Shown here one piece after another: positions 1-64,000 of a DNA stretch of 64,000 nucleotides. The number at the start of each line of letters is the position of its first letter. Within the stretch, counting starts at the first letter, position 1. The notes under the pieces were generated by a model. That model searched no databases. It saw only the letters and a list, made by a program, of their open reading frames with translations, and was not told the DNA's origin. Origin of the DNA: Candidatus Rifleibacteriota bacterium (GTDB taxonomy: Bacteria; Muiribacteriota; Ozemobacteria; Ozemobacterales; Ozemobacteraceae); the NCBI GenBank assembly GCA_012520995.1, contig JAAYNI010000033.1:62001-126000 (forward strand). Reading direction: 5' to 3'. Made by a program: the position numbers and the translations under genes.

Positions 1-2
1 TA

Positions 3-2501
3 AAGAAAATTTTGTTTTCTTTGCTTCACAAGATTTCTGAGGTTGTGAAGGAGGATGAAAAAACCGCTATTCAAGATTTGCCTTTTGCAAAAGGCAGGGA
101 ATGGAGATTGGTAAGCAAGTTTTTGGGTACACTGCTTGTGCCGGAAAACTTGAAAAAACCTCTTTTGAAAAGTGCTCAAGCAGGACCTTTAATGGTCGAC
201 TTTGGCACTAAGAAGTCCTACGTCTGGTATAGTGCAAATTCCTTCGGAACATTTATTTGCTTTACCTCTTCAGATTGGGTTGCTTCAAGAACAGGCCTTA
301 AAAAAATGGTGAAAAAAACTAATGAAAAACAAGAAGATTTCATTTTTACCTATTCAGAAACTCCTGCGACCTACAAGTCTATTATAGATATTGCCACAGA
401 TGCTGCAACGGCAGTAGAAGTGGCTTCCATGAATGTTTTTCCAGGCAGCAGCGGAGAATTTGAAAATGAAGAATGGCTTGTTTACAGTGTAAGCCCTGAG
501 CCAAGTGTCAGAGTTTTTGCTCTATGGAAAAAGGCCTCTCAACATCATGTGGCTCGCCGTATAAGAATAGTTTTTAAGTTTTTTGCTTTTGGGCTTGCCA
601 TCTTTTTCTTGGTTGCGGTTATGTTTTTTAGAGTTGTTAAACCGTTCTTTTCTCTGAAATGGCAACTGGCAGTAGTTTTCATGCTTGCTAATATTCTGCT
701 TTTAACTTTGCTCATGGCTTTTTCCAATAAGTTTTTTCTAAGCAAAAAAGAAGCTCTTATTGATGAAGAATACTTAAATGCCCTTTCTGTTCTGACTGAT
801 TACGAAATGTCTTATGATGCTCATGCTGGCAAATTGGGTAATTATTTGAATGAAATTTTGAATCCTTATGTCAAAGAGGCTGCTGTCGGTGAATTGCATC
901 CTGAAACTTTGATGAATGTTATACCTGATATAGCTAAAACAAAGCCTAAACAATATCTCTTGGTCACTCATCTTGGAGAAGTTGTCGCATATGAGAGCAT
1001 AGGAACAGGTTTTGAAAGTGAACATACAAAAACGCTTCTTCTCAATGTTGCCAACACAGTTATGGAACATGTTAATGGCAATGCAAGTAGTGTTGACAGC
1101 AAGGGGTTGAGTTCAATGCTGTTTGATGAGAAGTTCAGGGGAGGGCTGACGAGCTATTTGGGCGAAGTTAGGGAGATGACTCTTTTGGATGAGATTCAAG
1201 TTTATTATTTCAAGCTTTTTGGGAGTGATAAACGAAAGGATATTCGTTATACTTTTGGAGCATTCTGGGAAAAAGTTTACTATCAAAATCTCTATTTGAC
1301 CTCAACCTTTGATGATTTGGCTGAGCGATTGGGAGCAGGATTGCTTGTTTCTTCAAAAGATGGCAAGTATTCTTTTTCAAAAAACATACCTGAGGGCATG
1401 GATTCATATCTTCTTTCTCTGCAAAACACAGCAGCTGCCGTAAAAGACCTTTTTTCTCATAGAGGCGAAGAATATTTTGTCATACGCGAGTTTGGCAAAT
1501 CCTTGGTTGATTTTTCATTCTTGATGGTTTTTCCTGTTAAGAAAATATATAAGCCTTTAAACAAGCTTTATATTTATATTTTCTTAGCCGCTTTAATCAG
1601 CGTTGTTTTAACTTTGATTGTCATTCGCCTTTTGTCGGCAAACTTTCTGGTTCCCATAGCCAACTTGAAAGATGCTACTCTTGCTATAGACAGGCAGGAC
1701 TTCAGGCATAAGATAAAAATTATCGACAAAGACGAATTTGGGCATTTAAGTGAAGTTTATAATTATGTTATTGAAGAAATGGGCGATCTGGCAATAGCCG
1801 CCAATGTTCAAGAAAATCTTTTTCCTGAAAACAATTTTTCATTCGGCGACTATGATGTCTTTGGCAAATCAGTGGTCTTAACAACACTTGCTGGGGACTA
1901 CTATGATATTTTTCCTGTTGATGATGAGCATGCGGCTATAATGATAGGCGACGTTGCTGGACATGGTGTTTCCGCGGGTCTTTTGATGGCTATGGCAAAA
2001 GCGGCTGTTTTGGGAGCTCCTCAGGATGAAATCTTGGAGCCTGAAAAGTTGGTTTCCAGACTTTTTTACATGTTTGCTGCAATAAAAGACTCAAAGCTTA
2101 AACGCATGATGACATTCCAATATTATATTTTAAATTATAAAAAACATACTTTAGCCTATTGTAATGCAGGACACTGTTATCCAGCGATTGTTTCAAGAGG
2201 TAAAAAAGAAGTCCGCATGATTGAAAAAGGCTCTTTGCCTTTGGGAGTCGGACGTAAAGCCAGATATACCACGGATTATTTACAGCTTGATGAGGGAGAA
2301 TCTCTGATACTTTATACAGATGGCATTGTTGAAGCGGAACATAATGGTGAACAGTATGGCTATGAAAGATTCAAAAAGCTTTTGATTCGGGTTGCTGATG
2401 ATAACCCGGCAAAGTTTTATGAAAATATATATGCTGGTTATGAGGATTGGAGTGATGAGGAGAATGATGACTTGACTCTCATAGTGGTGAACAGGAAATG
2501 A
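3..2501 (+). CDS. membrane-bound SpoIIE/RsbU-type serine phosphatase (5' end outside window)
   Basis: PP2C-type phosphatase that would dephosphorylate a partner-switching anti-anti-sigma-like protein at the inner membrane. The frame is open to the left edge; compared with the 1010-residue neighbour roughly 150-180 N-terminal residues are missing, so the TTG at 12 is not a credible start. Numbering from that TTG, two membrane segments lie near residues 185-240, followed by a large sensor-like region, another membrane segment near 520-545 and a HAMP-like stretch (about 545-595). The phosphatase domain shows the metal-binding signatures GDYYD and GDVAGHG, later LYTDGIVEA and a terminal DDLTLIV. 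Its stop overlaps the start of the next gene by four bases (ATGA), so the two are co-translated. The ligand sensed is unknown. Confidence 0.88.
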   Translation, partial: KKILFSLLHKISEVVKEDEKTAIQDLPFAKGREWRLVSKFLGTLLVPENLKKPLLKSAQAGPLMVDFGTKKSYVWYSANSFGTFICFTSSDWVASRTGLKKMVKKTNEKQEDFIFTYSETPATYKSIIDIATDAATAVEVASMNVFPGSSGEFENEEWLVYSVSPEPSVRVFALWKKASQHHVARRIRIVFKFFAFGLAIFFLVAVMFFRVVKPFFSLKWQLAVVFMLANILLLTLLMAFSNKFFLSKKEALIDEEYLNALSVLTDYEMSYDAHAGKLGNYLNEILNPYVKEAAVGELHPETLMNVIPDIAKTKPKQYLLVTHLGEVVAYESIGTGFESEHTKTLLLNVANTVMEHVNGNASSVDSKGLSSMLFDEKFRGGLTSYLGEVREMTLLDEIQVYYFKLFGSDKRKDIRYTFGAFWEKVYYQNLYLTSTFDDLAERLGAGLLVSSKDGKYSFSKNIPEGMDSYLLSLQNTAAAVKDLFSHRGEEYFVIREFGKSLVDFSFLMVFPVKKIYKPLNKLYIYIFLAALISVVLTLIVIRLLSANFLVPIANLKDATLAIDRQDFRHKIKIIDKDEFGHLSEVYNYVIEEMGDLAIAANVQENLFPENNFSFGDYDVFGKSVVLTTLAGDYYDIFPVDDEHAAIMIGDVAGHGVSAGLLMAMAKAAVLGAPQDEILEPEKLVSRLFYMFAAIKDSKLKRMMTFQYYILNYKKHTLAYCNAGHCYPAIVSRGKKEVRMIEKGSLPLGVGRKARYTTDYLQLDEGESLILYTDGIVEAEHNGEQYGYERFKKLLIRVADDNPAKFYENIYAGYEDWSDEENDDLTLIVVNRK

Positions 2502-5500
2502 ATACTCCTCTTGAAAACAAAAAAGCTGATACGCATTTTCGAGGTTTCTTTTCTCTTCTCAGCTTATTTTTGCTTGCCTTTTTACCTTTTTTCTTTTTGC
2601 TTGTTGCTATTTGGAGTTACTTTGAAGTTAAAGAAGAGGAAGTGCTCTATAAAACCAAGCTGACTTTAGAGCGCTTTATTTACAGCAAAAGAGAGCATTT
2701 AAACGAAGAATATTGGATTTCTTATTTGCTCAATAAGTTTTTTACTGAAGATTTAAATGAGGAAATCAGGACAGAAAAAGGGACCAGAAAAAGATTTCTT
2801 ACTCCTGAAGCTTTTCTTGCCCATATACTAAAAATCAGGGAAGAGCACGGGAACTTTTTTGATTTTATATATTTTTCTCCGACAGGAGAAGTTATAGAGA
2901 AAAATTTTGAAACTTCTCTCACAAATGAGGAACTCACTCAGGCATATTTGTCGGGAGCAAGACGAATTCCTTATTTTGGCGATGGACGCTATATGAATAT
3001 AGGCGGTTGGCAAGAAAATGCCTTGATGGAAGAGCTTCTGGGCTCTTTTTGCAGATTAAACACTCCTTCCAAACTCTTTCACAACGGCGAATATAAACTT
3101 TTGCGCGGAGACCTGTTGGATTCTAAACCAAGATATGCTTATTATCGCTCTCATCTTGGAGGATTGATTGCTTTGGTCTCTCAAGAAGCTTTGAAAAAGC
3201 ACGAAGGATTGCGTAACTTCATGCGTAAAAGCCTTGAGATAGAAGAAGTTGCATTAGGCTATTATGATCTGAAAACTAAAGACAGTTTTTGTAATAATCC
3301 CTCGCTTTTTGCAGGAGAATTTAACGAAGCTAATATAGAATTAACCATTAGAGGTAATCTGGAAAAATTTAATGCAGGTCATTTGGTTTTAAAAAAGACC
3401 TCGTCAGATTTTGTTGTCTATGCTTGTGCTCCCAAGGCTCATTCTGCTTTATTTAAAGCTATTGTTTTTATATTAGCCTCATTGTTGTTTGTCTGGCTTT
3501 TCAAGCCACTTTGGCATTATCTCTACAGCACTTTGATACTGCAAAAGAGCGGCGAGATGAAGATAAAGCGAAAGCTGGCTTTCTTGCTGACTATAACTAT
3601 AGGCCTGCCCTTCTTGGCTTTGCTGGTATTATTTCAAGAATATAATATGTCCAAGCGTATGACATTGGTGGCAGAGGCCAGTTCTAAGGTTGTTTCAAAT
3701 CTGCTTTCTATTAATCAGTCTTTTGAGTCTTTTTTGGAGGATAACTCAAGAGTTTTAAACACAAAATTCAGCATTTTGGAAAAAGAACTGAAAAACAAGG
3801 TTATGGATAAAGGGACTTTGTTAAAGGTTCATGAGGCCAGCAAAGTAATGCCGGGAACTAAAGGTCTTAGTTTGGTTGCAAGCGAAACAAGGCTTATGGG
3901 GACAATTTCAGGTTTATATCCTTACGTTGGAGATAATCCCGAGAATACAAAGTTTGATTTTGATAGAGCTTTTACTTTTACCCCTAACTTCAGAATGCAT
4001 CCAATAGAGGAAAGGGAAAATAGGTATTTTCTGTTTGTTTGCAAAAAAATTCTTTCCAGCTTGAATAATACGGAAATGCCAGGCTTTATGAGCGGCACCT
4101 TGGAAGTGTTTTCTGAAATGCTCACAAGAAAGAAATTTTCCGAGGTTATATATACAATTGTCAGGTATAGCAATCGTTGTTCTTTTCAAGCAACTTTTAG
4201 CTCTAATGATTTGAGTTATTACACTTTGCTTTCTTCAAACACACCTTCAATATTTGATTATATTGTAGCAATGGTCTGGAGAAAAGAAGCTGTATTGAAG
4301 GCTTTTGTGGAAGGCTTTATTGAAAAAAGACAGAGAGATCCTTCCAATTTAAAGTATTATGCTTATGATTCCATAACAGGTGAAATGTTTCCGAGTAATC
4401 TGCAGCCGGAAGTTGCTGAAATATTGAAATCAGCTTTCGAAAGTGCCGGTTCTACTCCGGCAGATAATCCGGATGTTGTGCAAATGCCTGATGGGGAATA
4501 CCTTTTTAACACTATAATTCCCAGTGATATGGGAAACTTCTCTTTTTTGGTTATGTACCCTGTTTCTGAAATTAACAGGCCAATAGAAGCTGAAAAGATA
4601 AGTTTTATATTTTTGGCATTTATAGTAATAGTATTTGCTTTGGCAGTGGTGAATCTGCTTTCAAAGAGCTTTTTGAAGCCTCTTGATGCTCTGACTAAAG
4701 GAGCTTGGGCTATAAATGAACGCGATTTTGAACACAGGATATCCTATCCTGGGAAAAACGAATTTGGCGAGATAGCTGAAATTTTCAACAAAATGATGGT
4801 TGGATTAGAAGAAATGGCTGTTGCCAAAGTTGTTCAAGAAAGTCTCTTTCCGCCCAATCACTTTGAGCAGGGAAAAATGAAAACATTTGCTAAAAGTGTG
4901 ACTATGACAGACTTGGGAGGCGATTATCTGGATGTTTTTCAAGTTGACGAAGAACATGCTGTAATGCTTTTGGGAGATGTGGCAGGACATGGTGTTCAGG
5001 CTGCTATAACAATGGCTATGGCAAAGGCGGGTATTTTAACTTTCCCTGACCTTAGAAGTGATCCGGCGGAGATGCTAAAAGCTATTCATGGAATAATCAG
5101 AGACAGCAAGAAGGAAAGGAAGGTTTTTATGACCTTTCAATATATGTATATAAATACCGTTACTGGAAAAGCTCTTTACTCAAACGGAGGAGCTTTGACC
5201 CCGGTTCTTATGCTGAACAGCTCTTTTAGCAACAAGTCTTTGGAAATGTTTACCATGCCTTTGGGAGCCGGAAGAAAAGGCCGCTATACAAACATGGAGT
5301 TGGAGCTTGAAAGCGGTTCTTGTGTAATATTTTATACAGACGGAATTGTAGAGTCTTCAAACTCAGTTGGTGAATTAATAGGATTTGAAGGCTTTAAACA
5401 GATGTGTTTGGAACACTATGATCCCGATCCGGAAGTTTTCTATAATAATATTTTTGCCGCTTACAAAGAATGGAGTCCCGAAGCTTCCGACGACGTTACT

Positions 5501-5530
5501 CTCCTAATTACCACTTTTGACAAATGCTAG
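2498..5530 (+). CDS. second membrane-bound SpoIIE/RsbU-type serine phosphatase
   Basis: 1010-residue paralogue of the gene before it, same architecture: N-terminal membrane helix (about 20-45), extracytoplasmic region, paired helices near 320-370, a second long sensor-like region, a helix near 690-715, HAMP-like segment, then a SpoIIE domain. Catalytic signatures GGDYLD, GDVAGHG, FYTDGIVES and the terminal ASDDVTLL are intact, so it should be an active Mn/Mg-dependent phosphatase. The ATG lies inside the upstream stop (ATGA overlap). Two phosphatases with diverged sensor halves and conserved catalytic halves suggest two inputs into one partner-switching pathway; no STAS-domain target or anti-sigma kinase is visible in the window. 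The TAG stop is part of the repeat word GCTAGTGCT described separately. Confidence 0.9.
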   Translation: MNTPLENKKADTHFRGFFSLLSLFLLAFLPFFFLLVAIWSYFEVKEEEVLYKTKLTLERFIYSKREHLNEEYWISYLLNKFFTEDLNEEIRTEKGTRKRFLTPEAFLAHILKIREEHGNFFDFIYFSPTGEVIEKNFETSLTNEELTQAYLSGARRIPYFGDGRYMNIGGWQENALMEELLGSFCRLNTPSKLFHNGEYKLLRGDLLDSKPRYAYYRSHLGGLIALVSQEALKKHEGLRNFMRKSLEIEEVALGYYDLKTKDSFCNNPSLFAGEFNEANIELTIRGNLEKFNAGHLVLKKTSSDFVVYACAPKAHSALFKAIVFILASLLFVWLFKPLWHYLYSTLILQKSGEMKIKRKLAFLLTITIGLPFLALLVLFQEYNMSKRMTLVAEASSKVVSNLLSINQSFESFLEDNSRVLNTKFSILEKELKNKVMDKGTLLKVHEASKVMPGTKGLSLVASETRLMGTISGLYPYVGDNPENTKFDFDRAFTFTPNFRMHPIEERENRYFLFVCKKILSSLNNTEMPGFMSGTLEVFSEMLTRKKFSEVIYTIVRYSNRCSFQATFSSNDLSYYTLLSSNTPSIFDYIVAMVWRKEAVLKAFVEGFIEKRQRDPSNLKYYAYDSITGEMFPSNLQPEVAEILKSAFESAGSTPADNPDVVQMPDGEYLFNTIIPSDMGNFSFLVMYPVSEINRPIEAEKISFIFLAFIVIVFALAVVNLLSKSFLKPLDALTKGAWAINERDFEHRISYPGKNEFGEIAEIFNKMMVGLEEMAVAKVVQESLFPPNHFEQGKMKTFAKSVTMTDLGGDYLDVFQVDEEHAVMLLGDVAGHGVQAAITMAMAKAGILTFPDLRSDPAEMLKAIHGIIRDSKKERKVFMTFQYMYINTVTGKALYSNGGALTPVLMLNSSFSNKSLEMFTMPLGAGRKGRYTNMELELESGSCVIFYTDGIVESSNSVGELIGFEGFKQMCLEHYDPDPEVFYNNIFAAYKEWSPEASDDVTLLITTFDKC

Positions 5531-5603
5531 TGCTGTCTAACAATTAAAAGTTGCGTAAGAGTTTTTCACAATTTACAAAACAATAGCTGCAACAAAGCAC
5601 TAG
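5526..5603. repeat. CTAGT-type intergenic module with terminal inverted repeat
   Basis: The words CTAGTGCT (5527-5534) and AGCACTAG (5596-5603) are perfect inverted repeats, with a second inner pair GTTGC (5550-5554) and GCAAC (5589-5593). It starts on the TAG stop of the phosphatase gene. Its left part, CTAGTGCTGTCTAAC followed by AATTAAAAGTT, resembles modules at 15855, 22124, 37678 and (inverted) 21085-21114. There is no strong T tract, so it is not an obvious terminator. Confidence 0.5.
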
Positions 5604-5668
5604 ATATTTGCCAATCTTCAAAGAGGGTTGTATCATACTGAGAGACAAATAAAAAAAATGGAGATTTT

Positions 5669-6343
5669 ATGAAAAACAGACGAATTTTAATAGCATTGCT
5701 TTTTGTCATGACGCTTGCTTTTGCTCAAGCTCAGCCAAAAGAATTTAAAACTACTGATCATTATATCTTCAATACAATCACGGTTGAAGAAATAGCGGCT
5801 TCATTGCCAGATAAGCCTATTGTTATCGGTTTAGACGTTGATGACACAGTTCTTATGTCCTCGCCTGGCTTTTATTATGCAGTAAATAACACTGATGGCC
5901 CGAATAAAACGAATATTTATGGCGAGAGACCTCTTAATAACGAACAGTTTTGGATTGATATGAGCTCCAAATATGACAAGTTCAGCATGCCTAAACATGC
6001 AGCAAGAAAGATTCTTGAAATGCATAACAAAAGAGGCGACAAGATATATTTTATTACAGCCAGACCTGCTATTAAAGGCGAAATATTGACTGAAATTCTT
6101 CACAGAACTTTCAATCTCAAAAATCAGCCTCCAGTAATTTTCTCAGGTAAAACACCTAAGTCTGAGTTTATCACTAAGCACGGCATTTCGATATTCTACG
6201 GAGATGCTGATTCTGATGTTCAAGCTGCTTTTGAAGCTGGCATCAGAGCTATCAGAGTAATGAGATCGCCAATATCTACCAACTACGGCAAATATCAGCC
6301 TGGTCATTTTGGTGAATTCGTGCTCGAAAACTCCGAAAATTGA
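5669..6343 (+). CDS. aphA: class B acid phosphatase, HAD superfamily, secreted
   Basis: Periplasmic non-specific phosphatase acting on nucleotide and other organic phosphomonoesters. 224 residues; the signal peptide ends around QAQP near residue 22. HAD motif I reads GLDVDDTV, followed by LMSSPGFYY as in Escherichia coli AphA; motif II is in YFITARP; the Asp pair of motif IV is in FYGDADSD. The C-terminal end (GHFGEFVLENSE) also matches the AphA family, and length is normal. Start chosen at ATG 5669 behind GGAG at about 5660. It stands alone: a repeat module lies upstream, and a separate promoter for the next gene starts 8 bases after its stop. Confidence 0.9.
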   Translation: MKNRRILIALLFVMTLAFAQAQPKEFKTTDHYIFNTITVEEIAASLPDKPIVIGLDVDDTVLMSSPGFYYAVNNTDGPNKTNIYGERPLNNEQFWIDMSSKYDKFSMPKHAARKILEMHNKRGDKIYFITARPAIKGEILTEILHRTFNLKNQPPVIFSGKTPKSEFITKHGISIFYGDADSDVQAAFEAGIRAIRVMRSPISTNYGKYQPGHFGEFVLENSEN

Positions 6344-6350
6344 TATAAAC

Positions 6351-6380
6351 TTGACAATTGCGGCTTTATTACGTTAGAAT
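6351..6380 (+). promoter_or_regulatory. sigma-70-type promoter of hinT, probably leaderless
   Basis: TTGACA at 6351-6356, 18-base spacer, TAGAAT at 6375-6380. The predicted transcription start (about 6387-6388) is only 2-3 bases before the ATG at 6390, and no Shine-Dalgarno sequence lies between. Confidence 0.6.
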
Positions 6381-6389
6381 GCTGGCGTT

Positions 6390-6731
6390 ATGAAAGATTG
6401 CATATTCTGTAAGATTATTGCTGGCGAGATCCCGTCTGAAATTATCTATAAAAACGACGGGGCTGTAGCTTTCAGAGATACTTCGCCTCAAGCGCCTGTC
6501 CATGTGTTGGTTGTGCCAAAAAAGCATATACCTCGCATCGACTCGCCTGAAGCTTCTGAGCCTGTAATAGCGGAATCTCTCTTTAAAGCCGTTGCGGATA
6601 TTTCTGCAAAGCTGGGCTTAAAAGATGGATACAGAGTTGTAGTCAATAGCGGCAAGCATGGCGGCCAGACTGTCGGACATTTGCATTTGCATATTCTCGG
6701 CGGAAGGCAGATGGGTTGGCCTCCGGGCTGA
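6390..6731 (+). CDS. hinT: HIT family purine nucleoside phosphoramidase
   Basis: Cytoplasmic histidine-triad hydrolase that cleaves AMP-linked phosphoramidates. 113 residues, the usual HinT length. It starts CIFCKIIAGEIPS and carries the triad HLHLHIL near residues 98-104, preceded by NSGKHGGQTVGH. The start codon sits almost on the predicted transcription start of the promoter at 6351-6380 and has no ribosome binding site, so translation would have to begin on a leaderless or near-leaderless mRNA. Followed after 66 bases by rpsU on the same strand. Confidence 0.93.
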   Translation: MKDCIFCKIIAGEIPSEIIYKNDGAVAFRDTSPQAPVHVLVVPKKHIPRIDSPEASEPVIAESLFKAVADISAKLGLKDGYRVVVNSGKHGGQTVGHLHLHILGGRQMGWPPG

Positions 6732-6797
6732 ACTTCATCAAAAGCCGCTCTCAAATTTAGGAGTTAGCTCCCTTGGTCTTGAAGGGGGGTGAATAGA

Positions 6798-6980
6798 ATG
6801 GCAGAAGTAAGAGTACTAAATGACGAACCTTTAGAAAAAGCTTTGAAACGCTTCCAGAAAAAATGTCAGGAAGCGGGTATTATTAAAGAAATTAAGCGTC
6901 GGAGAGCCTATGAAAAGCCTAGCGAAAAGAAAAAACGTAAAGCTACTGAGGCAAGACGCAAACAGAGAAGAAAACGCTGA
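6798..6980 (+). CDS. rpsU: 30S ribosomal protein S21
   Basis: 60-residue basic small-subunit protein that helps start-site selection. The N-terminus AEVRVLNDEPLEKALKRF and the lysine/arginine-rich tail (KKKRKATEARRKQRRKR) are typical of S21. ATG 6798 is preferred over the in-frame GTG at 6789 because that GTG lies inside the strong ribosome binding sequence (AAGGGGGGTG). The nfeD gene begins one base after its stop, so the two are probably translated together. In Bacillus, rpsU-yqeY is followed by an nfeD gene; here yqeY is absent. Confidence 0.92.
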   Translation: MAEVRVLNDEPLEKALKRFQKKCQEAGIIKEIKRRRAYEKPSEKKKRKATEARRKQRRKR

Positions 6981-6981
6981 T

Positions 6982-8361
6982 ATGTCAGTCGTTTTTTCAT
7001 GCGAAAAAAAGAGTTCCGCGTTCACTTCTATGTCGGGCGCGGGACTTTTTATATTGATTTTTTTCCTTTTTTTCGTTTCGGCTTCTCTGTATGCCAAGCC
7101 TAAAAATAAAGTCCTTGTCTTGCCTGTCACTGGCACAATCAATGATGCAACGGCACTTTTTATTGAAAGGTCGCAGAACAAGGCTGCTCAAGAAGATTAT
7201 AGTCTCTTGATTCTCGAAATTAACTCTAATGGCGGCTTGGTTGATTCCGCGCAAAAAATAAAGAAGCTTTTGCTTTCAGATAAAGTAAAGACAGCCGCTT
7301 TTGTAAACAATCATGCTCTTTCGGCCGCAGCATTAATAGCTATTTGCTGCAATAATATTTATATGGCTCAGGGCTCGGATATGGGAGCTGCAACTCCTTT
7401 CAAGATAAACACTTCAGGAACGTCTATAGCTCCTGTTGAGGCTAAGTTCTTGTCTGCTTTCAAGGCTGAGTTTACTGCGGCGGCCGAGGCTCGTCACAGG
7501 GATATACGTCTGGCGGCGGCAATGGTGGATCCTGAGCACGAAACCATAGACGGTCTTGTGAAAAAAGGCGAAATATTGACTTTTACTACGGAACAGGCTT
7601 ATCAACATGGTTATTGCGACGGCATTGTTAAAGATGCGGCAGACATAGCTATGATGCAGGGGTTTCCCTCCAATGTTCAAATAGATCGAGTTAAGCCAAC
7701 TCCATTTGAGAAATATGTGATGTATCTGAGAACCCCTTGGGTTACCGGCTTGGTTTTCGCTGTGGGCTTTTGGGGAATAGTTATAGAAATTTTTATGCCT
7801 GGCTTCGGTGTTTTCGGAGTTATAGGCATACTTGCTATGCTGAGCTTCTTTTGGCAAAGTTTCTTTATGCATCTTGCTGGTTTTGAAATGATCCTGCTTT
7901 TCGGTTTGGGAATATTGCTGCTATTGTTGGAAATATTCGTAATACCTGGGTTTGGAGTAACGGGGTTTTCTGGTATTCTTTGCATAATAGGCTCGGTTAT
8001 TATGGGTTTCGGCGGTTTACAGCAGACTTGGGATGCCATAACGGCTCTTTTGCTTTATTCTTTTGTTTTTGGTTTTCTGGCCTGGAAACTGATACCGCGT
8101 ACAAAGCTTTTGCACCCTCTTATAAATGATACTGCTATGACTCCTGAGGCAGGTTATACGGCAGTCGAGCCTTCGCTTTATGAACATTTGAAAGGAATGG
8201 AGGGCGTGACGGCAAGCGTTTGCAGACCTTCCGGGAAAATCCGTGTGGGCGGCGAACTCTATGATGCTGTCTCCGAAGGCGAATTTATTGAGAGCGGCGA
8301 ACATGTTCTTGTTATTAATGTTGAAGGAAACAAAATAACTGTTAGGCGTATAGCTGGTTGA
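6982..8361 (+). CDS. NfeD-like membrane serine protease (ClpP-class domain + NfeD OB domain)
   Basis: 459-residue membrane protein of the long NfeD family, which usually works with flotillin/stomatin-type membrane proteins. A signal/anchor segment (GLFILIFFLFFVSASLYA) is followed by a ClpP-class domain: LLILEINSNGGLV is the substrate/oxyanion strand and LSAAALIAICCNNIYM carries the probable nucleophilic serine. Four or more membrane helices follow, with repeated GFGVFG-type turns, then a C-terminal OB-fold (GMEGVTASVCRPSGKIRVGGELYD). An upstream in-frame ATG at 6910 is rejected because it lies inside rpsU; ATG 7030 is a later alternative that leaves a classic signal peptide. No flotillin gene is adjacent; instead a short NfeD follows. 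Confidence 0.85.
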   Translation: MSVVFSCEKKSSAFTSMSGAGLFILIFFLFFVSASLYAKPKNKVLVLPVTGTINDATALFIERSQNKAAQEDYSLLILEINSNGGLVDSAQKIKKLLLSDKVKTAAFVNNHALSAAALIAICCNNIYMAQGSDMGAATPFKINTSGTSIAPVEAKFLSAFKAEFTAAAEARHRDIRLAAAMVDPEHETIDGLVKKGEILTFTTEQAYQHGYCDGIVKDAADIAMMQGFPSNVQIDRVKPTPFEKYVMYLRTPWVTGLVFAVGFWGIVIEIFMPGFGVFGVIGILAMLSFFWQSFFMHLAGFEMILLFGLGILLLLLEIFVIPGFGVTGFSGILCIIGSVIMGFGGLQQTWDAITALLLYSFVFGFLAWKLIPRTKLLHPLINDTAMTPEAGYTAVEPSLYEHLKGMEGVTASVCRPSGKIRVGGELYDAVSEGEFIESGEHVLVINVEGNKITVRRIAG

Positions 8362-8444
8362 AGTTTTATATTTAACCTATTAGCTCTTTTTTCTAAGATA
8401 TAATCTTCTTATTTAAATATAGAAGTGTCAGAGGTAATTTTGAG

Positions 8445-9095
8445 ATGCGTGTCACCAAACTTCATCTTTTAACATTCTTCTTCCTCTTTTTCTTTTCGAT
8501 CATAGCTGGTCATGCTCAGAGCGGCACTCTCTTGCCTGAAAAGGGAGCTCAAATTGGAAATGAGAACAGCTCGAGCGATACTGTAAAGAGCAAAGCTTCC
8601 TCCAAAGTTGTCTGGCTAGTCGTAGTGGTTGTCTTGATGATTGTTGCTACGATTTCCATGATAACTGAGGCTTTGGTGCCTGGTTTCGGTGTTTTCGGCA
8701 TAACATCTATTTTGGCTTATTCCGCTGCATTTGTAATCGCTTCCCTCACTTTGAGCTGGGCTGCGGCAGGCTTGGTTTTAATTCTTTCTCTCCTTGGTGT
8801 AGGAGCATTCGCCTTCTATTTCTTTGTTCTTTTTCCGAAGACAAAGGTTGGGCAAAAGATTATTCTTGGGGATTCTCACATTGCCGAAGGACAGAGTGCT
8901 ATACCTGATTACACTTATCTGATAGGGAAAGAGGGGAAAACAATAACTGTTTTAAAACCCACTGGTACAGCTATGATAGATGGTAAACGCACAACAGTGC
9001 TGGCTCGCGGTATGTTTGTGGAGCCGAATGTGAATGTGGTGGTAACGGGTGTACAGGGCGTTGATGTTCTTGTGAAGCCCTTGGAAGAGGAATAA
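8445..9095 (+). CDS. short NfeD-like membrane protein
   Basis: 216-residue NfeD family member without protease domain. N-terminal signal peptide (HLLTFFFLFFFSIIAGHAQ), a soluble linker, two to three membrane helices around residues 65-130 containing the GFGVFG turn also present in the previous gene, and a C-terminal OB-fold domain (IGKEGKTITVLKPTGTAMIDG). ATG 8445 has GAGG about 10 bases upstream. It lies 83 bases after the long NfeD gene; a TATAAT at 8399-8404 in this gap might give it its own promoter, although no convincing -35 is seen. Short NfeD proteins typically pair with a slipin/flotillin, absent here. Confidence 0.8.
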   Translation: MRVTKLHLLTFFFLFFFSIIAGHAQSGTLLPEKGAQIGNENSSSDTVKSKASSKVVWLVVVVVLMIVATISMITEALVPGFGVFGITSILAYSAAFVIASLTLSWAAAGLVLILSLLGVGAFAFYFFVLFPKTKVGQKIILGDSHIAEGQSAIPDYTYLIGKEGKTITVLKPTGTAMIDGKRTTVLARGMFVEPNVNVVVTGVQGVDVLVKPLEEE

Positions 9096-9138
9096 CTTTT
9101 CCTTTTGTACATGTTTTGAAAAATAAAATAAAAATAAC

Positions 9139-9167
9139 TTGACTTTATTTGAAGTTTTTCTTATTAT
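9139..9167 (+). promoter_or_regulatory. promoter of the SLH porin gene
   Basis: TTGACT at 9139-9144, 17-base spacer, TATTAT at 9162-9167. Predicted transcription start is about 9174, leaving a leader of roughly 250 nt before the porin ATG. Confidence 0.6.
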
Positions 9168-9173
9168 CTCTCA

Positions 9174-9426
9174 CAAGAAAGCTAGCTAATTAACTTTCGG
9201 GTGTCGCGAAAGGGGGTGTGAAGAATCCTAGAGTAGCCCGCAAGCAAAAGCGAGTTTTCGAAACAGGGAAAGAGAACGCTCTAACCTGACCTGAGTAAAC
9301 AGAGAAGGTCGAACTAAAAGGAAACAAGGAAACTTTTAGAGATAGACTTCAAAGTTTGCGAAGAGTAGGGTAAAAGATTCTCGCCCAAACAAAATAAAAT
9401 CCAAACCAAACTTTAGGAGTAAATTA
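9174..9426 (+). ncRNA. long structured 5' leader of the SLH porin mRNA (class unknown)
   Basis: Noncoding leader between the predicted transcription start and the porin ATG. It is more GC-rich and more structured than other gaps. Visible stem-loops: CTTTCG/CGAAAG (9194-9199 with 9207-9212); CAGG/CCTG (9264-9267 with 9285-9288) enclosing AGAG/CTCT (9271-9274 with 9279-9282, loop AACG); and CTAAAAG/CTTTTAG (9314-9320 with 9333-9339). The last ~50 bases are A-rich and unstructured up to TAGGAG at the ribosome binding site. I compared it from memory with the c-di-GMP, c-di-AMP, cobalamin and RNase P motifs and could not match any. It could be a riboswitch, a protein-binding leader or an mRNA-stability element. 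Confidence 0.45.
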
Positions 9427-10983
9427 ATGAAACGTTTTTCAATACTCATGCTCGCAGTTATGGTATTCACTACCGTAGTAGCAAGCGCAAATCCTTTCTC
9501 TGATGTTCCTTTTTCTCATTGGGCATATGATGCAGTTAACAAGCTTTCCGTAAGAGGCATTGTTCAGGGTTTCCCTGATGGCACTTTCAAGGGCAGCAAA
9601 GAAGTAACCAGATATCAGATGGCTATGATGGTAGCAAAAATGCTCGCCAGCGTAGAACAGATGATGGAATCTGGCATGGGCACCAACCTTGTAACCAAGG
9701 CTGACCTTCAGACTCTTGAAAAACTTACAGTTGAATTCGCAGACGAACTTGCACTCCTCGGCGTTAAAGTTACAGCTCTCGAAGACGACATGCAGGTTGT
9801 AAAAGAAGACGTAGCCATCCTCAGAAACGATGTTGACGGAATCAAAACCTTCATCGCACAGGGCGGAACCGATAAAGTTTCTGTCGGCGGCGACCTCAGA
9901 ATTCTCGCTCACAATGGCGAACAAGAGCCCAATACAGACCTTGAAGGCATCACAACAACTCTTCGCTTCAACTTCAATATGAACATTGATGAAAACGTTA
10001 AAGCCGTTGCAAGATGGAATGCTATAGTACGCCATCCTTGGAATCAGCGAAACATCAATGACAATGTTAACAACGCTTTCGACAGAGCTTATGTTCAGCT
10101 TAAGAACCCCTTTGATATCAAAGGTGACATGATAGTTGGTCGTCAGTATGTCGTCAGAGGTCACAGCTTGATTATCAACGACAACTTCGACGGTGTTATT
10201 TTCAACAAAAAAGCTGGTGAAGTAGATCTTTCCTTCGGCGCTCTTGACAACGATGCACGTATGGCTGATGGCAGCAAGAACCTTATCATGTTGGGTGCAG
10301 CTGGCAAATTCAAAGATCACGATGTATATGCTAACATCTATTACAGAGAATATGATGACAATATGGCAGCAGATACAGACCTTAAAGACACAATCATAGA
10401 ACTCGGTGCAGCTGGCACATTCGGCGACAAAGGCACCATGGGTTACGACCTCTCCGTAGCAAATGTTAAACAAGAAGGCGATGTTATCGACCACTCTGGC
10501 ATAATGGCTTATGGCGCATTCAAATATGACGACGCAGCTCAGGATTGGGCACTTAAAGTAGCTTATGGCTATGCTGATGATGAAGTTACAGACTTCGGTT
10601 TGGTTGACTACGACCAGAGATACCTTGATGGCGTTGAATCTCCTTTCGAAGACATCATGAGAGCAAGCGTTCTTTTCGGTGCTGCAGCTCCTGGCGGTGC
10701 TGTAACAAACTTCAGCAATATCAAAGTTCAGGGCGAATACAGACCTGTTGACAGCAAGCACTATGCAAGATTGGCAGTTGACATGCTGAAAGCTGATGAC
10801 GATACTTTGCCTAGCTTTGTAGCTACAGATCCTAACGGCGAAGCAATGGTTCTCACATTCGAATACAGATATCAGTTCGCAGAAAATACAAGACTCAGCA
10901 TCGGTTATACAGACTTTGCTAATGACACAGACAATTGTCCTGACTATGGCATAGCTTGGGTTGAACTCTTCAGCAGATTCTAA
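9427..10983 (+). CDS. SLH-domain outer-membrane porin
   Basis: 518-residue outer-membrane channel of the SLH-porin type. Signal peptide MKRFSILMLAVMVFTTVVASA, then one SLH domain (about 22-65: FSDVPFSHWAYDAVNKL, GIVQGFPDGTF, TRYQMAMMVAKML) expected to bind peptidoglycan-linked polymer, a coiled coil (about 78-135) that would span the periplasm, and a beta-rich barrel from about 145 to the C-terminus. The last residue is phenylalanine (WVELFSRF), as expected for a barrel inserted by BamA. Codon use is strongly biased to C-ending codons unlike its neighbours, and it has its own promoter, long leader and strong terminator, all signs of a very highly expressed gene. Confidence 0.9.
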   Translation: MKRFSILMLAVMVFTTVVASANPFSDVPFSHWAYDAVNKLSVRGIVQGFPDGTFKGSKEVTRYQMAMMVAKMLASVEQMMESGMGTNLVTKADLQTLEKLTVEFADELALLGVKVTALEDDMQVVKEDVAILRNDVDGIKTFIAQGGTDKVSVGGDLRILAHNGEQEPNTDLEGITTTLRFNFNMNIDENVKAVARWNAIVRHPWNQRNINDNVNNAFDRAYVQLKNPFDIKGDMIVGRQYVVRGHSLIINDNFDGVIFNKKAGEVDLSFGALDNDARMADGSKNLIMLGAAGKFKDHDVYANIYYREYDDNMAADTDLKDTIIELGAAGTFGDKGTMGYDLSVANVKQEGDVIDHSGIMAYGAFKYDDAAQDWALKVAYGYADDEVTDFGLVDYDQRYLDGVESPFEDIMRASVLFGAAAPGGAVTNFSNIKVQGEYRPVDSKHYARLAVDMLKADDDTLPSFVATDPNGEAMVLTFEYRYQFAENTRLSIGYTDFANDTDNCPDYGIAWVELFSRF

Positions 10984-11015
10984 TCTGAATAAAGCTAACG
11001 CTTAAAGCAAAAAAA

Positions 11016-11046
11016 GGGGCTCTCCTCACGGAGAGCTCTTTTTTTT
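11016..11046 (+). terminator. strong intrinsic terminator after the SLH porin
   Basis: Nine-base-pair GC-rich stem (GGGCTCTCC at 11017-11025 with GGAGAGCTC at 11030-11038, one G-U pair), loop TCAC, followed by eight T residues (11039-11046). Confidence 0.93.
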
Positions 11047-11220
11047 GCAGTGGGTAGTGTGAAACTCCAAGGGTGTCGGGGTTAGGGCGTAGGGAGCTTT
11101 AATAAACTATAAATTAGAAATTATAAATAATTGTCCTTTGTGTTTCCGTGTATTCCGTGTGGTCTGTGGTTTAAAGGTCTTTGAAGTTTTCGTTTTCGTG
11201 TCTTTCGTGGTTAGAAAAGT
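11047..11220. repeat. intergenic repeat island (GTGGGTAG / GGGGTTAGGGCG / TTCCGTGT words)
   Basis: The gap between the porin terminator and the cysteine-rich gene. It holds CAGTGGGTAGTG (from about 11048), the 19-mer ggggttagggcgtagggag (11078-11096, exactly repeated at 20863-20881), an AT-rich stretch, and a block of imperfect CCGTGT/TCGTGG words at 11134-11213 (for example TTTCCGTGTATTCCGTGTGG). No coding potential seen. Confidence 0.6.
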
Positions 11221-11238
11221 TTGAGCTAAAAACTGGTC

Positions 11239-11267
11239 TTGTTTTTGTTTGAGAATGAGTGTAAAAT
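11239..11267 (+). promoter_or_regulatory. promoter of the cysteine-rich protein gene
   Basis: TTGTTT at 11239-11244, 17-base spacer, TAAAAT at 11262-11267; AGGAG at about 11288 is the ribosome binding site for ATG 11298. Confidence 0.5.
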
Positions 11268-11297
11268 TTAGCTCATAAGCATTTTCTAGGAGACAAT

Positions 11298-12236
11298 ATG
11301 AGAAAAACATTTTTATTGCTGTTTATGGCACTTACTTTAACGGTTTCTCTCTATGCCCAAGGCGACATTAAAGATGTCGATACAAGGTTATGGGTTGAGC
11401 ATGTAACTTCAATGAGAGAGCTCAGAAGAGAAATTCTTTCTCTTATGCCGGTTGAACAACAAACTCCTGAGCAGAGAGTTCGCTTTGAAGAATTAAATAA
11501 GCTTTTTGATCAGAAAAGAGATGAATGGGACAAATACTTGATTGATGTCTCTCAAGGCAAAAAAGGCAATTATAAACCTGTTTCTTCAAAAGGACACAAA
11601 AGAGGCGTTCAAGTGCCGCCCAACCTGCGTTTTGGTGAAAAGAAAGCAGCTGGATCTGACAAAAATGTAAACAAAGTTAAAGCAGCTCCTTCACATAGCT
11701 CTCCTTGCAAGGATAATGCTGGCAAGGTGAAACCTTGCTCTGAGCATTGTAAACATACTCAAAAAGGACTCTGTCGCAATAATGATGCCTGCAAAGGTGA
11801 CTGTAAGAACTGTGAAAATCATAAAGCTGATAAAACTGTAAAGGCTTCTTCTTGCCAAAAAAACACTCCTCGAGCATGCTGGCGCAGAATGTATAGTGTT
11901 GGATGCCGTGCAGTTTATGCTCATTTAAGAGATAATTGTAAAGGTGATTGTGAACACTGCTTGGAGAAAAGAAAATGTGACAAAGAGGCTAAGTTTGCTT
12001 GTTCCTCTAACTGTTCAAAAAATTGTTCTAAAGTAAAAGCAGACAAAGAAGCAAAATCCAGCTGTTCCTCTGCTTGTTCTAGCAAGTGCTCTGAAGTGAA
12101 AACAGGCAAATATGATAAGCTTAAAACTAATAAAAAACTAAAATCTCCTTGTAAAGGCGATTGTGATAATTGTATAAGAGTGGAATGCCCTAATAATCCG
12201 CTAAATATGGGAGTGGGAGTTAGAGGCAGAATCTGA
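11298..12236 (+). CDS. secreted cysteine-rich protein with CKGDC motifs
   Basis: 312-residue exported protein of no family I recognise. Signal peptide MRKTFLLLFMALTLTVSLYA; residues about 25-75 are helical and charged; from about residue 135 the chain holds 24 cysteines in roughly 165 residues. The motif CKGDCxxC occurs three times (CKGDCKNC, CKGDCEHC, CKGDCDNC), and a stretch resembling DKEAK-x-x-CSSxCSxxCSxVK is duplicated in tandem. The even, clustered spacing suggests disulfide knots or a metal-binding surface in the periplasm or outside the cell; which is unknown. It is lysine-rich and low in hydrophobics after the signal. It precedes the pseudopilin remnants on the same strand, but a link to them is not shown. 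Confidence 0.75.
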   Translation: MRKTFLLLFMALTLTVSLYAQGDIKDVDTRLWVEHVTSMRELRREILSLMPVEQQTPEQRVRFEELNKLFDQKRDEWDKYLIDVSQGKKGNYKPVSSKGHKRGVQVPPNLRFGEKKAAGSDKNVNKVKAAPSHSSPCKDNAGKVKPCSEHCKHTQKGLCRNNDACKGDCKNCENHKADKTVKASSCQKNTPRACWRRMYSVGCRAVYAHLRDNCKGDCEHCLEKRKCDKEAKFACSSNCSKNCSKVKADKEAKSSCSSACSSKCSEVKTGKYDKLKTNKKLKSPCKGDCDNCIRVECPNNPLNMGVGVRGRI

Positions 12237-12258
12237 TATTAAATTTTGCAGTCGTTAA

Positions 12259-12711
12259 ATGACTTTTTACAACAAGAAACCTAAAAAAATAGCGGCTTTT
12301 ACACTATTAGAGCTACTTCTAGCTGTTCCCATAGCTCTTATGATATCTATTGCTTTAGCCGCTATTTATAAAAGTGATACCTCTGTTGCCATTGACACTG
12401 TAAACCTCGCACGCTGCCAAATTATGGCGGAGAATCTTTTTGGGGCTGCAAAGCTTGGGATAGACTTAGCTGGAGGTTCTATTCCGCCAGAAGGATATGA
12501 ATTTAATATAACCTCTCCGACAGATACTTCAGCTTCAGATGCTGAAAAACGATTTGCATCTCTGCATCCGGGCGGCATGTTTAAGTTTAGAGTAAAACTT
12601 TCTCTTTCAGCGGAGAAAGAACTGACAATTAATGTCAGAATAGCGGACGGACAAGCTTTTGCGGGAAGCGGTGTTTCAAGCGCCTTAAAAACACATCTCT
12701 ATCACCTATGA
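12259..12711 (+). CDS. type II secretion / type IV pilus pseudopilin-like protein
   Basis: 150 residues with a prepilin N-terminus: a basic leader, then AAFTLLELLLAVPIALMISIALAAIY, in which the Glu five residues into the mature helix is kept. The prepilin peptidase cleavage site has Ala instead of the usual Gly before Phe, which occurs in minor pilins but may be weak. The remainder is a small globular region without cysteines. No clear Shine-Dalgarno precedes the ATG. It overlaps the next pseudopilin by four bases (ATGA). The neighbouring genes of this locus are broken, so it may be a leftover even though its own frame is intact. Confidence 0.65.
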   Translation: MTFYNKKPKKIAAFTLLELLLAVPIALMISIALAAIYKSDTSVAIDTVNLARCQIMAENLFGAAKLGIDLAGGSIPPEGYEFNITSPTDTSASDAEKRFASLHPGGMFKFRVKLSLSAEKELTINVRIADGQAFAGSGVSSALKTHLYHL

Positions 12712-13007
12712 AAATTGAAATCGTTCTTAAAAAAGGTGCTTTTACTATATTGGAACTATTGCTTGTAGCTGCTTTGTTATCGGTAGTTGCGGCGGGCTCC
12801 TATGCTTTTTTGATAAAAGGATCTTCAGAGATTGCGGATACTAAAATGCAATCAGCTATTTTGGCAGACCTGCAGAGAGATTTTGTGAGTATTAGGCGAA
12901 ATCTTGATTTTAGTATGATAATTACCAAAGAACTGCTTAATAACGGTTCTGGAACATCACCTCGCATGCTCTCGCCAGATATTGAATGTATTATTTGGGC
13001 ACCATGA
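12708..13007 (+). pseudogene. truncated pseudopilin-like gene
   Basis: Starts as a normal pseudopilin: basic leader KKGAFTILELLLVAALLSVVAAGSYAFL with the conserved Glu, then a helical stretch (ILADLQRDFVSIRRNLDF). The frame stops after 99 residues, shorter than J/W-type pseudopilins (150-220). The last ~17 bases (12991-13007) are antisense to the end of a GspF-like fragment, so the true 3' part was lost at a rearrangement junction near 12990. Alternatively a very short minor pilin, less likely. Confidence 0.55.
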
Positions 13008-13400
13008 AAATCATTTCATACATCGGCAAGAATATCGCAAGCAAGATAAAGCCTACAAGAATTGCTATTCCTGTAATCATTATTGGTTCTATTAGGGCGG
13101 TCGAACGTTTAATAGCATTTTGCAAGCGCTCGTCATAATAGAGGGCTATTTCACTAAACATTAGATCTAAATTGCCTGTAGTTTCTCCTGACTCTATTAG
13201 TTTTATAGCCATGTTGGTGAAAATAGGGTCATTTTCCAGTGAGCTGCTTATAGTTTCGCCTTGTTCTGTTGCTATCAACATTTTTTCTATTGTGTTTTTC
13301 GGAGTCTGCACTGATATTGTGCCTATAACGTTTATGAGTATCTGCCTGAGAGGAATACCAGCTTCTAACATCAGAGAGAGAAGTTCAGATATATGGAGTT
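12991..13400 (-). pseudogene. GspF/PilC-like inner-membrane platform protein, C-terminal fragment
   Basis: Only the second half of a type II secretion/type IV pilus platform protein is present. Visible landmarks: ISELLSLMLEAGIPLRQIL, the mid-domain IKLIESGETTGNLDLMF, ALYYDERLQNAI, ALIEP and a final pair of membrane helices ending LPMYEMIFMVPK. The GspF frame continues upstream of ATG 13371 (codons for LHISELLSL) but has no start codon before a stop near 13474, and family members are about 400 residues. It fuses without spacing to a PilM-like fragment in another frame, indicating a deletion junction around 13385-13400. A shortened product from ATG 13371, coupled by a TGATG overlap, cannot be excluded. 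Confidence 0.7.
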
Positions 13401-13661
13401 TTTTATTTCGGCAGGCTCTGATTGCGCGGGAAAGTATTGTACAGTAAAACCGGAGTTGCCAGAAAATATAAAGTTAAGTCTGGTGTTTTTTGGAAAAAAG
13501 TGACGAATTTCTCTCACTAGAGCTTTCCACGTTTCGTTGATTCCAGGCTTTACAAAAACTGTTTTGTATTCCCATTGGTCTTTTGAATTTTGTTTCAATA
13601 AGGCGAAATGAGAGTCTTCTATCTTGACATAACCTGCTTTTTGTCTTTTGCTAAAGAGCAT
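13371..13661 (-). pseudogene. PilM/GspL-like N-terminal fragment
   Basis: 96 codons with an intact start: ATG 13661 has AGGAG nine bases upstream and a TTGCTT/TATATT-like promoter further up. The pattern KAGYVKIEDSHFALLKQ followed later by LNFIFSGNSGFTVQYFP and AEIKNSI resembles the first 90 residues of PilM/GspL-type actin-fold pilus assembly proteins (normally 300-400 residues). The frame stops where the GspF-like fragment begins. The match to PilM is by pattern only and moderate; the truncation is clearer than the family. Confidence 0.45.
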
Positions 13662-13790
13662 GAAAGCATAACTCCTAAGTTCTTATTCAGTTAGAATATA
13701 GTTAGTATCGGCAAAAAAGCAATAATTATTGGTAAATTATAAAAGTTTGCGAATAAAAATCTTTATAATTGCCGAACATAGATTAGAAAA

Positions 13791-15854
13791 ATGAAAACTA
13801 TATGTAATACAACCATAGGCTATCTATATACATTGCTGATACTAGCTTTTTGCTTTTCGTCCCAAGTCAGTTATGGACAAGCTTGGGAAATTAAGAAAAA
13901 CATGTGGTCAGTACAAGATGAAGAAATATATGGAAATTTTGTTACTTCATTTTGTGATTCCAAGCATAACAATCTGACAGAATTTATAAGGGATAAAACA
14001 GCTAATCCCTTGTATACCGAAGAAGATAAAAAGTTTTCTCTTAAGGCTGATTGTGCGGACTTGCCCTATGTCATAAGGGCTTATGTCGCTTATAAGCTCC
14101 GTCTTCCTTTTTCACATGTGCACGGACTTCGAAGTTCAGAAAAAGGAGATGAGCGGTACAGGGCAGGCAACAGGCCCGCTGGTTTTAAGTCGCATAATTC
14201 TTACTCTTCACCTCAACATCTTTTCAATGCTGTGCGAATAGTTAACTCAGGCTATTACAGAATGGCTTCGGGTGTTGAAAATTCTGATTTTTATCCAGTA
14301 AAAGTTCATTTTAAGAGCATAAAACCTGGCACTGTGTATTATGATCCTGACGGTCATGTAGCTATAGTTGGAAAAGTTGAAAGAAATGGCAGAATACGTC
14401 TTATTGACGGACATCCGGATTTGACTGTTTCAAAACCATGGTTTGGAAAAAAGTTTGCCAGAGGCAGCTCAAAATATGGCGGAGGTTTTAAAAATTGGCG
14501 TCCGATCCAAGTAATAAAAGATGGGGAAATATCCAGAAGCAGCAATCGTAATATTTCTGATTTTTCCGCAACTGAGCAATATCAAAAAAGTTTTAATTTG
14601 CCTAATCAAAGCGGAGTTTCTTATTACGATTATATCAAAGGTAAGCTTTCGCAAGACAATACTCAATGGGATCCGGTCAGCGATTTAATTTTTATGTTCA
14701 TGGATATTTATGAAGATATAGCTTATAGAGCTATGGCTGTTGATGTGGCAATTGCGGCTAAAATAGATAAAAGACCGCATCCGGGCATATTGCCGAAAAA
14801 TATTTATGGAACAGACGGTGTTTGGGAAGCATACTCCACACCATCCAGAGATGCTCGCCTCAAGGTTGCGTTCAAAGAAATGTATGATGTTGCAAGAAGT
14901 TACATAGGAAGCGCCAAAGAGCTCTATGGAAAAGCTTACTCATTGAAATTGGCAGAAGTGTTTTTGGCTGTTTACAACGACTATGGCTTCAACTTAGGGA
15001 TAACTTATACAAACTCCGTTGGAGAGAGTGTGTGGCTTAGTTTTGATGAGGTCAGAGCCAGACTTTTTGATCTTTCCTTTGATCCTTATCATTCAATTGA
15101 GTTGAGATGGGGAGCAAAAGGCAAAGAGCTTGCAAGCGGAAAAGATTCTGATGTAAAAAAAAGTTTTTATAAAGCACAATATCGTTTAAGAAATAATATG
15201 GAAAGAGTTTACGGTGTTGAGACCCCTCTGACTATGGGGCCAGAACGTCCAGCAGACATCGATTTGCGTTCTTGGCTTATGAAATACTTGAAAGGAAAGC
15301 CTGTTTCTTGGGACTTTGTTGAAATTCGCCCGGAAATAGTTGCGGGTACCGACATTTTTTCTTCAGGAAGCAATGTTGCTTCTGATTCTGATATTCTTAA
15401 GGCTTCTTTGCAGAATGTGTCAGTAGAACTTTCAGAGCAGAGAACTTTGTTTTCTGCAAATGAAATTGCCGCAGTGAAAAAAGATGAAGCTTCGCTTAAT
15501 AATGCAAACAAAAGTGCAGCTATAGCATTAGCGGTTTTGCCTAAATCTGAAGCAGATAAAAGTGAAGTTTGGACCCCTTATAGAGCAGATACAAGCCAAA
15601 GTCAGCTGATAAATAAAGCTGTGCCATTAAACAAAGGGATAGAGAAGAGAGAGAGAGAGGCCCCTAATCCAAAACGGCCTTCTGAAAGAGCGTCATATCC
15701 TAAGACAAAGACTGCTTCTGACTCGGGAAAAACTATAAAAGCGGATAAAATAGCTAATAAATCAGAAAAGAGAAATCCTCTTTTAAAGGCTATTTTTTCT
15801 TCTGGCGATAAGTTTGCAGGAGCAATAAAATCTGGCGACTTTACAGCACCCTGA
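13791..15854 (+). CDS. secreted NlpC/P60-like (papain-fold) protein with low-complexity tail
   Basis: 687-residue exported protein. Signal peptide ends near VSYGQA (about residue 30). A papain-like cysteine domain is suggested by a candidate nucleophile Cys88 in KADCADLPYV and candidate His189 in GHVAIVG, after PGTVYYDPD; this Cys...His order and the DC-A/GHV context resemble NlpC/P60 and CHAP-type cell-wall amidases or peptidases. The middle (about 270-520) is a globular helical region I do not recognise. The last ~130 residues are rich in Ala, Ser, Lys and Glu and look disordered. No Shine-Dalgarno is seen before the ATG; TATAAT at 13764-13769 may be a -10. Stands alone, followed by a repeat island. 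Confidence 0.65.
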   Translation: MKTICNTTIGYLYTLLILAFCFSSQVSYGQAWEIKKNMWSVQDEEIYGNFVTSFCDSKHNNLTEFIRDKTANPLYTEEDKKFSLKADCADLPYVIRAYVAYKLRLPFSHVHGLRSSEKGDERYRAGNRPAGFKSHNSYSSPQHLFNAVRIVNSGYYRMASGVENSDFYPVKVHFKSIKPGTVYYDPDGHVAIVGKVERNGRIRLIDGHPDLTVSKPWFGKKFARGSSKYGGGFKNWRPIQVIKDGEISRSSNRNISDFSATEQYQKSFNLPNQSGVSYYDYIKGKLSQDNTQWDPVSDLIFMFMDIYEDIAYRAMAVDVAIAAKIDKRPHPGILPKNIYGTDGVWEAYSTPSRDARLKVAFKEMYDVARSYIGSAKELYGKAYSLKLAEVFLAVYNDYGFNLGITYTNSVGESVWLSFDEVRARLFDLSFDPYHSIELRWGAKGKELASGKDSDVKKSFYKAQYRLRNNMERVYGVETPLTMGPERPADIDLRSWLMKYLKGKPVSWDFVEIRPEIVAGTDIFSSGSNVASDSDILKASLQNVSVELSEQRTLFSANEIAAVKKDEASLNNANKSAAIALAVLPKSEADKSEVWTPYRADTSQSQLINKAVPLNKGIEKREREAPNPKRPSERASYPKTKTASDSGKTIKADKIANKSEKRNPLLKAIFSSGDKFAGAIKSGDFTAP

Positions 15855-16100
15855 CTACTAGTCTGTAACATCTAAAACTTTTTTCTATCCACAGATTACA
15901 CAGATGACACAGATTTTTATTTGAATCAAAATTTGCAATATTTTCTATTTGATTTATCCCATCTAAGTATTATTAGTTTTTTACATCAAAGCTTCAGCTG
16001 TTTATTAGCTGCTTAGAGCAATTATCAGTTTCAGCGATTGAGCTAAACAATTTCACTGCTCACTACCCACCAACCACTACCCACCAACCACTACCCACTG
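15855..16100. repeat. composite intergenic repeat island
   Basis: From left to right: ACTAGT word (15857-15862) one base past the preceding stop; a 33-base block at 15887-15919 (atccacagattacacag...) identical to the reverse complement of 21031-21063; a module TTATCAGTTTCAGCGATTGA plus CTAAACAATTTCACTG (16022-16058) closely matching 42681-42720; and tandem CCACTACCCACCAA words (about 16060-16100). Lies between the convergent ends of the NlpC/P60-like gene and the minus-strand LptF/G pair. Confidence 0.7.
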
Positions 16101-16107
16101 TTTGTTA

Positions 16108-16938
16108 TCAGTGTGTGGAAAAACTTGTAATTTCTATGTGCTCGCCAGTTATGCGTATTTCTTTGAGATTAACCTTGAAAAGGAATTCGTCCTTAAATTC
16201 AAAAATAGGATTCAGTTTCCGCAAGAGGCTGTTAATAATGTTGCGAGGCATGTTGGCACGGTTAACTTTAAGTCTTCTGCTTCTGATATGCAATTCTTTT
16301 TCATTTCTGATTTCGAAACTCCCTCTTGTCCAGAAGGAAGCTCTGATAAAGCCGTATTTTGTTGAACCTGAAAGTTCCATCTCATTATTGTTGAATAATC
16401 TGATTTTTGGGTTTTGAATATTAATTTTTTTCGATTTTGTTTTTACAAAGTCATTCAAAGCATCTTCTTTGATTAATATATGCATGTTGATAAGAGCTTT
16501 GTTTAGAACTCGTATCTTTTCTTCGGTGAATAGCATTTCAAGATTTAAATATAGGTCGTTTAAACTCAGATGAGCATGGTGTACTAAAAGACCTTCAATA
16601 AAACCGTTTTGGACTTTTACATCAATTTTATTGAAATGTAAATTTCCATATTTATCAAAACTTTTATCGATCTGCATTTCGAAGTTTTCCGGTGCTGCTA
16701 TTTGGTTCTGAATAGCTTTTCTTATCTTTTGCTCCAGAATTTCAGGGTTTTCTTCTATTTGGGTCAGTATTGCAGGCGGAGCTGCAGATGGAATAAATTT
16801 GTCTATGGTTTCGTAGACAATGTAGTCCCTTGCTTCTAGGATATTTGGAAAAAGGACAGCAAAAAGAGAGAGAAGCAGGAGAGGGAAAACAAGTCGCTTA
16901 GATTGATTAATAAAGCAGGCTTGAAGATTTGTTGTCAT
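16108..16938 (-). CDS. exported protein, possibly DUF2993/LmeA-like
   Basis: 276 residues with an N-terminal signal/anchor (LVFPLLLLSLFAVLFPNILEA). The body is beta-rich with alternating hydrophobic strands and short helices: LEQKIRKAIQNQI, repeated basic/amphipathic strands, then a C-terminal set of strands ending LKEIRITGEHIEITSF. The pattern resembles DUF2993 (LmeA-type) periplasmic lipid-binding proteins, but I have no diagnostic motif and the assignment is tentative. It starts five bases after the LptF/LptG-like gene and is surely co-transcribed with it, which fits a role near LPS or phospholipid traffic. Confidence 0.6.
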   Translation of the reverse strand: MTTNLQACFINQSKRLVFPLLLLSLFAVLFPNILEARDYIVYETIDKFIPSAAPPAILTQIEENPEILEQKIRKAIQNQIAAPENFEMQIDKSFDKYGNLHFNKIDVKVQNGFIEGLLVHHAHLSLNDLYLNLEMLFTEEKIRVLNKALINMHILIKEDALNDFVKTKSKKINIQNPKIRLFNNNEMELSGSTKYGFIRASFWTRGSFEIRNEKELHIRSRRLKVNRANMPRNIINSLLRKLNPIFEFKDEFLFKVNLKEIRITGEHIEITSFSTH

Positions 16939-16943
16939 TCAGT

Positions 16944-18026
16944 TTATCCGTTTATTTTTCTTACTAAAATAAGGTTCGCAAAGAAAAAAATGAGATTTTG
17001 GAGCCAAGCGGAAAGGTTTGGTTCTATAATGCCAGATTTCCCGAGAGCTGTAAAGACACTCATCATAACGTAGTACACAAAAATTGTTATAATAGAGACA
17101 CCGAAGCCTATGAAAGCGCCTCCGCGGCTGTTTGTTAAACCGAATGAGGCACCTATTATAGCAAAGAAGAAAGCCGCAAATGGCAAAGAAGTCTTAAGAG
17201 CCAAGTCGACTCTCAGTTCTGTAGTGTCCATAAATCTGCTTGCCTCATAGGTTTCGATCAATTCTTTAAGCTCTTTGTAACTCATTTCTGTAGTTCTTTT
17301 GGTTTCTCTGGCGAACTCTTTTGGTTTTTCTGTGAGAGGTTCATAAATTGTTCTTTCCAAGGTTTCTGTTATAGGAGTGTCTTTTCCATCCGGGTATGTT
17401 TGCTTGACAGGGCATTCAAACACCCAAAACTCTCCATTGTATTTAGCTTTTGGAGCTGAGATGCGTTTTTCAAGTTTTCCGTCGTCATTATAATATTCAA
17501 GTAAGAGATTATTGATTTCGCCTTTGGTTTCATTTACTGTGCCAGCATATGCAAAGGCACCATCTCTTGTGCGTAGAATTGAGTTTTCAGTGGACATTGG
17601 ATTGGAGAGTTTTAGAATTTGTTTATGGCGGATATCTCGAGCTCTTTTGTTGGTTTTAGGAACTACAAGTTCATTGAATAGAAAGCCTAAGATAGTGACT
17701 AGTATTCCAAAAACAGCTACTGGCACTAAAATTCTGAAAAAGTTGATTCCCCCGGCTCGCATGGCCGTAATCTCTGCGTCTTTAGACATCCTTCCGAAAG
17801 CGAGGAGTGTCGATAAGAGCATAGACATTGGAAAAGTGTACATCATGTCTTGAGGTATCCTGTTTATAAACCACAAAAACATTGTTTTCATAGGGACATC
17901 TTCGTTTACGACTCTTTGCATTGTGGAAATCAGAGGGTCAATAGAAATTATTATAACAAAAAGAAAAAAACCGGCAAAAAAAGGTCCCAGAAGGGAAGTA
18001 AAAATATATTTGTCTAGTATTTTCAT
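16944..18026 (-). CDS. LptF/LptG family LPS export permease
   Basis: 360-residue inner-membrane permease (YjgP/YjgQ family) that with LptB extracts LPS and passes it to the periplasmic bridge. Architecture is standard: N-terminal amphipathic IKY-like start (KILDKYIFTSLLGPFFAGFF), three helices up to about residue 125 with the conserved FGRMSKDAEITAMRAGG segment, a periplasmic beta-jellyroll (about 130-265), and three C-terminal helices (about 275-355). LptF and LptG are usually adjacent genes; only one is seen here, so I do not choose between them. Its presence indicates an LPS-bearing diderm. Confidence 0.88.
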   Translation of the reverse strand: MKILDKYIFTSLLGPFFAGFFLFVIIISIDPLISTMQRVVNEDVPMKTMFLWFINRIPQDMMYTFPMSMLLSTLLAFGRMSKDAEITAMRAGGINFFRILVPVAVFGILVTILGFLFNELVVPKTNKRARDIRHKQILKLSNPMSTENSILRTRDGAFAYAGTVNETKGEINNLLLEYYNDDGKLEKRISAPKAKYNGEFWVFECPVKQTYPDGKDTPITETLERTIYEPLTEKPKEFARETKRTTEMSYKELKELIETYEASRFMDTTELRVDLALKTSLPFAAFFFAIIGASFGLTNSRGGAFIGFGVSIITIFVYYVMMSVFTALGKSGIIEPNLSAWLQNLIFFFANLILVRKING

Positions 18027-18109
18027 GTTCTGACACTGTGTTTCAAGTCGAAGTTGCTTGTTATTTTGTTCAAGACAGTTGATACCTTTATTTTATCTGA
18101 TTCCGTCGA

Positions 18110-18350
18110 CACATAGCGGAGAGTGGTGAGCTTTAATAATGTAGAATGTGGAGTGTAAAGTGTAAAGATAAATATTCTGTTTTTCTGTCCTTTCTAATCC
18201 CTAATCCTTGTTATTAGGCTCTTTCTAACTACCACCCACTAATCTGTGCAAAGTTCAGCAACATAACTATCGGCTATATTTAATTTATAAAGTTGGGTAA
18301 AACATTATAGTACGCTTACAGCTGAAACATCGCACTAGTTTAAAGTTTCA
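18110..18350. repeat. intergenic repeat island upstream of ugd
   Basis: The 407-base divergent gap between the LptF/G gene and ugd. It carries GTGGAGTG/AATGTGGAGTG words (about 18120-18170), CTAATCCCTAATCC (about 18205), CTACCACCCACTAATCTGTG (about 18229-18249) and GCACTAGTTT (about 18331). The rest is AT-rich. No gene seen. Confidence 0.5.
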
Positions 18351-18373
18351 TTTTCGGTTGGGTTGATGTTATA

Positions 18374-18403
18374 TTGTTACTCATCTTATGCTAATAATAC
18401 AAT
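18374..18403 (+). promoter_or_regulatory. probable promoter of ugd
   Basis: TTGTTA at 18374-18379, 18-base spacer, TACAAT at 18398-18403; ATG of ugd at 18434 follows a purine-rich GAAAGAAAGA site. Confidence 0.4.
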
Positions 18404-18433
18404 ATATTTATTACAGAAAGAAAGACGTATCAT

Positions 18434-19753
18434 ATGAAAATCGCAGTCATAGGCACAGGTTACGTGGGACTTGTTTCGGGAGCTTGTTTTGCTGATTCTG
18501 GAAACTTTGTTACCTGCGTTGACGTTGATGAAGCCAAAATAGAAGCTTTGAAAAACGGCATTATACCTATTTACGAACCTGGTTTGGAAACTTTAGTCAA
18601 ACGTAATTATGCTGAGGAACGTCTGCTTTTCACTACCGATATCAATGAGGCAATTGATAATTCTTTGATGCTCTTTATAGCTGTGGGTACGCCTTCTGTT
18701 GAAGATGGAAGCGCTGATTTGTCCTATGTCTTGAATGTGGCAAAAAGCATCGGTCAGAGAATGAGCGAGTATAAAATTATTGTTGATAAGTCTACTGTGC
18801 CGGTTGGAACGGCAAAAAAGGTAGAAGAAACTATTCGCGAAGAGCTTGATAAGCGTGGACTTCACAGGTTGGAGTTCGATGTGGTGAGTAACCCTGAGTT
18901 TTTGAAAGAGGGTGCCGCAATAGATGATTTTATGAAGCCTGACAGAGTGGTAGTTGGCTGCGATGACCCCAGAACAGCTGAACTTATGAAAGAACTTTAT
19001 TCTCCTTTTGTAAGGACTTCAAATCCTATTCTTATTATGTCTCCAGCTGCCGCAGAAATGACTAAGTATGCTGCCAACTGCATGCTTGCGACCAGGCTGA
19101 CTTTTATGAATGAAATAGCCAATCTGTGCGATGTTTTAGGAGTTGATGTCGATGAAGTGCGTAAGGGTATGGGCAGCGACTCTAGAATAGGCCATGCGTT
19201 TTTGTTTCCTGGAGCTGGCTACGGAGGCTCCTGTTTTCCGAAAGATGTAAGAGCCTTAATTCACACGGCTGATGAAAATGCTTATAACATGCAGCTTTTA
19301 AAATCCGTTGAAGATGTTAACAACAAACAAAAGGAAATTCTTTTTAAAAAGCTTTCAGAGGCATTAGGTACCGAAGATATGAGGGGCAGAAAAATAGGAG
19401 TCTGGGGCTTGGCCTTCAAAGCAAATACAGACGATATGCGTGAAAGCTCCGCTATCAATCTCATAAACAGTTTGCTCAAAGCAGGAGCGGAGGTTATGGC
19501 TTATGATCCTGCAGCAATGAAGAGGGCAAATGAAATTTATGGTGATAAAATAGTTTTGAAAAAGCGTTCTTATGATGTTTTACAGGATGTGGACGCTCTT
19601 GTAATAGTTACTGAGTGGAACGAATTCAGGAGACCCGACTTTGACCGCATGAAAAGCATGATGAAAAATCACTTGATTATAGACGGGCGTAACCTTTATA
19701 ACCCGCACAATGTTAGGGAAATGGGATTTGATTACCGAGGAATAGGAAGATAA
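18434..19753 (+). CDS. ugd: UDP-glucose 6-dehydrogenase
   Basis: 439-residue cytoplasmic enzyme oxidising UDP-glucose twice with NAD to UDP-glucuronate. The Rossmann start IGTGYVGLVSGACFADSG, the substrate/hinge segment NPEFLKEGAAIDDF and the catalytic cysteine Cys267 in GGSCFPKDVRAL are all present, as is the C-terminal NAD-binding half (KIGVWGLAFKANTDDMRES). Normal length. One base separates it from the nucleotidyltransferase gene, so they form an operon supplying activated sugars for LPS or capsule-like polymers. Confidence 0.95.
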   Translation: MKIAVIGTGYVGLVSGACFADSGNFVTCVDVDEAKIEALKNGIIPIYEPGLETLVKRNYAEERLLFTTDINEAIDNSLMLFIAVGTPSVEDGSADLSYVLNVAKSIGQRMSEYKIIVDKSTVPVGTAKKVEETIREELDKRGLHRLEFDVVSNPEFLKEGAAIDDFMKPDRVVVGCDDPRTAELMKELYSPFVRTSNPILIMSPAAAEMTKYAANCMLATRLTFMNEIANLCDVLGVDVDEVRKGMGSDSRIGHAFLFPGAGYGGSCFPKDVRALIHTADENAYNMQLLKSVEDVNNKQKEILFKKLSEALGTEDMRGRKIGVWGLAFKANTDDMRESSAINLINSLLKAGAEVMAYDPAAMKRANEIYGDKIVLKKRSYDVLQDVDALVIVTEWNEFRRPDFDRMKSMMKNHLIIDGRNLYNPHNVREMGFDYRGIGR

Positions 19754-19754
19754 A

Positions 19755-20759
19755 ATGAAAATAATTTTGCCAGTAGCAGGTAAAGGAACTCGTTTAAGAC
19801 CTCATACTTTCAGTAAACCAAAATCTTTGGTAAGAGTAGCTGGAAAAACTGTTTTGCAACACGTTTTGGATGGATTGAAGCCATTGAAGGCTGAAGAATA
19901 TATTTTTATCGTAGATGAAAACGGGCATATTATTGAAAAATACGTAGAAGAACGTTATCCCGAACTTAAAGCTTATTATGTGGAACAAAAAGAACAGCTT
20001 GGTCCGGCTCATGCCGTTTCTTTGGCTTCTGAACATATAAGTGAAGGCGATGATTTACTAATAGTGTTCAATGACACCCTTTTTGTCACAGATCTCTCCA
20101 GAATTCCCTTTTTATGCGAAGGATTAGATGGTCTGATTTATTCTAAAGAAGTGGAAGATCCGAAGAGATTCGGTGTAAATGTCGTTAAAAATGGCATAAT
20201 AACGGAGATGGTTGAGAAACCTGATACATTTGTGAGCAACTTGGCTCAAGTTGGCATGTATTACCTCAAAGACGGTCTTCTTTTTATGAAATATTTGAAA
20301 CAGAGTATTGAGAGCGGTTTGAGAACCAAAGGTGAATTTTATTTACCCGCGGCTTTTGAACTTATGATTAAAGATGGCTATAAATTTGGAGCTCCTGAAA
20401 TTGAAGAATGGCTGGATTGCGGAAAACCGGATACTCTTCTTAAAACTAACAGATATCTTCTGGAACGAGCTCCTTCCAACCACAAGTGTATTGAAGGCTG
20501 TGTAATAATACCTCCGGTTTCGATTCATCCAAGAGCGGAAGTGAGCCATGCTGTGATAGGTCCTTACGTTTCTGTAGCAGAAGATTGCAGAATCAGCGAT
20601 TGTATAATCAAGGATTCTGTAATAAGCGCAGGAGCTGTTTTACAGAATGTTATCTTGGAAGATTCCATTATTGGCGATTCTGCTGAGCTTTATGGACAAT
20701 CCCAGCGTTTAAATATAGGTGATAACAGCATACTGGACTTTACTCCCTACAGGAAATGA
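19755..20759 (+). CDS. sugar-phosphate nucleotidyltransferase with left-handed beta-helix domain
   Basis: 334 residues. The N-terminal nucleotidyltransferase domain begins ILPVAGKGTRLRPHTFSKPKSL, with the G-x-G-T-R-L-R-P nucleotide loop and the conserved Lys; metal-site and sugar-binding motifs include VFNDTLF and EKPDTF. The C-terminal ~80 residues form isoleucine-rich hexapeptide repeats (IGPYVSVAEDCRISDCIIKDSVIS). Overall it resembles RmlA-like glucose-1-phosphate thymidylyl- or uridylyltransferases of the long form. Adjacent to ugd, a role in making UDP-glucose for that enzyme is attractive but not proved. Substrate specificity cannot be told from sequence here. Confidence 0.85.
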   Translation: MKIILPVAGKGTRLRPHTFSKPKSLVRVAGKTVLQHVLDGLKPLKAEEYIFIVDENGHIIEKYVEERYPELKAYYVEQKEQLGPAHAVSLASEHISEGDDLLIVFNDTLFVTDLSRIPFLCEGLDGLIYSKEVEDPKRFGVNVVKNGIITEMVEKPDTFVSNLAQVGMYYLKDGLLFMKYLKQSIESGLRTKGEFYLPAAFELMIKDGYKFGAPEIEEWLDCGKPDTLLKTNRYLLERAPSNHKCIEGCVIIPPVSIHPRAEVSHAVIGPYVSVAEDCRISDCIIKDSVISAGAVLQNVILEDSIIGDSAELYGQSQRLNIGDNSILDFTPYRK

Positions 20760-20799
20760 ACCGCTGGTGCTCCATTTTTTACTGAAAGTTGCCTATGTA

Positions 20800-21115
20800 A
20801 TGTCAACCAATCCAGCAACTTCTTCATGCTTATCTGACGCAGTAACCGCACTATAGGGAGTAGGGGTTAGGGCGTAGGGAGTAGTAAAATTGTTTAGCAA
20901 CTCAATATTATACAGCCAACAACTGCTTTTAGATGCTGATAAATAGCTGAAACTCGCATATTTCAAAAAAAATCCTGATAATACTTGTATGGAATAAATC
21001 AAGAGAAAACATTGCTAATTTATTATCAAGTAAAAATCTGTGTCATCTGTGTAATCTGTGGATAAAAAAAAGAAAAGAAACTTTTAAGTGCAACAGTCAA
21101 CTAGTCTTAGAGGGA
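20800..21115. repeat. composite intergenic repeat island before pseB
   Basis: The gap between the nucleotidyltransferase and pseB. It contains the 19-mer ggggttagggcgtagggag (20863-20881, also at 11078-11096), an inverted copy of a ~60-base module (20883-20945) whose reverse complement reads AAAGCAGTTGTTGGCTG...CTAAACAATT and matches 37888-37932, the 33-base block at 21031-21063 (inverse of 15887-15919), and an inverted CTAGT module (about 21085-21114). No gene seen. Confidence 0.7.
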
Positions 21116-21123
21116 ACGTTCTA

Positions 21124-22128
21124 ATGGAAAGTAACCGGGAGAAGTGCAGTTCTATTTTGGATGGGAAAACCGTTTTGGTAACAGGCGGAACAGGCTCTTT
21201 TGGCCAAGCTTTCGTTAAAACGCTTCTCACCGAACATAAGCCTAAAAAGCTAATAATTTACTCGAGAGATGAATTCAAACAATATCAGATGCAATCCGCA
21301 TTTGATTCGCCGATATTGCGTTTTTTTATAGGGGATGTCAGAGACGAAACCAGGCTTCACAGAGCGTTTAATGGGGTTGACTTTGTTGTTCACGCGGCTG
21401 CAATGAAGCAGGTGCCGGCTTCTGAATACAATCCATTTGAGGCAGTCAGGACAAATGTTGTTGGAGCAAGAAATGTAATTAATGCTGCTCTAGATGCAAA
21501 AGTTAAAAAAGTGATTGCCTTGAGTACTGACAAAGCCTGCAATCCTGTTAACCTCTATGGAGCTACAAAGCTCTGTTCGGATAAGCTCTTTATTGCTGCA
21601 AACACTTATTCTGGAAGCGGGGGCACAGCTTTTTCTGTGGCCAGATACGGTAATGTACTTGGCAGCAGAGGCAGTGTGGTGCCTTTGTTTAAAAAACTTG
21701 CTGCGGCAGGGGAGCCTATTCCTATTACTGATGAGCGAATGACCCGCTTTTGGATCACTTTGCCCGAGGCTGTCCGTTTTGTAATAGATTCCTTTGAGAT
21801 GATGTCTGGAGGAGAACTCTATATACCTGTGATACCCAGCATGAGAGTCATGGATATGGCAAAAGCTCTGGCTCCGGCTTCGGAAATTGTTTTTACAGGA
21901 ATTAGGGCAGGAGAAAGGCTTCATGAAATAATGATTTCTGGTGATGATTCTCGAAATCTCTATCGTTATAGGGATAGATATATAAAATTGCCTGATTTTC
22001 CGTTTTGGCAGATAGAGCTTCCAGAAGGGGCTGAAAGAGTATCTGAAGGCTTTGAATATGCGAGCAACACGAATGAGCATTGGCTTACTGCCGAAACTTT
22101 GCTCGAAAAACTCCGCCAAAGCGACTAG
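21124..22128 (+). CDS. pseB: UDP-N-acetylglucosamine 4,6-dehydratase (inverting), PseB-type
   Basis: First step of pseudaminic acid synthesis: dehydration with C5 inversion of UDP-GlcNAc, cytoplasmic, NADP-bound. 334 residues from ATG 21124 (GAGGG about 10 bases upstream), preferred over an in-frame GTG at 21088 that lies in repeat sequence. Rossmann motif TGGTGSFGQAF, the PseB hallmark SRDEFKQYQMQ, the catalytic loop HAAAMKQVPASEYNP and LSTDKACNPVNLYGATK are present. The stop codon TAG is part of a CTAGT repeat word. The aminotransferase PseC, normally the next gene, is not in the window. Confidence 0.92.
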   Translation: MESNREKCSSILDGKTVLVTGGTGSFGQAFVKTLLTEHKPKKLIIYSRDEFKQYQMQSAFDSPILRFFIGDVRDETRLHRAFNGVDFVVHAAAMKQVPASEYNPFEAVRTNVVGARNVINAALDAKVKKVIALSTDKACNPVNLYGATKLCSDKLFIAANTYSGSGGTAFSVARYGNVLGSRGSVVPLFKKLAAAGEPIPITDERMTRFWITLPEAVRFVIDSFEMMSGGELYIPVIPSMRVMDMAKALAPASEIVFTGIRAGERLHEIMISGDDSRNLYRYRDRYIKLPDFPFWQIELPEGAERVSEGFEYASNTNEHWLTAETLLEKLRQSD

Positions 22129-22197
22129 TGGACTGTTGTAACTTAATCACTCCCACTACCCACAAACCACTGCTTTTTACAATCTGTGGATAGAAAA
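22124..22197. repeat. short repeat island between pseB and the cytidylyltransferase gene
   Basis: Fills almost the entire 69-base gap: GACTAGTGGACTGTTGTAAC begins on the pseB stop codon, then CTCCCACTACCCAC words and AATCTGTGGAT immediately before the next ATG. It supplies a spurious in-frame GTG at 22186. Confidence 0.65.
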
Positions 22198-22977
22198 ATG
22201 AATAAAAATGTAAAAACTCAAGCTATAATACAAGCGAGACTAGGCTCCAGCAGGCTGCCAGGGAAAACAATGATGCAGCTTGCTGGAAAACCTGTTATAG
22301 AACATGTTTGCAGAAGAGTTTCAGCGGCATTTTCTGTTGACAGAGTGGTTGTGGCTACCACCTCTGACCCCAAGGATGATGCCCTGTGTGCTTGGTGTCG
22401 TGATAATGGCATATTATTTTTTAGAGGCTCAGAGGAAGATGTTTTAAGCCGTTTTTTAGGAAGTATTGAAGAATTTCCCTGTGATAATCTTCTGAGAATT
22501 ACAGCAGATTGTCCTCTGGTTGACCCTGGACTTATAGATGCTTTAGTAAACCTTTTTGAAGTTGCGGAAGCAGATTATGCTTCAAATGTATTTGAGCCAA
22601 CCTTTCCTGTGGGATTTGATCTTGAGATCCTTAAGGCTTCTGTTTTGCAAGAACTCGCTCAAAAAGAACTTTTGAAATCTCATAGAGAGCATGTGACACT
22701 TTATATCAGAGAAAACTTGCATTTATTTAAGACAGCTTCTCTAACTGCAAAAAGAGTATTTTCAAATTTCAGAGTCACTTTGGATTATAAAGAAGACTTT
22801 GAGGTTATCGCAGCTATTTACAAACATTTTGGTTCTTCAGACGGTCTGTTTTCTTATTATCAGATAATAGATTATTTGAAAAAGCATTCTGATGTTGCTT
22901 CTATCAATTCATCTATTGATAGATTTGACGGTTTAAAAAGATCTCTTGTCAAAGAAAATAGGGAAATGAGATTTTGA
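22198..22977 (+). CDS. SpsF/PseF-like CMP-nonulosonate cytidylyltransferase
   Basis: 259-residue nucleotidyltransferase of the SpsF family (COG1861 type), expected to activate the nonulosonic acid with CTP before transfer. Starts QAIIQARLGSSRLPGKTM with the nucleotide-binding loop and Lys; further motifs are LLRITADCPLVDP (metal site) and HREHVTLYIREN. ATG 22198 is chosen over the GTG at 22186 because the latter lies inside the repeat word CTGTGGATA. The gene ends with TGATG, sharing one base with the next start. In other nonulosonate clusters this family occupies the PseF position. Confidence 0.85.
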   Translation: MNKNVKTQAIIQARLGSSRLPGKTMMQLAGKPVIEHVCRRVSAAFSVDRVVVATTSDPKDDALCAWCRDNGILFFRGSEEDVLSRFLGSIEEFPCDNLLRITADCPLVDPGLIDALVNLFEVAEADYASNVFEPTFPVGFDLEILKASVLQELAQKELLKSHREHVTLYIRENLHLFKTASLTAKRVFSNFRVTLDYKEDFEVIAAIYKHFGSSDGLFSYYQIIDYLKKHSDVASINSSIDRFDGLKRSLVKENREMRF

Positions 22978-23999
22978 TGAAAGAGGAGCGGCAAAAAAAA
23001 TGTCTCTTCAGAACAGAGGCTGGCTCCAAAAGCGGACTGGGACATTTCTCCCGTTGCCGAGCTTTGGCTCTAAAGCTCTTTTCAGCTGGTTATGAAGTGA
23101 AGTTTTGTGGTCCAGGGCTAGAGTTTGAACGTTTTTTCGGGCAAGAAACTTCTTTTGAACTTTTGCCTGCTTATTCAGAGGAGAAAGCCTCTTTTATTGA
23201 GGCTTGTTTGGAAGGTTCCCTTTTAAAGTCTCTTTCGGGCGGATTCTTGATCTTAGACAGCTATTCGTTTTCAGGTCTTGATTTAAAACTGATGTCAAAT
23301 GCTTGCAAAAAACATGCTGTTGTTTTTGTCATGATAGATGATTTAGCAGACAGAGAGATTCAGGCTGACTTCCTAATCAATCCCAACCCTGCTGCTTCAG
23401 ATTCCTGGTATGCGGGTATGGCGATAAAGAAAGTATTCACGGGTGCTTCTTATACATTGATTAGACCTGAAATTACAGACCTGAAACGTACATATGATCC
23501 TTCTGGACCAGTTTTGATTACTCTCGGGGGGAGTCAGGCTGAAAAAGATTTGATAGCTTTGCTGGAAACTGTTCCTGACGAATATTTCCGTAAAATATAT
23601 CTTTCTTTTCCCTCTGCGACAGAGAATCTGGAATCTTATGTCTCAGATTCTTCTTTAAAACTTGTTTTGAATAGAGACTCGGCGAAATTTCCTGAACTGC
23701 TTACAAAAGCATCCCTTGCAGTAACTGCTGGCGGCACAGCTCTATGGGAAGTTTGCTGCTTAGGGCTTCCTTGTGCAGTTCATATATTAGTTGATAATCA
23801 ACGTAAGAGTGTCAAAACGATTAAAGAGCATGAGATAGCTTTTTTGCTGGACTTCTCTTTAAATTTAGGCTCTTTACTGTTAGACTTTGAGAGAAAACCA
23901 GAAAAATTCTTGGAACAGGTACCCAAACAAAAGGCGTTAATAGACGGCAAGGGTGCAGAGAGAGCTGTGAAGAATATATTTGAAGCTCAATATCCTTAA
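22977..23999 (+). CDS. pseG: PseG-like UDP-sugar hydrolase
   Basis: 340 residues; removes UDP from UDP-2,4-diacetamido-trideoxy-altrose in the pseudaminic acid route. GT-B fold. The N-terminal signature FRTEAGSKSGLGHFSRCRALAL includes the Gly-x-Gly-His-x-x-Arg loop with the catalytic His; LILDSYSF and DDLADREIQADFLINPNP follow, and the C-terminal nucleotide-binding half has TAGGTALWEVCCLGLPCAV. The family call is firm; exact stereochemistry of the sugar is inferred from the neighbouring pseB. Start at ATG 22977 in a TGATG overlap. Confidence 0.85.
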   Translation: MKEERQKKCLFRTEAGSKSGLGHFSRCRALALKLFSAGYEVKFCGPGLEFERFFGQETSFELLPAYSEEKASFIEACLEGSLLKSLSGGFLILDSYSFSGLDLKLMSNACKKHAVVFVMIDDLADREIQADFLINPNPAASDSWYAGMAIKKVFTGASYTLIRPEITDLKRTYDPSGPVLITLGGSQAEKDLIALLETVPDEYFRKIYLSFPSATENLESYVSDSSLKLVLNRDSAKFPELLTKASLAVTAGGTALWEVCCLGLPCAVHILVDNQRKSVKTIKEHEIAFLLDFSLNLGSLLLDFERKPEKFLEQVPKQKALIDGKGAERAVKNIFEAQYP

Positions 24000-24012
24000 T
24001 AGGGAGCAGCTA

Positions 24013-25056
24013 ATGAAAATATCAGGAAAAACAATTGGTAAAGGAAATCCATGTTTCATAATAGCTGAAGCAGGCAGCAATCATAATGGTGATTTAAACC
24101 AAGCAAAGGCTCTTGTAGATGTGGCAGCTGATGCTGATGCCGATGCTGTGAAGTTTCAGATTTTTTCAGCTAAGACAATTTATTCTAAAAAAACTCCTAT
24201 GCCTTCATATATGCTTGAGAATGAACTTGCTGATAAGAAAGAAACTCTTTGGGATATAATGAAGGATAATGAATTGCCACGTGATTGGATTCCTATACTA
24301 ATGGACTATTGCAGGCAGAGAAATATCCTTTTCTTGGCTACTCCTTTTGATATTCCTGCTGTGGATGAGTGTGAAAAATTCGGGATGGAGGCTTTTAAGG
24401 TAGCCAGCTTTGAAATTACCTATTTGCCTATGCTTAAAAGAATATCTGCGACTGGCAAACCTATCATTCTTTCAACTGGCATGGCGAATATATCAGATAT
24501 TGAAACAGCTCTTGCTGCTATTAAAGATGGCGGCACTTCTGAAACTGCATTGCTGCACTGTGCTATCGCTTATCCGCCCAAAGCTTCAAATGTGAACTTA
24601 AGGGCTATGGATACTATGAGAAGACTTTTCGGTTTGGAAGTAGGTTTTTCGGATCACACCATGAATTATATAGCCGATGTAGCGGCAGTTGCCATGGGAG
24701 CGTCAATAATAGAAAAACACTTTACTCTTTCCAGAAAGCTTGAAGGACCTGATCATCCTTTTTCTTTGGAACCTGACGAACTTAAGGCGATGGTTTTGGC
24801 AATTAGAGAAACAGAAGAGCTGTTAGGCTCACCAGTTAAAATTGCTTCTGAGGCAGAAGGAGAATTGCATGGTTTGGCTAGGCGCGGTTTGGTGGCTGCA
24901 ACAGATATTCCTTCAGGAACAGTAATCACTTCTGAAATGTTGGCTGTAAAACGTCCAGCATATGGAGTTCATCCAAAATATACAGATATAATAGTCGGCA
25001 GAACAGCAAAATGCGATATTGAAGAAGACGATATATTTCTCTGGGAGATGGTTTGA
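24013..25056 (+). CDS. pseI: pseudaminic acid synthase (NeuB family)
   Basis: 347 residues; condenses the hexose from PseG with phosphoenolpyruvate to give the nonulosonic acid. TIM barrel with FIIAEAGSNHNGDLNQAK, AVKFQIF, STGMANISDIE, LHCAIAYP and VGFSDHTMN; metal ligands of the NeuB family include the His pair visible in SDHT and EKHFTL. The C-terminal ~60 residues are the SAF/antifreeze-like domain (RRGLVAATDIPSGTVITSEML). ATG 24013 has GGGAG upstream and replaces an in-frame start at 23980. Overlaps nothing, 13 bases after pseG. Confidence 0.92.
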   Translation: MKISGKTIGKGNPCFIIAEAGSNHNGDLNQAKALVDVAADADADAVKFQIFSAKTIYSKKTPMPSYMLENELADKKETLWDIMKDNELPRDWIPILMDYCRQRNILFLATPFDIPAVDECEKFGMEAFKVASFEITYLPMLKRISATGKPIILSTGMANISDIETALAAIKDGGTSETALLHCAIAYPPKASNVNLRAMDTMRRLFGLEVGFSDHTMNYIADVAAVAMGASIIEKHFTLSRKLEGPDHPFSLEPDELKAMVLAIRETEELLGSPVKIASEAEGELHGLARRGLVAATDIPSGTVITSEMLAVKRPAYGVHPKYTDIIVGRTAKCDIEEDDIFLWEMV

Positions 25057-25165
25057 AAAAAGAGAGTAGGGTATCTTGCTCAAAACTGGCAAAAAACTCA
25101 AAACTTGAAAAATGTGCCTTTTGAAGAGCTGGTATGAAACTTTTAAATAAAAAGCAGTACTAGTT

Positions 25166-25624
25166 ATGCGATTGATTCCTTATAATAAAACCCATTGCCG
25201 GATGCTTTATGAGTGGCGTACAGTGCCTTTGGCTAGAGCTTTTTCATTGAATGATTCGCTTTTTACTTATGAAGAGCATAAAAATTGGTTTGAAAAGATA
25301 CTTTCAAGTCCAAGGATAATGGGTTTTGTTCTTATGGACGGTGTCACTCCTGCTGCTCACATAAGGTTTGATAAACTGGAGAATTCTGACAGATATCTGA
25401 TATCATTTGCGTCAAATCCAGATTTGCTTAGGAGAGGATATGCTTCAAAGCTGATGGAAATGGCTTTTTTAAGACCAGAGCTGCCAGCTGATGCTGTCTT
25501 TGAAGCAGAGGTTTTACCAGAAAACGAAGCTTCTTTAAAGACCCTTTTGAAATCCGGCTTTATAAATGATGGCAGGATTTTTGTGAATGGCAAAGAAATC
25601 TTAAGATTTATAAAGAAAAAATAG
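25166..25624 (+). CDS. GNAT N-acetyltransferase, PseH-like
   Basis: 152 residues of the GNAT fold, with the acetyl-CoA loop at NPDLLRRGYASKLM and a C-terminal LLKSGFINDGRIFVNGKE. PseH acetylates the 4-amino group in pseudaminic acid synthesis, and this gene lies 110 bases downstream of pseI inside the cluster, so that role fits. The start has no clear ribosome binding site; the preceding 110 bases contain GTACTAGTT just before the ATG, another CTAGT word. 15 bases before the Maf-like gene. Confidence 0.75.
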   Translation: MRLIPYNKTHCRMLYEWRTVPLARAFSLNDSLFTYEEHKNWFEKILSSPRIMGFVLMDGVTPAAHIRFDKLENSDRYLISFASNPDLLRRGYASKLMEMAFLRPELPADAVFEAEVLPENEASLKTLLKSGFINDGRIFVNGKEILRFIKKK

Positions 25625-25639
25625 AGAGAGAATATAAAA

Positions 25640-27577
25640 ATGTCAGTTTTAACCCGTTCAAAGAATATGAAAGCGATCCGAAGGCGTTATCCAGATTTGG
25701 CTCAAGCTTTAGAGGACTCTTTTGCTTCACCTAATCCATCAGGAAGAACCTACGAGTTCTCTTATGGCAAGCTGGGGAAGCCCTGTTTGACAGTAATCGA
25801 TAAAAGTGGCAAACAGCATTTGATGCACAGCCGTTATGAACCGGAAAAGGAAGCTGAAGCTCTAATTGCAAGTGCCGATTTGCAAAATCCGAAGCTGGTG
25901 GCTGTTATGGGAGTAGGTTTGGGATATCATCTTAGAGCCTTGCAGAAAGCTATAGAGAATGAAAATATTCTTACTATTATTTTTGAGAAGGATTTACATC
26001 TCTTTAAAGAGGTTGTTTCAAAGATAGATATATCGGATTTGCTTGCTTCAGAAAAAACAGCGTGGTTTGTGGCAACTGAAGAGTCTGAAGCCTATGTGAA
26101 AATGTTCAATATGCTTACTGAAGGCGGTGTCAAGGTTCAGCTTTTCTTGAAAACCATATGTTTGCTTGAGCATCCGGTTTCAGTTGCTTTGGACGGAGAG
26201 CACTATGTTAAAATGATGCAGGCTTTGAGGGATGCAGCTTACGCTATCATATTCAATTACGGCAATTGTCCGGAAGACTCCATGATTGGAGTAGAGAATA
26301 TAATGAAAAACCTCTCTCTTATTATGCGAACTCCAGGTATTAAAGACCTGTTTGGTGTTTTTAGAGGGATTCCAGGAGTGATTGTTTCGACTGGACCGTC
26401 GCTTGACAAAAACGTTGAACTTCTCAAAGAACTTCATGATAAAGCATTGATCATGGCAGCAGACTCATCGCTTCGTATACTCGAGAAAAAAGGAATAGTG
26501 CCTCATATGGCTGCAAGTATAGAGCGAATCGTGCATGTGGCTACTATGTATAAGGAGCTTTCTGATGAGTTTAAGTCAAAAATTTGGCTTGCCGCTCCGC
26601 CTCTTATACGAAAAGAAGCCTATGGTAATTGGAATGGTCCTAAGATTATGGTTTATAGGGCTTTTGAGCATTTTAAATGGATAAACATGCCAAAGGGAAC
26701 TATAAATGGGGGCCCCTCATGCTCCAACTTGGCTTTTAAGACGCTTGTTGCTTTAGGCTGTGACCCAATAATACTGATTGGACAGGACTGTGCTTTTGTC
26801 AATGCTGAGAAGACACATGCTGAAGAGGCTCCTGCTGTTACGAATCTGCGCTTAAATGAAAACGATTTGTTTCAGGTTAAAGGTGCATATGAAGATTATG
26901 TGTGGACGAATCAGATCTATAATCTTTTCTGTAAAGCTTTTGAAACAGATATCGCTGCATATGACGGCGTTTGCGTAGATGCGACAGAAGGTGGAAGTTT
27001 TATTGCAGGAGCTGAGCTTATGACATTCAGAGAAGCTATAGACAAGTATTGCACTGAAACTTACAATATAAGCGCAATGGTGCAGAATAATCTGAGAGAG
27101 CCTACAAAATATGATCTCATGAAGGAGTGGGCCGCTTTTTCTAAAACAATGTTGGAAACAGAAACAGAAGTGGAAAGAGTGGTGAAGCTTTGTGACGATG
27201 GTCTTGCTATGATTGAAAATTTTGAACAGGAAGCAGCCGCTATGGGAATATCGGATACAGAAGGCTTTTTGCGCGATTATCCTGACTACGAGTTTGAAAA
27301 GCGACTTGCTCAAATAAATAGCAGCCGCATAAAAATTATGAATATGGGCGGTTATTTTAATCTATATCTTATGCACATTGTTCAAATGATTATTGTAAGG
27401 TATGAGCTGGATTTTAATCAGATTCCTTCTTTGTGCGATGACAAGAAGCGTTGCGGCTTGCAGCATATGAGACTGATGAAAGGCTGGTTCACTTCAATAG
27501 GCGGAGTTTGCAAGCTGGCTCTTGATTTGTTAAAAGTTGCTATTAAAGAACTGCACGAGGAGTTTGGAGAGTCTTGA
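25640..27577 (+). CDS. Maf-type glycosyltransferase (DUF115/MAF_flag10 family)
   Basis: 645-residue protein of the motility accessory factor family, which transfers pseudaminic or legionaminic acid to flagellin in other bacteria. An N-terminal region (about 1-170) has VAVMGVGLGYHLRAL; the central domain (about 240-470) carries GVIVSTGPSLDKNVELL, ADSSLRILEKKGIVPHM, NGGPSCSNLAFKTLVALGCDPIILIGQDCAF, and ends in a helical C-terminus. Its position right after nonulosonate genes matches the known pairing. No flagellin gene is in the window, so the acceptor is unknown and need not be flagellin. Overlaps the next start (TGATG). Confidence 0.85.
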   Translation: MSVLTRSKNMKAIRRRYPDLAQALEDSFASPNPSGRTYEFSYGKLGKPCLTVIDKSGKQHLMHSRYEPEKEAEALIASADLQNPKLVAVMGVGLGYHLRALQKAIENENILTIIFEKDLHLFKEVVSKIDISDLLASEKTAWFVATEESEAYVKMFNMLTEGGVKVQLFLKTICLLEHPVSVALDGEHYVKMMQALRDAAYAIIFNYGNCPEDSMIGVENIMKNLSLIMRTPGIKDLFGVFRGIPGVIVSTGPSLDKNVELLKELHDKALIMAADSSLRILEKKGIVPHMAASIERIVHVATMYKELSDEFKSKIWLAAPPLIRKEAYGNWNGPKIMVYRAFEHFKWINMPKGTINGGPSCSNLAFKTLVALGCDPIILIGQDCAFVNAEKTHAEEAPAVTNLRLNENDLFQVKGAYEDYVWTNQIYNLFCKAFETDIAAYDGVCVDATEGGSFIAGAELMTFREAIDKYCTETYNISAMVQNNLREPTKYDLMKEWAAFSKTMLETETEVERVVKLCDDGLAMIENFEQEAAAMGISDTEGFLRDYPDYEFEKRLAQINSSRIKIMNMGGYFNLYLMHIVQMIIVRYELDFNQIPSLCDDKKRCGLQHMRLMKGWFTSIGGVCKLALDLLKVAIKELHEEFGES

Positions 27578-27993
27578 TGCAGCAGAAGAGACTTAAATTT
27601 AATCGCCTGCTATTGTTGTTTATTTATTTTTTGGCTGTAATTTTACAAGCAAACTTAGTTGGGGAACTGTATGTGGATAGCAAATTGCGTGAACCATACT
27701 ATGTGGCTTCTCAGTATGACCAATTGAGAAATAAACTTAATCCTGATGAGCCGGTCGGGATTTTTCTGCCTCCCAAATATTTTTCTGATGCTGATGAAAG
27801 GCATTTAAACGGCTTTTTCTTTATGAATGAACTCTCACCCGTTTTGCTTGATAGGAGAAATTGGATAAGCAGAAATAAGGTTTTAGTATATTCTCCGTCG
27901 ATAGAGGATTTTAAATCATTTCATATGAATCATCCAGAATATTCTTTCGTAGAGCATTGGCGCAATTTGGCTCTTTTTGAGAGAGCAAGATAA
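27577..27993 (+). CDS. small membrane-anchored protein of unknown function
   Basis: 138 residues. One membrane helix near residues 8-28 (NRLLLLFIYFLAVILQANLVG), then a soluble, probably periplasmic domain (DPEEPVGIFLPP-like turn, NHPEYSFVEHWRNLALFERA). Not recognised. Its start shares a base with the stop of the Maf-like gene, and the GT-C-type gene starts two bases after its stop, so it most likely works with them. The tail EHWRNLALFERAR resembles soluble ends of GT-C enzymes, which might mean it is a detached domain of the next protein; this is only an impression. Confidence 0.6.
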   Translation: MQQKRLKFNRLLLLFIYFLAVILQANLVGELYVDSKLREPYYVASQYDQLRNKLNPDEPVGIFLPPKYFSDADERHLNGFFFMNELSPVLLDRRNWISRNKVLVYSPSIEDFKSFHMNHPEYSFVEHWRNLALFERAR

Positions 27994-27994
27994 T

Positions 27995-29425
27995 ATGAGC
28001 ATCATTATATTTTGGCTTTCTGTTTTGATTTCTTGGCTGATAGGATTGGCTTTTGTCAGAAAATTCAGGAAAATACGTTTGCCGGAATTAGCCGCTGCCA
28101 TGCCTTTCGGGCTTGGAATTACGGGGTTTCTGTATTTTGCATGGTTCTTGATTTTTGACAAATATTGGCATCTTTATATTATTCTAGAGGCTTTGTTGGC
28201 ACTTACATTATTCTTTTATTTTAAAAAGAATAATGTAAATTTGTTTTTTCTGGAAGAGAAGAACATCAAAGACAGTCGCGTTGACGAACAATTTTTGCCG
28301 ACTAGGCTCTTGATAATCATGGTGCTTGTTTTTATGCTGCTTTTGTTGGCTGAAAACATTTTATTGTCAAAATTTCATGGCTTGGGAAGTTGGGATGCTT
28401 TAGCTATTTGGAATTACAAAGCTGCTTTTCTTTATAAGGGTGGAGAACATTGGACCAATATGTTTTCTGATGTCCTCAGAGACTTGGATCACCATAAAGA
28501 TTATCCTCTGATGTTGCCATCAATAGTAGCTCGTGGATGGGTATACACAGGCTTTTCTGACCCGTTGGTTCCGCGTTTAATTTCAAAAATATTTGCATAT
28601 TTTTGTGTTCTAATTCTCTATTTTGGCGTTTCCAGTTTAAAACAAAGCCGCATAGCGGGTCTGCTAGCTATTATTGTGGCAGCTATTCCGCAAACCTTTA
28701 ATCTTCTGGCGGAATCTCAATGTGCTGATCTGCCATTGGCTTTATATGTGCTCTTGGCAATTTTCTATCTGCTTTCTTGGCATGACAGCGGTGAACAAGG
28801 AGAGTTGTTTTTGGCTTTTTTTGCTGCTGCCTGCGGTATGTGGATGAAAAACGAAGGTATAGCTTTCGCAGCTATCTTTGCAATCTTTGTTTTTTTACTT
28901 TCTCGCCTTGGCAAAGAGAAAATTCAGCCCTTTTCGATTGTAAAAACAGCTTTTATAGCTTATTTGCCAGCTTTGACAGCTGTCTTGATTTTGAAGTATT
29001 TTCAACAAAGTTCGAATGATCTCCTTGATAATATTTCTGTCTTTATTTTCAGAGTAATCGACTTTGATACAATTCGTTTAATAAGTTCATATATGGTTCA
29101 AGCTTTATTTATTGCTTTACCTTGGTTTTGGTTTTTCTTTTTATATTTGCTTTTCCGGCCAGTTAAAGTAAAAGAGAAGATTTCACGCTGTTTCTTAGGC
29201 CTTCTTATTGCTCAAGTAACCACTTATGTTTTGGCGTATTTGCTTACCCCATATGATTTACATTGGCATTTGGGAGCGTCTTTTCCAAGGATCTATGCAC
29301 ATATTCACTACGCATTTATAATGGTGTTTTTTGTCTTTGCTCATAACCCTTTTTCATCTGCGGAAAAAGGCGCTATAATGCAGGAAAATAATACATATGA
29401 CACCAAGGGAGTTTCAGATGATTGA
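27995..29425 (+). CDS. polytopic membrane protein, probable GT-C fold glycosyltransferase
   Basis: 476 residues with about ten membrane helices. After the second group of helices a non-membrane loop reads GLGSWDALAIWNYKAAFLYKGG and DLDHHKDYPLMLPSIVARGW; acidic residues in the first extracytoplasmic loop followed by the YPLM-type turn are typical of lipid-linked sugar glycosyltransferases (PMT/ArnT-like GT-C). The charged cytoplasmic turn HDSGEQGEL and MKNEGIAFA also fit. ATG 27995 is chosen over a TTG at 27977. Its substrate is unknown; a role in glycosylating envelope components fits the cluster. Its end overlaps the start of hutH by 8 bases. Confidence 0.65.
   Translation: MSIIIFWLSVLISWLIGLAFVRKFRKIRLPELAAAMPFGLGITGFLYFAWFLIFDKYWHLYIILEALLALTLFFYFKKNNVNLFFLEEKNIKDSRVDEQFLPTRLLIIMVLVFMLLLLAENILLSKFHGLGSWDALAIWNYKAAFLYKGGEHWTNMFSDVLRDLDHHKDYPLMLPSIVARGWVYTGFSDPLVPRLISKIFAYFCVLILYFGVSSLKQSRIAGLLAIIVAAIPQTFNLLAESQCADLPLALYVLLAIFYLLSWHDSGEQGELFLAFFAAACGMWMKNEGIAFAAIFAIFVFLLSRLGKEKIQPFSIVKTAFIAYLPALTAVLILKYFQQSSNDLLDNISVFIFRVIDFDTIRLISSYMVQALFIALPWFWFFFLYLLFRPVKVKEKISRCFLGLLIAQVTTYVLAYLLTPYDLHWHLGASFPRIYAHIHYAFIMVFFVFAHNPFSSAEKGAIMQENNTYDTKGVSDD
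29351..29379 (+). promoter_or_regulatory. possible promoter of the hut operon inside the upstream gene
   Basis: TTTTCA at 29351-29356, 17-base spacer, TATAAT at 29374-29379, 39 bases before the hutH ATG. It lies in the last codons of the GT-C-like gene; the perfect -10 supports it, the weak -35 does not. Confidence 0.35.
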
Positions 29426-30938
29426 ACTGAACGGCAGTAATTTGACAATTGAAAAGCTTCGGCTGATTTCTGAAGGCGAAAAGGTTTCTGTTTCTGAAGA
29501 AGCTATGCAAAAGGTTGCTGATTGTCGTAAAATTGTGGAAGAGCTGGTAGCTGAGGGACGTGTTGTGTATGGTATCACAACAGGTTTTGGACATTTATGC
29601 AATACAGGCATAGCAGCCAAAGATATAGAAAGATTACAGACCAATCTGATACGCAGCCATGCAACAGGTGTTGGCGAACCTTATTCCAAAGAAATTGTCA
29701 GAGCAGTTATGGCTATTAGAATAAACTCTCTTTTGCACGGTGTCAGCGGTGTGAGACCTGAGCTTATAGATGCTTTGGCTGAGCTTCTAAATAAAGATGT
29801 AACGCCTTGGGTTCCGACTCAAGGTTCGGTAGGTTGCTCTGGAGACTTGGCTCCTCTTTCCCATATAATGCTTGTGCTCATGGGCGAGGGAGATGTGCTT
29901 GCTTCCGATGGACGTTCTAGAGTCGATGCTGCGGAAGCTTTAAAAAAGGCTGGTATAAAACCTATAAATCTCAAAGCTAAAGAAGGCTTAGCTCTTATCA
30001 ATGGAACGGCGGTAATGGCTGCTGTTGTTGCTTTAGGTCTCGGCAGAGCTCTTTCTCTTTCAAAATCGGCAGATATAGTGGCAGCTATGACCCTTGAGGT
30101 TTCCAAGGCATCTACAAAGCCCTTTGACCCTGAATTTATAGCTCTGAGACCTTATTCAGGAATGAAACAGGTAGCCGAAAACGTTTTAAACTGCGTTGAA
30201 GATTCTGAAATACGAGCGAGTCACGCAGGTTGCAAAAAGGTTCAGGATGCTTATTCATTGCGGTGTATCCCGCAAGTGCATGGTTCAACAAGAGAATATC
30301 TCAACTATCTTGAAGAGCAGATAACAATAGAACTCAATGCCGTAACAGACAACCCCATTATTTTAAGCAAAGACAAAATCATTTCAGGCGGGCATTTTCA
30401 CGGCCAGCCCTTGGCTTACGCAGGTGACATACTGGGTATAATAACATCTGAACTTGCCAACATAAGCGAAAGAAGAATTGACCGTCTTCTGAACCCTTTA
30501 ATAAATGAAATGAAGCCTTTCTTGTCGATAGATCCGGGCGTAAATTCAGGCTTGATGATTATTCAGTATACGGCTGCTGCTCTAGTCAGTGAAAACAAAG
30601 TGCTGGCTCATCCTGCGTCGGTTGACTCAATCCCTACTTCCGCTTATCAAGAGGATCATGTAAGCATGGGCAGCATAGCAGCTAGAAAAGCTTTAAAAAT
30701 ATTAGATAACAGCGTTCAGGTTTTGGCTATAGAATGGCTCAGCGCATGTCAGGCATATGAATTTTTAAAGCCTCTCAAACTGGGAAAAGGCACTTCGGTA
30801 GCTTATGAATGCTTAAGAGAGAAGGTAGAGCCCCTTTTGGAAGATAGAATACTTGCGCCTGACTTGGAAAGAGCCAAAGACCTTTTGATAAAGAATGTAT
30901 TAACAGAAAGAGTTTCCAAGGTTGTTGAAATAGTTTAG
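29418..30938 (+). CDS. hutH: histidine ammonia-lyase with Cys-Ser-Gly triad
   Basis: 506 residues; deaminates histidine to urocanate in the cytoplasm, first step of histidine breakdown. Family landmarks: VYGITTGFGHL, IRSHATGVGEP, NGTAVM, AVTDNPI, the MIO-loop GSVGCSGDLAPLSH. The MIO cofactor is made from three residues that are normally Ala-Ser-Gly; here residues 140-142 are Cys-Ser-Gly. The rest of the active site looks complete and the length is normal, so it is probably active, but the precursor residue is unusual. ATG 29418 (AGGGAG 8 bases upstream) is preferred over ATG 29397, which would overlap the previous gene further. hutI follows; hutU and the formiminoglutamate genes are not seen. 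Confidence 0.93.
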   Translation: MIELNGSNLTIEKLRLISEGEKVSVSEEAMQKVADCRKIVEELVAEGRVVYGITTGFGHLCNTGIAAKDIERLQTNLIRSHATGVGEPYSKEIVRAVMAIRINSLLHGVSGVRPELIDALAELLNKDVTPWVPTQGSVGCSGDLAPLSHIMLVLMGEGDVLASDGRSRVDAAEALKKAGIKPINLKAKEGLALINGTAVMAAVVALGLGRALSLSKSADIVAAMTLEVSKASTKPFDPEFIALRPYSGMKQVAENVLNCVEDSEIRASHAGCKKVQDAYSLRCIPQVHGSTREYLNYLEEQITIELNAVTDNPIILSKDKIISGGHFHGQPLAYAGDILGIITSELANISERRIDRLLNPLINEMKPFLSIDPGVNSGLMIIQYTAAALVSENKVLAHPASVDSIPTSAYQEDHVSMGSIAARKALKILDNSVQVLAIEWLSACQAYEFLKPLKLGKGTSVAYECLREKVEPLLEDRILAPDLERAKDLLIKNVLTERVSKVVEIV

Positions 30939-30964
30939 ACTAAATGGAGAGGAAGTCCTTTGAT

Positions 30965-32230
30965 ATGGAGAAAAAGTCTGCTGATTTTATTTTGCGGAAT
31001 GCTGCAAATATAGTTGTTTATCCTTTCCCTTATAGAGGGAAAGGAACAGTTCCCTCTTGGCAAATTGAAGAAATTCCTAATGCTTCTTTGGCAGCTAAGG
31101 ATGGCATCATAACTTGGATCGGTTCGACTGCAGAGCTTGAGAAAAATGTAAAGATTCAGCCTGATGCAGAAATTTATGATGCAGAAGGCTTAATTGCATT
31201 GCCCGCATTTGTAGATTCGCACACACACCTTGTTTACGGTGGAAATAGAGCTGATGAATTCGAAATGCGTGTTTCAGGAGCTTCTTATCTGGATATTCAT
31301 GCTAAAGGCGGCGGAATACTGAATTCAACTCGTGCCGTGCAAAATATGACTATAGAAGAGCTTTTTAACGGAGCTGCTGAACGAATAGAGCGCTTGATGC
31401 TTTCTGGGGTTACAACAGTAGAGATAAAGAGCGGATATGGCTTGGATCTCAAAAATGAAATCAAAATGCTCGAAACTATACAGATGCTTCAAGAAGCCTT
31501 TGATATAAGGATTGTTCCGACATTCATGGGAGCTCATGCAATTCCTGCTGATAGGGCAGGGGATCCTGAAAAATTTATCGACGAATTTTGTAATGAGTGG
31601 ATACCAGCAGTTGCTGAGAAAAAATTGGCTGTTTTTAATGATGTTTTCACGGAAAAATCAGTTTTTAGTGTGGAACAATCAAGAAAGATCCTTGAAGCGG
31701 GTTTAAAGTATGGCTTGAAACCGAAAATTCACGCAGATGAGGTCAATGTTATAGGCGCAGTGGATCTTGCTGTGGAAGTCGAGGCTGTAAGTGCTGACCA
31801 TCTTTTAAAAACTGAGGAAGCCGGAATAGAAAAAATGAAAGGCAGCGGTGTCATACCTACCTTACTGCCAGGCACTTCAACCTTCTTGATGGAAAAGCGT
31901 CATGCCAATGCCCGCAAGATGATAGAGGCTGGTTTGCCTGTAGCCATCGCTTCTGATCACAATCCAGGCAGTTGCCAGTTCTTAGAAGCCAACTTGATTC
32001 AGAGCTTTGCTATGTTGCAGTTGAAAATGACTGCCGCTGAGGCTTTGATAGCTGGTACTCTTCATGCGGCTTATGCTGTGGGGCTTGGTGACAAAACAGG
32101 CTCTTTGGAAGTAGGTAAAGCGGCTGATATTGCTCTATACAATTTGTCATCCTACAAAGAAATAGCTTATAAAGCAGGCTGCAATTGTCTATATGATCTA
32201 TTTTGTGATGGAGTTGCTCTAGGAATCTGA
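30965..32230 (+). CDS. hutI: imidazolonepropionase
   Basis: 421 residues; amidohydrolase opening imidazolone-5-propionate to formiminoglutamate, third step of the hut pathway. Metal-binding and substrate motifs are visible: FVDSHTHLVYGGNRADEFE, GAHAIP, IHADEV, SADHLLKTEE and IASDHNPGSC. Two ATGs compete, 30944 and 30965; the second is preferred because GGAGAGG lies 10-18 bases upstream and the first would itself overlap that site. Only 4 bases separate it from the DAHP synthase gene. The enzyme for step two (urocanase) is not in the window. Confidence 0.93.
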   Translation: MEKKSADFILRNAANIVVYPFPYRGKGTVPSWQIEEIPNASLAAKDGIITWIGSTAELEKNVKIQPDAEIYDAEGLIALPAFVDSHTHLVYGGNRADEFEMRVSGASYLDIHAKGGGILNSTRAVQNMTIEELFNGAAERIERLMLSGVTTVEIKSGYGLDLKNEIKMLETIQMLQEAFDIRIVPTFMGAHAIPADRAGDPEKFIDEFCNEWIPAVAEKKLAVFNDVFTEKSVFSVEQSRKILEAGLKYGLKPKIHADEVNVIGAVDLAVEVEAVSADHLLKTEEAGIEKMKGSGVIPTLLPGTSTFLMEKRHANARKMIEAGLPVAIASDHNPGSCQFLEANLIQSFAMLQLKMTAAEALIAGTLHAAYAVGLGDKTGSLEVGKAADIALYNLSSYKEIAYKAGCNCLYDLFCDGVALGI

Positions 32231-32234
32231 TTTT

Positions 32235-33245
32235 ATGCTCGTTCTATTTAAGAAAAACGCTTTGCCGGAAGATAAAGAAAAATTTGCATCTTTTTTAAAA
32301 GAGCATTGTTTTTCTCCTATAGGTACGGAAGCCTATGTTTCATGTGGAGCGGGTATATCAGAGGCAACCTTGCAAGAGTTTACTGATTTTGCTGCTTTTG
32401 GCAGGATAATAGATGATTCCTTCTATTTTTCCTCAAGGACTTTTCAGGAAAAAAATACTCTGATAACAATAGAAAAGAAGGCAAACAGAGTTGTTTTTGG
32501 AGGAGAAAGCATACCTTTTATTGGCGGTCCTTGCTCACTTGAGTCTGAAGAAATGGCTCTGAAGGCTGCAGAAAACTTGAAAAACTGTGGTGTTAAGCTG
32601 ATGAGAGCTATGCTTTTTAAACCCAGAACTTCTCCTCATTCTTTTCAAGGTTTGGGGTTGGAAGGCTTATCCATACTCAAACGTCTTTCACAAGAGACTT
32701 CTTTGATTTTGGTTTCAGAACCTCGCGATTCAGAAGAGCTGGAAATTTTAGCCGAATATGCGGATATTATTCAAATTGGAACCCGTAACATGAGCAACTT
32801 TCAATTGCTGAAGTCGGCAGCTTCTATCGGCAAGCCCATTATTCTCAAAAGAGGCATGTCCTCTACCTTGGAAGAATTTCTTGCAGCAGCCGATTATCTG
32901 CTGTTATGGGGGCAAAGAAACGTAATTCTTTGTGAGAGAGGTATAAGAACTTTTAATTCTTATGTCAGATTTACTCCGGATATTGCGGCTATTCCGGAAT
33001 TAAAAGAGTTGTCACATTTGCCCGTTATTTTTGATCCTTCCCATGCTTCAGGAAAGACTTCTTTAGTGCCTTCCCTGGCATTGGCAGGGATTGCGGCTGG
33101 TGCGGATGGTATAATGGCAGAAATCCATGAAACTCCTGAGAAAGCTCTTTCTGACGGCAAACAATCGCTTTCATTTGAGGAACTGCCAAATTTGCTTGAA
33201 CGTGCAGCTTTAGTAGCAAAAGCTGTTTCAAGAAGCCTCGAATGA
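32235..33245 (+). CDS. aroF: 3-deoxy-7-phosphoheptulonate synthase (type I beta, with ferredoxin-like N-domain)
   Basis: 336 residues; joins phosphoenolpyruvate and erythrose-4-phosphate at the entry of the shikimate pathway. Residues about 1-75 form a small regulatory ferredoxin-like domain; the barrel starts FIGGPCSLESEEM and continues KLMRAMLFKPRTSPHSFQG, SEPRDSEELE, DIIQIGTRNM, ILKRGMSSTLEEF and FDPSHASGK. This is the Bacillus/Thermotoga type rather than the larger enterobacterial AroFGH. The symbol follows the usual annotation for this type. Placement between hutI and comF is unusual and suggests shared transcription rather than shared pathway. Confidence 0.9.
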   Translation: MLVLFKKNALPEDKEKFASFLKEHCFSPIGTEAYVSCGAGISEATLQEFTDFAAFGRIIDDSFYFSSRTFQEKNTLITIEKKANRVVFGGESIPFIGGPCSLESEEMALKAAENLKNCGVKLMRAMLFKPRTSPHSFQGLGLEGLSILKRLSQETSLILVSEPRDSEELEILAEYADIIQIGTRNMSNFQLLKSAASIGKPIILKRGMSSTLEEFLAAADYLLLWGQRNVILCERGIRTFNSYVRFTPDIAAIPELKELSHLPVIFDPSHASGKTSLVPSLALAGIAAGADGIMAEIHETPEKALSDGKQSLSFEELPNLLERAALVAKAVSRSLE

Positions 33246-33925
33246 ATTTCAAGGAGCTGATAGACGAGGTTCTTTCAGTATTTTTTTCATTCTCTTGTCT
33301 ATTGTGCTCAGAAGATGCTCCATTTAATCAGGTTTTATGCAGTTCTTGCTATTCTGAAATTGCTGAAAGTTTCTTTCCTCCTGAACAAGTTTACGACACC
33401 TGTTGTGACTTTCAGGTTTTTACTGTCAGCTCTTATAAACGGAAAATCTCAGATGCTATGAGAGTTGTTAAATACAGACCCTCTGAAAAACTTTTGAGAA
33501 CAGTTGCGGCTTTGGCAGCAAAAAAAGAAGAGCTTAAAAAATTCTTTGTTCCAGAGCAGGATGTGATCGTGCCTATCCCCATGCATCCCAAAAGGCTTTC
33601 TGAGAGAGGGTTTAATCAAGCAGAGGTTTTGGGTTTAATATTGAGCAAGGTTTTTTTGGTTCCTTATTCGCCTTGCCTTGTCAGAAACAGGCATACCAAA
33701 GCTCAAGCTGCTTGTGCTCAAGATGAAAGAATGAATAATTTGGCTGGTGCTTTCAGCCTTGCGGATGGTTTGGACAAAACTCTTTTCAAAAACAAAAGAC
33801 TTATATTGCTGGACGATGTTGTTACCACAGGTTCAACTCTGCAAGAATGCTCAAAGCCGTTATATTTATTGGAGCCAGATAAAATTATAGGATTTGCTTT
33901 GTCACACTCATTTAAGAGGTCCTAG
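33242..33925 (+). CDS. comF: ComF family phosphoribosyltransferase-like protein
   Basis: 227 residues. An N-terminal zinc-ribbon-like region (CLLCSEDAP ... LCSSCYSE) precedes a phosphoribosyltransferase fold: VIVPIPMHPKRLSERGFNQAEVL, RNRHTKAQAAC and the PRPP loop RLILLDDVVTTGSTL. ComF helps DNA uptake in naturally competent bacteria, but many non-competent species keep a homologue of unclear role. ATG overlaps the preceding stop by four bases (ATGA). Its own TAG stop lies in the word CCTAGCAC that opens a repeat island. Confidence 0.88.
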   Translation: MNFKELIDEVLSVFFSFSCLLCSEDAPFNQVLCSSCYSEIAESFFPPEQVYDTCCDFQVFTVSSYKRKISDAMRVVKYRPSEKLLRTVAALAAKKEELKKFFVPEQDVIVPIPMHPKRLSERGFNQAEVLGLILSKVFLVPYSPCLVRNRHTKAQAACAQDERMNNLAGAFSLADGLDKTLFKNKRLILLDDVVTTGSTLQECSKPLYLLEPDKIIGFALSHSFKRS

Positions 33926-34225
33926 CACTTTTTTATCCACAGATTACACAGATAAGATTTGTAAGCTGGCTTAAAAATCATCAGTGCCGCGTGGTGAGTG
34001 ACGTGTAGCGGGTAAGAACCAATATCCATAACAGCCCTTCTATCCGAAGATGAGGGCAAAATTGGACAAGAATTGCATTAACAATTATTGACCTAGCCTC
34101 TGATTTAAAGACAGATGCTTAACAACAGTGGGTAGCGGGCAGTAAGAACAGAAAACAGAATGTCTGTTCGACAACAGAGTTGAAAAGAATTTTACTGCTC
34201 CCCCTGCCTTCTACACCCTATTCCC
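33921..34225. repeat. composite intergenic repeat island after comF
   Basis: Fills the 322-base gap between comF and the convergent pseudogene. Opens with CCTAGCAC on the comF stop, then atccacagattacacagat (33935-33953), CGTGTAGCGGGTAAG (about 34000), CAGTGGGTAGCGGGCAG (about 34125-34141) and CTACACCCTATTCCCTG (about 34210). No gene seen. Confidence 0.6.
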
Positions 34226-34247
34226 TGATTTTAAGCACAGCTTAAAA

Positions 34248-34743
34248 TCAAGGTGTGAGCGAGGCAGGATTATCCGTTGGCTTGATTAATTTGGGAGTGT
34301 TCGGGTTCTCTTTAGGTGTCAGCTTGAGTTCGTCGTTGTCGGGCGATGCGGCTAATATAGCTCCCAGATTTATACCGCCTACGCTGGCAGCAGTTTCCAT
34401 CGTTGCAGTTCTCTCTATGTTGGAGGTGGCAAAACCGGTATCTTTCTTCTCAATCTCAAAGCCAGTGACACTTGAGTTGTTGAGTTGCTTGGTGAGCGGA
34501 GAATCAATAGGTTCCAAAGTTTCGTCAACTTGAACTTGCGTTCTTCTAATTATACCTTCTCCCGAGTTTGAACCGCTAGGGGGGGTATTCATAAGTGACT
34601 TTTGCATAGGATTCAGGTGAAGCGCTGCCGTTTTTGTCGAGGTTGGCGAAAAAGGAAATTATAGCGCCGCTTTCTCCTCCGAGTTCGCAGAGTTCTTTTT
34701 CTCCATATTTAGTGCTGTATGGAAGTGATGAGCGTATGTCCAT
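34248..34743 (-). pseudogene. pseudopilin-like (J/W type) gene split by a frameshift at a C7 tract
   Basis: Two minus-strand frames join at the tract of seven C on the minus strand (34579-34585). The first, from ATG 34743, reads 55 codons (ELCELGGESGAIISFFANLD ... YAKVTYEYPP) and stops at TAG 34576-34578. Removing one C joins it in frame to the second (SGSNSGEGIIRRTQVQVDETLEP ... ending NPASLTP at 34248), giving about 160 residues. The L-G-E...ISFF...VTYEY...GIIRRTQ pattern resembles the globular half of J/W-type pseudopilins, but the hydrophobic N-terminal prepilin helix is absent. Could also be a phase-variable gene or an assembly error. Family call is weak; the frame break is clear. Confidence 0.45.
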
Positions 34744-34764
34744 TTAATTTACCGATTTGCTAGT

Positions 34765-34995
34765 TTATTCTGGAGAGAAAACTTCATGGGTTCTAGGTCC
34801 TAAAGTCAGTCCGTAATAATCGGATGTTAAAAATGGTTTTCCGCTTTCAAGCTTGGAAAATTTTCCAAAACTCCTGTCGAAAGCCCACTCTATTATAGAG
34901 TTTGTGCCAAGAATAGTTTTTCCTGGGGCTGTTTCAAAATCTTTGGCTACTCGCCCCAAGGATCTTGATACTGTTTTTAGCAATGAGTTTCGCAC
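34765..34995 (-). CDS. small ORF of unknown function, possibly part of the same decayed gene
   Basis: 76 codons from GTG 34995, preceded by GAGAGG at a good distance. The same reading frame continues, after two stop codons (34765 and 34744-34746), into the pseudopilin-like fragment at 34743. The sequence (FDRSFGKFSKLESGKPFLTSDYYGLTLGP) is not recognised and has no membrane segment. It may be the upstream part of one broken gene or a separate small gene. Confidence 0.35.
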   Translation of the reverse strand: MRNSLLKTVSRSLGRVAKDFETAPGKTILGTNSIIEWAFDRSFGKFSKLESGKPFLTSDYYGLTLGPRTHEVFSPE

Positions 34996-34996
34996 A

Positions 34997-35047
34997 ATGA
35001 GTCCTCTCTGTCTTTTTCTAAACTGCTATTTAAATTTTAACAATTAA
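34997..35047 (+). CDS. putative 16-codon leucine-rich leader peptide before leuS
   Basis: ATG at 34997 reads M-S-P-L-C-L-F-L-N-C-Y-L-N-F-N-N-stop: four Leu codons (CTC, CTT, CTA, TTA) in 16. It ends 7 bases before a terminator-like hairpin (35054-35109), with leuS following. There is no good Shine-Dalgarno, no clear promoter upstream, and a better leuS promoter lies downstream of the hairpin (35129-35157). Treated as a hypothesis. Confidence 0.25.
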   Translation: MSPLCLFLNCYLNFNN

Positions 35048-35053
35048 TTGATT

Positions 35054-35109
35054 AAAAAGGCGACTTTATTGATAAGAATTTGCAAAGGGGTTCAATCAAT
35101 CGCCTTTTT
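35054..35109. terminator. terminator-like hairpin upstream of leuS
   Basis: Perfect 10-base-pair stem AAAAAGGCGA (35054-35063) with TCGCCTTTTT (35100-35109) plus an inner TTGAT/ATCAA pair (35069-35073 with 35095-35099). It has a T run on both strands, so it could stop transcription either way, or act as an attenuator for leuS. Confidence 0.55.
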
Positions 35110-35128
35110 GGTGCTCTAAAAAGCTTCA

Positions 35129-35157
35129 TTGACATTGCTTTAAATATTTCCTAAACT
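35129..35157 (+). promoter_or_regulatory. promoter of leuS
   Basis: TTGACA at 35129-35134, 17-base spacer, TAAACT at 35152-35157; transcription start near 35164 and a leader of about 39 nt. Confidence 0.55.
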
Positions 35158-35202
35158 CTGTTGTCAATTTATTTCATAAAAATAGAGCGGAGTTTACTCA
35201 AA

Positions 35203-37680
35203 ATGACAGAAAAATATAATGCAAAAGCCCTCCAAGACAAATGGAAACCAGTTTGGCAAAAGGCAGGTATCTACAAAACATCCGATGATAGAAACAAAGA
35301 AAAATTCTATTGCCTTGATTTTTTTCCTTATCCCTCAGGTAATGGACTTTCTGTAGGTCATTTGAGAAACTATGTGCCTACCGATGTTGTTTCACGTATG
35401 AAAAGAATGCAAGGTATAAACGTTCTTCACCCTATGGGATGGGACGCTTTTGGTTTGCCTGCGGAAAACTTTGCTATAAAGCAAGGAGTTCATCCGACTG
35501 TTTCTACGGCAAAAAACGCAAACAACTATAAAAGACAGCTCTCTTTGGTAGAATGCGGATATGACTGGGACAGAGAAGTTAATTCAAGCGAGCCGATTTA
35601 TTATAAATGGACTCAGTGGTTCTTTTTACTTCTTCAGAAACGCGGTTTGGCTTATAAAGCCAAAGGAGCTCAATGGTGGTGTCCTGATTGCTGCACTATT
35701 CTGGCGAATGAACAGGTGGAACAAGGCAAGTGCTGGCGATGTGAGTCTCTTGTGGAAAAGAAAGAACTCGAACAGTGGTATTTCAAAATCAGAGATTATG
35801 CTGATCGTCTGATAGATGATTTGGAGCTTATAAACTGGCCAGACCGTATCAAAAAAATGCAGGAAAACTGGATTGGCAGAAGTGAAGGTTCGGAAGTAAT
35901 CTTCAAGGCTGTTAATCCTTCAACTGGCCTGGAGGCTGAAATTCCTATATTTACAACGCGTGTAGATACTATTTTCGGTGTCACTTTTATGACTATAGCT
36001 CCAGAAAACCCTTTAACTGAAAAGCTTGTAACTCCCGAAAACAAGGCTTCTGTGGATGAATATATTAGGGAAGCTCTCAGAAAGAGTGAAATAGACAGAC
36101 TCTCCACAGAAAAAGAAAAAACTGGTTTGCCTACAGGTTCTTATGCGATAAATCCCTTCAATGGCGATAAGATACCTGTTTACGTTGGGGACTATGTTCT
36201 TGCCAGCTATGGCACAGGCGCAGTTATGGCAGTTCCAGCACACGATGAGAGAGACTACGCTTTTGCCAAAAAGCACAATTTGCCAATCAAAATTGTAATA
36301 GCACCGCCAGATGCTGACAAAGACAATTTGCCGGAGCTTTATACAGAATACGGCGTTTTGCTTAATTCTGGGGACTTTTCGGAGTTGTCAAGCGAACAGG
36401 CTATACTGAAAATGAATGAATGGCTTGAATCAAGCGGCAACGGCACCAAGAAGATCAACTACAGATTCAGAGACTGGCTTATCTCCAGACAGCGATATTG
36501 GGGTGCGCCCATACCTATGGTGAATTGCGAAAAATGCGGCTCTGTACCTGTAAAAGAAGAAGACTTGCCGGTTCTTTTGCCTGATATAAAAGAATTTAAA
36601 CCTGGCGTTAACGGAAAGTCTCCATTGGCGGATATCCCCGAGTGGGTCAACACAACTTGTCCTGAATGCGGCGGTCCTGCTAAGAGAGAAACCGATACTA
36701 TGGACGGCTTTGCCTGTTCTTCATGGTATTTCTTGCGTTTTATTAATCCGAAGCTTGAAGATAAACCTTTTAACCGGGAAGATATAGATTTTTGGCTCCC
36801 TGTCGACTTGTATGTAGGTGGGGCAGAGCATGCGGTAATGCATCTTCTCTATGCCAGATTCTGGACAAAAGTTATGTATGATGCCGGTCTTGTTTCCTTT
36901 AAAGAGCCATTCAAACAACTCAGAAATCAAGGCATGATGCTTGCTGCTGACGGCACAAAAATGAGCAAGTCCAAGAACAACGTCATAACTCCTGATGAAA
37001 TGGTTGAAAAATACGGAGCTGACGCATTGAGAGCCTTTATTCTCTTCCTTGGCACCTTTGAGCTTGATGTGGCTTGGTCTGATGAAGGCATCAGGGGCAT
37101 GAACAGATTCGTTAACAAAGTTTATGACATGGTTTCTGCGAATATCCCTGCTGGCTCTAATAAAACCGATTCTAAATCCGAGGCCGATCTCAAACGCATG
37201 ATCCATAAAACAGTTAAAGCTGTGTCCAATGATTTGGAAAACTTCAGCTTTAATACAGCTGTAGCAAGGCTTATGGAAATGACAAACATGATGCAAGACT
37301 GCCTTAAAGAGAGCGGCTTCTCGGCAACTGCGATCTGGAAAGAGGCAGTTGATACGCTTTTGAAATTATTGGCTCCTATAACTCCTTTCTTGGCTGAAGA
37401 ACTCTGGGAAATGGTGGGCAATAAAGGACTCGTTCATACTCAAAAATGGCCTGTCTGGGATGAAAAAGAGCTTGTCGAAACAGTCATAACCATGCCAGTT
37501 CAGGTAAACGGAAAGCTAAGAGAACAGATTGAATTGGATGCTGATGCAACTGCGGAGACTGCAAGAAAAATAGCTGAGGAGCAACCTAAGGTTCAAAAGC
37601 ATTTGGAGGGCATGGAAGTTGTAAGATTTATTTATGTCCCAAAACGAATGGTAAACTTTGTTGTCAAACCCGCTAAGTAG
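35203..37680 (+). CDS. leuS: leucyl-tRNA synthetase
   Basis: 825-residue class Ia synthetase charging tRNA-Leu. Signature 1 appears as PYPSGNGLSVGHLRNY (the HIGH-like motif), followed by NVLHPMGWDAFGLPAENFA; a CP1 editing domain is present with TTRVDTIFGVTFM and the TGAVMAVPAHDERD threonine-rich editing pocket; KMSKS is at GTKMSKSKNNVITPDEM. Tryptophan/cysteine zinc-like pairs CPDC and CWRC occur in the insert. Normal length for bacterial LeuRS. ATG 35203 is chosen because residues from MTEKYNAKALQDKW match family N-termini; the in-frame TTG at 35161 lies before the predicted leader. Ends in a TAG that begins a repeat-like stretch. Confidence 0.95.
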   Translation: MTEKYNAKALQDKWKPVWQKAGIYKTSDDRNKEKFYCLDFFPYPSGNGLSVGHLRNYVPTDVVSRMKRMQGINVLHPMGWDAFGLPAENFAIKQGVHPTVSTAKNANNYKRQLSLVECGYDWDREVNSSEPIYYKWTQWFFLLLQKRGLAYKAKGAQWWCPDCCTILANEQVEQGKCWRCESLVEKKELEQWYFKIRDYADRLIDDLELINWPDRIKKMQENWIGRSEGSEVIFKAVNPSTGLEAEIPIFTTRVDTIFGVTFMTIAPENPLTEKLVTPENKASVDEYIREALRKSEIDRLSTEKEKTGLPTGSYAINPFNGDKIPVYVGDYVLASYGTGAVMAVPAHDERDYAFAKKHNLPIKIVIAPPDADKDNLPELYTEYGVLLNSGDFSELSSEQAILKMNEWLESSGNGTKKINYRFRDWLISRQRYWGAPIPMVNCEKCGSVPVKEEDLPVLLPDIKEFKPGVNGKSPLADIPEWVNTTCPECGGPAKRETDTMDGFACSSWYFLRFINPKLEDKPFNREDIDFWLPVDLYVGGAEHAVMHLLYARFWTKVMYDAGLVSFKEPFKQLRNQGMMLAADGTKMSKSKNNVITPDEMVEKYGADALRAFILFLGTFELDVAWSDEGIRGMNRFVNKVYDMVSANIPAGSNKTDSKSEADLKRMIHKTVKAVSNDLENFSFNTAVARLMEMTNMMQDCLKESGFSATAIWKEAVDTLLKLLAPITPFLAEELWEMVGNKGLVHTQKWPVWDEKELVETVITMPVQVNGKLREQIELDADATAETARKIAEEQPKVQKHLEGMEVVRFIYVPKRMVNFVVKPAK

Positions 37681-38060
37681 AACTGTATTGCAGCTAAAAG
37701 TATCTTTATCAGGATAAGAACTTATTATCCACAGATTGCAGGATACACAGAAAAGGCTGTAGCAGAGAAAAATCGACCTAAATTGGCATAGAATTGCAAT
37801 TTAGGTCGATTTTTGCCAAAGAAACATTATAGAGGCGGAAGGACAGGAATCTACAGAAAAACAAAGAACCTTTATTTATCATCATCTTAAAGCAGTTGTT
37901 GGCTGCAATATTGAGTTACTAAACAATTCCACTGTCCACGGTTCACTGACCACTGTCCATTGCTGGCGCAGTGGCATAAATATCATCAGCTGTTGTCTTG
38001 TGAAGTTTGAAAATCAAATACGAAAGTTTTAGAGAAAACAAAGCACTAGCAGTGCTGCTA
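37676..38060. repeat. composite intergenic repeat island after leuS
   Basis: Around the terminator the 419-base gap carries AACTGTATTGCAGCTAAAAG (from 37681), a degenerate ATCCACAGATTGCAGGATACACAG block (about 37728-37751), a ~45-base module (37888-37932, AAAGCAGTTGTTGGCTGC...CTAAACAATTCCACTG) whose inverted homologue lies at 20883-20945, CCACTGTCCA words up to about 37965, and GCACTAGCAGTGCT (38043-38056), a perfect palindrome-like hairpin. Confidence 0.6.
37768..37814. terminator. bidirectional terminator after leuS, perfect 18-bp stem
   Basis: AAAAATCGACCTAAATTG (37768-37785) pairs perfectly with CAATTTAGGTCGATTTTT (37797-37814) around an 11-base loop. T5 tail on the plus strand, A5 lead giving the same on the minus strand. 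Located 88 bases after the leuS stop. Confidence 0.8.
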
Positions 38061-38068
38061 TAAATAAC

Positions 38069-38097
38069 TTGAAATCTGCTAGCTTTTTGTCTATATT
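38069..38097 (+). promoter_or_regulatory. promoter of the small membrane protein gene
   Basis: TTGAAA at 38069-38074, 17-base spacer, TATATT at 38092-38097. The expected transcription start (about 38104) falls next to the ATG at 38106, implying little or no leader. Confidence 0.5.
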
Positions 38098-38099
38098 TC

Positions 38100-38402
38100 A
38101 TGACGATGGAAAAAACAGAACACAATTTTTCGGAACATCTAAAAGCCGTATTTGTCATAGGCACTTTTTCTCTTATTTTAGGCTCTTTTGTCAATTGCCT
38201 CTTTTTGTGGTTGGCTTATGGCAGAGCTTATGATATGGCTGGCATCATATTTAGTCTTCTGCTTGCTTTGGGTGTTTATTTTTCTGCTTTTTCCGTTTTT
38301 TTTAAAATATCAGAACAGAAACGTCTTATTCTTGTGGCTGTTTTTCTTGGAGTATGGTTAATAGCCTTAGGTCCTCTTCTAAGAGCTTTCGGCCTCCCAT
38401 AA
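38100..38402 (+). CDS. small integral membrane protein, unknown
   Basis: 100 residues with three predicted membrane helices (about 16-38, 43-68 and 74-97) and a short charged N-terminus. Not recognised; it resembles AtpI/small membrane accessory proteins only in size and topology. Two in-frame ATGs, 38100 and 38106, compete; the longer is listed, but if the promoter at 38069-38097 is right the second would be the leaderless start. The TPR gene follows 19 bases later on the same strand. Confidence 0.6.
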   Translation: MTMEKTEHNFSEHLKAVFVIGTFSLILGSFVNCLFLWLAYGRAYDMAGIIFSLLLALGVYFSAFSVFFKISEQKRLILVAVFLGVWLIALGPLLRAFGLP

Positions 38403-38421
38403 TAACTGGAGGTTTTCAACT

Positions 38422-39522
38422 TTGAGCGGTCTTAACGAGACGTATGCTAAGCGCCACCACGAATCTGCTCTTCAACTCTTTGAAGAAGGACATTATGCCA
38501 AAGCTTTGCAGCAGATAGACAAAGCTATTCAACAAGACCCAAAAAATGTTTCTTATGTTGCTACAAAAGGCATATTTTATCATTATATGAATGAACCCCT
38601 TAAGGCGGCTCTTTGCTACGAAGAAGCTCTTGAAATTGATCCTGACGATCTTTATTCACACTATAATCTTGGCCTTATCTACATGAAACAGGGCAAGATA
38701 TCCTTGGCTCTTAAACATTGGAAAGCTGCCGTGAAATCTCATCCTCAAGATCTTGAAACTAACTTCAATATAGCGGTAGCCTTGACTAAAATGGAACAAA
38801 TAGATGCCGCTATGCCCTTTTATGACAGAGTTTTAGAGTTGGATCCGACTCATGTTATGACTCACCGCAACCTCGCGGTTCTATACAGAGACATGGGCGA
38901 ATATACCAAATCCAAACATCACTTTATACGTTTGAGAGAACTTGATTCTGGCTACATTGAAGCTGTCAGAGATGAAATTTTCAGATGTGAAGAGCATGAG
39001 TTCATTCAGAAGCTCGAATGTACAGACTTTACTCCGGAAGATTTTGAAAAGTATCGTATAGAAACTCTTTTAAGCGATGCCTTGATGGAGCTCATTTCAA
39101 AAAACTATCTGAAAGCCCTTCAGACAATTCAAGAATATTTTGATACGGGTGGAAAAGAAGACTCCGCTTCAATGGTAATTCATGCTCAAGCGCTGAATGG
39201 CATGAATAAGCCTTTGGAAGCTATAGCAGTTTATGAAAATCTGCTTACTCGTCACCCCGCCTCTATAGATGCACTTTTCCAGCTGGGTAATGTTTATTTA
39301 AGCGTAGCAGAGTATTCCGAGGCATTAAAATGCTTCGAAAAAATATTGGAACTGGATCCCGAGCATCCCTTTATCAAAGAAAATATCAATGATTTGCATT
39401 TGCGTATAAGGCGTGAGAAAAATAAAGCTAAACAAACTGCAACTGACGCAGGCGGATTTTCTCCGTCAGACCAAACTATTTATGCGGGCGATTTGGATGA
39501 TGACGGTCTTGATATAGAGTGA
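38422..39522 (+). CDS. TPR-repeat protein (TTG start)
   Basis: 366-residue cytoplasmic tetratricopeptide-repeat protein, a scaffold for protein contacts. Canonical repeats run from about residue 10 to 175 (ALQLFEEGHYAKALQQIDKAI, YSHYNLGLIYMKQGKISLALKHWK, THVMTHRNLAVLYRDMGEY) and again from about 225 to 320. The tail is acidic (AGDLDDDGLDIE). It begins at TTG 38422, supported by GGAGG nine bases upstream; no ATG gives an intact first repeat. Ends at a shared terminator facing the envC-like gene. No partner identified. Confidence 0.8.
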   Translation: MSGLNETYAKRHHESALQLFEEGHYAKALQQIDKAIQQDPKNVSYVATKGIFYHYMNEPLKAALCYEEALEIDPDDLYSHYNLGLIYMKQGKISLALKHWKAAVKSHPQDLETNFNIAVALTKMEQIDAAMPFYDRVLELDPTHVMTHRNLAVLYRDMGEYTKSKHHFIRLRELDSGYIEAVRDEIFRCEEHEFIQKLECTDFTPEDFEKYRIETLLSDALMELISKNYLKALQTIQEYFDTGGKEDSASMVIHAQALNGMNKPLEAIAVYENLLTRHPASIDALFQLGNVYLSVAEYSEALKCFEKILELDPEHPFIKENINDLHLRIRREKNKAKQTATDAGGFSPSDQTIYAGDLDDDGLDIE

Positions 39523-39527
39523 AAGTG

Positions 39528-39569
39528 CTGACGTTCTGTTTTAGCTGAAGCACAGCGTCAGTTATTTTT
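39528..39569. terminator. terminator between TPR gene and envC-like gene
   Basis: CTGACG (39528-39533) pairs with CGTCAG (39556-39561) and CTGT (39536-39539) with ACAG (39552-39555); followed by TTATTTTT. The T run overlaps the envC-like stop codon on the other strand. Confidence 0.65.
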
Positions 39570-40806
39570 GAAGAATATCGACACTGCTTTTCGGAAGCAG
39601 CTCTGAAGGTGTTTGTTTTTTTCCTGCGAATCTTATTTCGAAATGAAGTCTTCCTGATTGGCCGCCAGCTATTTCGCCTATAGATTCACCTTTTTGCACA
39701 ACTTCGTTGATTCCCACCCATATTTCCTTAAGATCAGCATAAACGGATGAAAAACCTTTTTCATGCCCTAGAATGACCATTTTGTTGAAACCGGAAACAA
39801 TACCTTTGTAAAGAACTTTTCCTTCGCCAATTGCCAAGACTTCTTGCGGTTTGTGTGTGTAAATCTTCATTGAGGCTGTATCTCCGAATCCAGTTAGTTC
39901 GGCTCTGCTTATGTCAGAGGTATTAAAAGGCCAGTTGAAATCCAGAGCCTGAGCACCTTGTTGAAGAGTCTTGATTTGTCTTTGGGGCTGGTTCTGAGAT
40001 TGTGCCTGTGAAGATTGTTTTGATTCTCTTTTTTGGCGGCTAGCTTGAAGTTCTTGATCCAGTCGTGCAGTGTTAGCTGATTTTGTGGCTTCAGTTATTA
40101 TTTTTTCAAGCTCTTGTCTTGAGTTGTCTAGCCTTTTGCCTTTTTCCAGATTGGCTTTTTTTTGCAGCAACAGGGTTTCCATCATACTTTTCAGTGTGGA
40201 TTCCTCTTGAGCTAAAACCTTTTCTCTGTCTGCAAGCTCTGCGTTTGTTACTTCTAAAACTTTCAGTTTGTTTTGCAAATGAAGAGATTTGCTTTCTTTT
40301 TCTTTAAGGTTTGAGCTAAGCTCCGCAAATAAGCGTTTATCATGTTCCATTAAATAGGAAACCATAGTGTATCTGTGCTGAAAAGCAGTCGCGCTTTTGG
40401 CAGACAGTATAGAGTTGAACATAGCTTTGTTCTGGTTCTTGTGGAGTTGTAGAATTCTCTTTTTTATTAAATCTGATGAGTTTTCGAGACGCCTTTTTAT
40501 ACTGTCTAAATCTTTTACCAGATTGGCTGTGTCTGTTTGCAATTGCTTGCTGGCTTTTGCTGCTGTTTGGATTTGTTGTTTAAGGTTTGCTATTTCGTTT
40601 GTTTTTTTCTTTATGTCTGATTCAAGCTTCTTGGTTTTGATTGTCAGTTCGCTGTCTTGAATTTTTAAATATTCTAATTGCAGATTTAAAGCTTCAAGTT
40701 CTGACTGAATTTCTTCTGCGGTCTTGGCATGTGAAGGTTGGCATATGACAATAAAGGTAACTATTGCCAGAATATAGAGAGCTTTTTTTAAAATTGTATA
40801 AGGCAT
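39562..40806 (-). CDS. envC: EnvC-like murein hydrolase activator with degenerate LytM domain
   Basis: 414 residues: signal peptide (ALYILAIVTFIVICQPSHA), a long coiled coil (about 30-260, LNLQLEYLKIQDSEL, LKTFKQQIQ-like heptads) and a C-terminal LytM/M23 fold (about 300-405: KVLYKGIVSGFNKMVILGHEKGFSSVYADL, IGEIAGGQSGRLHFEIRF). In active M23 enzymes the motifs are YxHL and HxH plus an HxxxD; here YADL and a single RLHFE remain, so the zinc site looks lost. That is what is known of EnvC, which works not as an enzyme but as an activator of amidases controlled by FtsEX. It is the third gene of the ftsE-ftsX-envC operon, starting 4 bases after ftsX. Confidence 0.82.
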   Translation of the reverse strand: MPYTILKKALYILAIVTFIVICQPSHAKTAEEIQSELEALNLQLEYLKIQDSELTIKTKKLESDIKKKTNEIANLKQQIQTAAKASKQLQTDTANLVKDLDSIKRRLENSSDLIKKRILQLHKNQNKAMFNSILSAKSATAFQHRYTMVSYLMEHDKRLFAELSSNLKEKESKSLHLQNKLKVLEVTNAELADREKVLAQEESTLKSMMETLLLQKKANLEKGKRLDNSRQELEKIITEATKSANTARLDQELQASRQKRESKQSSQAQSQNQPQRQIKTLQQGAQALDFNWPFNTSDISRAELTGFGDTASMKIYTHKPQEVLAIGEGKVLYKGIVSGFNKMVILGHEKGFSSVYADLKEIWVGINEVVQKGESIGEIAGGQSGRLHFEIRFAGKKQTPSELLPKSSVDILQK

Positions 40807-40810
40807 TGAG

Positions 40811-41725
40811 TTATACGCCTTCTAGGGTAGCTTTATTGAATTTGTTGATATCTCTTAGAGACATCATGCTGCCAGCCACTCCAAGCATTATTCCCATCAA
40901 GAGCATCTTGATAGCAAGCTTTACTAAAACCTGCATTGGCATAGATATATTGAAGAATGGGATAAGCGGTTGAATTTTTTCTGCTGAAATTCCGTAAAGC
41001 ACAAAAAGAAGGAATATTGCCAAAGTAGCTGCCAGAGTTCCTTCAATAAATGCTTCTGTTATAAATGGGCCTCTTACGAAGCTGTTGGTGGCTCCAACAA
41101 GTTTCATAATCAGTATTTCTTCTTTACGCATAAAAAGGGTCAGTCTAATAGTGTTGTAAATAATGAAAAGTGAGGCTAGAGCTAACAGTGAAGCTATGGC
41201 AATGCTTGCAAAGCTTATAAGGCGAGAAAGACGTTCTATTTTGTCGAAAAATTCCTTGCCATAAGTATATGAGTCTATAAGCGGTTCTGAGGCTAAATTT
41301 GTTAGAATAGATTCCAACTGAGCTTGAGAAGAGATAATAATTCTCAGACAGTAAGGCAACGGATTGTCCTGCGGGCTTATTTCTGAAGCTGAAAATTGAT
41401 GTTCGTTTCCTTCTGGGAATAACTCTGCAAGAGACTGTTCCGGAGTTATCACTTTTATATCTTCTACGTCTTCGAGGTTTTTTAAACGCAGGGAGAGAGC
41501 ATTGGCCTCATGCTTTCCGGCGGATTGTTTTAAATAGACGGTGATCAGTGAGTCAGATTTGAGATGCTCTAAAAAATTTTCCATGTTCATGGTAAGAAGC
41601 ATTGAAGCGCCTGTCAAAAGCAATGCAGTTGCAATAGTGGAAATTGTGATAAAAGAGATGACTGGCGAGCGTCTAATATTGGTGAGAGCTTCGTAGATAA
41701 AAAAGGATAATTTAGATATTGACAT
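40811..41725 (-). CDS. ftsX: cell division protein FtsX
   Basis: 304-residue four-helix inner-membrane protein paired with the FtsE ATPase; transmits ATP-driven changes to a periplasmic hydrolase activator. N-terminal helix (ISFITISTIATALLLTGASMLL), a periplasmic loop of about 120 residues (ECL1) expected to contact the EnvC coiled coil, then helices near 170-195, 220-250 and 265-290 with the family segment MRKEEILIMKLVGATNSFVRGPFITEAF. Sixteen bases after ftsE. Confidence 0.92.
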   Translation of the reverse strand: MSISKLSFFIYEALTNIRRSPVISFITISTIATALLLTGASMLLTMNMENFLEHLKSDSLITVYLKQSAGKHEANALSLRLKNLEDVEDIKVITPEQSLAELFPEGNEHQFSASEISPQDNPLPYCLRIIISSQAQLESILTNLASEPLIDSYTYGKEFFDKIERLSRLISFASIAIASLLALASLFIIYNTIRLTLFMRKEEILIMKLVGATNSFVRGPFITEAFIEGTLAATLAIFLLFVLYGISAEKIQPLIPFFNISMPMQVLVKLAIKMLLMGIMLGVAGSMMSLRDINKFNKATLEGV

Positions 41726-41741
41726 CGTTTAAAGCCTTATC

Positions 41742-42425
41742 TTATTCGTAGGCATAGGTGCCAGCTTCCTCGTCCTTGATTATCTTGCCGTCAACTAAGG
41801 CTACAACACGTTTGCGAAGCTTGTTTACGAGATTGTGGTTGTGAGTGGCTATAATAACTGTAGTGCCTCGTTTGTTGATTTCAAGGAAGAGATTCATTAT
41901 TTCATTAGAAATCATGGGATCTAAGTTGCCTGTTGGTTCGTCTGTTATAAGTATCAGAGGATTGTTCACTATGGCTCTTGCTATACACACGCGTTGTTGT
42001 TCTCCGCCGGATAGTTCTGTTGGATACATTCTTCTTTTGTGAGAAAGGCCAACTTGTTCTAAGGCTTCTTGAACGCGGTCGTTTATTGCGGAATTGGGAG
42101 CGCCGATAACTCTGAGGCCAAAGGCAACGTTTTCAGCTACAGTTCGCGTTTTGAGCAACTGAAAATCTTGCAATACTATGCCAAGGTTCCGTCGCAGGTA
42201 AGGGATGCGGCTTGCCGGCATTGAAGTGATATCCTTGCCGTCAATGTAAATAGTGCCTTCAGTAGGTATGTCGTCTCTGAAAAGCATTCTTAAAAAGGTG
42301 CTCTTGCCTGCTCCAGAAGGTCCAACTAGGAAAACAAAGTCGCCCGCTTTGATGTCCAGATTAACCTTGTTAAGGGCTCTGACACCGTTGGGGAAAATCT
42401 TAGTCACATCTTTTAAGCTAATCAT
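41742..42425 (-). CDS. ftsE: cell division ATP-binding protein FtsE
   Basis: 227-residue ABC ATPase. Walker A GPSGAGKST, Q-loop VLQDFQLL, signature LSGGEQQRVCIARA, Walker B LILITDEPTGNLDP and the H-loop ATHNHNLV are all intact. It starts RNLGIVLQDF-type FtsE/LolD-like sequence with IKAGDFVFLVGPSG. A good promoter lies upstream (42457-42485). A 4-codon frame M-A-G-R overlaps the start (ATGA) on the mRNA; whether it is translated is unknown. Confidence 0.94.
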   Translation of the reverse strand: MISLKDVTKIFPNGVRALNKVNLDIKAGDFVFLVGPSGAGKSTFLRMLFRDDIPTEGTIYIDGKDITSMPASRIPYLRRNLGIVLQDFQLLKTRTVAENVAFGLRVIGAPNSAINDRVQEALEQVGLSHKRRMYPTELSGGEQQRVCIARAIVNNPLILITDEPTGNLDPMISNEIMNLFLEINKRGTTVIIATHNHNLVNKLRKRVVALVDGKIIKDEEAGTYAYE

Positions 42426-42456
42426 CGGCCAGCCATATATTCTCTGAATTTTGGCT

Positions 42457-42485
42457 ATTATACCAGCTGAATACGCTCAATTCAA
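42457..42485 (-). promoter_or_regulatory. promoter of ftsE-ftsX-envC
   Basis: On the minus strand: TTGAAT (42485-42480), 17-base spacer, TATAAT (42462-42457) with an extended TGG just before it. Start of transcription near 42450. Confidence 0.65.
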
Positions 42486-42589
42486 TGCAAAGTTCGGAAA
42501 AATTCTCGGAAAAATAAAAAAAAACAGTTTTATAGCGCTTTGTTTCACTTGAAACTATTTTTAGAATTTTCATCCAAAGATTGTAACAA

Positions 42590-42750
42590 GCAGAGTGCAT
42601 GGATTGGTAGGCAGTGGACTGAAAGGACAAGAAAAACTGCAAAAAAATAAACGATGCATATTTATAGCATCTAAAAGTGCTTATCAGTTTTAGCGATTGA
42701 CGATCTAAACAATTTAACTGTCCGCTCTCCACTGTCCACTGTTTTTTCCA
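42590..42750. repeat. composite intergenic repeat island between ftsE and proS
   Basis: In the 401-base divergent gap: GGTAGGCAGTGGACTG (about 42607), AGCATCTAAAAG (42667-42677), TTATCAGTTTTAGCGATTGA and CTAAACAATTTAACTG (42681-42720, near-identical to 16022-16058), then CCGCTCTCCACTGTCCACTG (42722-42741). Confidence 0.7.
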
Positions 42751-42759
42751 AGTGTTTCC

Positions 42760-42789
42760 TTGACATAGCAAAGAAAGACTACATATAAT
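42760..42789 (+). promoter_or_regulatory. promoter of proS
   Basis: TTGACA at 42760-42765, 18-base spacer, TATAAT at 42784-42789; AAGGAAG at about 42811 precedes the ATG at 42827. Confidence 0.75.
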
Positions 42790-42826
42790 ATTTCCGTCAA
42801 TAAAGCTCTTAAGGAAGTTAAATGCA

Positions 42827-44278
42827 ATGAGTAATCAGGAAAAACAAAACAAAAAACAGTTGGACGAAATTTGTCCTAAGTCACAAAATCTTTCACGATG
42901 GTATACAGACGTTGTCACAAAAGCCAAATTGGCTGATTACTCGCCTATTAAAGGCTGTATGGTTATACGTCCCTATGGCTATGCAATATGGGAAAACATT
43001 AAGAGCCTCCTTGATGCTGAGTTTAAGCGTCTAGGACATGTAAATGCTTATTTTCCTCTCTTCATACCCGAGAGCTTTCTTACCAAAGAGGCTGAGCACG
43101 TAGAAGGTTTTGCTCCTGAAGTAGCTTGGGTTACCAAAGGCGGTACAGATGATCTTGAAGAGAGATTGGCTGTAAGACCTACCTCAGAAGCTATTATAGG
43201 TCATATGTATTCCAAGTGGATCAGCAGCTACAGAGATTTGCCCGTTCTCATAAATCAATGGTGCAACGTTGTCCGCTGGGAAAAAGTTACCAGACCTTTT
43301 TTGCGCACTACAGAATTTCTCTGGCAAGAAGGACATACAGCACACAGAACTCACGAAGAAGCCAAAGAAGAAGTTCTTCAAATGCTGGAAGTCTATAAGG
43401 ATGTAGTACAGAATGACTTTGCTATACCCTTGGTTTCAGGACAAAAGAGCGAAAAAGAAAAATTTGCCGGCGCTGTCAGCACTTATACCATTGAAGCTTT
43501 GATGCCCGATGGACAAGCTTTGCAGTCAGGCACTTCCCATGACTTGGGACAAAACTTTGCAAAAGCTTTTGATATACAGTTTCTTGATTCAGACGGAGAG
43601 CGCAAATATGCCTGGACAACTTCTTGGGGTGTTTCAACACGTCTTATAGGCGCTCTTATTATGGTTCACGGCGATGACAGAGGTCTCAGGCTGCCGCCTA
43701 AGATTGCTCCGTTGCAAGCTGTAGTTATTCCTATTGTTTACAAAGAATCTCAGCCTGTTCTTGATAAAGCTTCAGAAGTCGTAAAGCGTCTTGCAGCTGT
43801 TGGAGTCAGAGCCAAAAACGATGATCGTGAAGGCTTTAAACCTGGTTGGAAATATTCAGAATACGAAATGCTCGGAGTTCCTCTCAGAATTGAAGTTGGA
43901 CAAAGAGACTTGGACAAAAACCAGCTTTGTGTGGTTCGCAGAGATACCCACGAGAAAATCTTTATCCCCGATGGAGAGCTTGAAGTTACGGTTGAAAAGT
44001 TGCTCGTTGAAATTCAGGAGAATCTCTTTAAGCAAGCTCAGGAGATTTTGAACTCGAAAACATTTAAAGCTGAAAGCTTTGAAGAATTTATTGAAGTTAT
44101 AAAAGAAAAAAGCGGAATGGCTGATACCGTCTGGTGCGGTTCAGAAGAATGCGAAGCCAAGTTTAAAGAAATGGGCGGAGCTACTATTCGCTGTCTCAAT
44201 GGTGATGCGGAAGGACAAGCCTGTGTTTGTTGCGGCAAAACAGGTAAACATAGAGTATATGTAGCCCGTTCCTATTAA
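42827..44278 (+). CDS. proS: prolyl-tRNA synthetase, short (archaeal/eukaryotic-like) type
   Basis: 483-residue class IIa synthetase of the type without the bacterial editing insert. Class II motifs: FPLFIPESFL, RPTSEAIIGHMYSKW (motif 2 context), VRWEKVTRPFLRTTEFLWQEGHTAH, SGTSHDLGQNFAKAF and WGVSTRLIGALIMVHGDD. The C-terminus has the extra zinc-like region of this type (WCGSEECEAKFK, CVCCGKTGKHRVYVARSY). Many bacteria, including several candidate phyla, use this form. Own promoter. The HEAT-repeat gene follows after 19 bases. Confidence 0.95.
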   Translation: MSNQEKQNKKQLDEICPKSQNLSRWYTDVVTKAKLADYSPIKGCMVIRPYGYAIWENIKSLLDAEFKRLGHVNAYFPLFIPESFLTKEAEHVEGFAPEVAWVTKGGTDDLEERLAVRPTSEAIIGHMYSKWISSYRDLPVLINQWCNVVRWEKVTRPFLRTTEFLWQEGHTAHRTHEEAKEEVLQMLEVYKDVVQNDFAIPLVSGQKSEKEKFAGAVSTYTIEALMPDGQALQSGTSHDLGQNFAKAFDIQFLDSDGERKYAWTTSWGVSTRLIGALIMVHGDDRGLRLPPKIAPLQAVVIPIVYKESQPVLDKASEVVKRLAAVGVRAKNDDREGFKPGWKYSEYEMLGVPLRIEVGQRDLDKNQLCVVRRDTHEKIFIPDGELEVTVEKLLVEIQENLFKQAQEILNSKTFKAESFEEFIEVIKEKSGMADTVWCGSEECEAKFKEMGGATIRCLNGDAEGQACVCCGKTGKHRVYVARSY

Positions 44279-44297
44279 GAAACGACGGAGGCTTAAT

Positions 44298-45878
44298 ATG
44301 GATATCAGGTATAGAAAGCTTGTAAGAGATTTGAACGACAAGGATGTCGATTTGAGAGCCTTGGCGGCAATGACCTTAATGAAGCTTGATTTTCCCGATG
44401 CGGAGACAAGAAATAGCGTTAGAGAAGCTCTTGTTGACGCATCGCAGGATGAGAATATAGCAGTCAGGTTTTTTTCAAGAAAAGCGGTTGACCGCATCGA
44501 CAAGCATGAAAAGAATCTCGGAGCTTTGGCTCAGCCAAGTGGAACATTAGATGAACAGCTTGCGTCTGATGACGTGCAAACAGTTGTGGCTGCTCTTATG
44601 ACTATACGTGACTCCATAGCCAAGAATGACACTCAGTATGCTAACTATGGCAAAGTTTTGAAAGAAATGCTTTCTCACGACTGCCATAGTTATGTGAGAG
44701 CTACTCTGATTAGTGTGCTCAAATACTTCCTGCCTCCCGAGGAAACTTCTATTCTCAGCCCCTATCTTTCAGACCCCGATTCACGCGTTAAGGCTAATAC
44801 TATAGAGGCTATTGAGTATCTGCAGGTTGCTGATTCTATTCCGAAACTTTTTCATATGCTCAATGATCCGGATAACAGAGTGAAAGCAGTTGCTGCTAAG
44901 GCTTTGCAGTCTTTTGAAGATGAAAAGGTTTACGGCGTTTTAGAAAAAATGTTGGAATCCCAAGAAGAATGGATGAAGGCCAGCGCTGTTTACTCCCTTT
45001 CCAGAATAGTTAGCGGAGAAGCTATAACTATGCTTATTCAGACAGTTGCTGATTCATCCGCAAACTTGGAAATACGTCTAAGAGCTTTGCAGGGATTAGG
45101 CAACTACTATGACAGTTTTGTTTATGCATTTGCCAGAAGCTTTATTCAAAAACCTGCTTCAACTAAAGATGAGCAACTGCTCAGAGAGACTGCTTTAAAG
45201 CTTATGCGCCGCTTGGAAGAACGCACAGGCACTCCTCCTGAAGATACTATAATGACACAAGAGCAAATTCAGAATTTGAAAAACTCTGGAGAGAAAATCG
45301 GTGCCGAAACAACCTTCTCTACTGTCACTAAGTTTTTTGCAAAAAACAAAGAGGCTGCTTCTTCTGGAGAGCAGGTCAATGCTGGCGCTCTTGAAAAGGA
45401 AAACCTTAAAAAACTTCAAAATGAACTGGCCTCTTTTTACAATGATGTGGGCACTTTGGCTTTCGACCTTTATCAGAGCGGAACTCTTGATAATAATGGT
45501 TTGATCTCAATAGGACACGAAATTTTGCAAGTTAACTACAGCATTGAGCAGTTTCATGCACGACAAGCCGAGGCAAAACAGCAGAAAGCCAGTTTGGGCT
45601 TTTTGGACAGCATTAAAAACTGGTTCTCAAGTAAAGTTGCAGAGTCAGGGCATAGCCATGAAAATACTCAATCCGCTTTTTTTGCAAAAAGACGTTTGCA
45701 ATTGATGGAAAAGCTGGGTCGCGAGACTATGCAAAAGTATGAAGATGGAATTTACAGTCACGAAAAGTTTGAAGATAGTTTCCAGAAATATCAAACTCTC
45801 AAAGAACAGCTTGAAAGAGCCAAACGCTTGGCTGAAGCGGTAAAGCAGTCTGAGTCTCCGGCAGATACTAAAAAATAA
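44298..45878 (+). CDS. HEAT-repeat protein
   Basis: 526 residues, soluble. Residues about 1-300 are HEAT-like helical repeats (DLRALAAMTLMKLDFPD, VRATLISVLKYFLPPEE, SRVKANTIEAIEYLQVADSIPKLFHMLND, NRVKAVAAKALQSFEDEKVYGVLEKML). The second half (about 330-525) is charged, helical and partly coiled coil (KENLKKLQNELASFYND, EQLERAKRLAEAVKQSE). ATG 44298 has ACGGAGG upstream. Function unknown; co-transcription with proS is likely. Confidence 0.75.
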   Translation: MDIRYRKLVRDLNDKDVDLRALAAMTLMKLDFPDAETRNSVREALVDASQDENIAVRFFSRKAVDRIDKHEKNLGALAQPSGTLDEQLASDDVQTVVAALMTIRDSIAKNDTQYANYGKVLKEMLSHDCHSYVRATLISVLKYFLPPEETSILSPYLSDPDSRVKANTIEAIEYLQVADSIPKLFHMLNDPDNRVKAVAAKALQSFEDEKVYGVLEKMLESQEEWMKASAVYSLSRIVSGEAITMLIQTVADSSANLEIRLRALQGLGNYYDSFVYAFARSFIQKPASTKDEQLLRETALKLMRRLEERTGTPPEDTIMTQEQIQNLKNSGEKIGAETTFSTVTKFFAKNKEAASSGEQVNAGALEKENLKKLQNELASFYNDVGTLAFDLYQSGTLDNNGLISIGHEILQVNYSIEQFHARQAEAKQQKASLGFLDSIKNWFSSKVAESGHSHENTQSAFFAKRRLQLMEKLGRETMQKYEDGIYSHEKFEDSFQKYQTLKEQLERAKRLAEAVKQSESPADTKK

Positions 45879-45889
45879 TGTCTGTTGTA

Positions 45890-45978
45890 TATAACAGTTT
45901 CAGCGGTTTTATTGGCAGCTTTAAACAATTGAGCGAGTTGTCGGGTTCTCAACAATTCAACTCGCCACTAGTTGTTAG
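45890..45978. repeat. intergenic repeat island between convergent genes
   Basis: ATAACAGTTTCAGCG (about 45891) and TTTAAACAATT (45920-45930) resemble the TTATCAGTTTCAGCG...CTAAACAATT module; GCGAGTTG (45933-45940) and CAACTCGC (45958-45965) form an 8-base-pair stem, and CCACTAGTTG (45964-45974) is another CTAGT word. Could also help terminate both converging transcripts. Confidence 0.45.
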
Positions 45979-46773
45979 TTATTGATTTCTGACTATCTGT
46001 CTGATGCTGTTGACCAAGCTTGAAGTTGACGACAGACTTATAGCTATGTCCAGTTGTTCGTTGGCCTTGATTGTTTCGTCTCTCAAATAATAGGTATAGG
46101 CAAGCAAAGCATGTATGTGGGATTGATCAAGGTTGCCCAAGTGTTCGTTTTGGGATATATTCTCGGTGTTAAGGCTCTGCAAATAGTTTGCAGCTCGGCT
46201 AAAATCATTTGTAAGCAAATATATATAGGCTGCTCCAAGACGAGCTTCATTTATAGCATTTGCTGAATGACTGCCCATGTTTATGGCTTCAGTAAATTTA
46301 TCTATAGCCATATCTAATTGATTTTGAGCAGATGCTCCTCCCGAGTTTTTATTCATATAATAAGACCATCCAAGACCGCTTAAGGCTTCCTGCTTGGCTG
46401 TTTTTTCGTTTGGAGTGGATGGATTTATTATTTCTGTGACAGGCTTAAAGTGGTTTATTGCGTTTGTATAGTTGGTTTCTTGGAAGCTTTGCCAACCCAG
46501 GGCAACATGTTCCTCCGGTGTCGGATCGCCAGCTGGAGGGTCGCCGCCGGGAGGAGTTGTCGGATCGCCGCCTGGAGGGTTGCCGCCGGGAGGAGTTGTC
46601 GGGTCTCCTCCTGGAGGTGTAATACTGCTGCCTGGTCCTAATGGATTTTCACCTGGCAAAGTTTGTCTGCCATCGCTGCTGCTTGAACCGCCGCATCCTG
46701 TTGCAACAAAGAGCAGCAGAAGGGGCAAAATGACGTAGCAGATTGCAGAAATCCAACTGTTTTTTTGCTTCAT
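45979..46773 (-). CDS. lipoprotein with proline/glycine-rich repeats and TPR domain
   Basis: 264 residues. Lipobox LFVATGC places the acylated Cys near residue 27. Residues about 40-85 are a flexible linker of PPGGDPTTPPGG-type repeats encoded by a 39-base tandem repeat (46519-46620). The rest (about 90-264) shows TPR-like helical pairs (EEHVALGWQSFQETNYTNAINHF, LSGLGWSYYMNK, ARLGAAYIYLLTNDFSRAANYLQ). Start shares one base with the stop of the giant gene (TAATG), so its translation probably depends on that gene. Likely outer-membrane or periplasmic, perhaps helping export or anchoring of the giant protein (inference). Confidence 0.75.
   Translation of the reverse strand: MKQKNSWISAICYVILPLLLLFVATGCGGSSSSDGRQTLPGENPLGPGSSITPPGGDPTTPPGGNPPGGDPTTPPGGDPPAGDPTPEEHVALGWQSFQETNYTNAINHFKPVTEIINPSTPNEKTAKQEALSGLGWSYYMNKNSGGASAQNQLDMAIDKFTEAINMGSHSANAINEARLGAAYIYLLTNDFSRAANYLQSLNTENISQNEHLGNLDQSHIHALLAYTYYLRDETIKANEQLDIAISLSSTSSLVNSIRQIVRNQ
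46519..46620. repeat. 39-bp tandem repeat in the lipoprotein gene
   Basis: About 2.6 copies: 46519-46557, 46558-46596 and partial 46597-46620, each encoding 13 residues of the Pro/Gly/Asp/Thr linker. Much richer in GC than its surroundings. Confidence 0.8.
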
Positions 46774-49700
46774 TATCTCAATACCGCCAATTTCAGAGTC
46801 TTTTTAATTTTCCTTGAGGGATTGAAAGGATCTCTTGCTTCTATTCTTGCGAAATACACGCCATTGGCCACTCTTCTGCCTCGTGAATTGCGCAAATCCC
46901 AAGGTATGTCGTAGAGATATCTGCTTGAAGTTCCAGAGTTCCAGGTTTCTTTGACTGCATTGACTGTGTCGAGTTCTACAACTTTGTCGCCGGAACTGTC
47001 ATATATCTTAATTTTGACATATCCATCATTTAAATCGTCACGATTGGCTGCAATTCTTATGAAAAGTCTGTTTTTTGCAGGATTGGGATATTGAACAAGA
47101 TCGGTTATGTTCAAAGGCAGGTTAAGTTGGAATCTGACGGCTGGCGTAGTTGTAATGTTGCCGGCATTGTCAGCTACTGAGAAGGAAATCTCATGGCGTC
47201 CTCCGACAAGATTTTCGGGAGGTCTGAAAGTGAAGATTCCGTCTTCTTGCAATGATGCCCTGAATGGAAGTGCCCCATTGATACTGCCTGTGACTCTTGC
47301 TACACCTGAGCCCGCATCAAAGACTTTTCCTGTGAAAGCGGGTCTTGCGCTTTGCAAGGTTTTGGGATCCTTGTTGAAATCATCAATTTCTATCTTGGGA
47401 GCTTGGAAGTCTTTCATTAAAGCGACAGTTCCAGGTCTGGCAAGGTTGACTCTTATGCTGTCTGAGGCCGTAAACTCAGAAGACAAGAACTTCCATGAAA
47501 CACCTTCTTGTATGAATAGACAGGTCTTAGCTTTTTCTTCTCCTTCAGGGAGCTTAAGTTCAGCTGTGAGTCCATCCTTGGAGAAGGCGTTTTCTTTGAA
47601 GCCTACATCATAAGCCAAGCCGACAGGAGTCAATTCTGCAAGGTTGCCAGCATCGGCACTTGTTATAGAAAGACGTATTGTTGAGGAGTCGAAAGCAGTT
47701 TGGGGAGGCAATAGAGAAGCTCTGATTGAAGCGGCGGCAGCGGCTTGCTCTGTGAGCTGTTCTTTTTCTTCGGTGTTTTCTTCTTCGAATTCACGTTGCA
47801 GAATTTTAACAGTGGCATCTGTTTTAAGGCTGTTTTCTCTGACTGAGATATTAAGTCTTTCATCAGGTGAATTGATTGAAGCTCTGATGCCAGGGGCAAA
47901 ACTTGTAATTGAGAAGGGCACTTCTCTAGATGTTTCGTTGCCGGCTTTGTCTGTTACTTTAACCGTTATTTTTCCTTGTCTTCCGTTTGCGGGCGTGACA
48001 GATATCCCATAGGTGTAGGTTAGAGGACGCAGAACTTTGGCCATTGCAAAGGTTTCATTGCGTGTTCCTTGCTCCAATGTTGCCATAGGAAGTGTGTTGG
48101 GTTTGAGTTCTTCGTTGGTTTGAGCAAAGAGAATCAAGTCTTTGTCGTTTGTTGGATTGTTGAAGCAGACTACTCTAAGTCTGGGAGGAGTCATGTCTCT
48201 GCCTTCAAACTCGAAAGGTTCGTTGCTTGAGGGGTTGCCAAGCATGTCTTTTATATTTTGATATTTGAATTTATAGGTATTTCCTTCTTGCAGAGGCGAG
48301 AAAGTGGTAATAAGCAAACTCATGCTGTTGGAATCAAGTGCAGCCGTAGATATGGGCACGGGAGTGCCTGCGGCATCCACAATAGAGCTGTTGCCAGGAT
48401 TATTGGCTGAAGTCTCAGAGATGGGTTTGGAGAATACAAATCTGACTGTGTTGTTGCCGGCAAGACTATCAAAGTTATAGGCCAGAACTCTCGGCTTTTC
48501 AGTATTAGCCATGATATTGCGCGATTTATAGTTGGCATCGGCTGAAGATCCATAAATGCTCTTGCCGCCGATTACAGTGACTTTATAAGTTATTCCGTGC
48601 TGCATTTCTTGAGCGAGATTAATTATAGCCTTGTTAAGCGAGGAGTCGTCTGCAACAATAGAATCAATACCAATGTTAGGCGATATGGTTACAGCGCCTG
48701 GCAATGCAAAGGTTGTGAGATCTGGCTGTTGATTAAAGACAGCTTCAAGCTGAGCGGGTGACTTTTGAGCCAAGCCGGTAAACTTGAAGGTCTCAGACAC
48801 AAGGTATATTTGATATGTAAATTGATTGTTATAATTGCCGGCTGTGTCTTTTACCTTGAAGGTATAGTTTCCGTCAGGGTAGGGCATTCCGTTTTCATCC
48901 AAGCCGTTCCATGTAACTGTAAAGGAACCTGGCATCGAGTTCAGAGGTACGGGCAATGTTGCAACTATTTGCCCTGATTGCGTAATAACATCTACTCCTT
49001 GGATGCTTCCAAGTTCAAAGAGCGGATCTGGTGTGACAACTTCGATAGAGAGGCTGTTGCCAGTTCCTGGAGCGAAGTAACCGGAGGCGGCAGCCTCTGA
49101 GTCGGAAGTGACATTCATCTCTGTGATAACTGGAGGTGTCTTGTCTATAACTAGGTTATAGAAATAGTTGTTGTCAGGAATATCCGGATGTTCAGCCAAG
49201 TTGCCAGCTTCATCTGCTAACATGATGTTATAATTACCGTCAGGCAAGGGCTGTTCTGTATTGCTTAAAGCTCTGAAATTATACTTCCAGACTCGGTCTG
49301 ATTTCTGGAGAGGATAGATGTTCAAAGCCGGAGGAACCGCGTTGTCTGAGACAATGAGAACAGGAGCGGTATCTTCCAATCCAGTAAAGCTGATTTCAAA
49401 ACCAGGATTTATATCAGGATTGAGATAAACAGTTCTTTCCGCTCGCAAATCTGAGCCGCCACGGAATTCTATGTCTGCGGGCACAGGCTTGACTGAGTCT
49501 ATTCTAAGGCTGTAATGCTCTATAGACAGGTTGTTGTCGCTGTCGACAAGATATATTCGGTAAGATGTATCCTGATCAATTGGCAAGCCTGATGTGAAGT
49601 CTATAGTCGCTGTGCCTTTCAAGCCGTCAGGAGTCATTGCCAAAGGAGCGGAATAGACCAGGTCGGAATTTTGGTAGAGCTGTATGAAACGTCCATTAGG

Positions 49701-52700
49701 ATCGGCTGTTTGGAATTCTGCTTTAATGGTTGCCGTTTTGCCGCCTTCTGAGAAGCTGACAGGTTTATCTAAGAGCTCTTGAGAACCATAAAGGTGTGGT
49801 TGAGTGGAAACAATTTCCAGTTTTTTGGCGACTGGACCCTTGGACTGAATCAAGAGACTGTAGCCTGGTTCTGTCTGCTCAGGCATTGGGTTGCCCGTCA
49901 TATCCCAAGCGCTTACTTTATAAGAATATCTGCCTTGCAAAACCTTATTGGTTATAGCCTGTTTGTTTCTGAATACAGCTGTATCCTGCTTCATATCTGA
50001 GTCTTTATAGGCTACGAATTCCATAGGAATATCCGCTGTGGTTGTTGCTAAGGATAGAGTAGGCATTTTAGCTGTATGTAAAGATTCGTTAAACTTCACT
50101 TCAATTTCCAGCTCGCCTTGGTTGCAAGTGGTGACATAATCAGGAGAAGCTGGCAGGGTTTTGGTGATTTGTTTGACGAACGGAGGCAGTCTGTCAATTG
50201 TTATAGAGAAATTGAATACAGAATCGTCTTCTTCGTTTATGGCAGCGTTTCCTGCCCAGTCAGCTGCATAAGCTTTATACAGACCATCTTCAGGAGATTG
50301 GCCGAAGGAGTTGACCAAGGTTCCAGAATAGACGAACTTGCCTGCGGTAAGATTCAATTTGTGCGATGTTGTCGCAATCGGAATTTCATCGGCCATCTTG
50401 GCAAGCAGGAGCTGCATGTCATTTGAGGTATTGGCTGTTAGATGAATTTCAACTGAATCTAAGGAGTTGGGATTGTAGAAATAATGTTTCTCAAATCTAG
50501 CTTCAGAAACCTTGTTAACCGCATGATGATTTACTTTAGGAGCTCTGCCGTCATAGAGTATGGACAATGGGCTTATAGCAACGTTGCCTAAGCTGTCTGC
50601 GACTCTGAAGCTGTATTCTTTTTCAGTCTGACCAGGGTTTGTGCCATCAGGCATGAAGAAGAAATCAGAATTTACGATGGCGCTGTATTGGTTCTTTTCG
50701 GGAATGTAAACTATAGGGGCAGTGGCTACTTGGGTGCCGCCTTCAAATAGACGAACGAAGTGCGGCAAGGCATATGGGCCTTCCTTGTAGTCAATCAGCA
50801 GTAAGCCTTCATTGGGTTTAACATATGGGCTGAAGTGAGCATTCTTATACGTGTAGTCATCCGCCATAATTGGCTTGGTGACTATATATTGTGAGCTGTA
50901 GAGATTGGCCAGGAAAAGAGGTTTTCTGGCATATATCGTGGCTGTAGCATCATCTTTCGGTTCATTTTCATTGCCTGCTCTGTCATAGGCTTCTGTGAGA
51001 ATCAGTTTGGCAGTTCCCGCAGGGAATTTGCCGTCGTCAAAGCATCCGCCCGTTGTGAATAGAGCTGAGTTGGTGCTAAGCCATCCTGCAAAGACAGGCT
51101 CAGCTGTGACTTCGTTTTCGTTTTCATTAAGAGCTGAAATCAGAAGTTTGGGGTCACGTGTTGTATCCATAGGTTCTGAGAAAACAGCCGTGAAATATCC
51201 TTTCAAGCCAGCTGCTTCTAAGGGGTTGCCTTGGGCGTCAGAGACAGTCAGTTGAGTTATAAGAGGTTTGGTTCTGTCGGACAGAAGTTTAAATGTTGAA
51301 CCCGCAGGAGTCACCTTGTTGCCTGCAAGGTCGTAAATATCAACCAGGTAAGAGCCTTCAGGCAAATCGGAGCCGAAAGTTTTCGTGTGTGTTCTGTTTT
51401 GACCAGGTTCCAGGAAAACTTCATAGAGATTTGCGGGAGGTTCCGTGTTTTTTAATATCAGCTTATGCTCTGTTTCGTTGTTGAGTATAATCAGGAAACT
51501 CATGTCGCCGTTCAATGGAGCATAGAGATAACCGTCTTCAGGATCCTGAGTGAGTTGCTTTTCGCCAATCTTGAGAAGAGGAGGAGCTGACAAAGCTGAG
51601 GCGGTTTTATCTACAATAGCTTTATGAGCCAATTCTGGACCGATTGTGCCCAAATTGTTTCTGATTTTTAGGCTGTATGAGTGATCATAGGCATAGGGTG
51701 GAGTGGCAGGGAAAGCAACTTCTCCGATTGTGCCTGTAATAGAAACCGGAAGTTCCGCTAATATTTGTTCAGCTTCGTTGAGAATGAGCAGTGAGTGCGG
51801 TGTGTGGTATGGCTCAGTTCTATAGTCTAAAGTTATTCTTGTATTCGGGTTGAGATTCGGATTGAAAGGCACATTGTAAAGGTCTTTTTCAGAACCGTAA
51901 ATATGCGGCTGTTTGGTGATTATATTGCAATCAGCTACCGGTCCTTTCGAGTAAACATTGACTTGGAAAGGACTGTTGCTGGAATCTATCTCATCCATCA
52001 GGTTGCCTGCAAGGTCGTATGCTCCTTTGATGCTGTAGGAGTATTTGCCGGCATTCAGGTCGGGTGATATGGCATTTATGTTGACAAACTCTGCAACTTT
52101 GCCTTCTGCATCCCAATTTCTGAAAACCATTGGTATTTCATTGTAATAGTTCATTGTTTGAGTTGCCAGATTAAGTACAGGCTGTCTTTCCGGGAGTTTG
52201 TCTATTGCCTCGCTGAAAGTCACCTTAAAGCTGATACTTTCAGCTGCAGCTTCAGGTATGAAATCGCTTGCGCCAGGGCTTATGCTTATAACCGTCGGTT
52301 TTACAGAGTCGACAGACAGATTCAGATTGGCTGCTCCCGTGTGGAAGTTGCCTGCCAGGTCAGCAATGCGTATGACATAATCGCCGTCTTCCAGATCTGT
52401 TGGGAAGGAGCCTTTGTAGTTTCCGTAAGATCCAGGTTGCATTAAGAAGGTGTTTGTAGCTGTTTGCCCTTCGTTGCCTATGATTTTTGCCAAAACTACT
52501 TTTAGACCGCGTTCATAAGCGTTTGAAGAGTCAACGTCGGCAATTAGTGTGTTTTCTGAAGGCTTCCAGTGGTAGCGGCCGGTTGTATCTTGCATTGCAT
52601 TCATAAGCTCAAATCTGGTCACTGCAGGAGGAACCGAATTCAGCTTTATAGTGCGAATGTTGTCGCTTTCATTGCTTGCCTGATCAATCAACTTAAGGCC

Positions 52701-55700
52701 TATGTTGCAGGTTTGAGGCGTTGTTGGTATAAAGTCGCTTTGTTTGAAGATGATTTCAGCTTGGATGCCATCTATGATGGATACCGGGAGCTTGGCCAAC
52801 TCTCTTTGATTGCTTTCGTCAAAGAAGATGAGCATGTGAGGCAAGCTTTCGGGCATTTCCGCATAGGTGAAATTGACTTTAAGGCTGCCTGGCTTGTTTG
52901 AAGCCGAGAAGCTGAAAGGTGTGTCTAGCAAATATTCTGAGCTGATCAGATCTTGTCTGCTCATCAGATGAACACTGTCAGGAAGCACTTGCGGACGATT
53001 AGTGTTGATGGAGAGCATCCTTGTGCGGTCTATCAGCATTCTGTTGGTAGCCATGTCTTCGCCCATAGATATATTCCAATACCAATTGCCGTTAGGCGTG
53101 TTCTTGATAACTGGTTCACTGTTTCTGAAAACAGCTGTAGTTTGGTCATTTTCCCAGCCATCGAATATCAAGGCGATTCTGTTTAAACCCATTTCCAGAG
53201 AGGCTGTCGGGTTAATATCAGGGCTCATGGTTTCAGAGAAGGTGACTTTGAAAATTTTGCTTCCAGCCGGCACTTGTCCTATTAAAACAGGCTCTGTATT
53301 TGTGACGGTCGGCAGAGTGTTGTCTATAATAAAGTCTCTTGCTACTTCCAGATAGCCTGAAGGTGAAGAGTTGGATTGTTTGGCTATATTGAAGACTTTG
53401 TTGCTTTGATAGCTCGGTGAATAGTTGCCAAAGATGTCTTTTACAGGCTCCATTTTGATTGTGCCTAAGACACCGTCTACTTCGCCTGCAAAAGGCAGAC
53501 TTGCTTTATAGGTGAATTGTCTGCGCTTGAGGCCGTTTACCACTCTGTCCTTAGAACTTTCATATACCAGCGACATGAGGGGAGAGAAACCCTGAGTGTC
53601 TACTGTCATGACAGGTTTGTGGTTTTCATCAAATGGCAAGAATATTTCGCCTGCTCTGCCATATGAATACTCAGCTATGATGCGGAGTTTTTGAGGGTCT
53701 TCCTTGGTAGGCGGCTCATCGCTTACTGCGCACGCCAAGAGTTGAGGCAAAGCGTCAGGCTGTACTTGTTTTATAATAAGATCGCCGGGAGCTACGGAGA
53801 AGTAGGCCGGGTTAGGTCTGCGCCACATATCTATGAAGGCGCCTTCTTTGATCTTGATTTTCCACAAGGGCGCAGGTGAAGCCGAGTAGAAAGTCATAAA
53901 ACTTTCAAGATTCGCAGGAGTGAATTTGAGGCGAGCCTTTGTTGAAGCGTAAATGTTGTCGGTTACGCCGTCTGTCGGGTCATAATCATCGCTTATGTCT
54001 TCAAACTCGCAGAGGAACTGTCGGCCGCTTCTAACTTCGTGAATATAAATTTTATCTGTGAATTCGTTGATTCCGTAAGGAGTTAAAGCCTCAGGAACAG
54101 CCAAGGTAGGTATGGAAGGATCTTTCGCTTGGAAGTTGGGTTCAAAAAGCAGAGCTCTGTCTACAAAATTGATTTCCAAAGTTCCCTTGGAAAGATCAAC
54201 TACTGGCCTATTGGCAGTTGACGGATAAACGGAGAGTGCGGGGGGAGGATTGGTAAATCTGTTGTCATCAGCTCTTACAGGAGAGAGGGGAGAATAATAC
54301 TTCATGATCTTTCCTGTTTTAGCTTTGGCAAGCAGAGTCATGTTGTTGTTTCTGTGAGCAAACTTGACGTGATCGGAAGTTTTATAGCCTAAATTGGAGG
54401 CAAACCAATCACGGCCGGTTGTTGAGATCGTAATAGTCAGAACTTTGTCTTCTTCGCTCCAGACGGCTTCATCTTTGTTTTCGGGCTCTGTGCCGTTCTG
54501 CAACAAATAATAGACGGAATAATCGGGAGCCGTTATAACTGATGGTATAGAGGTTGCTGTGAAGAATACTATGTCTTGCCTGGTCAGAGTTGCAGGATCC
54601 ATAGGACGGTCGAATTCAAACCTGATTGACATGTCGTATGGCCAGTTCTGGAGAAGTTCAAGTTTTGTTATTTCGACAGGTTTCAGCCAAGTGTCATCAG
54701 TGACTTGGACATTCCAAGAGGATTGCAGTTTGAGCCAGTTGCCGTTTATATCTTTGATTTCGCCTGCAAAAGAGGACGGAGTCTTCAGTTCAAGCTTGAG
54801 AGGAGCGGTTGTCCAAGAGGAAATAGCTTTTTCGCCTTCCAAAGTAAGCTGAGCTTGAAGGACGGTTTCTGATAGAACCGACAAAGCGGCTATGTCGGAG
54901 GAACCCAAGTCTATAGAAGCGGAGTTGTTGTTGGGTAGACGACCTATAAGTTTAAACAGAGCTAAATCAGAAGTATTTGCAATAGGTTCGTCAAATTCTG
55001 CTGTTAATATTTTGCCGTCAAATTTTACTGCCGAGATCTCGGGAGATTTGTTGTCCAAGGGGAAGGTAATTGTTTTGGCTAGGTTTTGTCCAAGAGCGTC
55101 TGTTATGCGAACTGTGGCGGGCGCGTTGCGAAGATTTACTGGCGGGTAGGGTGATAAATCTATATCAGGGTGAGTCAGTCTGTAACCGCTGATGCCAGTA
55201 AGTTGGATATCATTCGGATAACCTTCTGTGGCGGAGAGATCCAAGGTGGCGGAAAGTATTGTGTCTGAAGGGTCAAGCTCAACATAAACTCGCAAACGGT
55301 CGCTTTCTGTTCCGTTTGTGTTGTAAACACCTATTTTCGGATTATCAGGAAGTATTGTCAGAGTATAGTTGACTAGACCTGGCAGGGTGTTTTTAATCTT
55401 AAATACGCTGTCAGTATCATGGGGAAGGCCATTGTTACCCATTAAGTCCTTTACGTTTATAATGTAATGAAGAGACTCAGTGTCAAAAGTTTTCCAAGTT
55501 AGGCCTTCTTCAGAGTAGCCAGGCTTTTGCACTGTGATAAATGCTTCATAGTGATTTTTGCTGGAATTCCATTGCATTGGTTTGGACAAGTATCTGCCAG
55601 GTTCAATCTCGAACATGGCTTCTAATGTTGCTGTAGACTCTCCTTTGGCGAGTTTGGCATAGCAAATCAGTTTGTCTCCTTGTCCGCAGAGATCCGGGCT

Positions 55701-58700
55701 GGATCCGTCGGCAGCTCGCTCATATATGGCCATGCCTGTTTCAGCAGCAATGAATTTCGGACTGAAAAGGTCTATGTTTATAGGATGGGAATCTTTGTTT
55801 AATGTGTTTTTGGCTTCGTCTTCTACTATTGCTTTGAATCTGAATGCAGTAAGCTCAGCGTCATGCTCTGAGAAAGTATAGGAGAGTGTAAAGACTTTGT
55901 TGCTGGAATCCCAATTCATAGGATGAGCGGGACTTCCGCCAAAATGTGAGAAATCAATAGTTGCTTTCGGAGTTGAAAGCTCTTCCGGCAAGGTTAGCTT
56001 AAAGTCTACAACGTCTCCGATTATTATATTTTGCACTGGCTGATCTGCTATAGTCACTTGAAGATTGCCATCTACGAGAGGTCTCACGTTGTCTATATTC
56101 AGGTATGGACTAGTTGTTTTTTTGTTTTTGTTGCCGTGCTTGTCCATTATAAAGACTTCCCAGTTGCAAGGAGTGCCGCCTGGATAATCGTTTAATTCGC
56201 CGTCTATCAATGGGGTTCTGACAATAAAGGAAGAGCCGGGTACAGCCTGGTTGGGAGAGAAGTTGACGTTCTGATAGCCGATATTGGCCATGTTTACTGT
56301 CGGAAAGATGCCGTCGTTGTCAGTTACCGTTGTAGTTATTTCGATAGTGGAGTTTAAATTGGCAATCTCTATGCCACTTACTGTGACGGGTCTTATGATT
56401 CTGGCATTTAGTTCTGTGATTTTGGGTTTTACATTGTCTACCGTTACTTGTGGCGTGACAAGCTCTAAAGTGTGTGCTCTGCGTATGTTTCCGCCGCTGT
56501 CTATGATTGTGTCGTTGATATGAATCGGGAATCTTGTGACTCCTTCAAATGGAATTACGGCAGGGATGAGATCTGAGTCTTCAATGGTTTGAGTGCAGGT
56601 ATAGACATTCTCTGATTCTTTAGTAAACTCAAAGCAACCTTCAACAGGACCTGTTTGTCCTAATTGCCTCAAATCTAAGAGTACTTTTCCTTGTTCTACT
56701 CCTTCCACTTCGACTTTGACTCTGAAGGTAGTGCCTATTAAGAGATTGGAGTTATCCTGTTCGTTGACAATGGTTACTGTTGTTCGATTTTGATCCTTAG
56801 GTCTTATGTTGTCAATTTTTATGGGACCGTCAGGATTTGTGAAGGTGAAGTTTCTTCGGATTTCTTCTCCGTTTACTGTTCTTGTATAGTTTCCATAAAA
56901 GGTAAGATCCGTAAAGTCTTCGATGCTTAAGCCGTTTTCTTCCGGCACAGTGTAAACATATTCATATGTCATTTGACCACCCATTTCACCTCTTGGAGGT
57001 ATCGGAGTGTTTTGATCGCCGTTGACAGGAGTCATGTTTACCGTGAAGGCCATGTCGTTATTAGATGCCAGCAATGGCTGGTGCTTAACGTTGAAGACTA
57101 TGCGGCAGGTGGTTGATGCAATGTTTGAAGGCACATTTGGGGTTGAGCTGGAAGGGGGCGTGGTGTAAACCCTTGCATTGATGTTAATGACCTGATTGTC
57201 TATAAAGAAGGGAGGGGTTTGAGCAGTTACTGTGTGAGCTGTAAATTCTCTTATTGGGTCTCTGGCTATAACAGGAAAGCTCATTTCTCTGGATACAGGC
57301 TGAACAGGGTTTTGAGGTCCTTGAACTATAAACGAATAAGTATAGGTGCTAGGGGCTCCGTTGACACCGGCTGTTTCCAAGATCATGGTTTTTTCGTCAG
57401 GAAGACCCATGCCCAGTGATGCTAAGTTTACCACGACACTGCTTCCCGGCTGTCCGTCTTCAACGTTAGTGACTTGAGCTCTAATTGTGATTCGATCGCC
57501 TACGACAGCATAATTGCCTGCAGTTGAAGTGATCTCAACTTGGTTTATTGTCGGACCTTGGCTGTCTACGTAGACCCCTCTGGGAACAGGGACAGTGCCT
57601 TGGATAGCATCTGCACCTTGCCCTCTTGAGTAGTCAATTGTAAAGCCGTTGGCTGTTTCAGGAGAAAACAACTGATCATTCAAAGTGCCTGCAGGAACTG
57701 TGAAGGTGCCCGTGAAGGTGCCACTGTTTGCAGGGTTTTCCTGCATTTGGACAGTATTATTTCCTCCAGCCAAATCTTGCGGAACGTTCAAAGTCATTGT
57801 GACTTGGTCGCCGTCTTGTCTTGGAATAGTTGCTCTGACTCTTATTACACAAGTGTCGGTGGCAATCCTGTTGCCGCCTGATGTAAGAGAGGAGGGTGCA
57901 TTGTTGCATAAAACATCCAAGGTGACGTTTGTTGGAGCGGTAGGGCGCAAGTCGTAGCGGAAAGTTACTTCTCTTGTCGAAATTACGCCGTTTTTGTTGT
58001 ATCTGAAAGTGGCTGTGCAAGTGCCTTGTTGTCCAGTTGTGGCTAACGGTTGAGTGTCAGCTCGGAAATTGTTTCCTGTTCTTGTGAGATTATAGGTAGT
58101 TTGTAGACCTAAAGCCGCCGCATTAGAAAGGGAAACTGTTACAGCGGTTTGTTCGGGAGTTTCTTGAACAGCTGTTCTGAAGCTTAGCAAGCTGCCAGGG
58201 TAGACTACGCCTCCTTGGCTGGCAAATTCGTTGCCGCCTGCGGTTCTGATAAAAACTTGAGCGTCTTGTACAGTTGCTTCTGTTGTGTTGACGGTTATGT
58301 CGCCAGTGGTTGTTGTAACACTGTTGTTGTAACCGTCAGAAACGGTAATAGTGCAATTGCTGGTTTGATTTTTGCCATTCAGCCATGGCATAGTGTCAGC
58401 GTTTAAAGTCAGAGTATAGCCTGATGTGGTTCGTTCCATAGTCATATTGCCGGAACCGCCGAAAGGAGAGGCATCAAGAGTTGCGGTTGAAGTGGTTTGA
58501 ACCATCGGGTCTGTTACGGTTATAGTCAAAGTTCTGTTGTTTCCGTCAATGGTATTGTTTGACAGATTGGCGGCAAGGGGTCCTGGCAGAACAGCGTCAA
58601 CAAGGAGAGCCGCAGTTAAGTTGGATGCTGTTACGGGCGTCTCGTTTCTCATAAGCCTGTAGGTAAAACTAAAATTCTTCAGGTTGGCTTCTGTCGTGTT

Positions 58701-59708
58701 TCGAGCTGTTAAAGGTCCAGCTGTTCCTCGCCACACATTGCCTATGCCGCCGCTTTGATTAAGCCGTGTGTCGTTTATATTTAATTCGGGTACACCTGCT
58801 ACGAAGATCTGATATTCATTGTTGTCGCTAGCCGGTCTGGTAAATTCAACAGAAAAATTAAGCGTTGAACCAATAATTGCGGCACCGTTTCTATTGGGTT
58901 CAGCTGTGACCAAGGCGTTGCTCATCAAACCGCCCGTTGGGGTGGAAACTGTTATAGGCTGGGTTTGTACTGTGGCAGTTTGATTGTAAGGGTCTCTTAG
59001 GGTAATGGTGCAGGCAGCATTTGGTATGTTTTTGCCTCTTAGCCAGCTGTAGGGATTCTGGTCTTTGTTAATAACTATTTCGAAGGCATTTCGCGTAGAA
59101 TTCCAAGTCATAGCATGATTTGACAAGCCTCCCAAAGGTGTCAGGTCTATAGATGCTGTTGTAGATGGACTTGTCTGGTAGGCGTTGTCAGGAACTCTGA
59201 TTACCAGTTGCGGATTATCATTGTCTATGATTGGAGGAGATGTCGGCGAAATTATAGGCTCCCCAGGCTCAGGAGCCACAACGTCAACCATAAGCAATAC
59301 ACGGTTTGTGCCATCAACTGCACCAAAATCTCTGACTCTATATTCATAATCGAAAGGAATGGCTTCTCCGTTAACTCGGCCAAATAAAGCGGGAGTTGCA
59401 GTCATTTCTCCGGAAAAAACTCCTGTATTGTTTTCACGGTTGAGCCGGATATCGCCTTGTCCTATCGCGGAGCTATAGACCCAGGCAGTGTCAATTAGGT
59501 CTGCGTTGTCAGCAGGGATACACGAAACCTCAAATCTTACAACGGTGTTAGGGATTATTACTTCTCCTGTTGCTCCTCCCCCTCCGGATACTATAATAGC
59601 CCTTAGGTCGCGCAATATTACGTCTTGAGCATAGAGCAAACTGGTGTTAGCAAAAATAAATAAAAAACATATAAATAAAAAAGCGAAAAATTGCCTGTAT
59701 CGCTTCAT
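46773..59708 (-). CDS. giant secreted Ig-repeat protein (4311 residues) with FlgD-like C-terminus
   Basis: Encodes about 4311 residues, a fifth of the window. Signal peptide KRYRQFFAFLFICFLFIFANTSLLYA. The body is nearly all beta-sandwich repeats: in the N-terminal third, related modules with LSNHAMTWNS- and FGGSPAHPMNWDS-like strands; at residues about 2100-3535, four super-modules of ~350 residues marked by SRQDLISSEY, HIYGSEKDLY, YSSQYIV and LYGSQELL; then an FlgD-like Ig unit (GSFTVTWNGLDENG) and two SbsA-like Ig units (about 3650-3860, VFNQQPDL and FSKPISETS). The last ~95 residues (VQYPNPAKNRLFIRI, WDLRNSRGRRVANGVYF) are a FlgD_ig/T9SS-like end. Few cysteines; long, extracellular, adhesin-like. 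No transporter is adjacent. The lipoprotein gene overlaps its stop by one base. Confidence 0.85.
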   Translation of the reverse strand: MKRYRQFFAFLFICFLFIFANTSLLYAQDVILRDLRAIIVSGGGGATGEVIIPNTVVRFEVSCIPADNADLIDTAWVYSSAIGQGDIRLNRENNTGVFSGEMTATPALFGRVNGEAIPFDYEYRVRDFGAVDGTNRVLLMVDVVAPEPGEPIISPTSPPIIDNDNPQLVIRVPDNAYQTSPSTTASIDLTPLGGLSNHAMTWNSTRNAFEIVINKDQNPYSWLRGKNIPNAACTITLRDPYNQTATVQTQPITVSTPTGGLMSNALVTAEPNRNGAAIIGSTLNFSVEFTRPASDNNEYQIFVAGVPELNINDTRLNQSGGIGNVWRGTAGPLTARNTTEANLKNFSFTYRLMRNETPVTASNLTAALLVDAVLPGPLAANLSNNTIDGNNRTLTITVTDPMVQTTSTATLDASPFGGSGNMTMERTTSGYTLTLNADTMPWLNGKNQTSNCTITVSDGYNNSVTTTTGDITVNTTEATVQDAQVFIRTAGGNEFASQGGVVYPGSLLSFRTAVQETPEQTAVTVSLSNAAALGLQTTYNLTRTGNNFRADTQPLATTGQQGTCTATFRYNKNGVISTREVTFRYDLRPTAPTNVTLDVLCNNAPSSLTSGGNRIATDTCVIRVRATIPRQDGDQVTMTLNVPQDLAGGNNTVQMQENPANSGTFTGTFTVPAGTLNDQLFSPETANGFTIDYSRGQGADAIQGTVPVPRGVYVDSQGPTINQVEITSTAGNYAVVGDRITIRAQVTNVEDGQPGSSVVVNLASLGMGLPDEKTMILETAGVNGAPSTYTYSFIVQGPQNPVQPVSREMSFPVIARDPIREFTAHTVTAQTPPFFIDNQVININARVYTTPPSSSTPNVPSNIASTTCRIVFNVKHQPLLASNNDMAFTVNMTPVNGDQNTPIPPRGEMGGQMTYEYVYTVPEENGLSIEDFTDLTFYGNYTRTVNGEEIRRNFTFTNPDGPIKIDNIRPKDQNRTTVTIVNEQDNSNLLIGTTFRVKVEVEGVEQGKVLLDLRQLGQTGPVEGCFEFTKESENVYTCTQTIEDSDLIPAVIPFEGVTRFPIHINDTIIDSGGNIRRAHTLELVTPQVTVDNVKPKITELNARIIRPVTVSGIEIANLNSTIEITTTVTDNDGIFPTVNMANIGYQNVNFSPNQAVPGSSFIVRTPLIDGELNDYPGGTPCNWEVFIMDKHGNKNKKTTSPYLNIDNVRPLVDGNLQVTIADQPVQNIIIGDVVDFKLTLPEELSTPKATIDFSHFGGSPAHPMNWDSSNKVFTLSYTFSEHDAELTAFRFKAIVEDEAKNTLNKDSHPINIDLFSPKFIAAETGMAIYERAADGSSPDLCGQGDKLICYAKLAKGESTATLEAMFEIEPGRYLSKPMQWNSSKNHYEAFITVQKPGYSEEGLTWKTFDTESLHYIINVKDLMGNNGLPHDTDSVFKIKNTLPGLVNYTLTILPDNPKIGVYNTNGTESDRLRVYVELDPSDTILSATLDLSATEGYPNDIQLTGISGYRLTHPDIDLSPYPPVNLRNAPATVRITDALGQNLAKTITFPLDNKSPEISAVKFDGKILTAEFDEPIANTSDLALFKLIGRLPNNNSASIDLGSSDIAALSVLSETVLQAQLTLEGEKAISSWTTAPLKLELKTPSSFAGEIKDINGNWLKLQSSWNVQVTDDTWLKPVEITKLELLQNWPYDMSIRFEFDRPMDPATLTRQDIVFFTATSIPSVITAPDYSVYYLLQNGTEPENKDEAVWSEEDKVLTITISTTGRDWFASNLGYKTSDHVKFAHRNNNMTLLAKAKTGKIMKYYSPLSPVRADDNRFTNPPPALSVYPSTANRPVVDLSKGTLEINFVDRALLFEPNFQAKDPSIPTLAVPEALTPYGINEFTDKIYIHEVRSGRQFLCEFEDISDDYDPTDGVTDNIYASTKARLKFTPANLESFMTFYSASPAPLWKIKIKEGAFIDMWRRPNPAYFSVAPGDLIIKQVQPDALPQLLACAVSDEPPTKEDPQKLRIIAEYSYGRAGEIFLPFDENHKPVMTVDTQGFSPLMSLVYESSKDRVVNGLKRRQFTYKASLPFAGEVDGVLGTIKMEPVKDIFGNYSPSYQSNKVFNIAKQSNSSPSGYLEVARDFIIDNTLPTVTNTEPVLIGQVPAGSKIFKVTFSETMSPDINPTASLEMGLNRIALIFDGWENDQTTAVFRNSEPVIKNTPNGNWYWNISMGEDMATNRMLIDRTRMLSINTNRPQVLPDSVHLMSRQDLISSEYLLDTPFSFSASNKPGSLKVNFTYAEMPESLPHMLIFFDESNQRELAKLPVSIIDGIQAEIIFKQSDFIPTTPQTCNIGLKLIDQASNESDNIRTIKLNSVPPAVTRFELMNAMQDTTGRYHWKPSENTLIADVDSSNAYERGLKVVLAKIIGNEGQTATNTFLMQPGSYGNYKGSFPTDLEDGDYVIRIADLAGNFHTGAANLNLSVDSVKPTVISISPGASDFIPEAAAESISFKVTFSEAIDKLPERQPVLNLATQTMNYYNEIPMVFRNWDAEGKVAEFVNINAISPDLNAGKYSYSIKGAYDLAGNLMDEIDSSNSPFQVNVYSKGPVADCNIITKQPHIYGSEKDLYNVPFNPNLNPNTRITLDYRTEPYHTPHSLLILNEAEQILAELPVSITGTIGEVAFPATPPYAYDHSYSLKIRNNLGTIGPELAHKAIVDKTASALSAPPLLKIGEKQLTQDPEDGYLYAPLNGDMSFLIILNNETEHKLILKNTEPPANLYEVFLEPGQNRTHTKTFGSDLPEGSYLVDIYDLAGNKVTPAGSTFKLLSDRTKPLITQLTVSDAQGNPLEAAGLKGYFTAVFSEPMDTTRDPKLLISALNENENEVTAEPVFAGWLSTNSALFTTGGCFDDGKFPAGTAKLILTEAYDRAGNENEPKDDATATIYARKPLFLANLYSSQYIVTKPIMADDYTYKNAHFSPYVKPNEGLLLIDYKEGPYALPHFVRLFEGGTQVATAPIVYIPEKNQYSAIVNSDFFFMPDGTNPGQTEKEYSFRVADSLGNVAISPLSILYDGRAPKVNHHAVNKVSEARFEKHYFYNPNSLDSVEIHLTANTSNDMQLLLAKMADEIPIATTSHKLNLTAGKFVYSGTLVNSFGQSPEDGLYKAYAADWAGNAAINEEDDSVFNFSITIDRLPPFVKQITKTLPASPDYVTTCNQGELEIEVKFNESLHTAKMPTLSLATTTADIPMEFVAYKDSDMKQDTAVFRNKQAITNKVLQGRYSYKVSAWDMTGNPMPEQTEPGYSLLIQSKGPVAKKLEIVSTQPHLYGSQELLDKPVSFSEGGKTATIKAEFQTADPNGRFIQLYQNSDLVYSAPLAMTPDGLKGTATIDFTSGLPIDQDTSYRIYLVDSDNNLSIEHYSLRIDSVKPVPADIEFRGGSDLRAERTVYLNPDINPGFEISFTGLEDTAPVLIVSDNAVPPALNIYPLQKSDRVWKYNFRALSNTEQPLPDGNYNIMLADEAGNLAEHPDIPDNNYFYNLVIDKTPPVITEMNVTSDSEAAASGYFAPGTGNSLSIEVVTPDPLFELGSIQGVDVITQSGQIVATLPVPLNSMPGSFTVTWNGLDENGMPYPDGNYTFKVKDTAGNYNNQFTYQIYLVSETFKFTGLAQKSPAQLEAVFNQQPDLTTFALPGAVTISPNIGIDSIVADDSSLNKAIINLAQEMQHGITYKVTVIGGKSIYGSSADANYKSRNIMANTEKPRVLAYNFDSLAGNNTVRFVFSKPISETSANNPGNSSIVDAAGTPVPISTAALDSNSMSLLITTFSPLQEGNTYKFKYQNIKDMLGNPSSNEPFEFEGRDMTPPRLRVVCFNNPTNDKDLILFAQTNEELKPNTLPMATLEQGTRNETFAMAKVLRPLTYTYGISVTPANGRQGKITVKVTDKAGNETSREVPFSITSFAPGIRASINSPDERLNISVRENSLKTDATVKILQREFEEENTEEKEQLTEQAAAAASIRASLLPPQTAFDSSTIRLSITSADAGNLAELTPVGLAYDVGFKENAFSKDGLTAELKLPEGEEKAKTCLFIQEGVSWKFLSSEFTASDSIRVNLARPGTVALMKDFQAPKIEIDDFNKDPKTLQSARPAFTGKVFDAGSGVARVTGSINGALPFRASLQEDGIFTFRPPENLVGGRHEISFSVADNAGNITTTPAVRFQLNLPLNITDLVQYPNPAKNRLFIRIAANRDDLNDGYVKIKIYDSSGDKVVELDTVNAVKETWNSGTSSRYLYDIPWDLRNSRGRRVANGVYFARIEARDPFNPSRKIKKTLKLAVLR

Positions 59709-59770
59709 TGTTGGTAAAACTCCCGTTCAATTTTAAAAAAAAGTCACAAATGTACAGCACACCTAATCAT

Positions 59771-59799
59771 AGTATACAATAGAAGTCGGTGGGCAACAA
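59771..59799 (-). promoter_or_regulatory. possible promoter of the giant protein gene
   Basis: Minus strand: TTGTTG (59799-59794), 17-base spacer, TATACT (59776-59771); GGGAG precedes the ATG at 59708. Confidence 0.4.
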
Positions 59800-59841
59800 G
59801 ACATACAAAGCACATTTTAAGGGTTTTTCCTCTTTCAGTTG

Positions 59842-59850
59842 TGCTATAAT
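59842..59850 (+). promoter_or_regulatory. extended -10 promoter, leaderless start
   Basis: TGCTATAAT (59842-59850) is a perfect extended -10 with no good -35. The ATG at 59857 lies 6 bases beyond, where transcription itself would begin, and there is no ribosome binding site. Confidence 0.5.
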
Positions 59851-59856
59851 TCCATT

Positions 59857-61134
59857 ATGAGAAAAATAAAATTCTTTTTAATTTTTTGTTTGCTGATTAT
59901 TTCTGTTTCCCCCGCATTTTCATCTCTTACACGCATGAAGGACGGAGTTTTTAAGTCGGCTGCAACTTTGGAGAGAATCGAAGCTATAATTGATGGCAGA
60001 GAAACCACTGTTTACCTTCCTAATTTTATTTTTTCTTCGCCTGATGACAGAGAAAAACTCGAAAAAAATGCTCTTAAGCTTTTGCAGCAACAGGATGCGG
60101 TTTTTCATCTTTACCAAAAAGACGGTAAATTTATCAGGCAATTCGGTGCTTATTTTGCCACAGATGTATTTCTGAAAGATGAGAAAAATAACTATATAGC
60201 CTTTATGAAGCGTCGCGGAGGTTCATTCAAAGTTTCTGGCAAGCCGCCTTATGAAGAAAATGCACAGGTGCTCAGCCATACTTTAGCCGAAAAGGCTAGG
60301 GCAGAGCAAGCTCAACAGAGGGAAGAAAAACTTTTTGCTATAAAAAATTCGGGCACAATAAAAACAGTTTACGATGTTTTGCCAAAAAATCTTTTGCCAG
60401 CTCCAGTCAGAGAAGATAAAGAGAAGGTTGAAGCTATTTTAAAAGAGGTAAAGGAAGATCCTCTGCTAAAGGAAAAAGTTGAAATTCACCCTTTAAGATG
60501 GGCAACTGGCAGGATGGGGAGAATGACTAAAGACGGAGGAATTCTTGGCTGTATTGTTGAAGGACAAAGAGTTGATCTTTATACTATCCCGCCTAAAAAC
60601 GGTATAAGTGAAAAGCTGTCAAGACAGTTGAACGGACAGTTTTGCGAATTTGTTTTTCAGCTGGACAAAGAAGGTAAAGAAGCCAAAGATGGTAACAGGT
60701 TGATTGTAAGAGACTTTTATTTTCTGAATCTGAAGAAAACTTGGGAGGAGCTCTTAGCAGAAGAGGGACAAGAATATCCCATGTTTATTGACAAGCCTGA
60801 ATATGCTGTGGAAAAAATTCCGCTTACGGTAGCCTTGAAGCCTGGCGTTTTTGAAAGACAAAGATCTTGGTTGCTTTGCAATATAAAATTTGAAGATCAA
60901 AGTTTTCCGCAAGCAGTCAGACTTTTGCCTCCCGACAAAACTCGCCCTACAGCACGCGAAATCCCAAAGGTTATCAATGCTTTCTCAGGCAGAAGAGGTG
61001 AAGCGGTTGTCGCTTGGCTTCTGCTTTCTCCCTCTGGAGCGCCTTATAGCGAACTGGGACAGTTTAAGGCTATTAAAGTGGTTTTTGCTGAAGATAAAAA
61101 AAGCTTGGCCGAAATTCAAACAGAGGCCTACTGA
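59857..61134 (+). CDS. secreted protein of unknown function
   Basis: 425 residues. Signal peptide KIKFFLIFCLLIISVSPAFSS. Two related lysine-rich halves are suggested but no family recognised: an early region (IIDGRETTVYLPNFIFSSPDD), a glutamate/lysine-rich linker (about 135-200), and a later beta-rich part (GRMGRMTKDGGILGCIVEGQRVDLYTIPP; QNGQFCEFVFQLDKEGKEAKDGNRLIVRDFYFL; VALKPGVFERQRSWLLCNI). ATG 59857 is chosen because it begins the signal peptide; an earlier in-frame start at 59839 would place charged residues before it and fall inside the promoter. Not related to the giant gene on the other strand. Confidence 0.6.
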   Translation: MRKIKFFLIFCLLIISVSPAFSSLTRMKDGVFKSAATLERIEAIIDGRETTVYLPNFIFSSPDDREKLEKNALKLLQQQDAVFHLYQKDGKFIRQFGAYFATDVFLKDEKNNYIAFMKRRGGSFKVSGKPPYEENAQVLSHTLAEKARAEQAQQREEKLFAIKNSGTIKTVYDVLPKNLLPAPVREDKEKVEAILKEVKEDPLLKEKVEIHPLRWATGRMGRMTKDGGILGCIVEGQRVDLYTIPPKNGISEKLSRQLNGQFCEFVFQLDKEGKEAKDGNRLIVRDFYFLNLKKTWEELLAEEGQEYPMFIDKPEYAVEKIPLTVALKPGVFERQRSWLLCNIKFEDQSFPQAVRLLPPDKTRPTAREIPKVINAFSGRRGEAVVAWLLLSPSGAPYSELGQFKAIKVVFAEDKKSLAEIQTEAY

Positions 61135-61211
61135 TGGTTTGACTATTGAACCTTTTTATTCTAGGATCTTTTTGAAAGATTTAAACAACAGAAAATACAA
61201 GGAGATTGAAC

Positions 61212-62447
61212 ATGGCGATTGTGAGACCTTTTAAAGCTTTGAGACCACCTAAGGAATTGGCCGGACAAGTGGCTTCTTTGCCCTACGATGTTATGGATTC
61301 TAACGAAGCCCGCGAAATGGCCAAGGGCAAAGAAAAATGTTTTCTGCACGTGGTAAAACCCGAAATAGATCTTGATCCTTCTATAGCTCTTTATGACAAA
61401 CGGGTCTATGCAAAAGCTGCTGAGAATTTTAAAATGTTTCAGGATAAAGGCTGGCTGAAACGTGATACAGAAACCTCTCTGTATGTCTATAGACAAATTA
61501 TGGACGGCAGAAGTCAAACAGGTTTGATGTGCTGTTGCAGCGCCGATGAATACTGGGCAGGAAAAATCAAAAAACATGAGTTTACCCGCCATGATAAAGA
61601 AGAAGACCGATTGGCTCACATAAGAGCTACGAATGCTAATACAGGTCCTGCGTTTCTAACCTACAGAGCCAGACCTGAAATAGACGCTCTTATAGAGGAG
61701 GCAGTGAAATCAGAACCTGTAGCCGACTTTGTTGCGGAAGACGGAATTCAGCATATGGGCTGGAAAGTCAGTGATAAAAAATGGATTGATGCTATAGTTA
61801 AAGAATTTGCCAAAATAGAAGCTCTTTACATTGCTGACGGTCATCACCGTTCTCAATCAGCTTGCCGCTATGCAAAAGAAAAAGCAGAAGCTAATCCTAA
61901 CCATACGGGTAACGAAGAATATAATTTCTTTATGGCGGTTGTCTTCCCTCAAGAACAACTGTTTATCTATGACTATAACAGAGCTGTAAAGGATTTGAAT
62001 GGTCACAGTGAAGAAGGATTTTTAAAACTTATAGGGCAAAAATTCAATATAGAGAAAAACCCTCAAAAGAAGCCTTCAAAAGCCAGAACCTTCGGCATGT
62101 ACATGGATAAAACCTGGTATATGCTCACAGCTAAGCCTGGAACTTTCGATGATAAAGACGCAGTTGCCAGTCTCGATGTTTCTATCTTGCAGAAAAACCT
62201 TTTGGAACCCATACTCGGTATAAAAAATCCTCGCGAAGATAAGAAAATCGATTTTATAGGCGGTATCAGAGGCATAAAAGAACTGGAAAGAATAGTGGAT
62301 AGCAATAAATTTAAAGTAGCCTTTTCAATGTACCCGACAAATATTGATCAGCTGCTTGCAGTTGCTGATTCAGGCCAAGTTATGCCGCCAAAATCCACAT
62401 GGTTTGAGCCTAAACTTCGTTCAGGTCTCTTTATTCACACTCTATGA
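61212..62447 (+). CDS. DUF1015 family protein
   Basis: 411 residues, cytoplasmic. The N-terminus (IVRPFKALRPP ... VASLPYDVM) and the motif IADGHHRSQSACRYAKEK near residue 210 are diagnostic of DUF1015, a ParB-like fold family of anaerobes and archaea whose enzymatic role is not settled. ATG 61212 has AAGGAGA upstream; the in-frame TTG at 61206 is rejected. The next gene, a PLP-vitamer kinase, overlaps by four bases (ATGA), so the product may act with pyridoxal phosphate or serine-type metabolism (inference only). Confidence 0.85.
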   Translation: MAIVRPFKALRPPKELAGQVASLPYDVMDSNEAREMAKGKEKCFLHVVKPEIDLDPSIALYDKRVYAKAAENFKMFQDKGWLKRDTETSLYVYRQIMDGRSQTGLMCCCSADEYWAGKIKKHEFTRHDKEEDRLAHIRATNANTGPAFLTYRARPEIDALIEEAVKSEPVADFVAEDGIQHMGWKVSDKKWIDAIVKEFAKIEALYIADGHHRSQSACRYAKEKAEANPNHTGNEEYNFFMAVVFPQEQLFIYDYNRAVKDLNGHSEEGFLKLIGQKFNIEKNPQKKPSKARTFGMYMDKTWYMLTAKPGTFDDKDAVASLDVSILQKNLLEPILGIKNPREDKKIDFIGGIRGIKELERIVDSNKFKVAFSMYPTNIDQLLAVADSGQVMPPKSTWFEPKLRSGLFIHTL

Positions 62448-63319
62448 TACGGCCTTCCATACAAACCGTAGCCGCTATACATGATATTTCCGGCTACGGA
62501 AAGGTTTCTCTGACAGTTGCCATACCTGTTCTTTCGTCAATGGGTTTTCAAGTGTGTCCTTTACCGACAGCTGTTTTGTCAACTAATACAGAATACGGTG
62601 ATTTCTCTTTCCTTAATTTGACAGACAATATGGAAGAGATGATTAAGCACTGGAAACGTCTGAATCTGAGATTTGATGCTATTTATTCAGGTTTTTTAGG
62701 TTCTCATAGGCAGGTAGAGATAGTTCAAGACTTTATAAACCATTTCAAACAAGAACAACAACTGGTTGTTGTAGACCCTGTTCTTGGAGATGACGGGCAT
62801 CTTTACAATTCTATGAGTCCTGCCATGATTGACAGCATGAAAGAACTGATAAAATCTGCTGATGTTATAACTCCCAATCTGACAGAAGCAGCTTTGCTTT
62901 TGGAATCGGATTATCGTGAACATGTTACTGAATCACGTCTCAAGGATGTAATGAAAGCTCTTTCAGAAAAGGGCCCTGAAATAGTTATTATCAGCAATGT
63001 AAACAAGTCGCTAAAGAAAAAACATACTTATGTTTATGCTTATAATGCTGCAAATGAAACCTTCTGGAAGATAACCTGTGATTATTTGCCAGGCAACTAT
63101 CCGGGAACTGGCGATACTTTTGCAAGTGTGGTTACAGGCTGTCTGCTTCAAGGCGACAGCCTGCCTATTGCTCTTGATCGCGCCGTTCAGTTTATATCTA
63201 CATCCTTAAGGGCTTTGTATGGAACAGGTCGAGATCCGTTGGCTGGCATAGCTGTTGAGAAAAACCTTGCTAATTTGACGGCTCCATTTAGACCTAGCAC
63301 ATTTGAGATGATAGAATGA
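62444..63319 (+). CDS. pdxK: pyridoxal/pyridoxamine kinase
   Basis: 291-residue ribokinase-like enzyme phosphorylating B6 vitamers with ATP. Landmarks: AIHDISGYGKVSLTVAIPVLSSMG (substrate loop), VVVDPVLGDDGHLY, ITPNLTEAALLL, and the anion-hole/catalytic segment LPGNYPGTGDTFASVVTG. Closer to PdxY/PdxK than to ThiD. Start overlaps the DUF1015 stop (ATGA) and its own stop overlaps the next start (ATGA), making a tight three-gene unit. The symbol is by family; pdxY is equally possible. Confidence 0.87.
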   Translation: MIRPSIQTVAAIHDISGYGKVSLTVAIPVLSSMGFQVCPLPTAVLSTNTEYGDFSFLNLTDNMEEMIKHWKRLNLRFDAIYSGFLGSHRQVEIVQDFINHFKQEQQLVVVDPVLGDDGHLYNSMSPAMIDSMKELIKSADVITPNLTEAALLLESDYREHVTESRLKDVMKALSEKGPEIVIISNVNKSLKKKHTYVYAYNAANETFWKITCDYLPGNYPGTGDTFASVVTGCLLQGDSLPIALDRAVQFISTSLRALYGTGRDPLAGIAVEKNLANLTAPFRPSTFEMIE

Positions 63320-64000
63320 GCCTTTCCAAAAAATATATAGGTGCTGTTTTTACTGATTTAGACGGCACCTTTTTAAAAAATTCAAGTGAAGTTTGCGAAT
63401 ACAACATTGAAGCTTTAGAGAAGCTGGCTGACTACCATGTTGCAAGAATAGCTGCCACGGGACGTAATATCAACTCTGCTCGAGAAGTTATTGGCTATTC
63501 CCTGCCTTTTGATTTTTTGATGTTTTCAACAGGGGCAGGAGTTTGTGATTATAAAACTGATAATATCATTGCAAGAGAAGAGCTGGATATGTCTCATGTT
63601 TTCACTCTTTACAGCTATTTTCTTTCAAAAGGCTGTGATTTTTCGGTTCACTTTCCTATTCCTGAAAATCACAGGTTTTATTGGTTTTCTCCAAACAAAG
63701 AAGTTTCTGAGGAAATGCAAAGACGTTTGAACGGCTTAAAAGAATTTTCCCATAAGGGAAGCAAAGAGCTTTTAGAGAAAATGACCTCGGCTACCCAACT
63801 TTTAGCGGTTGAAAGGGAAGGCAGAGCTGTTGAAATTATAGAAGAAATGAAGCTTCTTTTCCCGGAATTAAGCATTATAAGAGCTACATCGCCTCTGAAT
63901 GATGCTTATGTCTGGATAGAGGTTTTTCCCGATGGCATTTCAAAGGGCGAATCTGCTTCTAAACTTTGTAATTTATTAGGAATTGAGAGAGCAAACACTA
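63316..64000 (+). CDS. HAD superfamily hydrolase, Cof type (3' end outside window)
   Basis: 228 codons read before the right edge. Motif I is FTDLDGTFLKNSSEV and motif II is RIAATGRNINSAREVI, followed by a C2B-type cap (LSKGCDFSVHFPIPENH) and the start of motif III at DGISKGESASKLCNLLG, the Lys of the Cof/Sdx family. A phosphatase of sugar phosphates, nucleotides or PLP-like compounds is expected; the neighbouring B6 kinase makes a B6 phosphate substrate conceivable but not shown. ATG 63316 lies in the ATGA overlap with pdxK. Confidence 0.85.
   Translation, partial: MSLSKKYIGAVFTDLDGTFLKNSSEVCEYNIEALEKLADYHVARIAATGRNINSAREVIGYSLPFDFLMFSTGAGVCDYKTDNIIAREELDMSHVFTLYSYFLSKGCDFSVHFPIPENHRFYWFSPNKEVSEEMQRRLNGLKEFSHKGSKELLEKMTSATQLLAVEREGRAVEIIEEMKLLFPELSIIRATSPLNDAYVWIEVFPDGISKGESASKLCNLLGIERANT

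Follow-up and report, generated by a model that had tools for sequence, protein, structure and literature searches.

A two-module leader of an OmpM-like porin mRNA as a candidate control element of outer-membrane porins

The porin locus and its leader

The window analysed here (the whole stretch of 64,000 nucleotides from a Candidatus Rifleibacteriota bacterium, whose genome comprises 2.84 Mb in 101 contigs) carries on its + strand the gene of a porin with an SLH domain. The search of the porin against the PDB returned 8bys (E 4e-24) and 8bym (E 3e-22) as the best sequence relatives. Both are S-layer homology domain-containing proteins and were taken to be OmpM-type porins. The porin combines an SLH domain with a porin barrel behind it and resembles these solved structures; its Pfam match to Porin_4 was weak and below the cut-off. 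The features of the locus are as follows.

9139..9167, + strand: sigma-70-type promoter of the porin transcript (TTGACT, 17 nt, TATTAT), found by a scan, with its placement kept in family relatives
9174..9426, + strand: 5' leader of the porin mRNA, its 5' end inferred from the promoter
9194..9212, + strand: window-specific alternative hairpin CUUUCG/CGAAAG, read from the sequence, which would cover part of the purine tract
9198..9240, + strand: module 1 (P1), a stem 9198-9201/9237-9240 (CGGG/CCCG in the window) around the purine tract
9209..9218, + strand: the tract AAAGGGGGUG, a 16S-tail complement with 9 Watson-Crick pairs and 1 G-U pair
9314..9339, + strand: module 2 (P3), the hairpin CUAAAAG/CUUUUAG with a 12-nt loop, supported by fold, covariation and an independent model
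9321..9332, + strand: loop GAAACAAGGAAA, conserved (consensus GAAACANGGANA) and shared letter for letter with Cyano-1/Yfr2
9415..9419, + strand: ribosome binding site AGGAG of the porin, read from the sequence
9427..10983, + strand: SLH-domain porin (OmpM-like), 518 aa (Pfam SLH, E 7e-12)

An earlier note on this DNA had proposed a promoter at 9139-9167 followed by a structured leader of about 250 nt. The promoter matches the consensus at 10 of 12 positions in a scan that expects 4.5 chance sites per 3 kb, and the leader does span about 253 nt up to the start codon at 9427; the transcript starts given throughout this study are promoter-based. The A-rich run described ahead of the porin start was also found, with 48% A over the final 60 nt of the leader. 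The leader was said to be GC-richer as well, which holds in comparison with the promoter region (0.407 versus 0.205 just upstream) and not in comparison with the whole window (0.408).

Directly upstream of the promoter, the stretch 6910-9095 encodes a ClpP/SppA-like membrane protein, assigned from weak NCBIfam matches below the cut-off, and an NfeD-domain protein. On the other side of the porin gene lies a cysteine-rich ORF of 312 aa (11298-12236) with repeated CKGDC/CS-type motifs, for which Pfam and NCBIfam gave no match.

The fold of the whole leader was no better than that of shuffled sequences (z -1.10; 27 of 200 shuffles folded as well), and the P3 region alone folded better than its shuffles (z -2.15). 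For the comparison with relatives, the first 160 residues of the porin were searched in 56 genomes of the same GTDB phylum, 42 of which had a match, and 70 loci (L009-L078) were taken by protein similarity alone. The upstream regions were read for 66 of them, since the start could not be placed in L025, L055, L062 and L063. Both modules were present in 25 of these leaders, module 1 only in 8, module 2 only in 5 and neither in 28, each paralogue being counted as a separate row. At least one module was thus seen in 38 of the 66 leaders as compared with 0 of 66 in the control, in which the upstream sequence was reversed but not complemented; both counts used fixed patterns and the 320 nt ahead of the start. 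The leaders with neither module belong mostly to genus g11 and to more distant paralogues.

The leader is therefore conserved in relatives, and the stems of P1 and P3 covary, as described below. The comparison supports these two conserved modules instead of the "at least three stem-loops" of the earlier note. Its view of a structured leader on the mRNA of an abundant-type envelope protein outside the known Rfam families was borne out: in Rfam scans of the window and of 17 loci with the loop, no family reached the gathering score for the element, and tRNAs and a group II intron were the only detections in the 17 loci. With conservation and covariation among relatives and no confident Rfam match, the leader withstands the refutation that the note had set for it. 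Of the roles suggested there, stabilisation of the mRNA or binding of a trans-acting partner may apply. The reach into other phyla, the 16S-tail complement and the identity of the loop with that of Yfr2 go beyond the note. When RNAalifold was applied to 19 leaders of the same family, it returned P1 and a short SD hairpin only.

Most of the same-family leaders L010-L044 contain a CCCC(C) run about 45 nt ahead of the start codon, which could pair with GGGGG at the ribosome binding site; this run is absent from the window. Two BLAST matches were discarded as evidence, namely L002, a chance match within a short coding sequence, and L007, which sits in unrelated genes.

The P1 stem and its purine tract

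In module 1, a short stem encloses the consensus AAAGGRGGTG (9209-9218 in the window). The letters of the stem vary in relatives (CAGG/CCUG, UGGG/CCCA, GAGC/GCUC and others). The pairing of the flanks was examined in 41 non-redundant leaders having both the tract and the loop. Judged by record titles and search groups, these come from four phyla, namely Bacillota, Margulis/Saganbacteria, Synergistales and the phylum of the window. The mean pairing energy was -19.8 kcal/mol, as compared with -14.2 kcal/mol when the flanks were swapped between leaders (Mann-Whitney p 2e-12). The alternative hairpin CUUUCG/CGAAAG of the window is absent from the aligned leaders of relatives.

The tract can pair over 10 nt with CACCUCCUUU, which we take to be the 16S tail of this bacterium. 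Pairing of this length with at most 2 G-U pairs was found in 41 of the 41 leaders, which is partly so by construction, because the selecting pattern required RRRGGRGGTG. The tract is only slightly more often unpaired than with shuffled flanks (predicted probability 0.55 versus 0.50).

No start codon lies at ribosomal spacing behind the tract in the window. The same is true of 33 of the 41 leaders, which have no start codon 3-13 nt behind the tract opening at least 8 codons; an upstream ORF was therefore rejected as the purpose of the tract. In three Wallbacteria-type loci (L036, L037 and L069), an ATG stands 8 nt behind the tract and opens frames of 621, 620 and 201 codons toward the porin, so the tract may be a genuine start there. 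Where leaders of the same family have a near-consensus promoter, 41-51 nt separate the end of its -10 box from the GGRGG tract, which places P1 near the 5' end of the transcript.

A known counterpart of such a tract is STAB-SD, described as a leader Shine-Dalgarno sequence without a translation start that is able to bind the tail of the 16S rRNA and acts as a block to RNase J1 (PMC4113751). The tract of the window and of the 33 leaders mentioned above likewise complements the 16S tail without a start codon, in the manner of the non-initiating STAB-SD of cry3A of Bacillus thuringiensis. Unlike STAB-SD, the tract is placed inside the conserved P1 stem and joined to a second, sequence-specific hairpin, and stabilisation by it would be assumed by analogy.

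The P3 hairpin inside and outside the window's phylum

Genome contigs were scanned with AAGGAAACANGGACACTT without regard to genes, which gave 66 occurrences in 64 stretches. The next ORF of at least 100 aa began within 350 nt at 56 of these sites, and 42 of these 56 ORFs had an SLH domain in Pfam. In total, we assigned 52 of the 66 sites to porin contexts, corresponding to 48 distinct pairs of flanks. These flanks form stems (-17.2 versus -9.4 kcal/mol when swapped), whereas those of the 14 remaining sites do not (-7.9 versus -6.9 kcal/mol). The gene neighbourhood and the presence of a hairpin were computed separately and agree.

The seven-pair stem of P3 showed a covariation of 0.290 in 54 hairpins, as compared with 0.102 after shuffling (0 of 500 shuffles as high) and at most 0.147 when the pairing was slid. 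In the 37 hairpins from outside the window's phylum, the corresponding values were 0.239, 0.089 and at most 0.140. RNAalifold predicted no pairs on the ungapped hairpin alignment, in our opinion because the stems bulge at different places; for this reason, covariation was counted on the named seven-pair structure instead.

A model, R2, was then built only from the 37 hairpins outside the window's phylum. In the window, its top match was 9302-9351 (29.9 bits, E 4.6e-6; runner-up 14.6 bits), and the same hairpin ranked first in the whole genome, 10 bits above the second match. That second match (contig C7, 19.9 bits) falls within the coding sequence of a helicase-like protein and was taken as chance. 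The genome thus holds one clear copy of P3, on the porin 9427-10983. Complements of 5- to 7-mers of the loop showed no enrichment in the 150 nt around 87 sites. Pairing of the loop in a pseudoknot or over a longer range was rejected on this ground, which leaves the loop free for a partner. The invariance of the loop columns across these 87 sites is partly imposed by the search pattern.

By record title, the porin-linked sites belong to Negativicutes (Selenomonas, Sporomusa, Phascolarctobacterium, Pelosinus and relatives), to the GTDB phylum of the window (Ozemobacter, Wallbacteria and a MAG titled Cloacimonadota), and to unclassified Bacillota, Margulis- and Saganbacteria and one Synergistales MAG. 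The Negativicutes loci that were read have the loop hairpin only, without module 1. All clearly Gracilicute titles, for example Marinovum, Ferruginibacter, Bdellovibrionaceae and Methylobacillus, are among the 14 unlinked sites. Some of the records scanned are redundant or mis-binned. The record L116, titled Desulfovirgula, is identical to the Ozemobacter record L137 in the sequence surrounding the loop, and its bin is therefore probably mixed.

A looser loop pattern was counted in three phyla against the same pattern read backward. It gave 25 versus 2 matches in the 39 genomes of the window's phylum, where any base was additionally allowed at one further position (18 genomes with matches), 35 versus 4 in the 149 genomes of the phylum of Selenomonas noxia (22 genomes) and 13 versus 0 in the 74 genomes of the Margulis phylum (10 genomes). 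The matches are limited to a minority of the genomes in all three phyla.

In the Margulis group, the loop was also found behind genes. Six distinct hairpins (L204, L207, L208, L209, L210 and L212) account for eight loci, as L166 is the same site as L207 and L168 the same as L204. Here, a long terminator-like stem, 23-30 nt beyond the stop codon of homologous ORFs, carries the loop at its tip. Most of the encoded proteins begin like a signal peptide and continue with a proline-rich segment and a C-terminal part rich in glycine and aromatic residues. The proteins gave no Pfam porin match, and the structure prediction of one of them was of low confidence (mean pLDDT 42) and, like that of one non-SLH neighbour (mean pLDDT 33), too poor to use. 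We read the proteins as small outer-membrane barrels. If this reading is right, the loop marks mRNAs of outer-membrane proteins whatever its position, which counts against a pure start-site switch.

Yfr2, possible readers of the loop and the working of the leader

The closest Rfam entry to the leader is Cyano-1 (RF01701), which scores 23.9 bits in the window as compared with a gathering score of 41. When 20 whole genomes were searched with Cyano-1, none reached the cut-off. Matches at E of 10 or lower were obtained in 7 of them and none in the other 13. The best match fell on a porin-linked or 3'-copy loop in five of the seven (the window's own genome, G061, G066, G119 and G223) and elsewhere in G058 and G065.

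Cyano-1 is given as the motif of the Yfr2 small RNAs (PMC8400943), which are described as having a GGAAACA repeat in the loop of a 5' hairpin (PMC1242208). Two conserved single-stranded motifs are reported for Yfr2, and Yfr2b and Yfr2c are reported to share their start site with downstream genes (PMC2662882). Yfr2 is further described as binding Yfr1, whose targets include mRNAs of porin and other outer-membrane proteins (PMC6778093, PMC6974561). The 12-nt loop GAAACAAGGAAA, closed by G-C, is identical in Cyano-1 and in the hairpin of the window (9321-9332), and in both RNAs an SD-like single-stranded motif on the 5' side is followed by the hairpin. Together with the biology of Yfr1, these likenesses suggest that a cyanobacterial RNA with the same loop already takes part in outer-membrane control. 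Unlike the leader, Yfr2 is a stand-alone cyanobacterial small RNA of about 90 nt, even if two Synechocystis copies share the start site of a downstream gene, and the sequence of the stem and the spacing differ. Common ancestry of the leader and Yfr2 is put forward as a hypothesis; by its score, the leader falls outside the Cyano-1 family.

The strongest alternative to the control element favoured below follows from these likenesses. It takes the leader as the cis counterpart of Yfr2, in which the SD-like tract and the loop would base-pair with a small RNA of anti-SD type, in the way that the cyanobacterial Yfr2 traps Yfr1; a processed leader may then act in trans. The shared loop and order of elements, the pair of single-stranded motifs, the start sites of Yfr2b and Yfr2c, the tie to porin mRNAs via Yfr1 and the five genomes in which a porin-linked or 3'-copy loop is the best match all speak for it. 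We nevertheless consider it unlikely, because all 20 genomes stayed under the Cyano-1 cut-off and the tract and the loop are 42-140 nt apart as compared with about 20 nt in the Cyano-1 consensus.

Three further explanations were found much less probable. The ACANGGA in the loop resembles the CsrA consensus, and P3 shares with the target hairpins of CsrA/RsmA a GGA-containing loop with this core, so CsrA/RsmA could bind the loop and repress or stabilise the porin mRNA. CsrA is encoded in 37 of the 56 genomes searched, including the window's own and most members of its family. Yet the strictly kept GG(N)AAC of the loop is not known as part of a CsrA site, the P3 loop is longer than that of such targets and invariant, and the hairpin persists where CsrA is absent: in the Wallbacteria-type f7 genomes G029, G033 and G036 and in cyanobacteria, which keep the loop and are not known to have CsrA. 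As CsrA was above the cut-off in just 12 of 25 further loop-bearing genomes, we hold this explanation improbable and do not class P3 as a CsrA target. KhpA/KhpB was considered as well and is present in 29 of 32 genomes, the exceptions being all three Wallbacteria (G029, G067 and G068). Since both are absent from some loop-bearing genomes, neither CsrA nor KhpA/B is the general reader of the loop. A riboswitch for a small molecule or an ion would fit the long conserved leader with its invariant unpaired bases and is still less probable: the modules occur separately, the 12-nt loop sits on variable stems and has no complement for a pseudoknot, the + strand contains no terminator-like site within 9174-9426, and the loop is found behind stop codons too. 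The least probable explanation of all is a generic 5' stabilising hairpin in which the loop sequence is incidental. In its favour, the leaders read do have a hairpin close to their inferred 5' end, and stabilisers at the 5' end are known from mRNAs of abundant porins, as in the 5' UTR of E. coli ompA, which is likewise a structured leader of an abundant outer-membrane protein mRNA, though one sharing no sequence known to us with the present leader. A hairpin of this kind would not conserve its loop while the stem varies; here, the loop letters are kept across phyla while the stem letters change.

By sequence comparison, the P1 tract and the P3 loop are conserved across phyla on covarying stems, mainly ahead of SLH porin genes. 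Our preferred, still tentative reading is that the two modules make the leader a control element for the mRNAs of outer-membrane porins. Module 1 would act like a STAB-SD or a standby site at which a 30S subunit docks close to the 5' end; the docked subunit would shield the porin mRNA from 5' decay, feed translation and keep ribosomes near the start. Module 2 would dock a trans-acting factor common to many outer-membrane protein mRNAs, which would set the lifetime or the translation of these mRNAs together. As the loop also caps terminator-like hairpins at 3' ends, the factor probably does more than block the start site and acts on the stability or handling of the mRNA. It may be a more widespread factor than those considered above, or may differ between lineages. 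One joint mechanism is not forced on the two modules, since they occur separately.

A broader version of this control element is possible, if rather doubtful. In it, the hairpin is an ancient sequence tag on the outer-membrane protein mRNAs of diderm Terrabacteria, by which we mean the lineages with OmpM as the tether of their outer membrane; the tag can work at either place, in the 5' leader or past the stop codon, and is read by a dedicated factor, and Yfr2 is a leader copy turned into a free trans-acting RNA.

The recurrence of the hairpin, usually together with the SD-like tract, before outer-membrane protein genes in distant phyla points, so far as sequences can tell, to an old control system for outer-membrane building. 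OmpM-type porins are discussed as a possible ancestral outer-membrane tether for much of the bacterial tree (PMC10628300). If the leader is shared across phyla in the same way, an equally old RNA control of outer-membrane building is suggested. A shared element of this kind would also give a testable origin and partner to Yfr2, a well-studied small RNA for whose loop the passages cited above offer no explanation. The open-licence literature yielded no description of an OmpM leader or of a structured RNA in connection with Selenomonas, and one may exist in subscription journals. The P3 hairpin of about 26 nt would be a defined bait with which the factor could be sought in cultures of Selenomonas, Sporomusa or Synechocystis.

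One Selenomonas-like genome (G223) contains seven copies of the loop. Six of them, including L186, L197 and their neighbours, are paired about 1.6 kb apart on a single contig (C3), which suggests tandem OmpM genes, each with its own leader.
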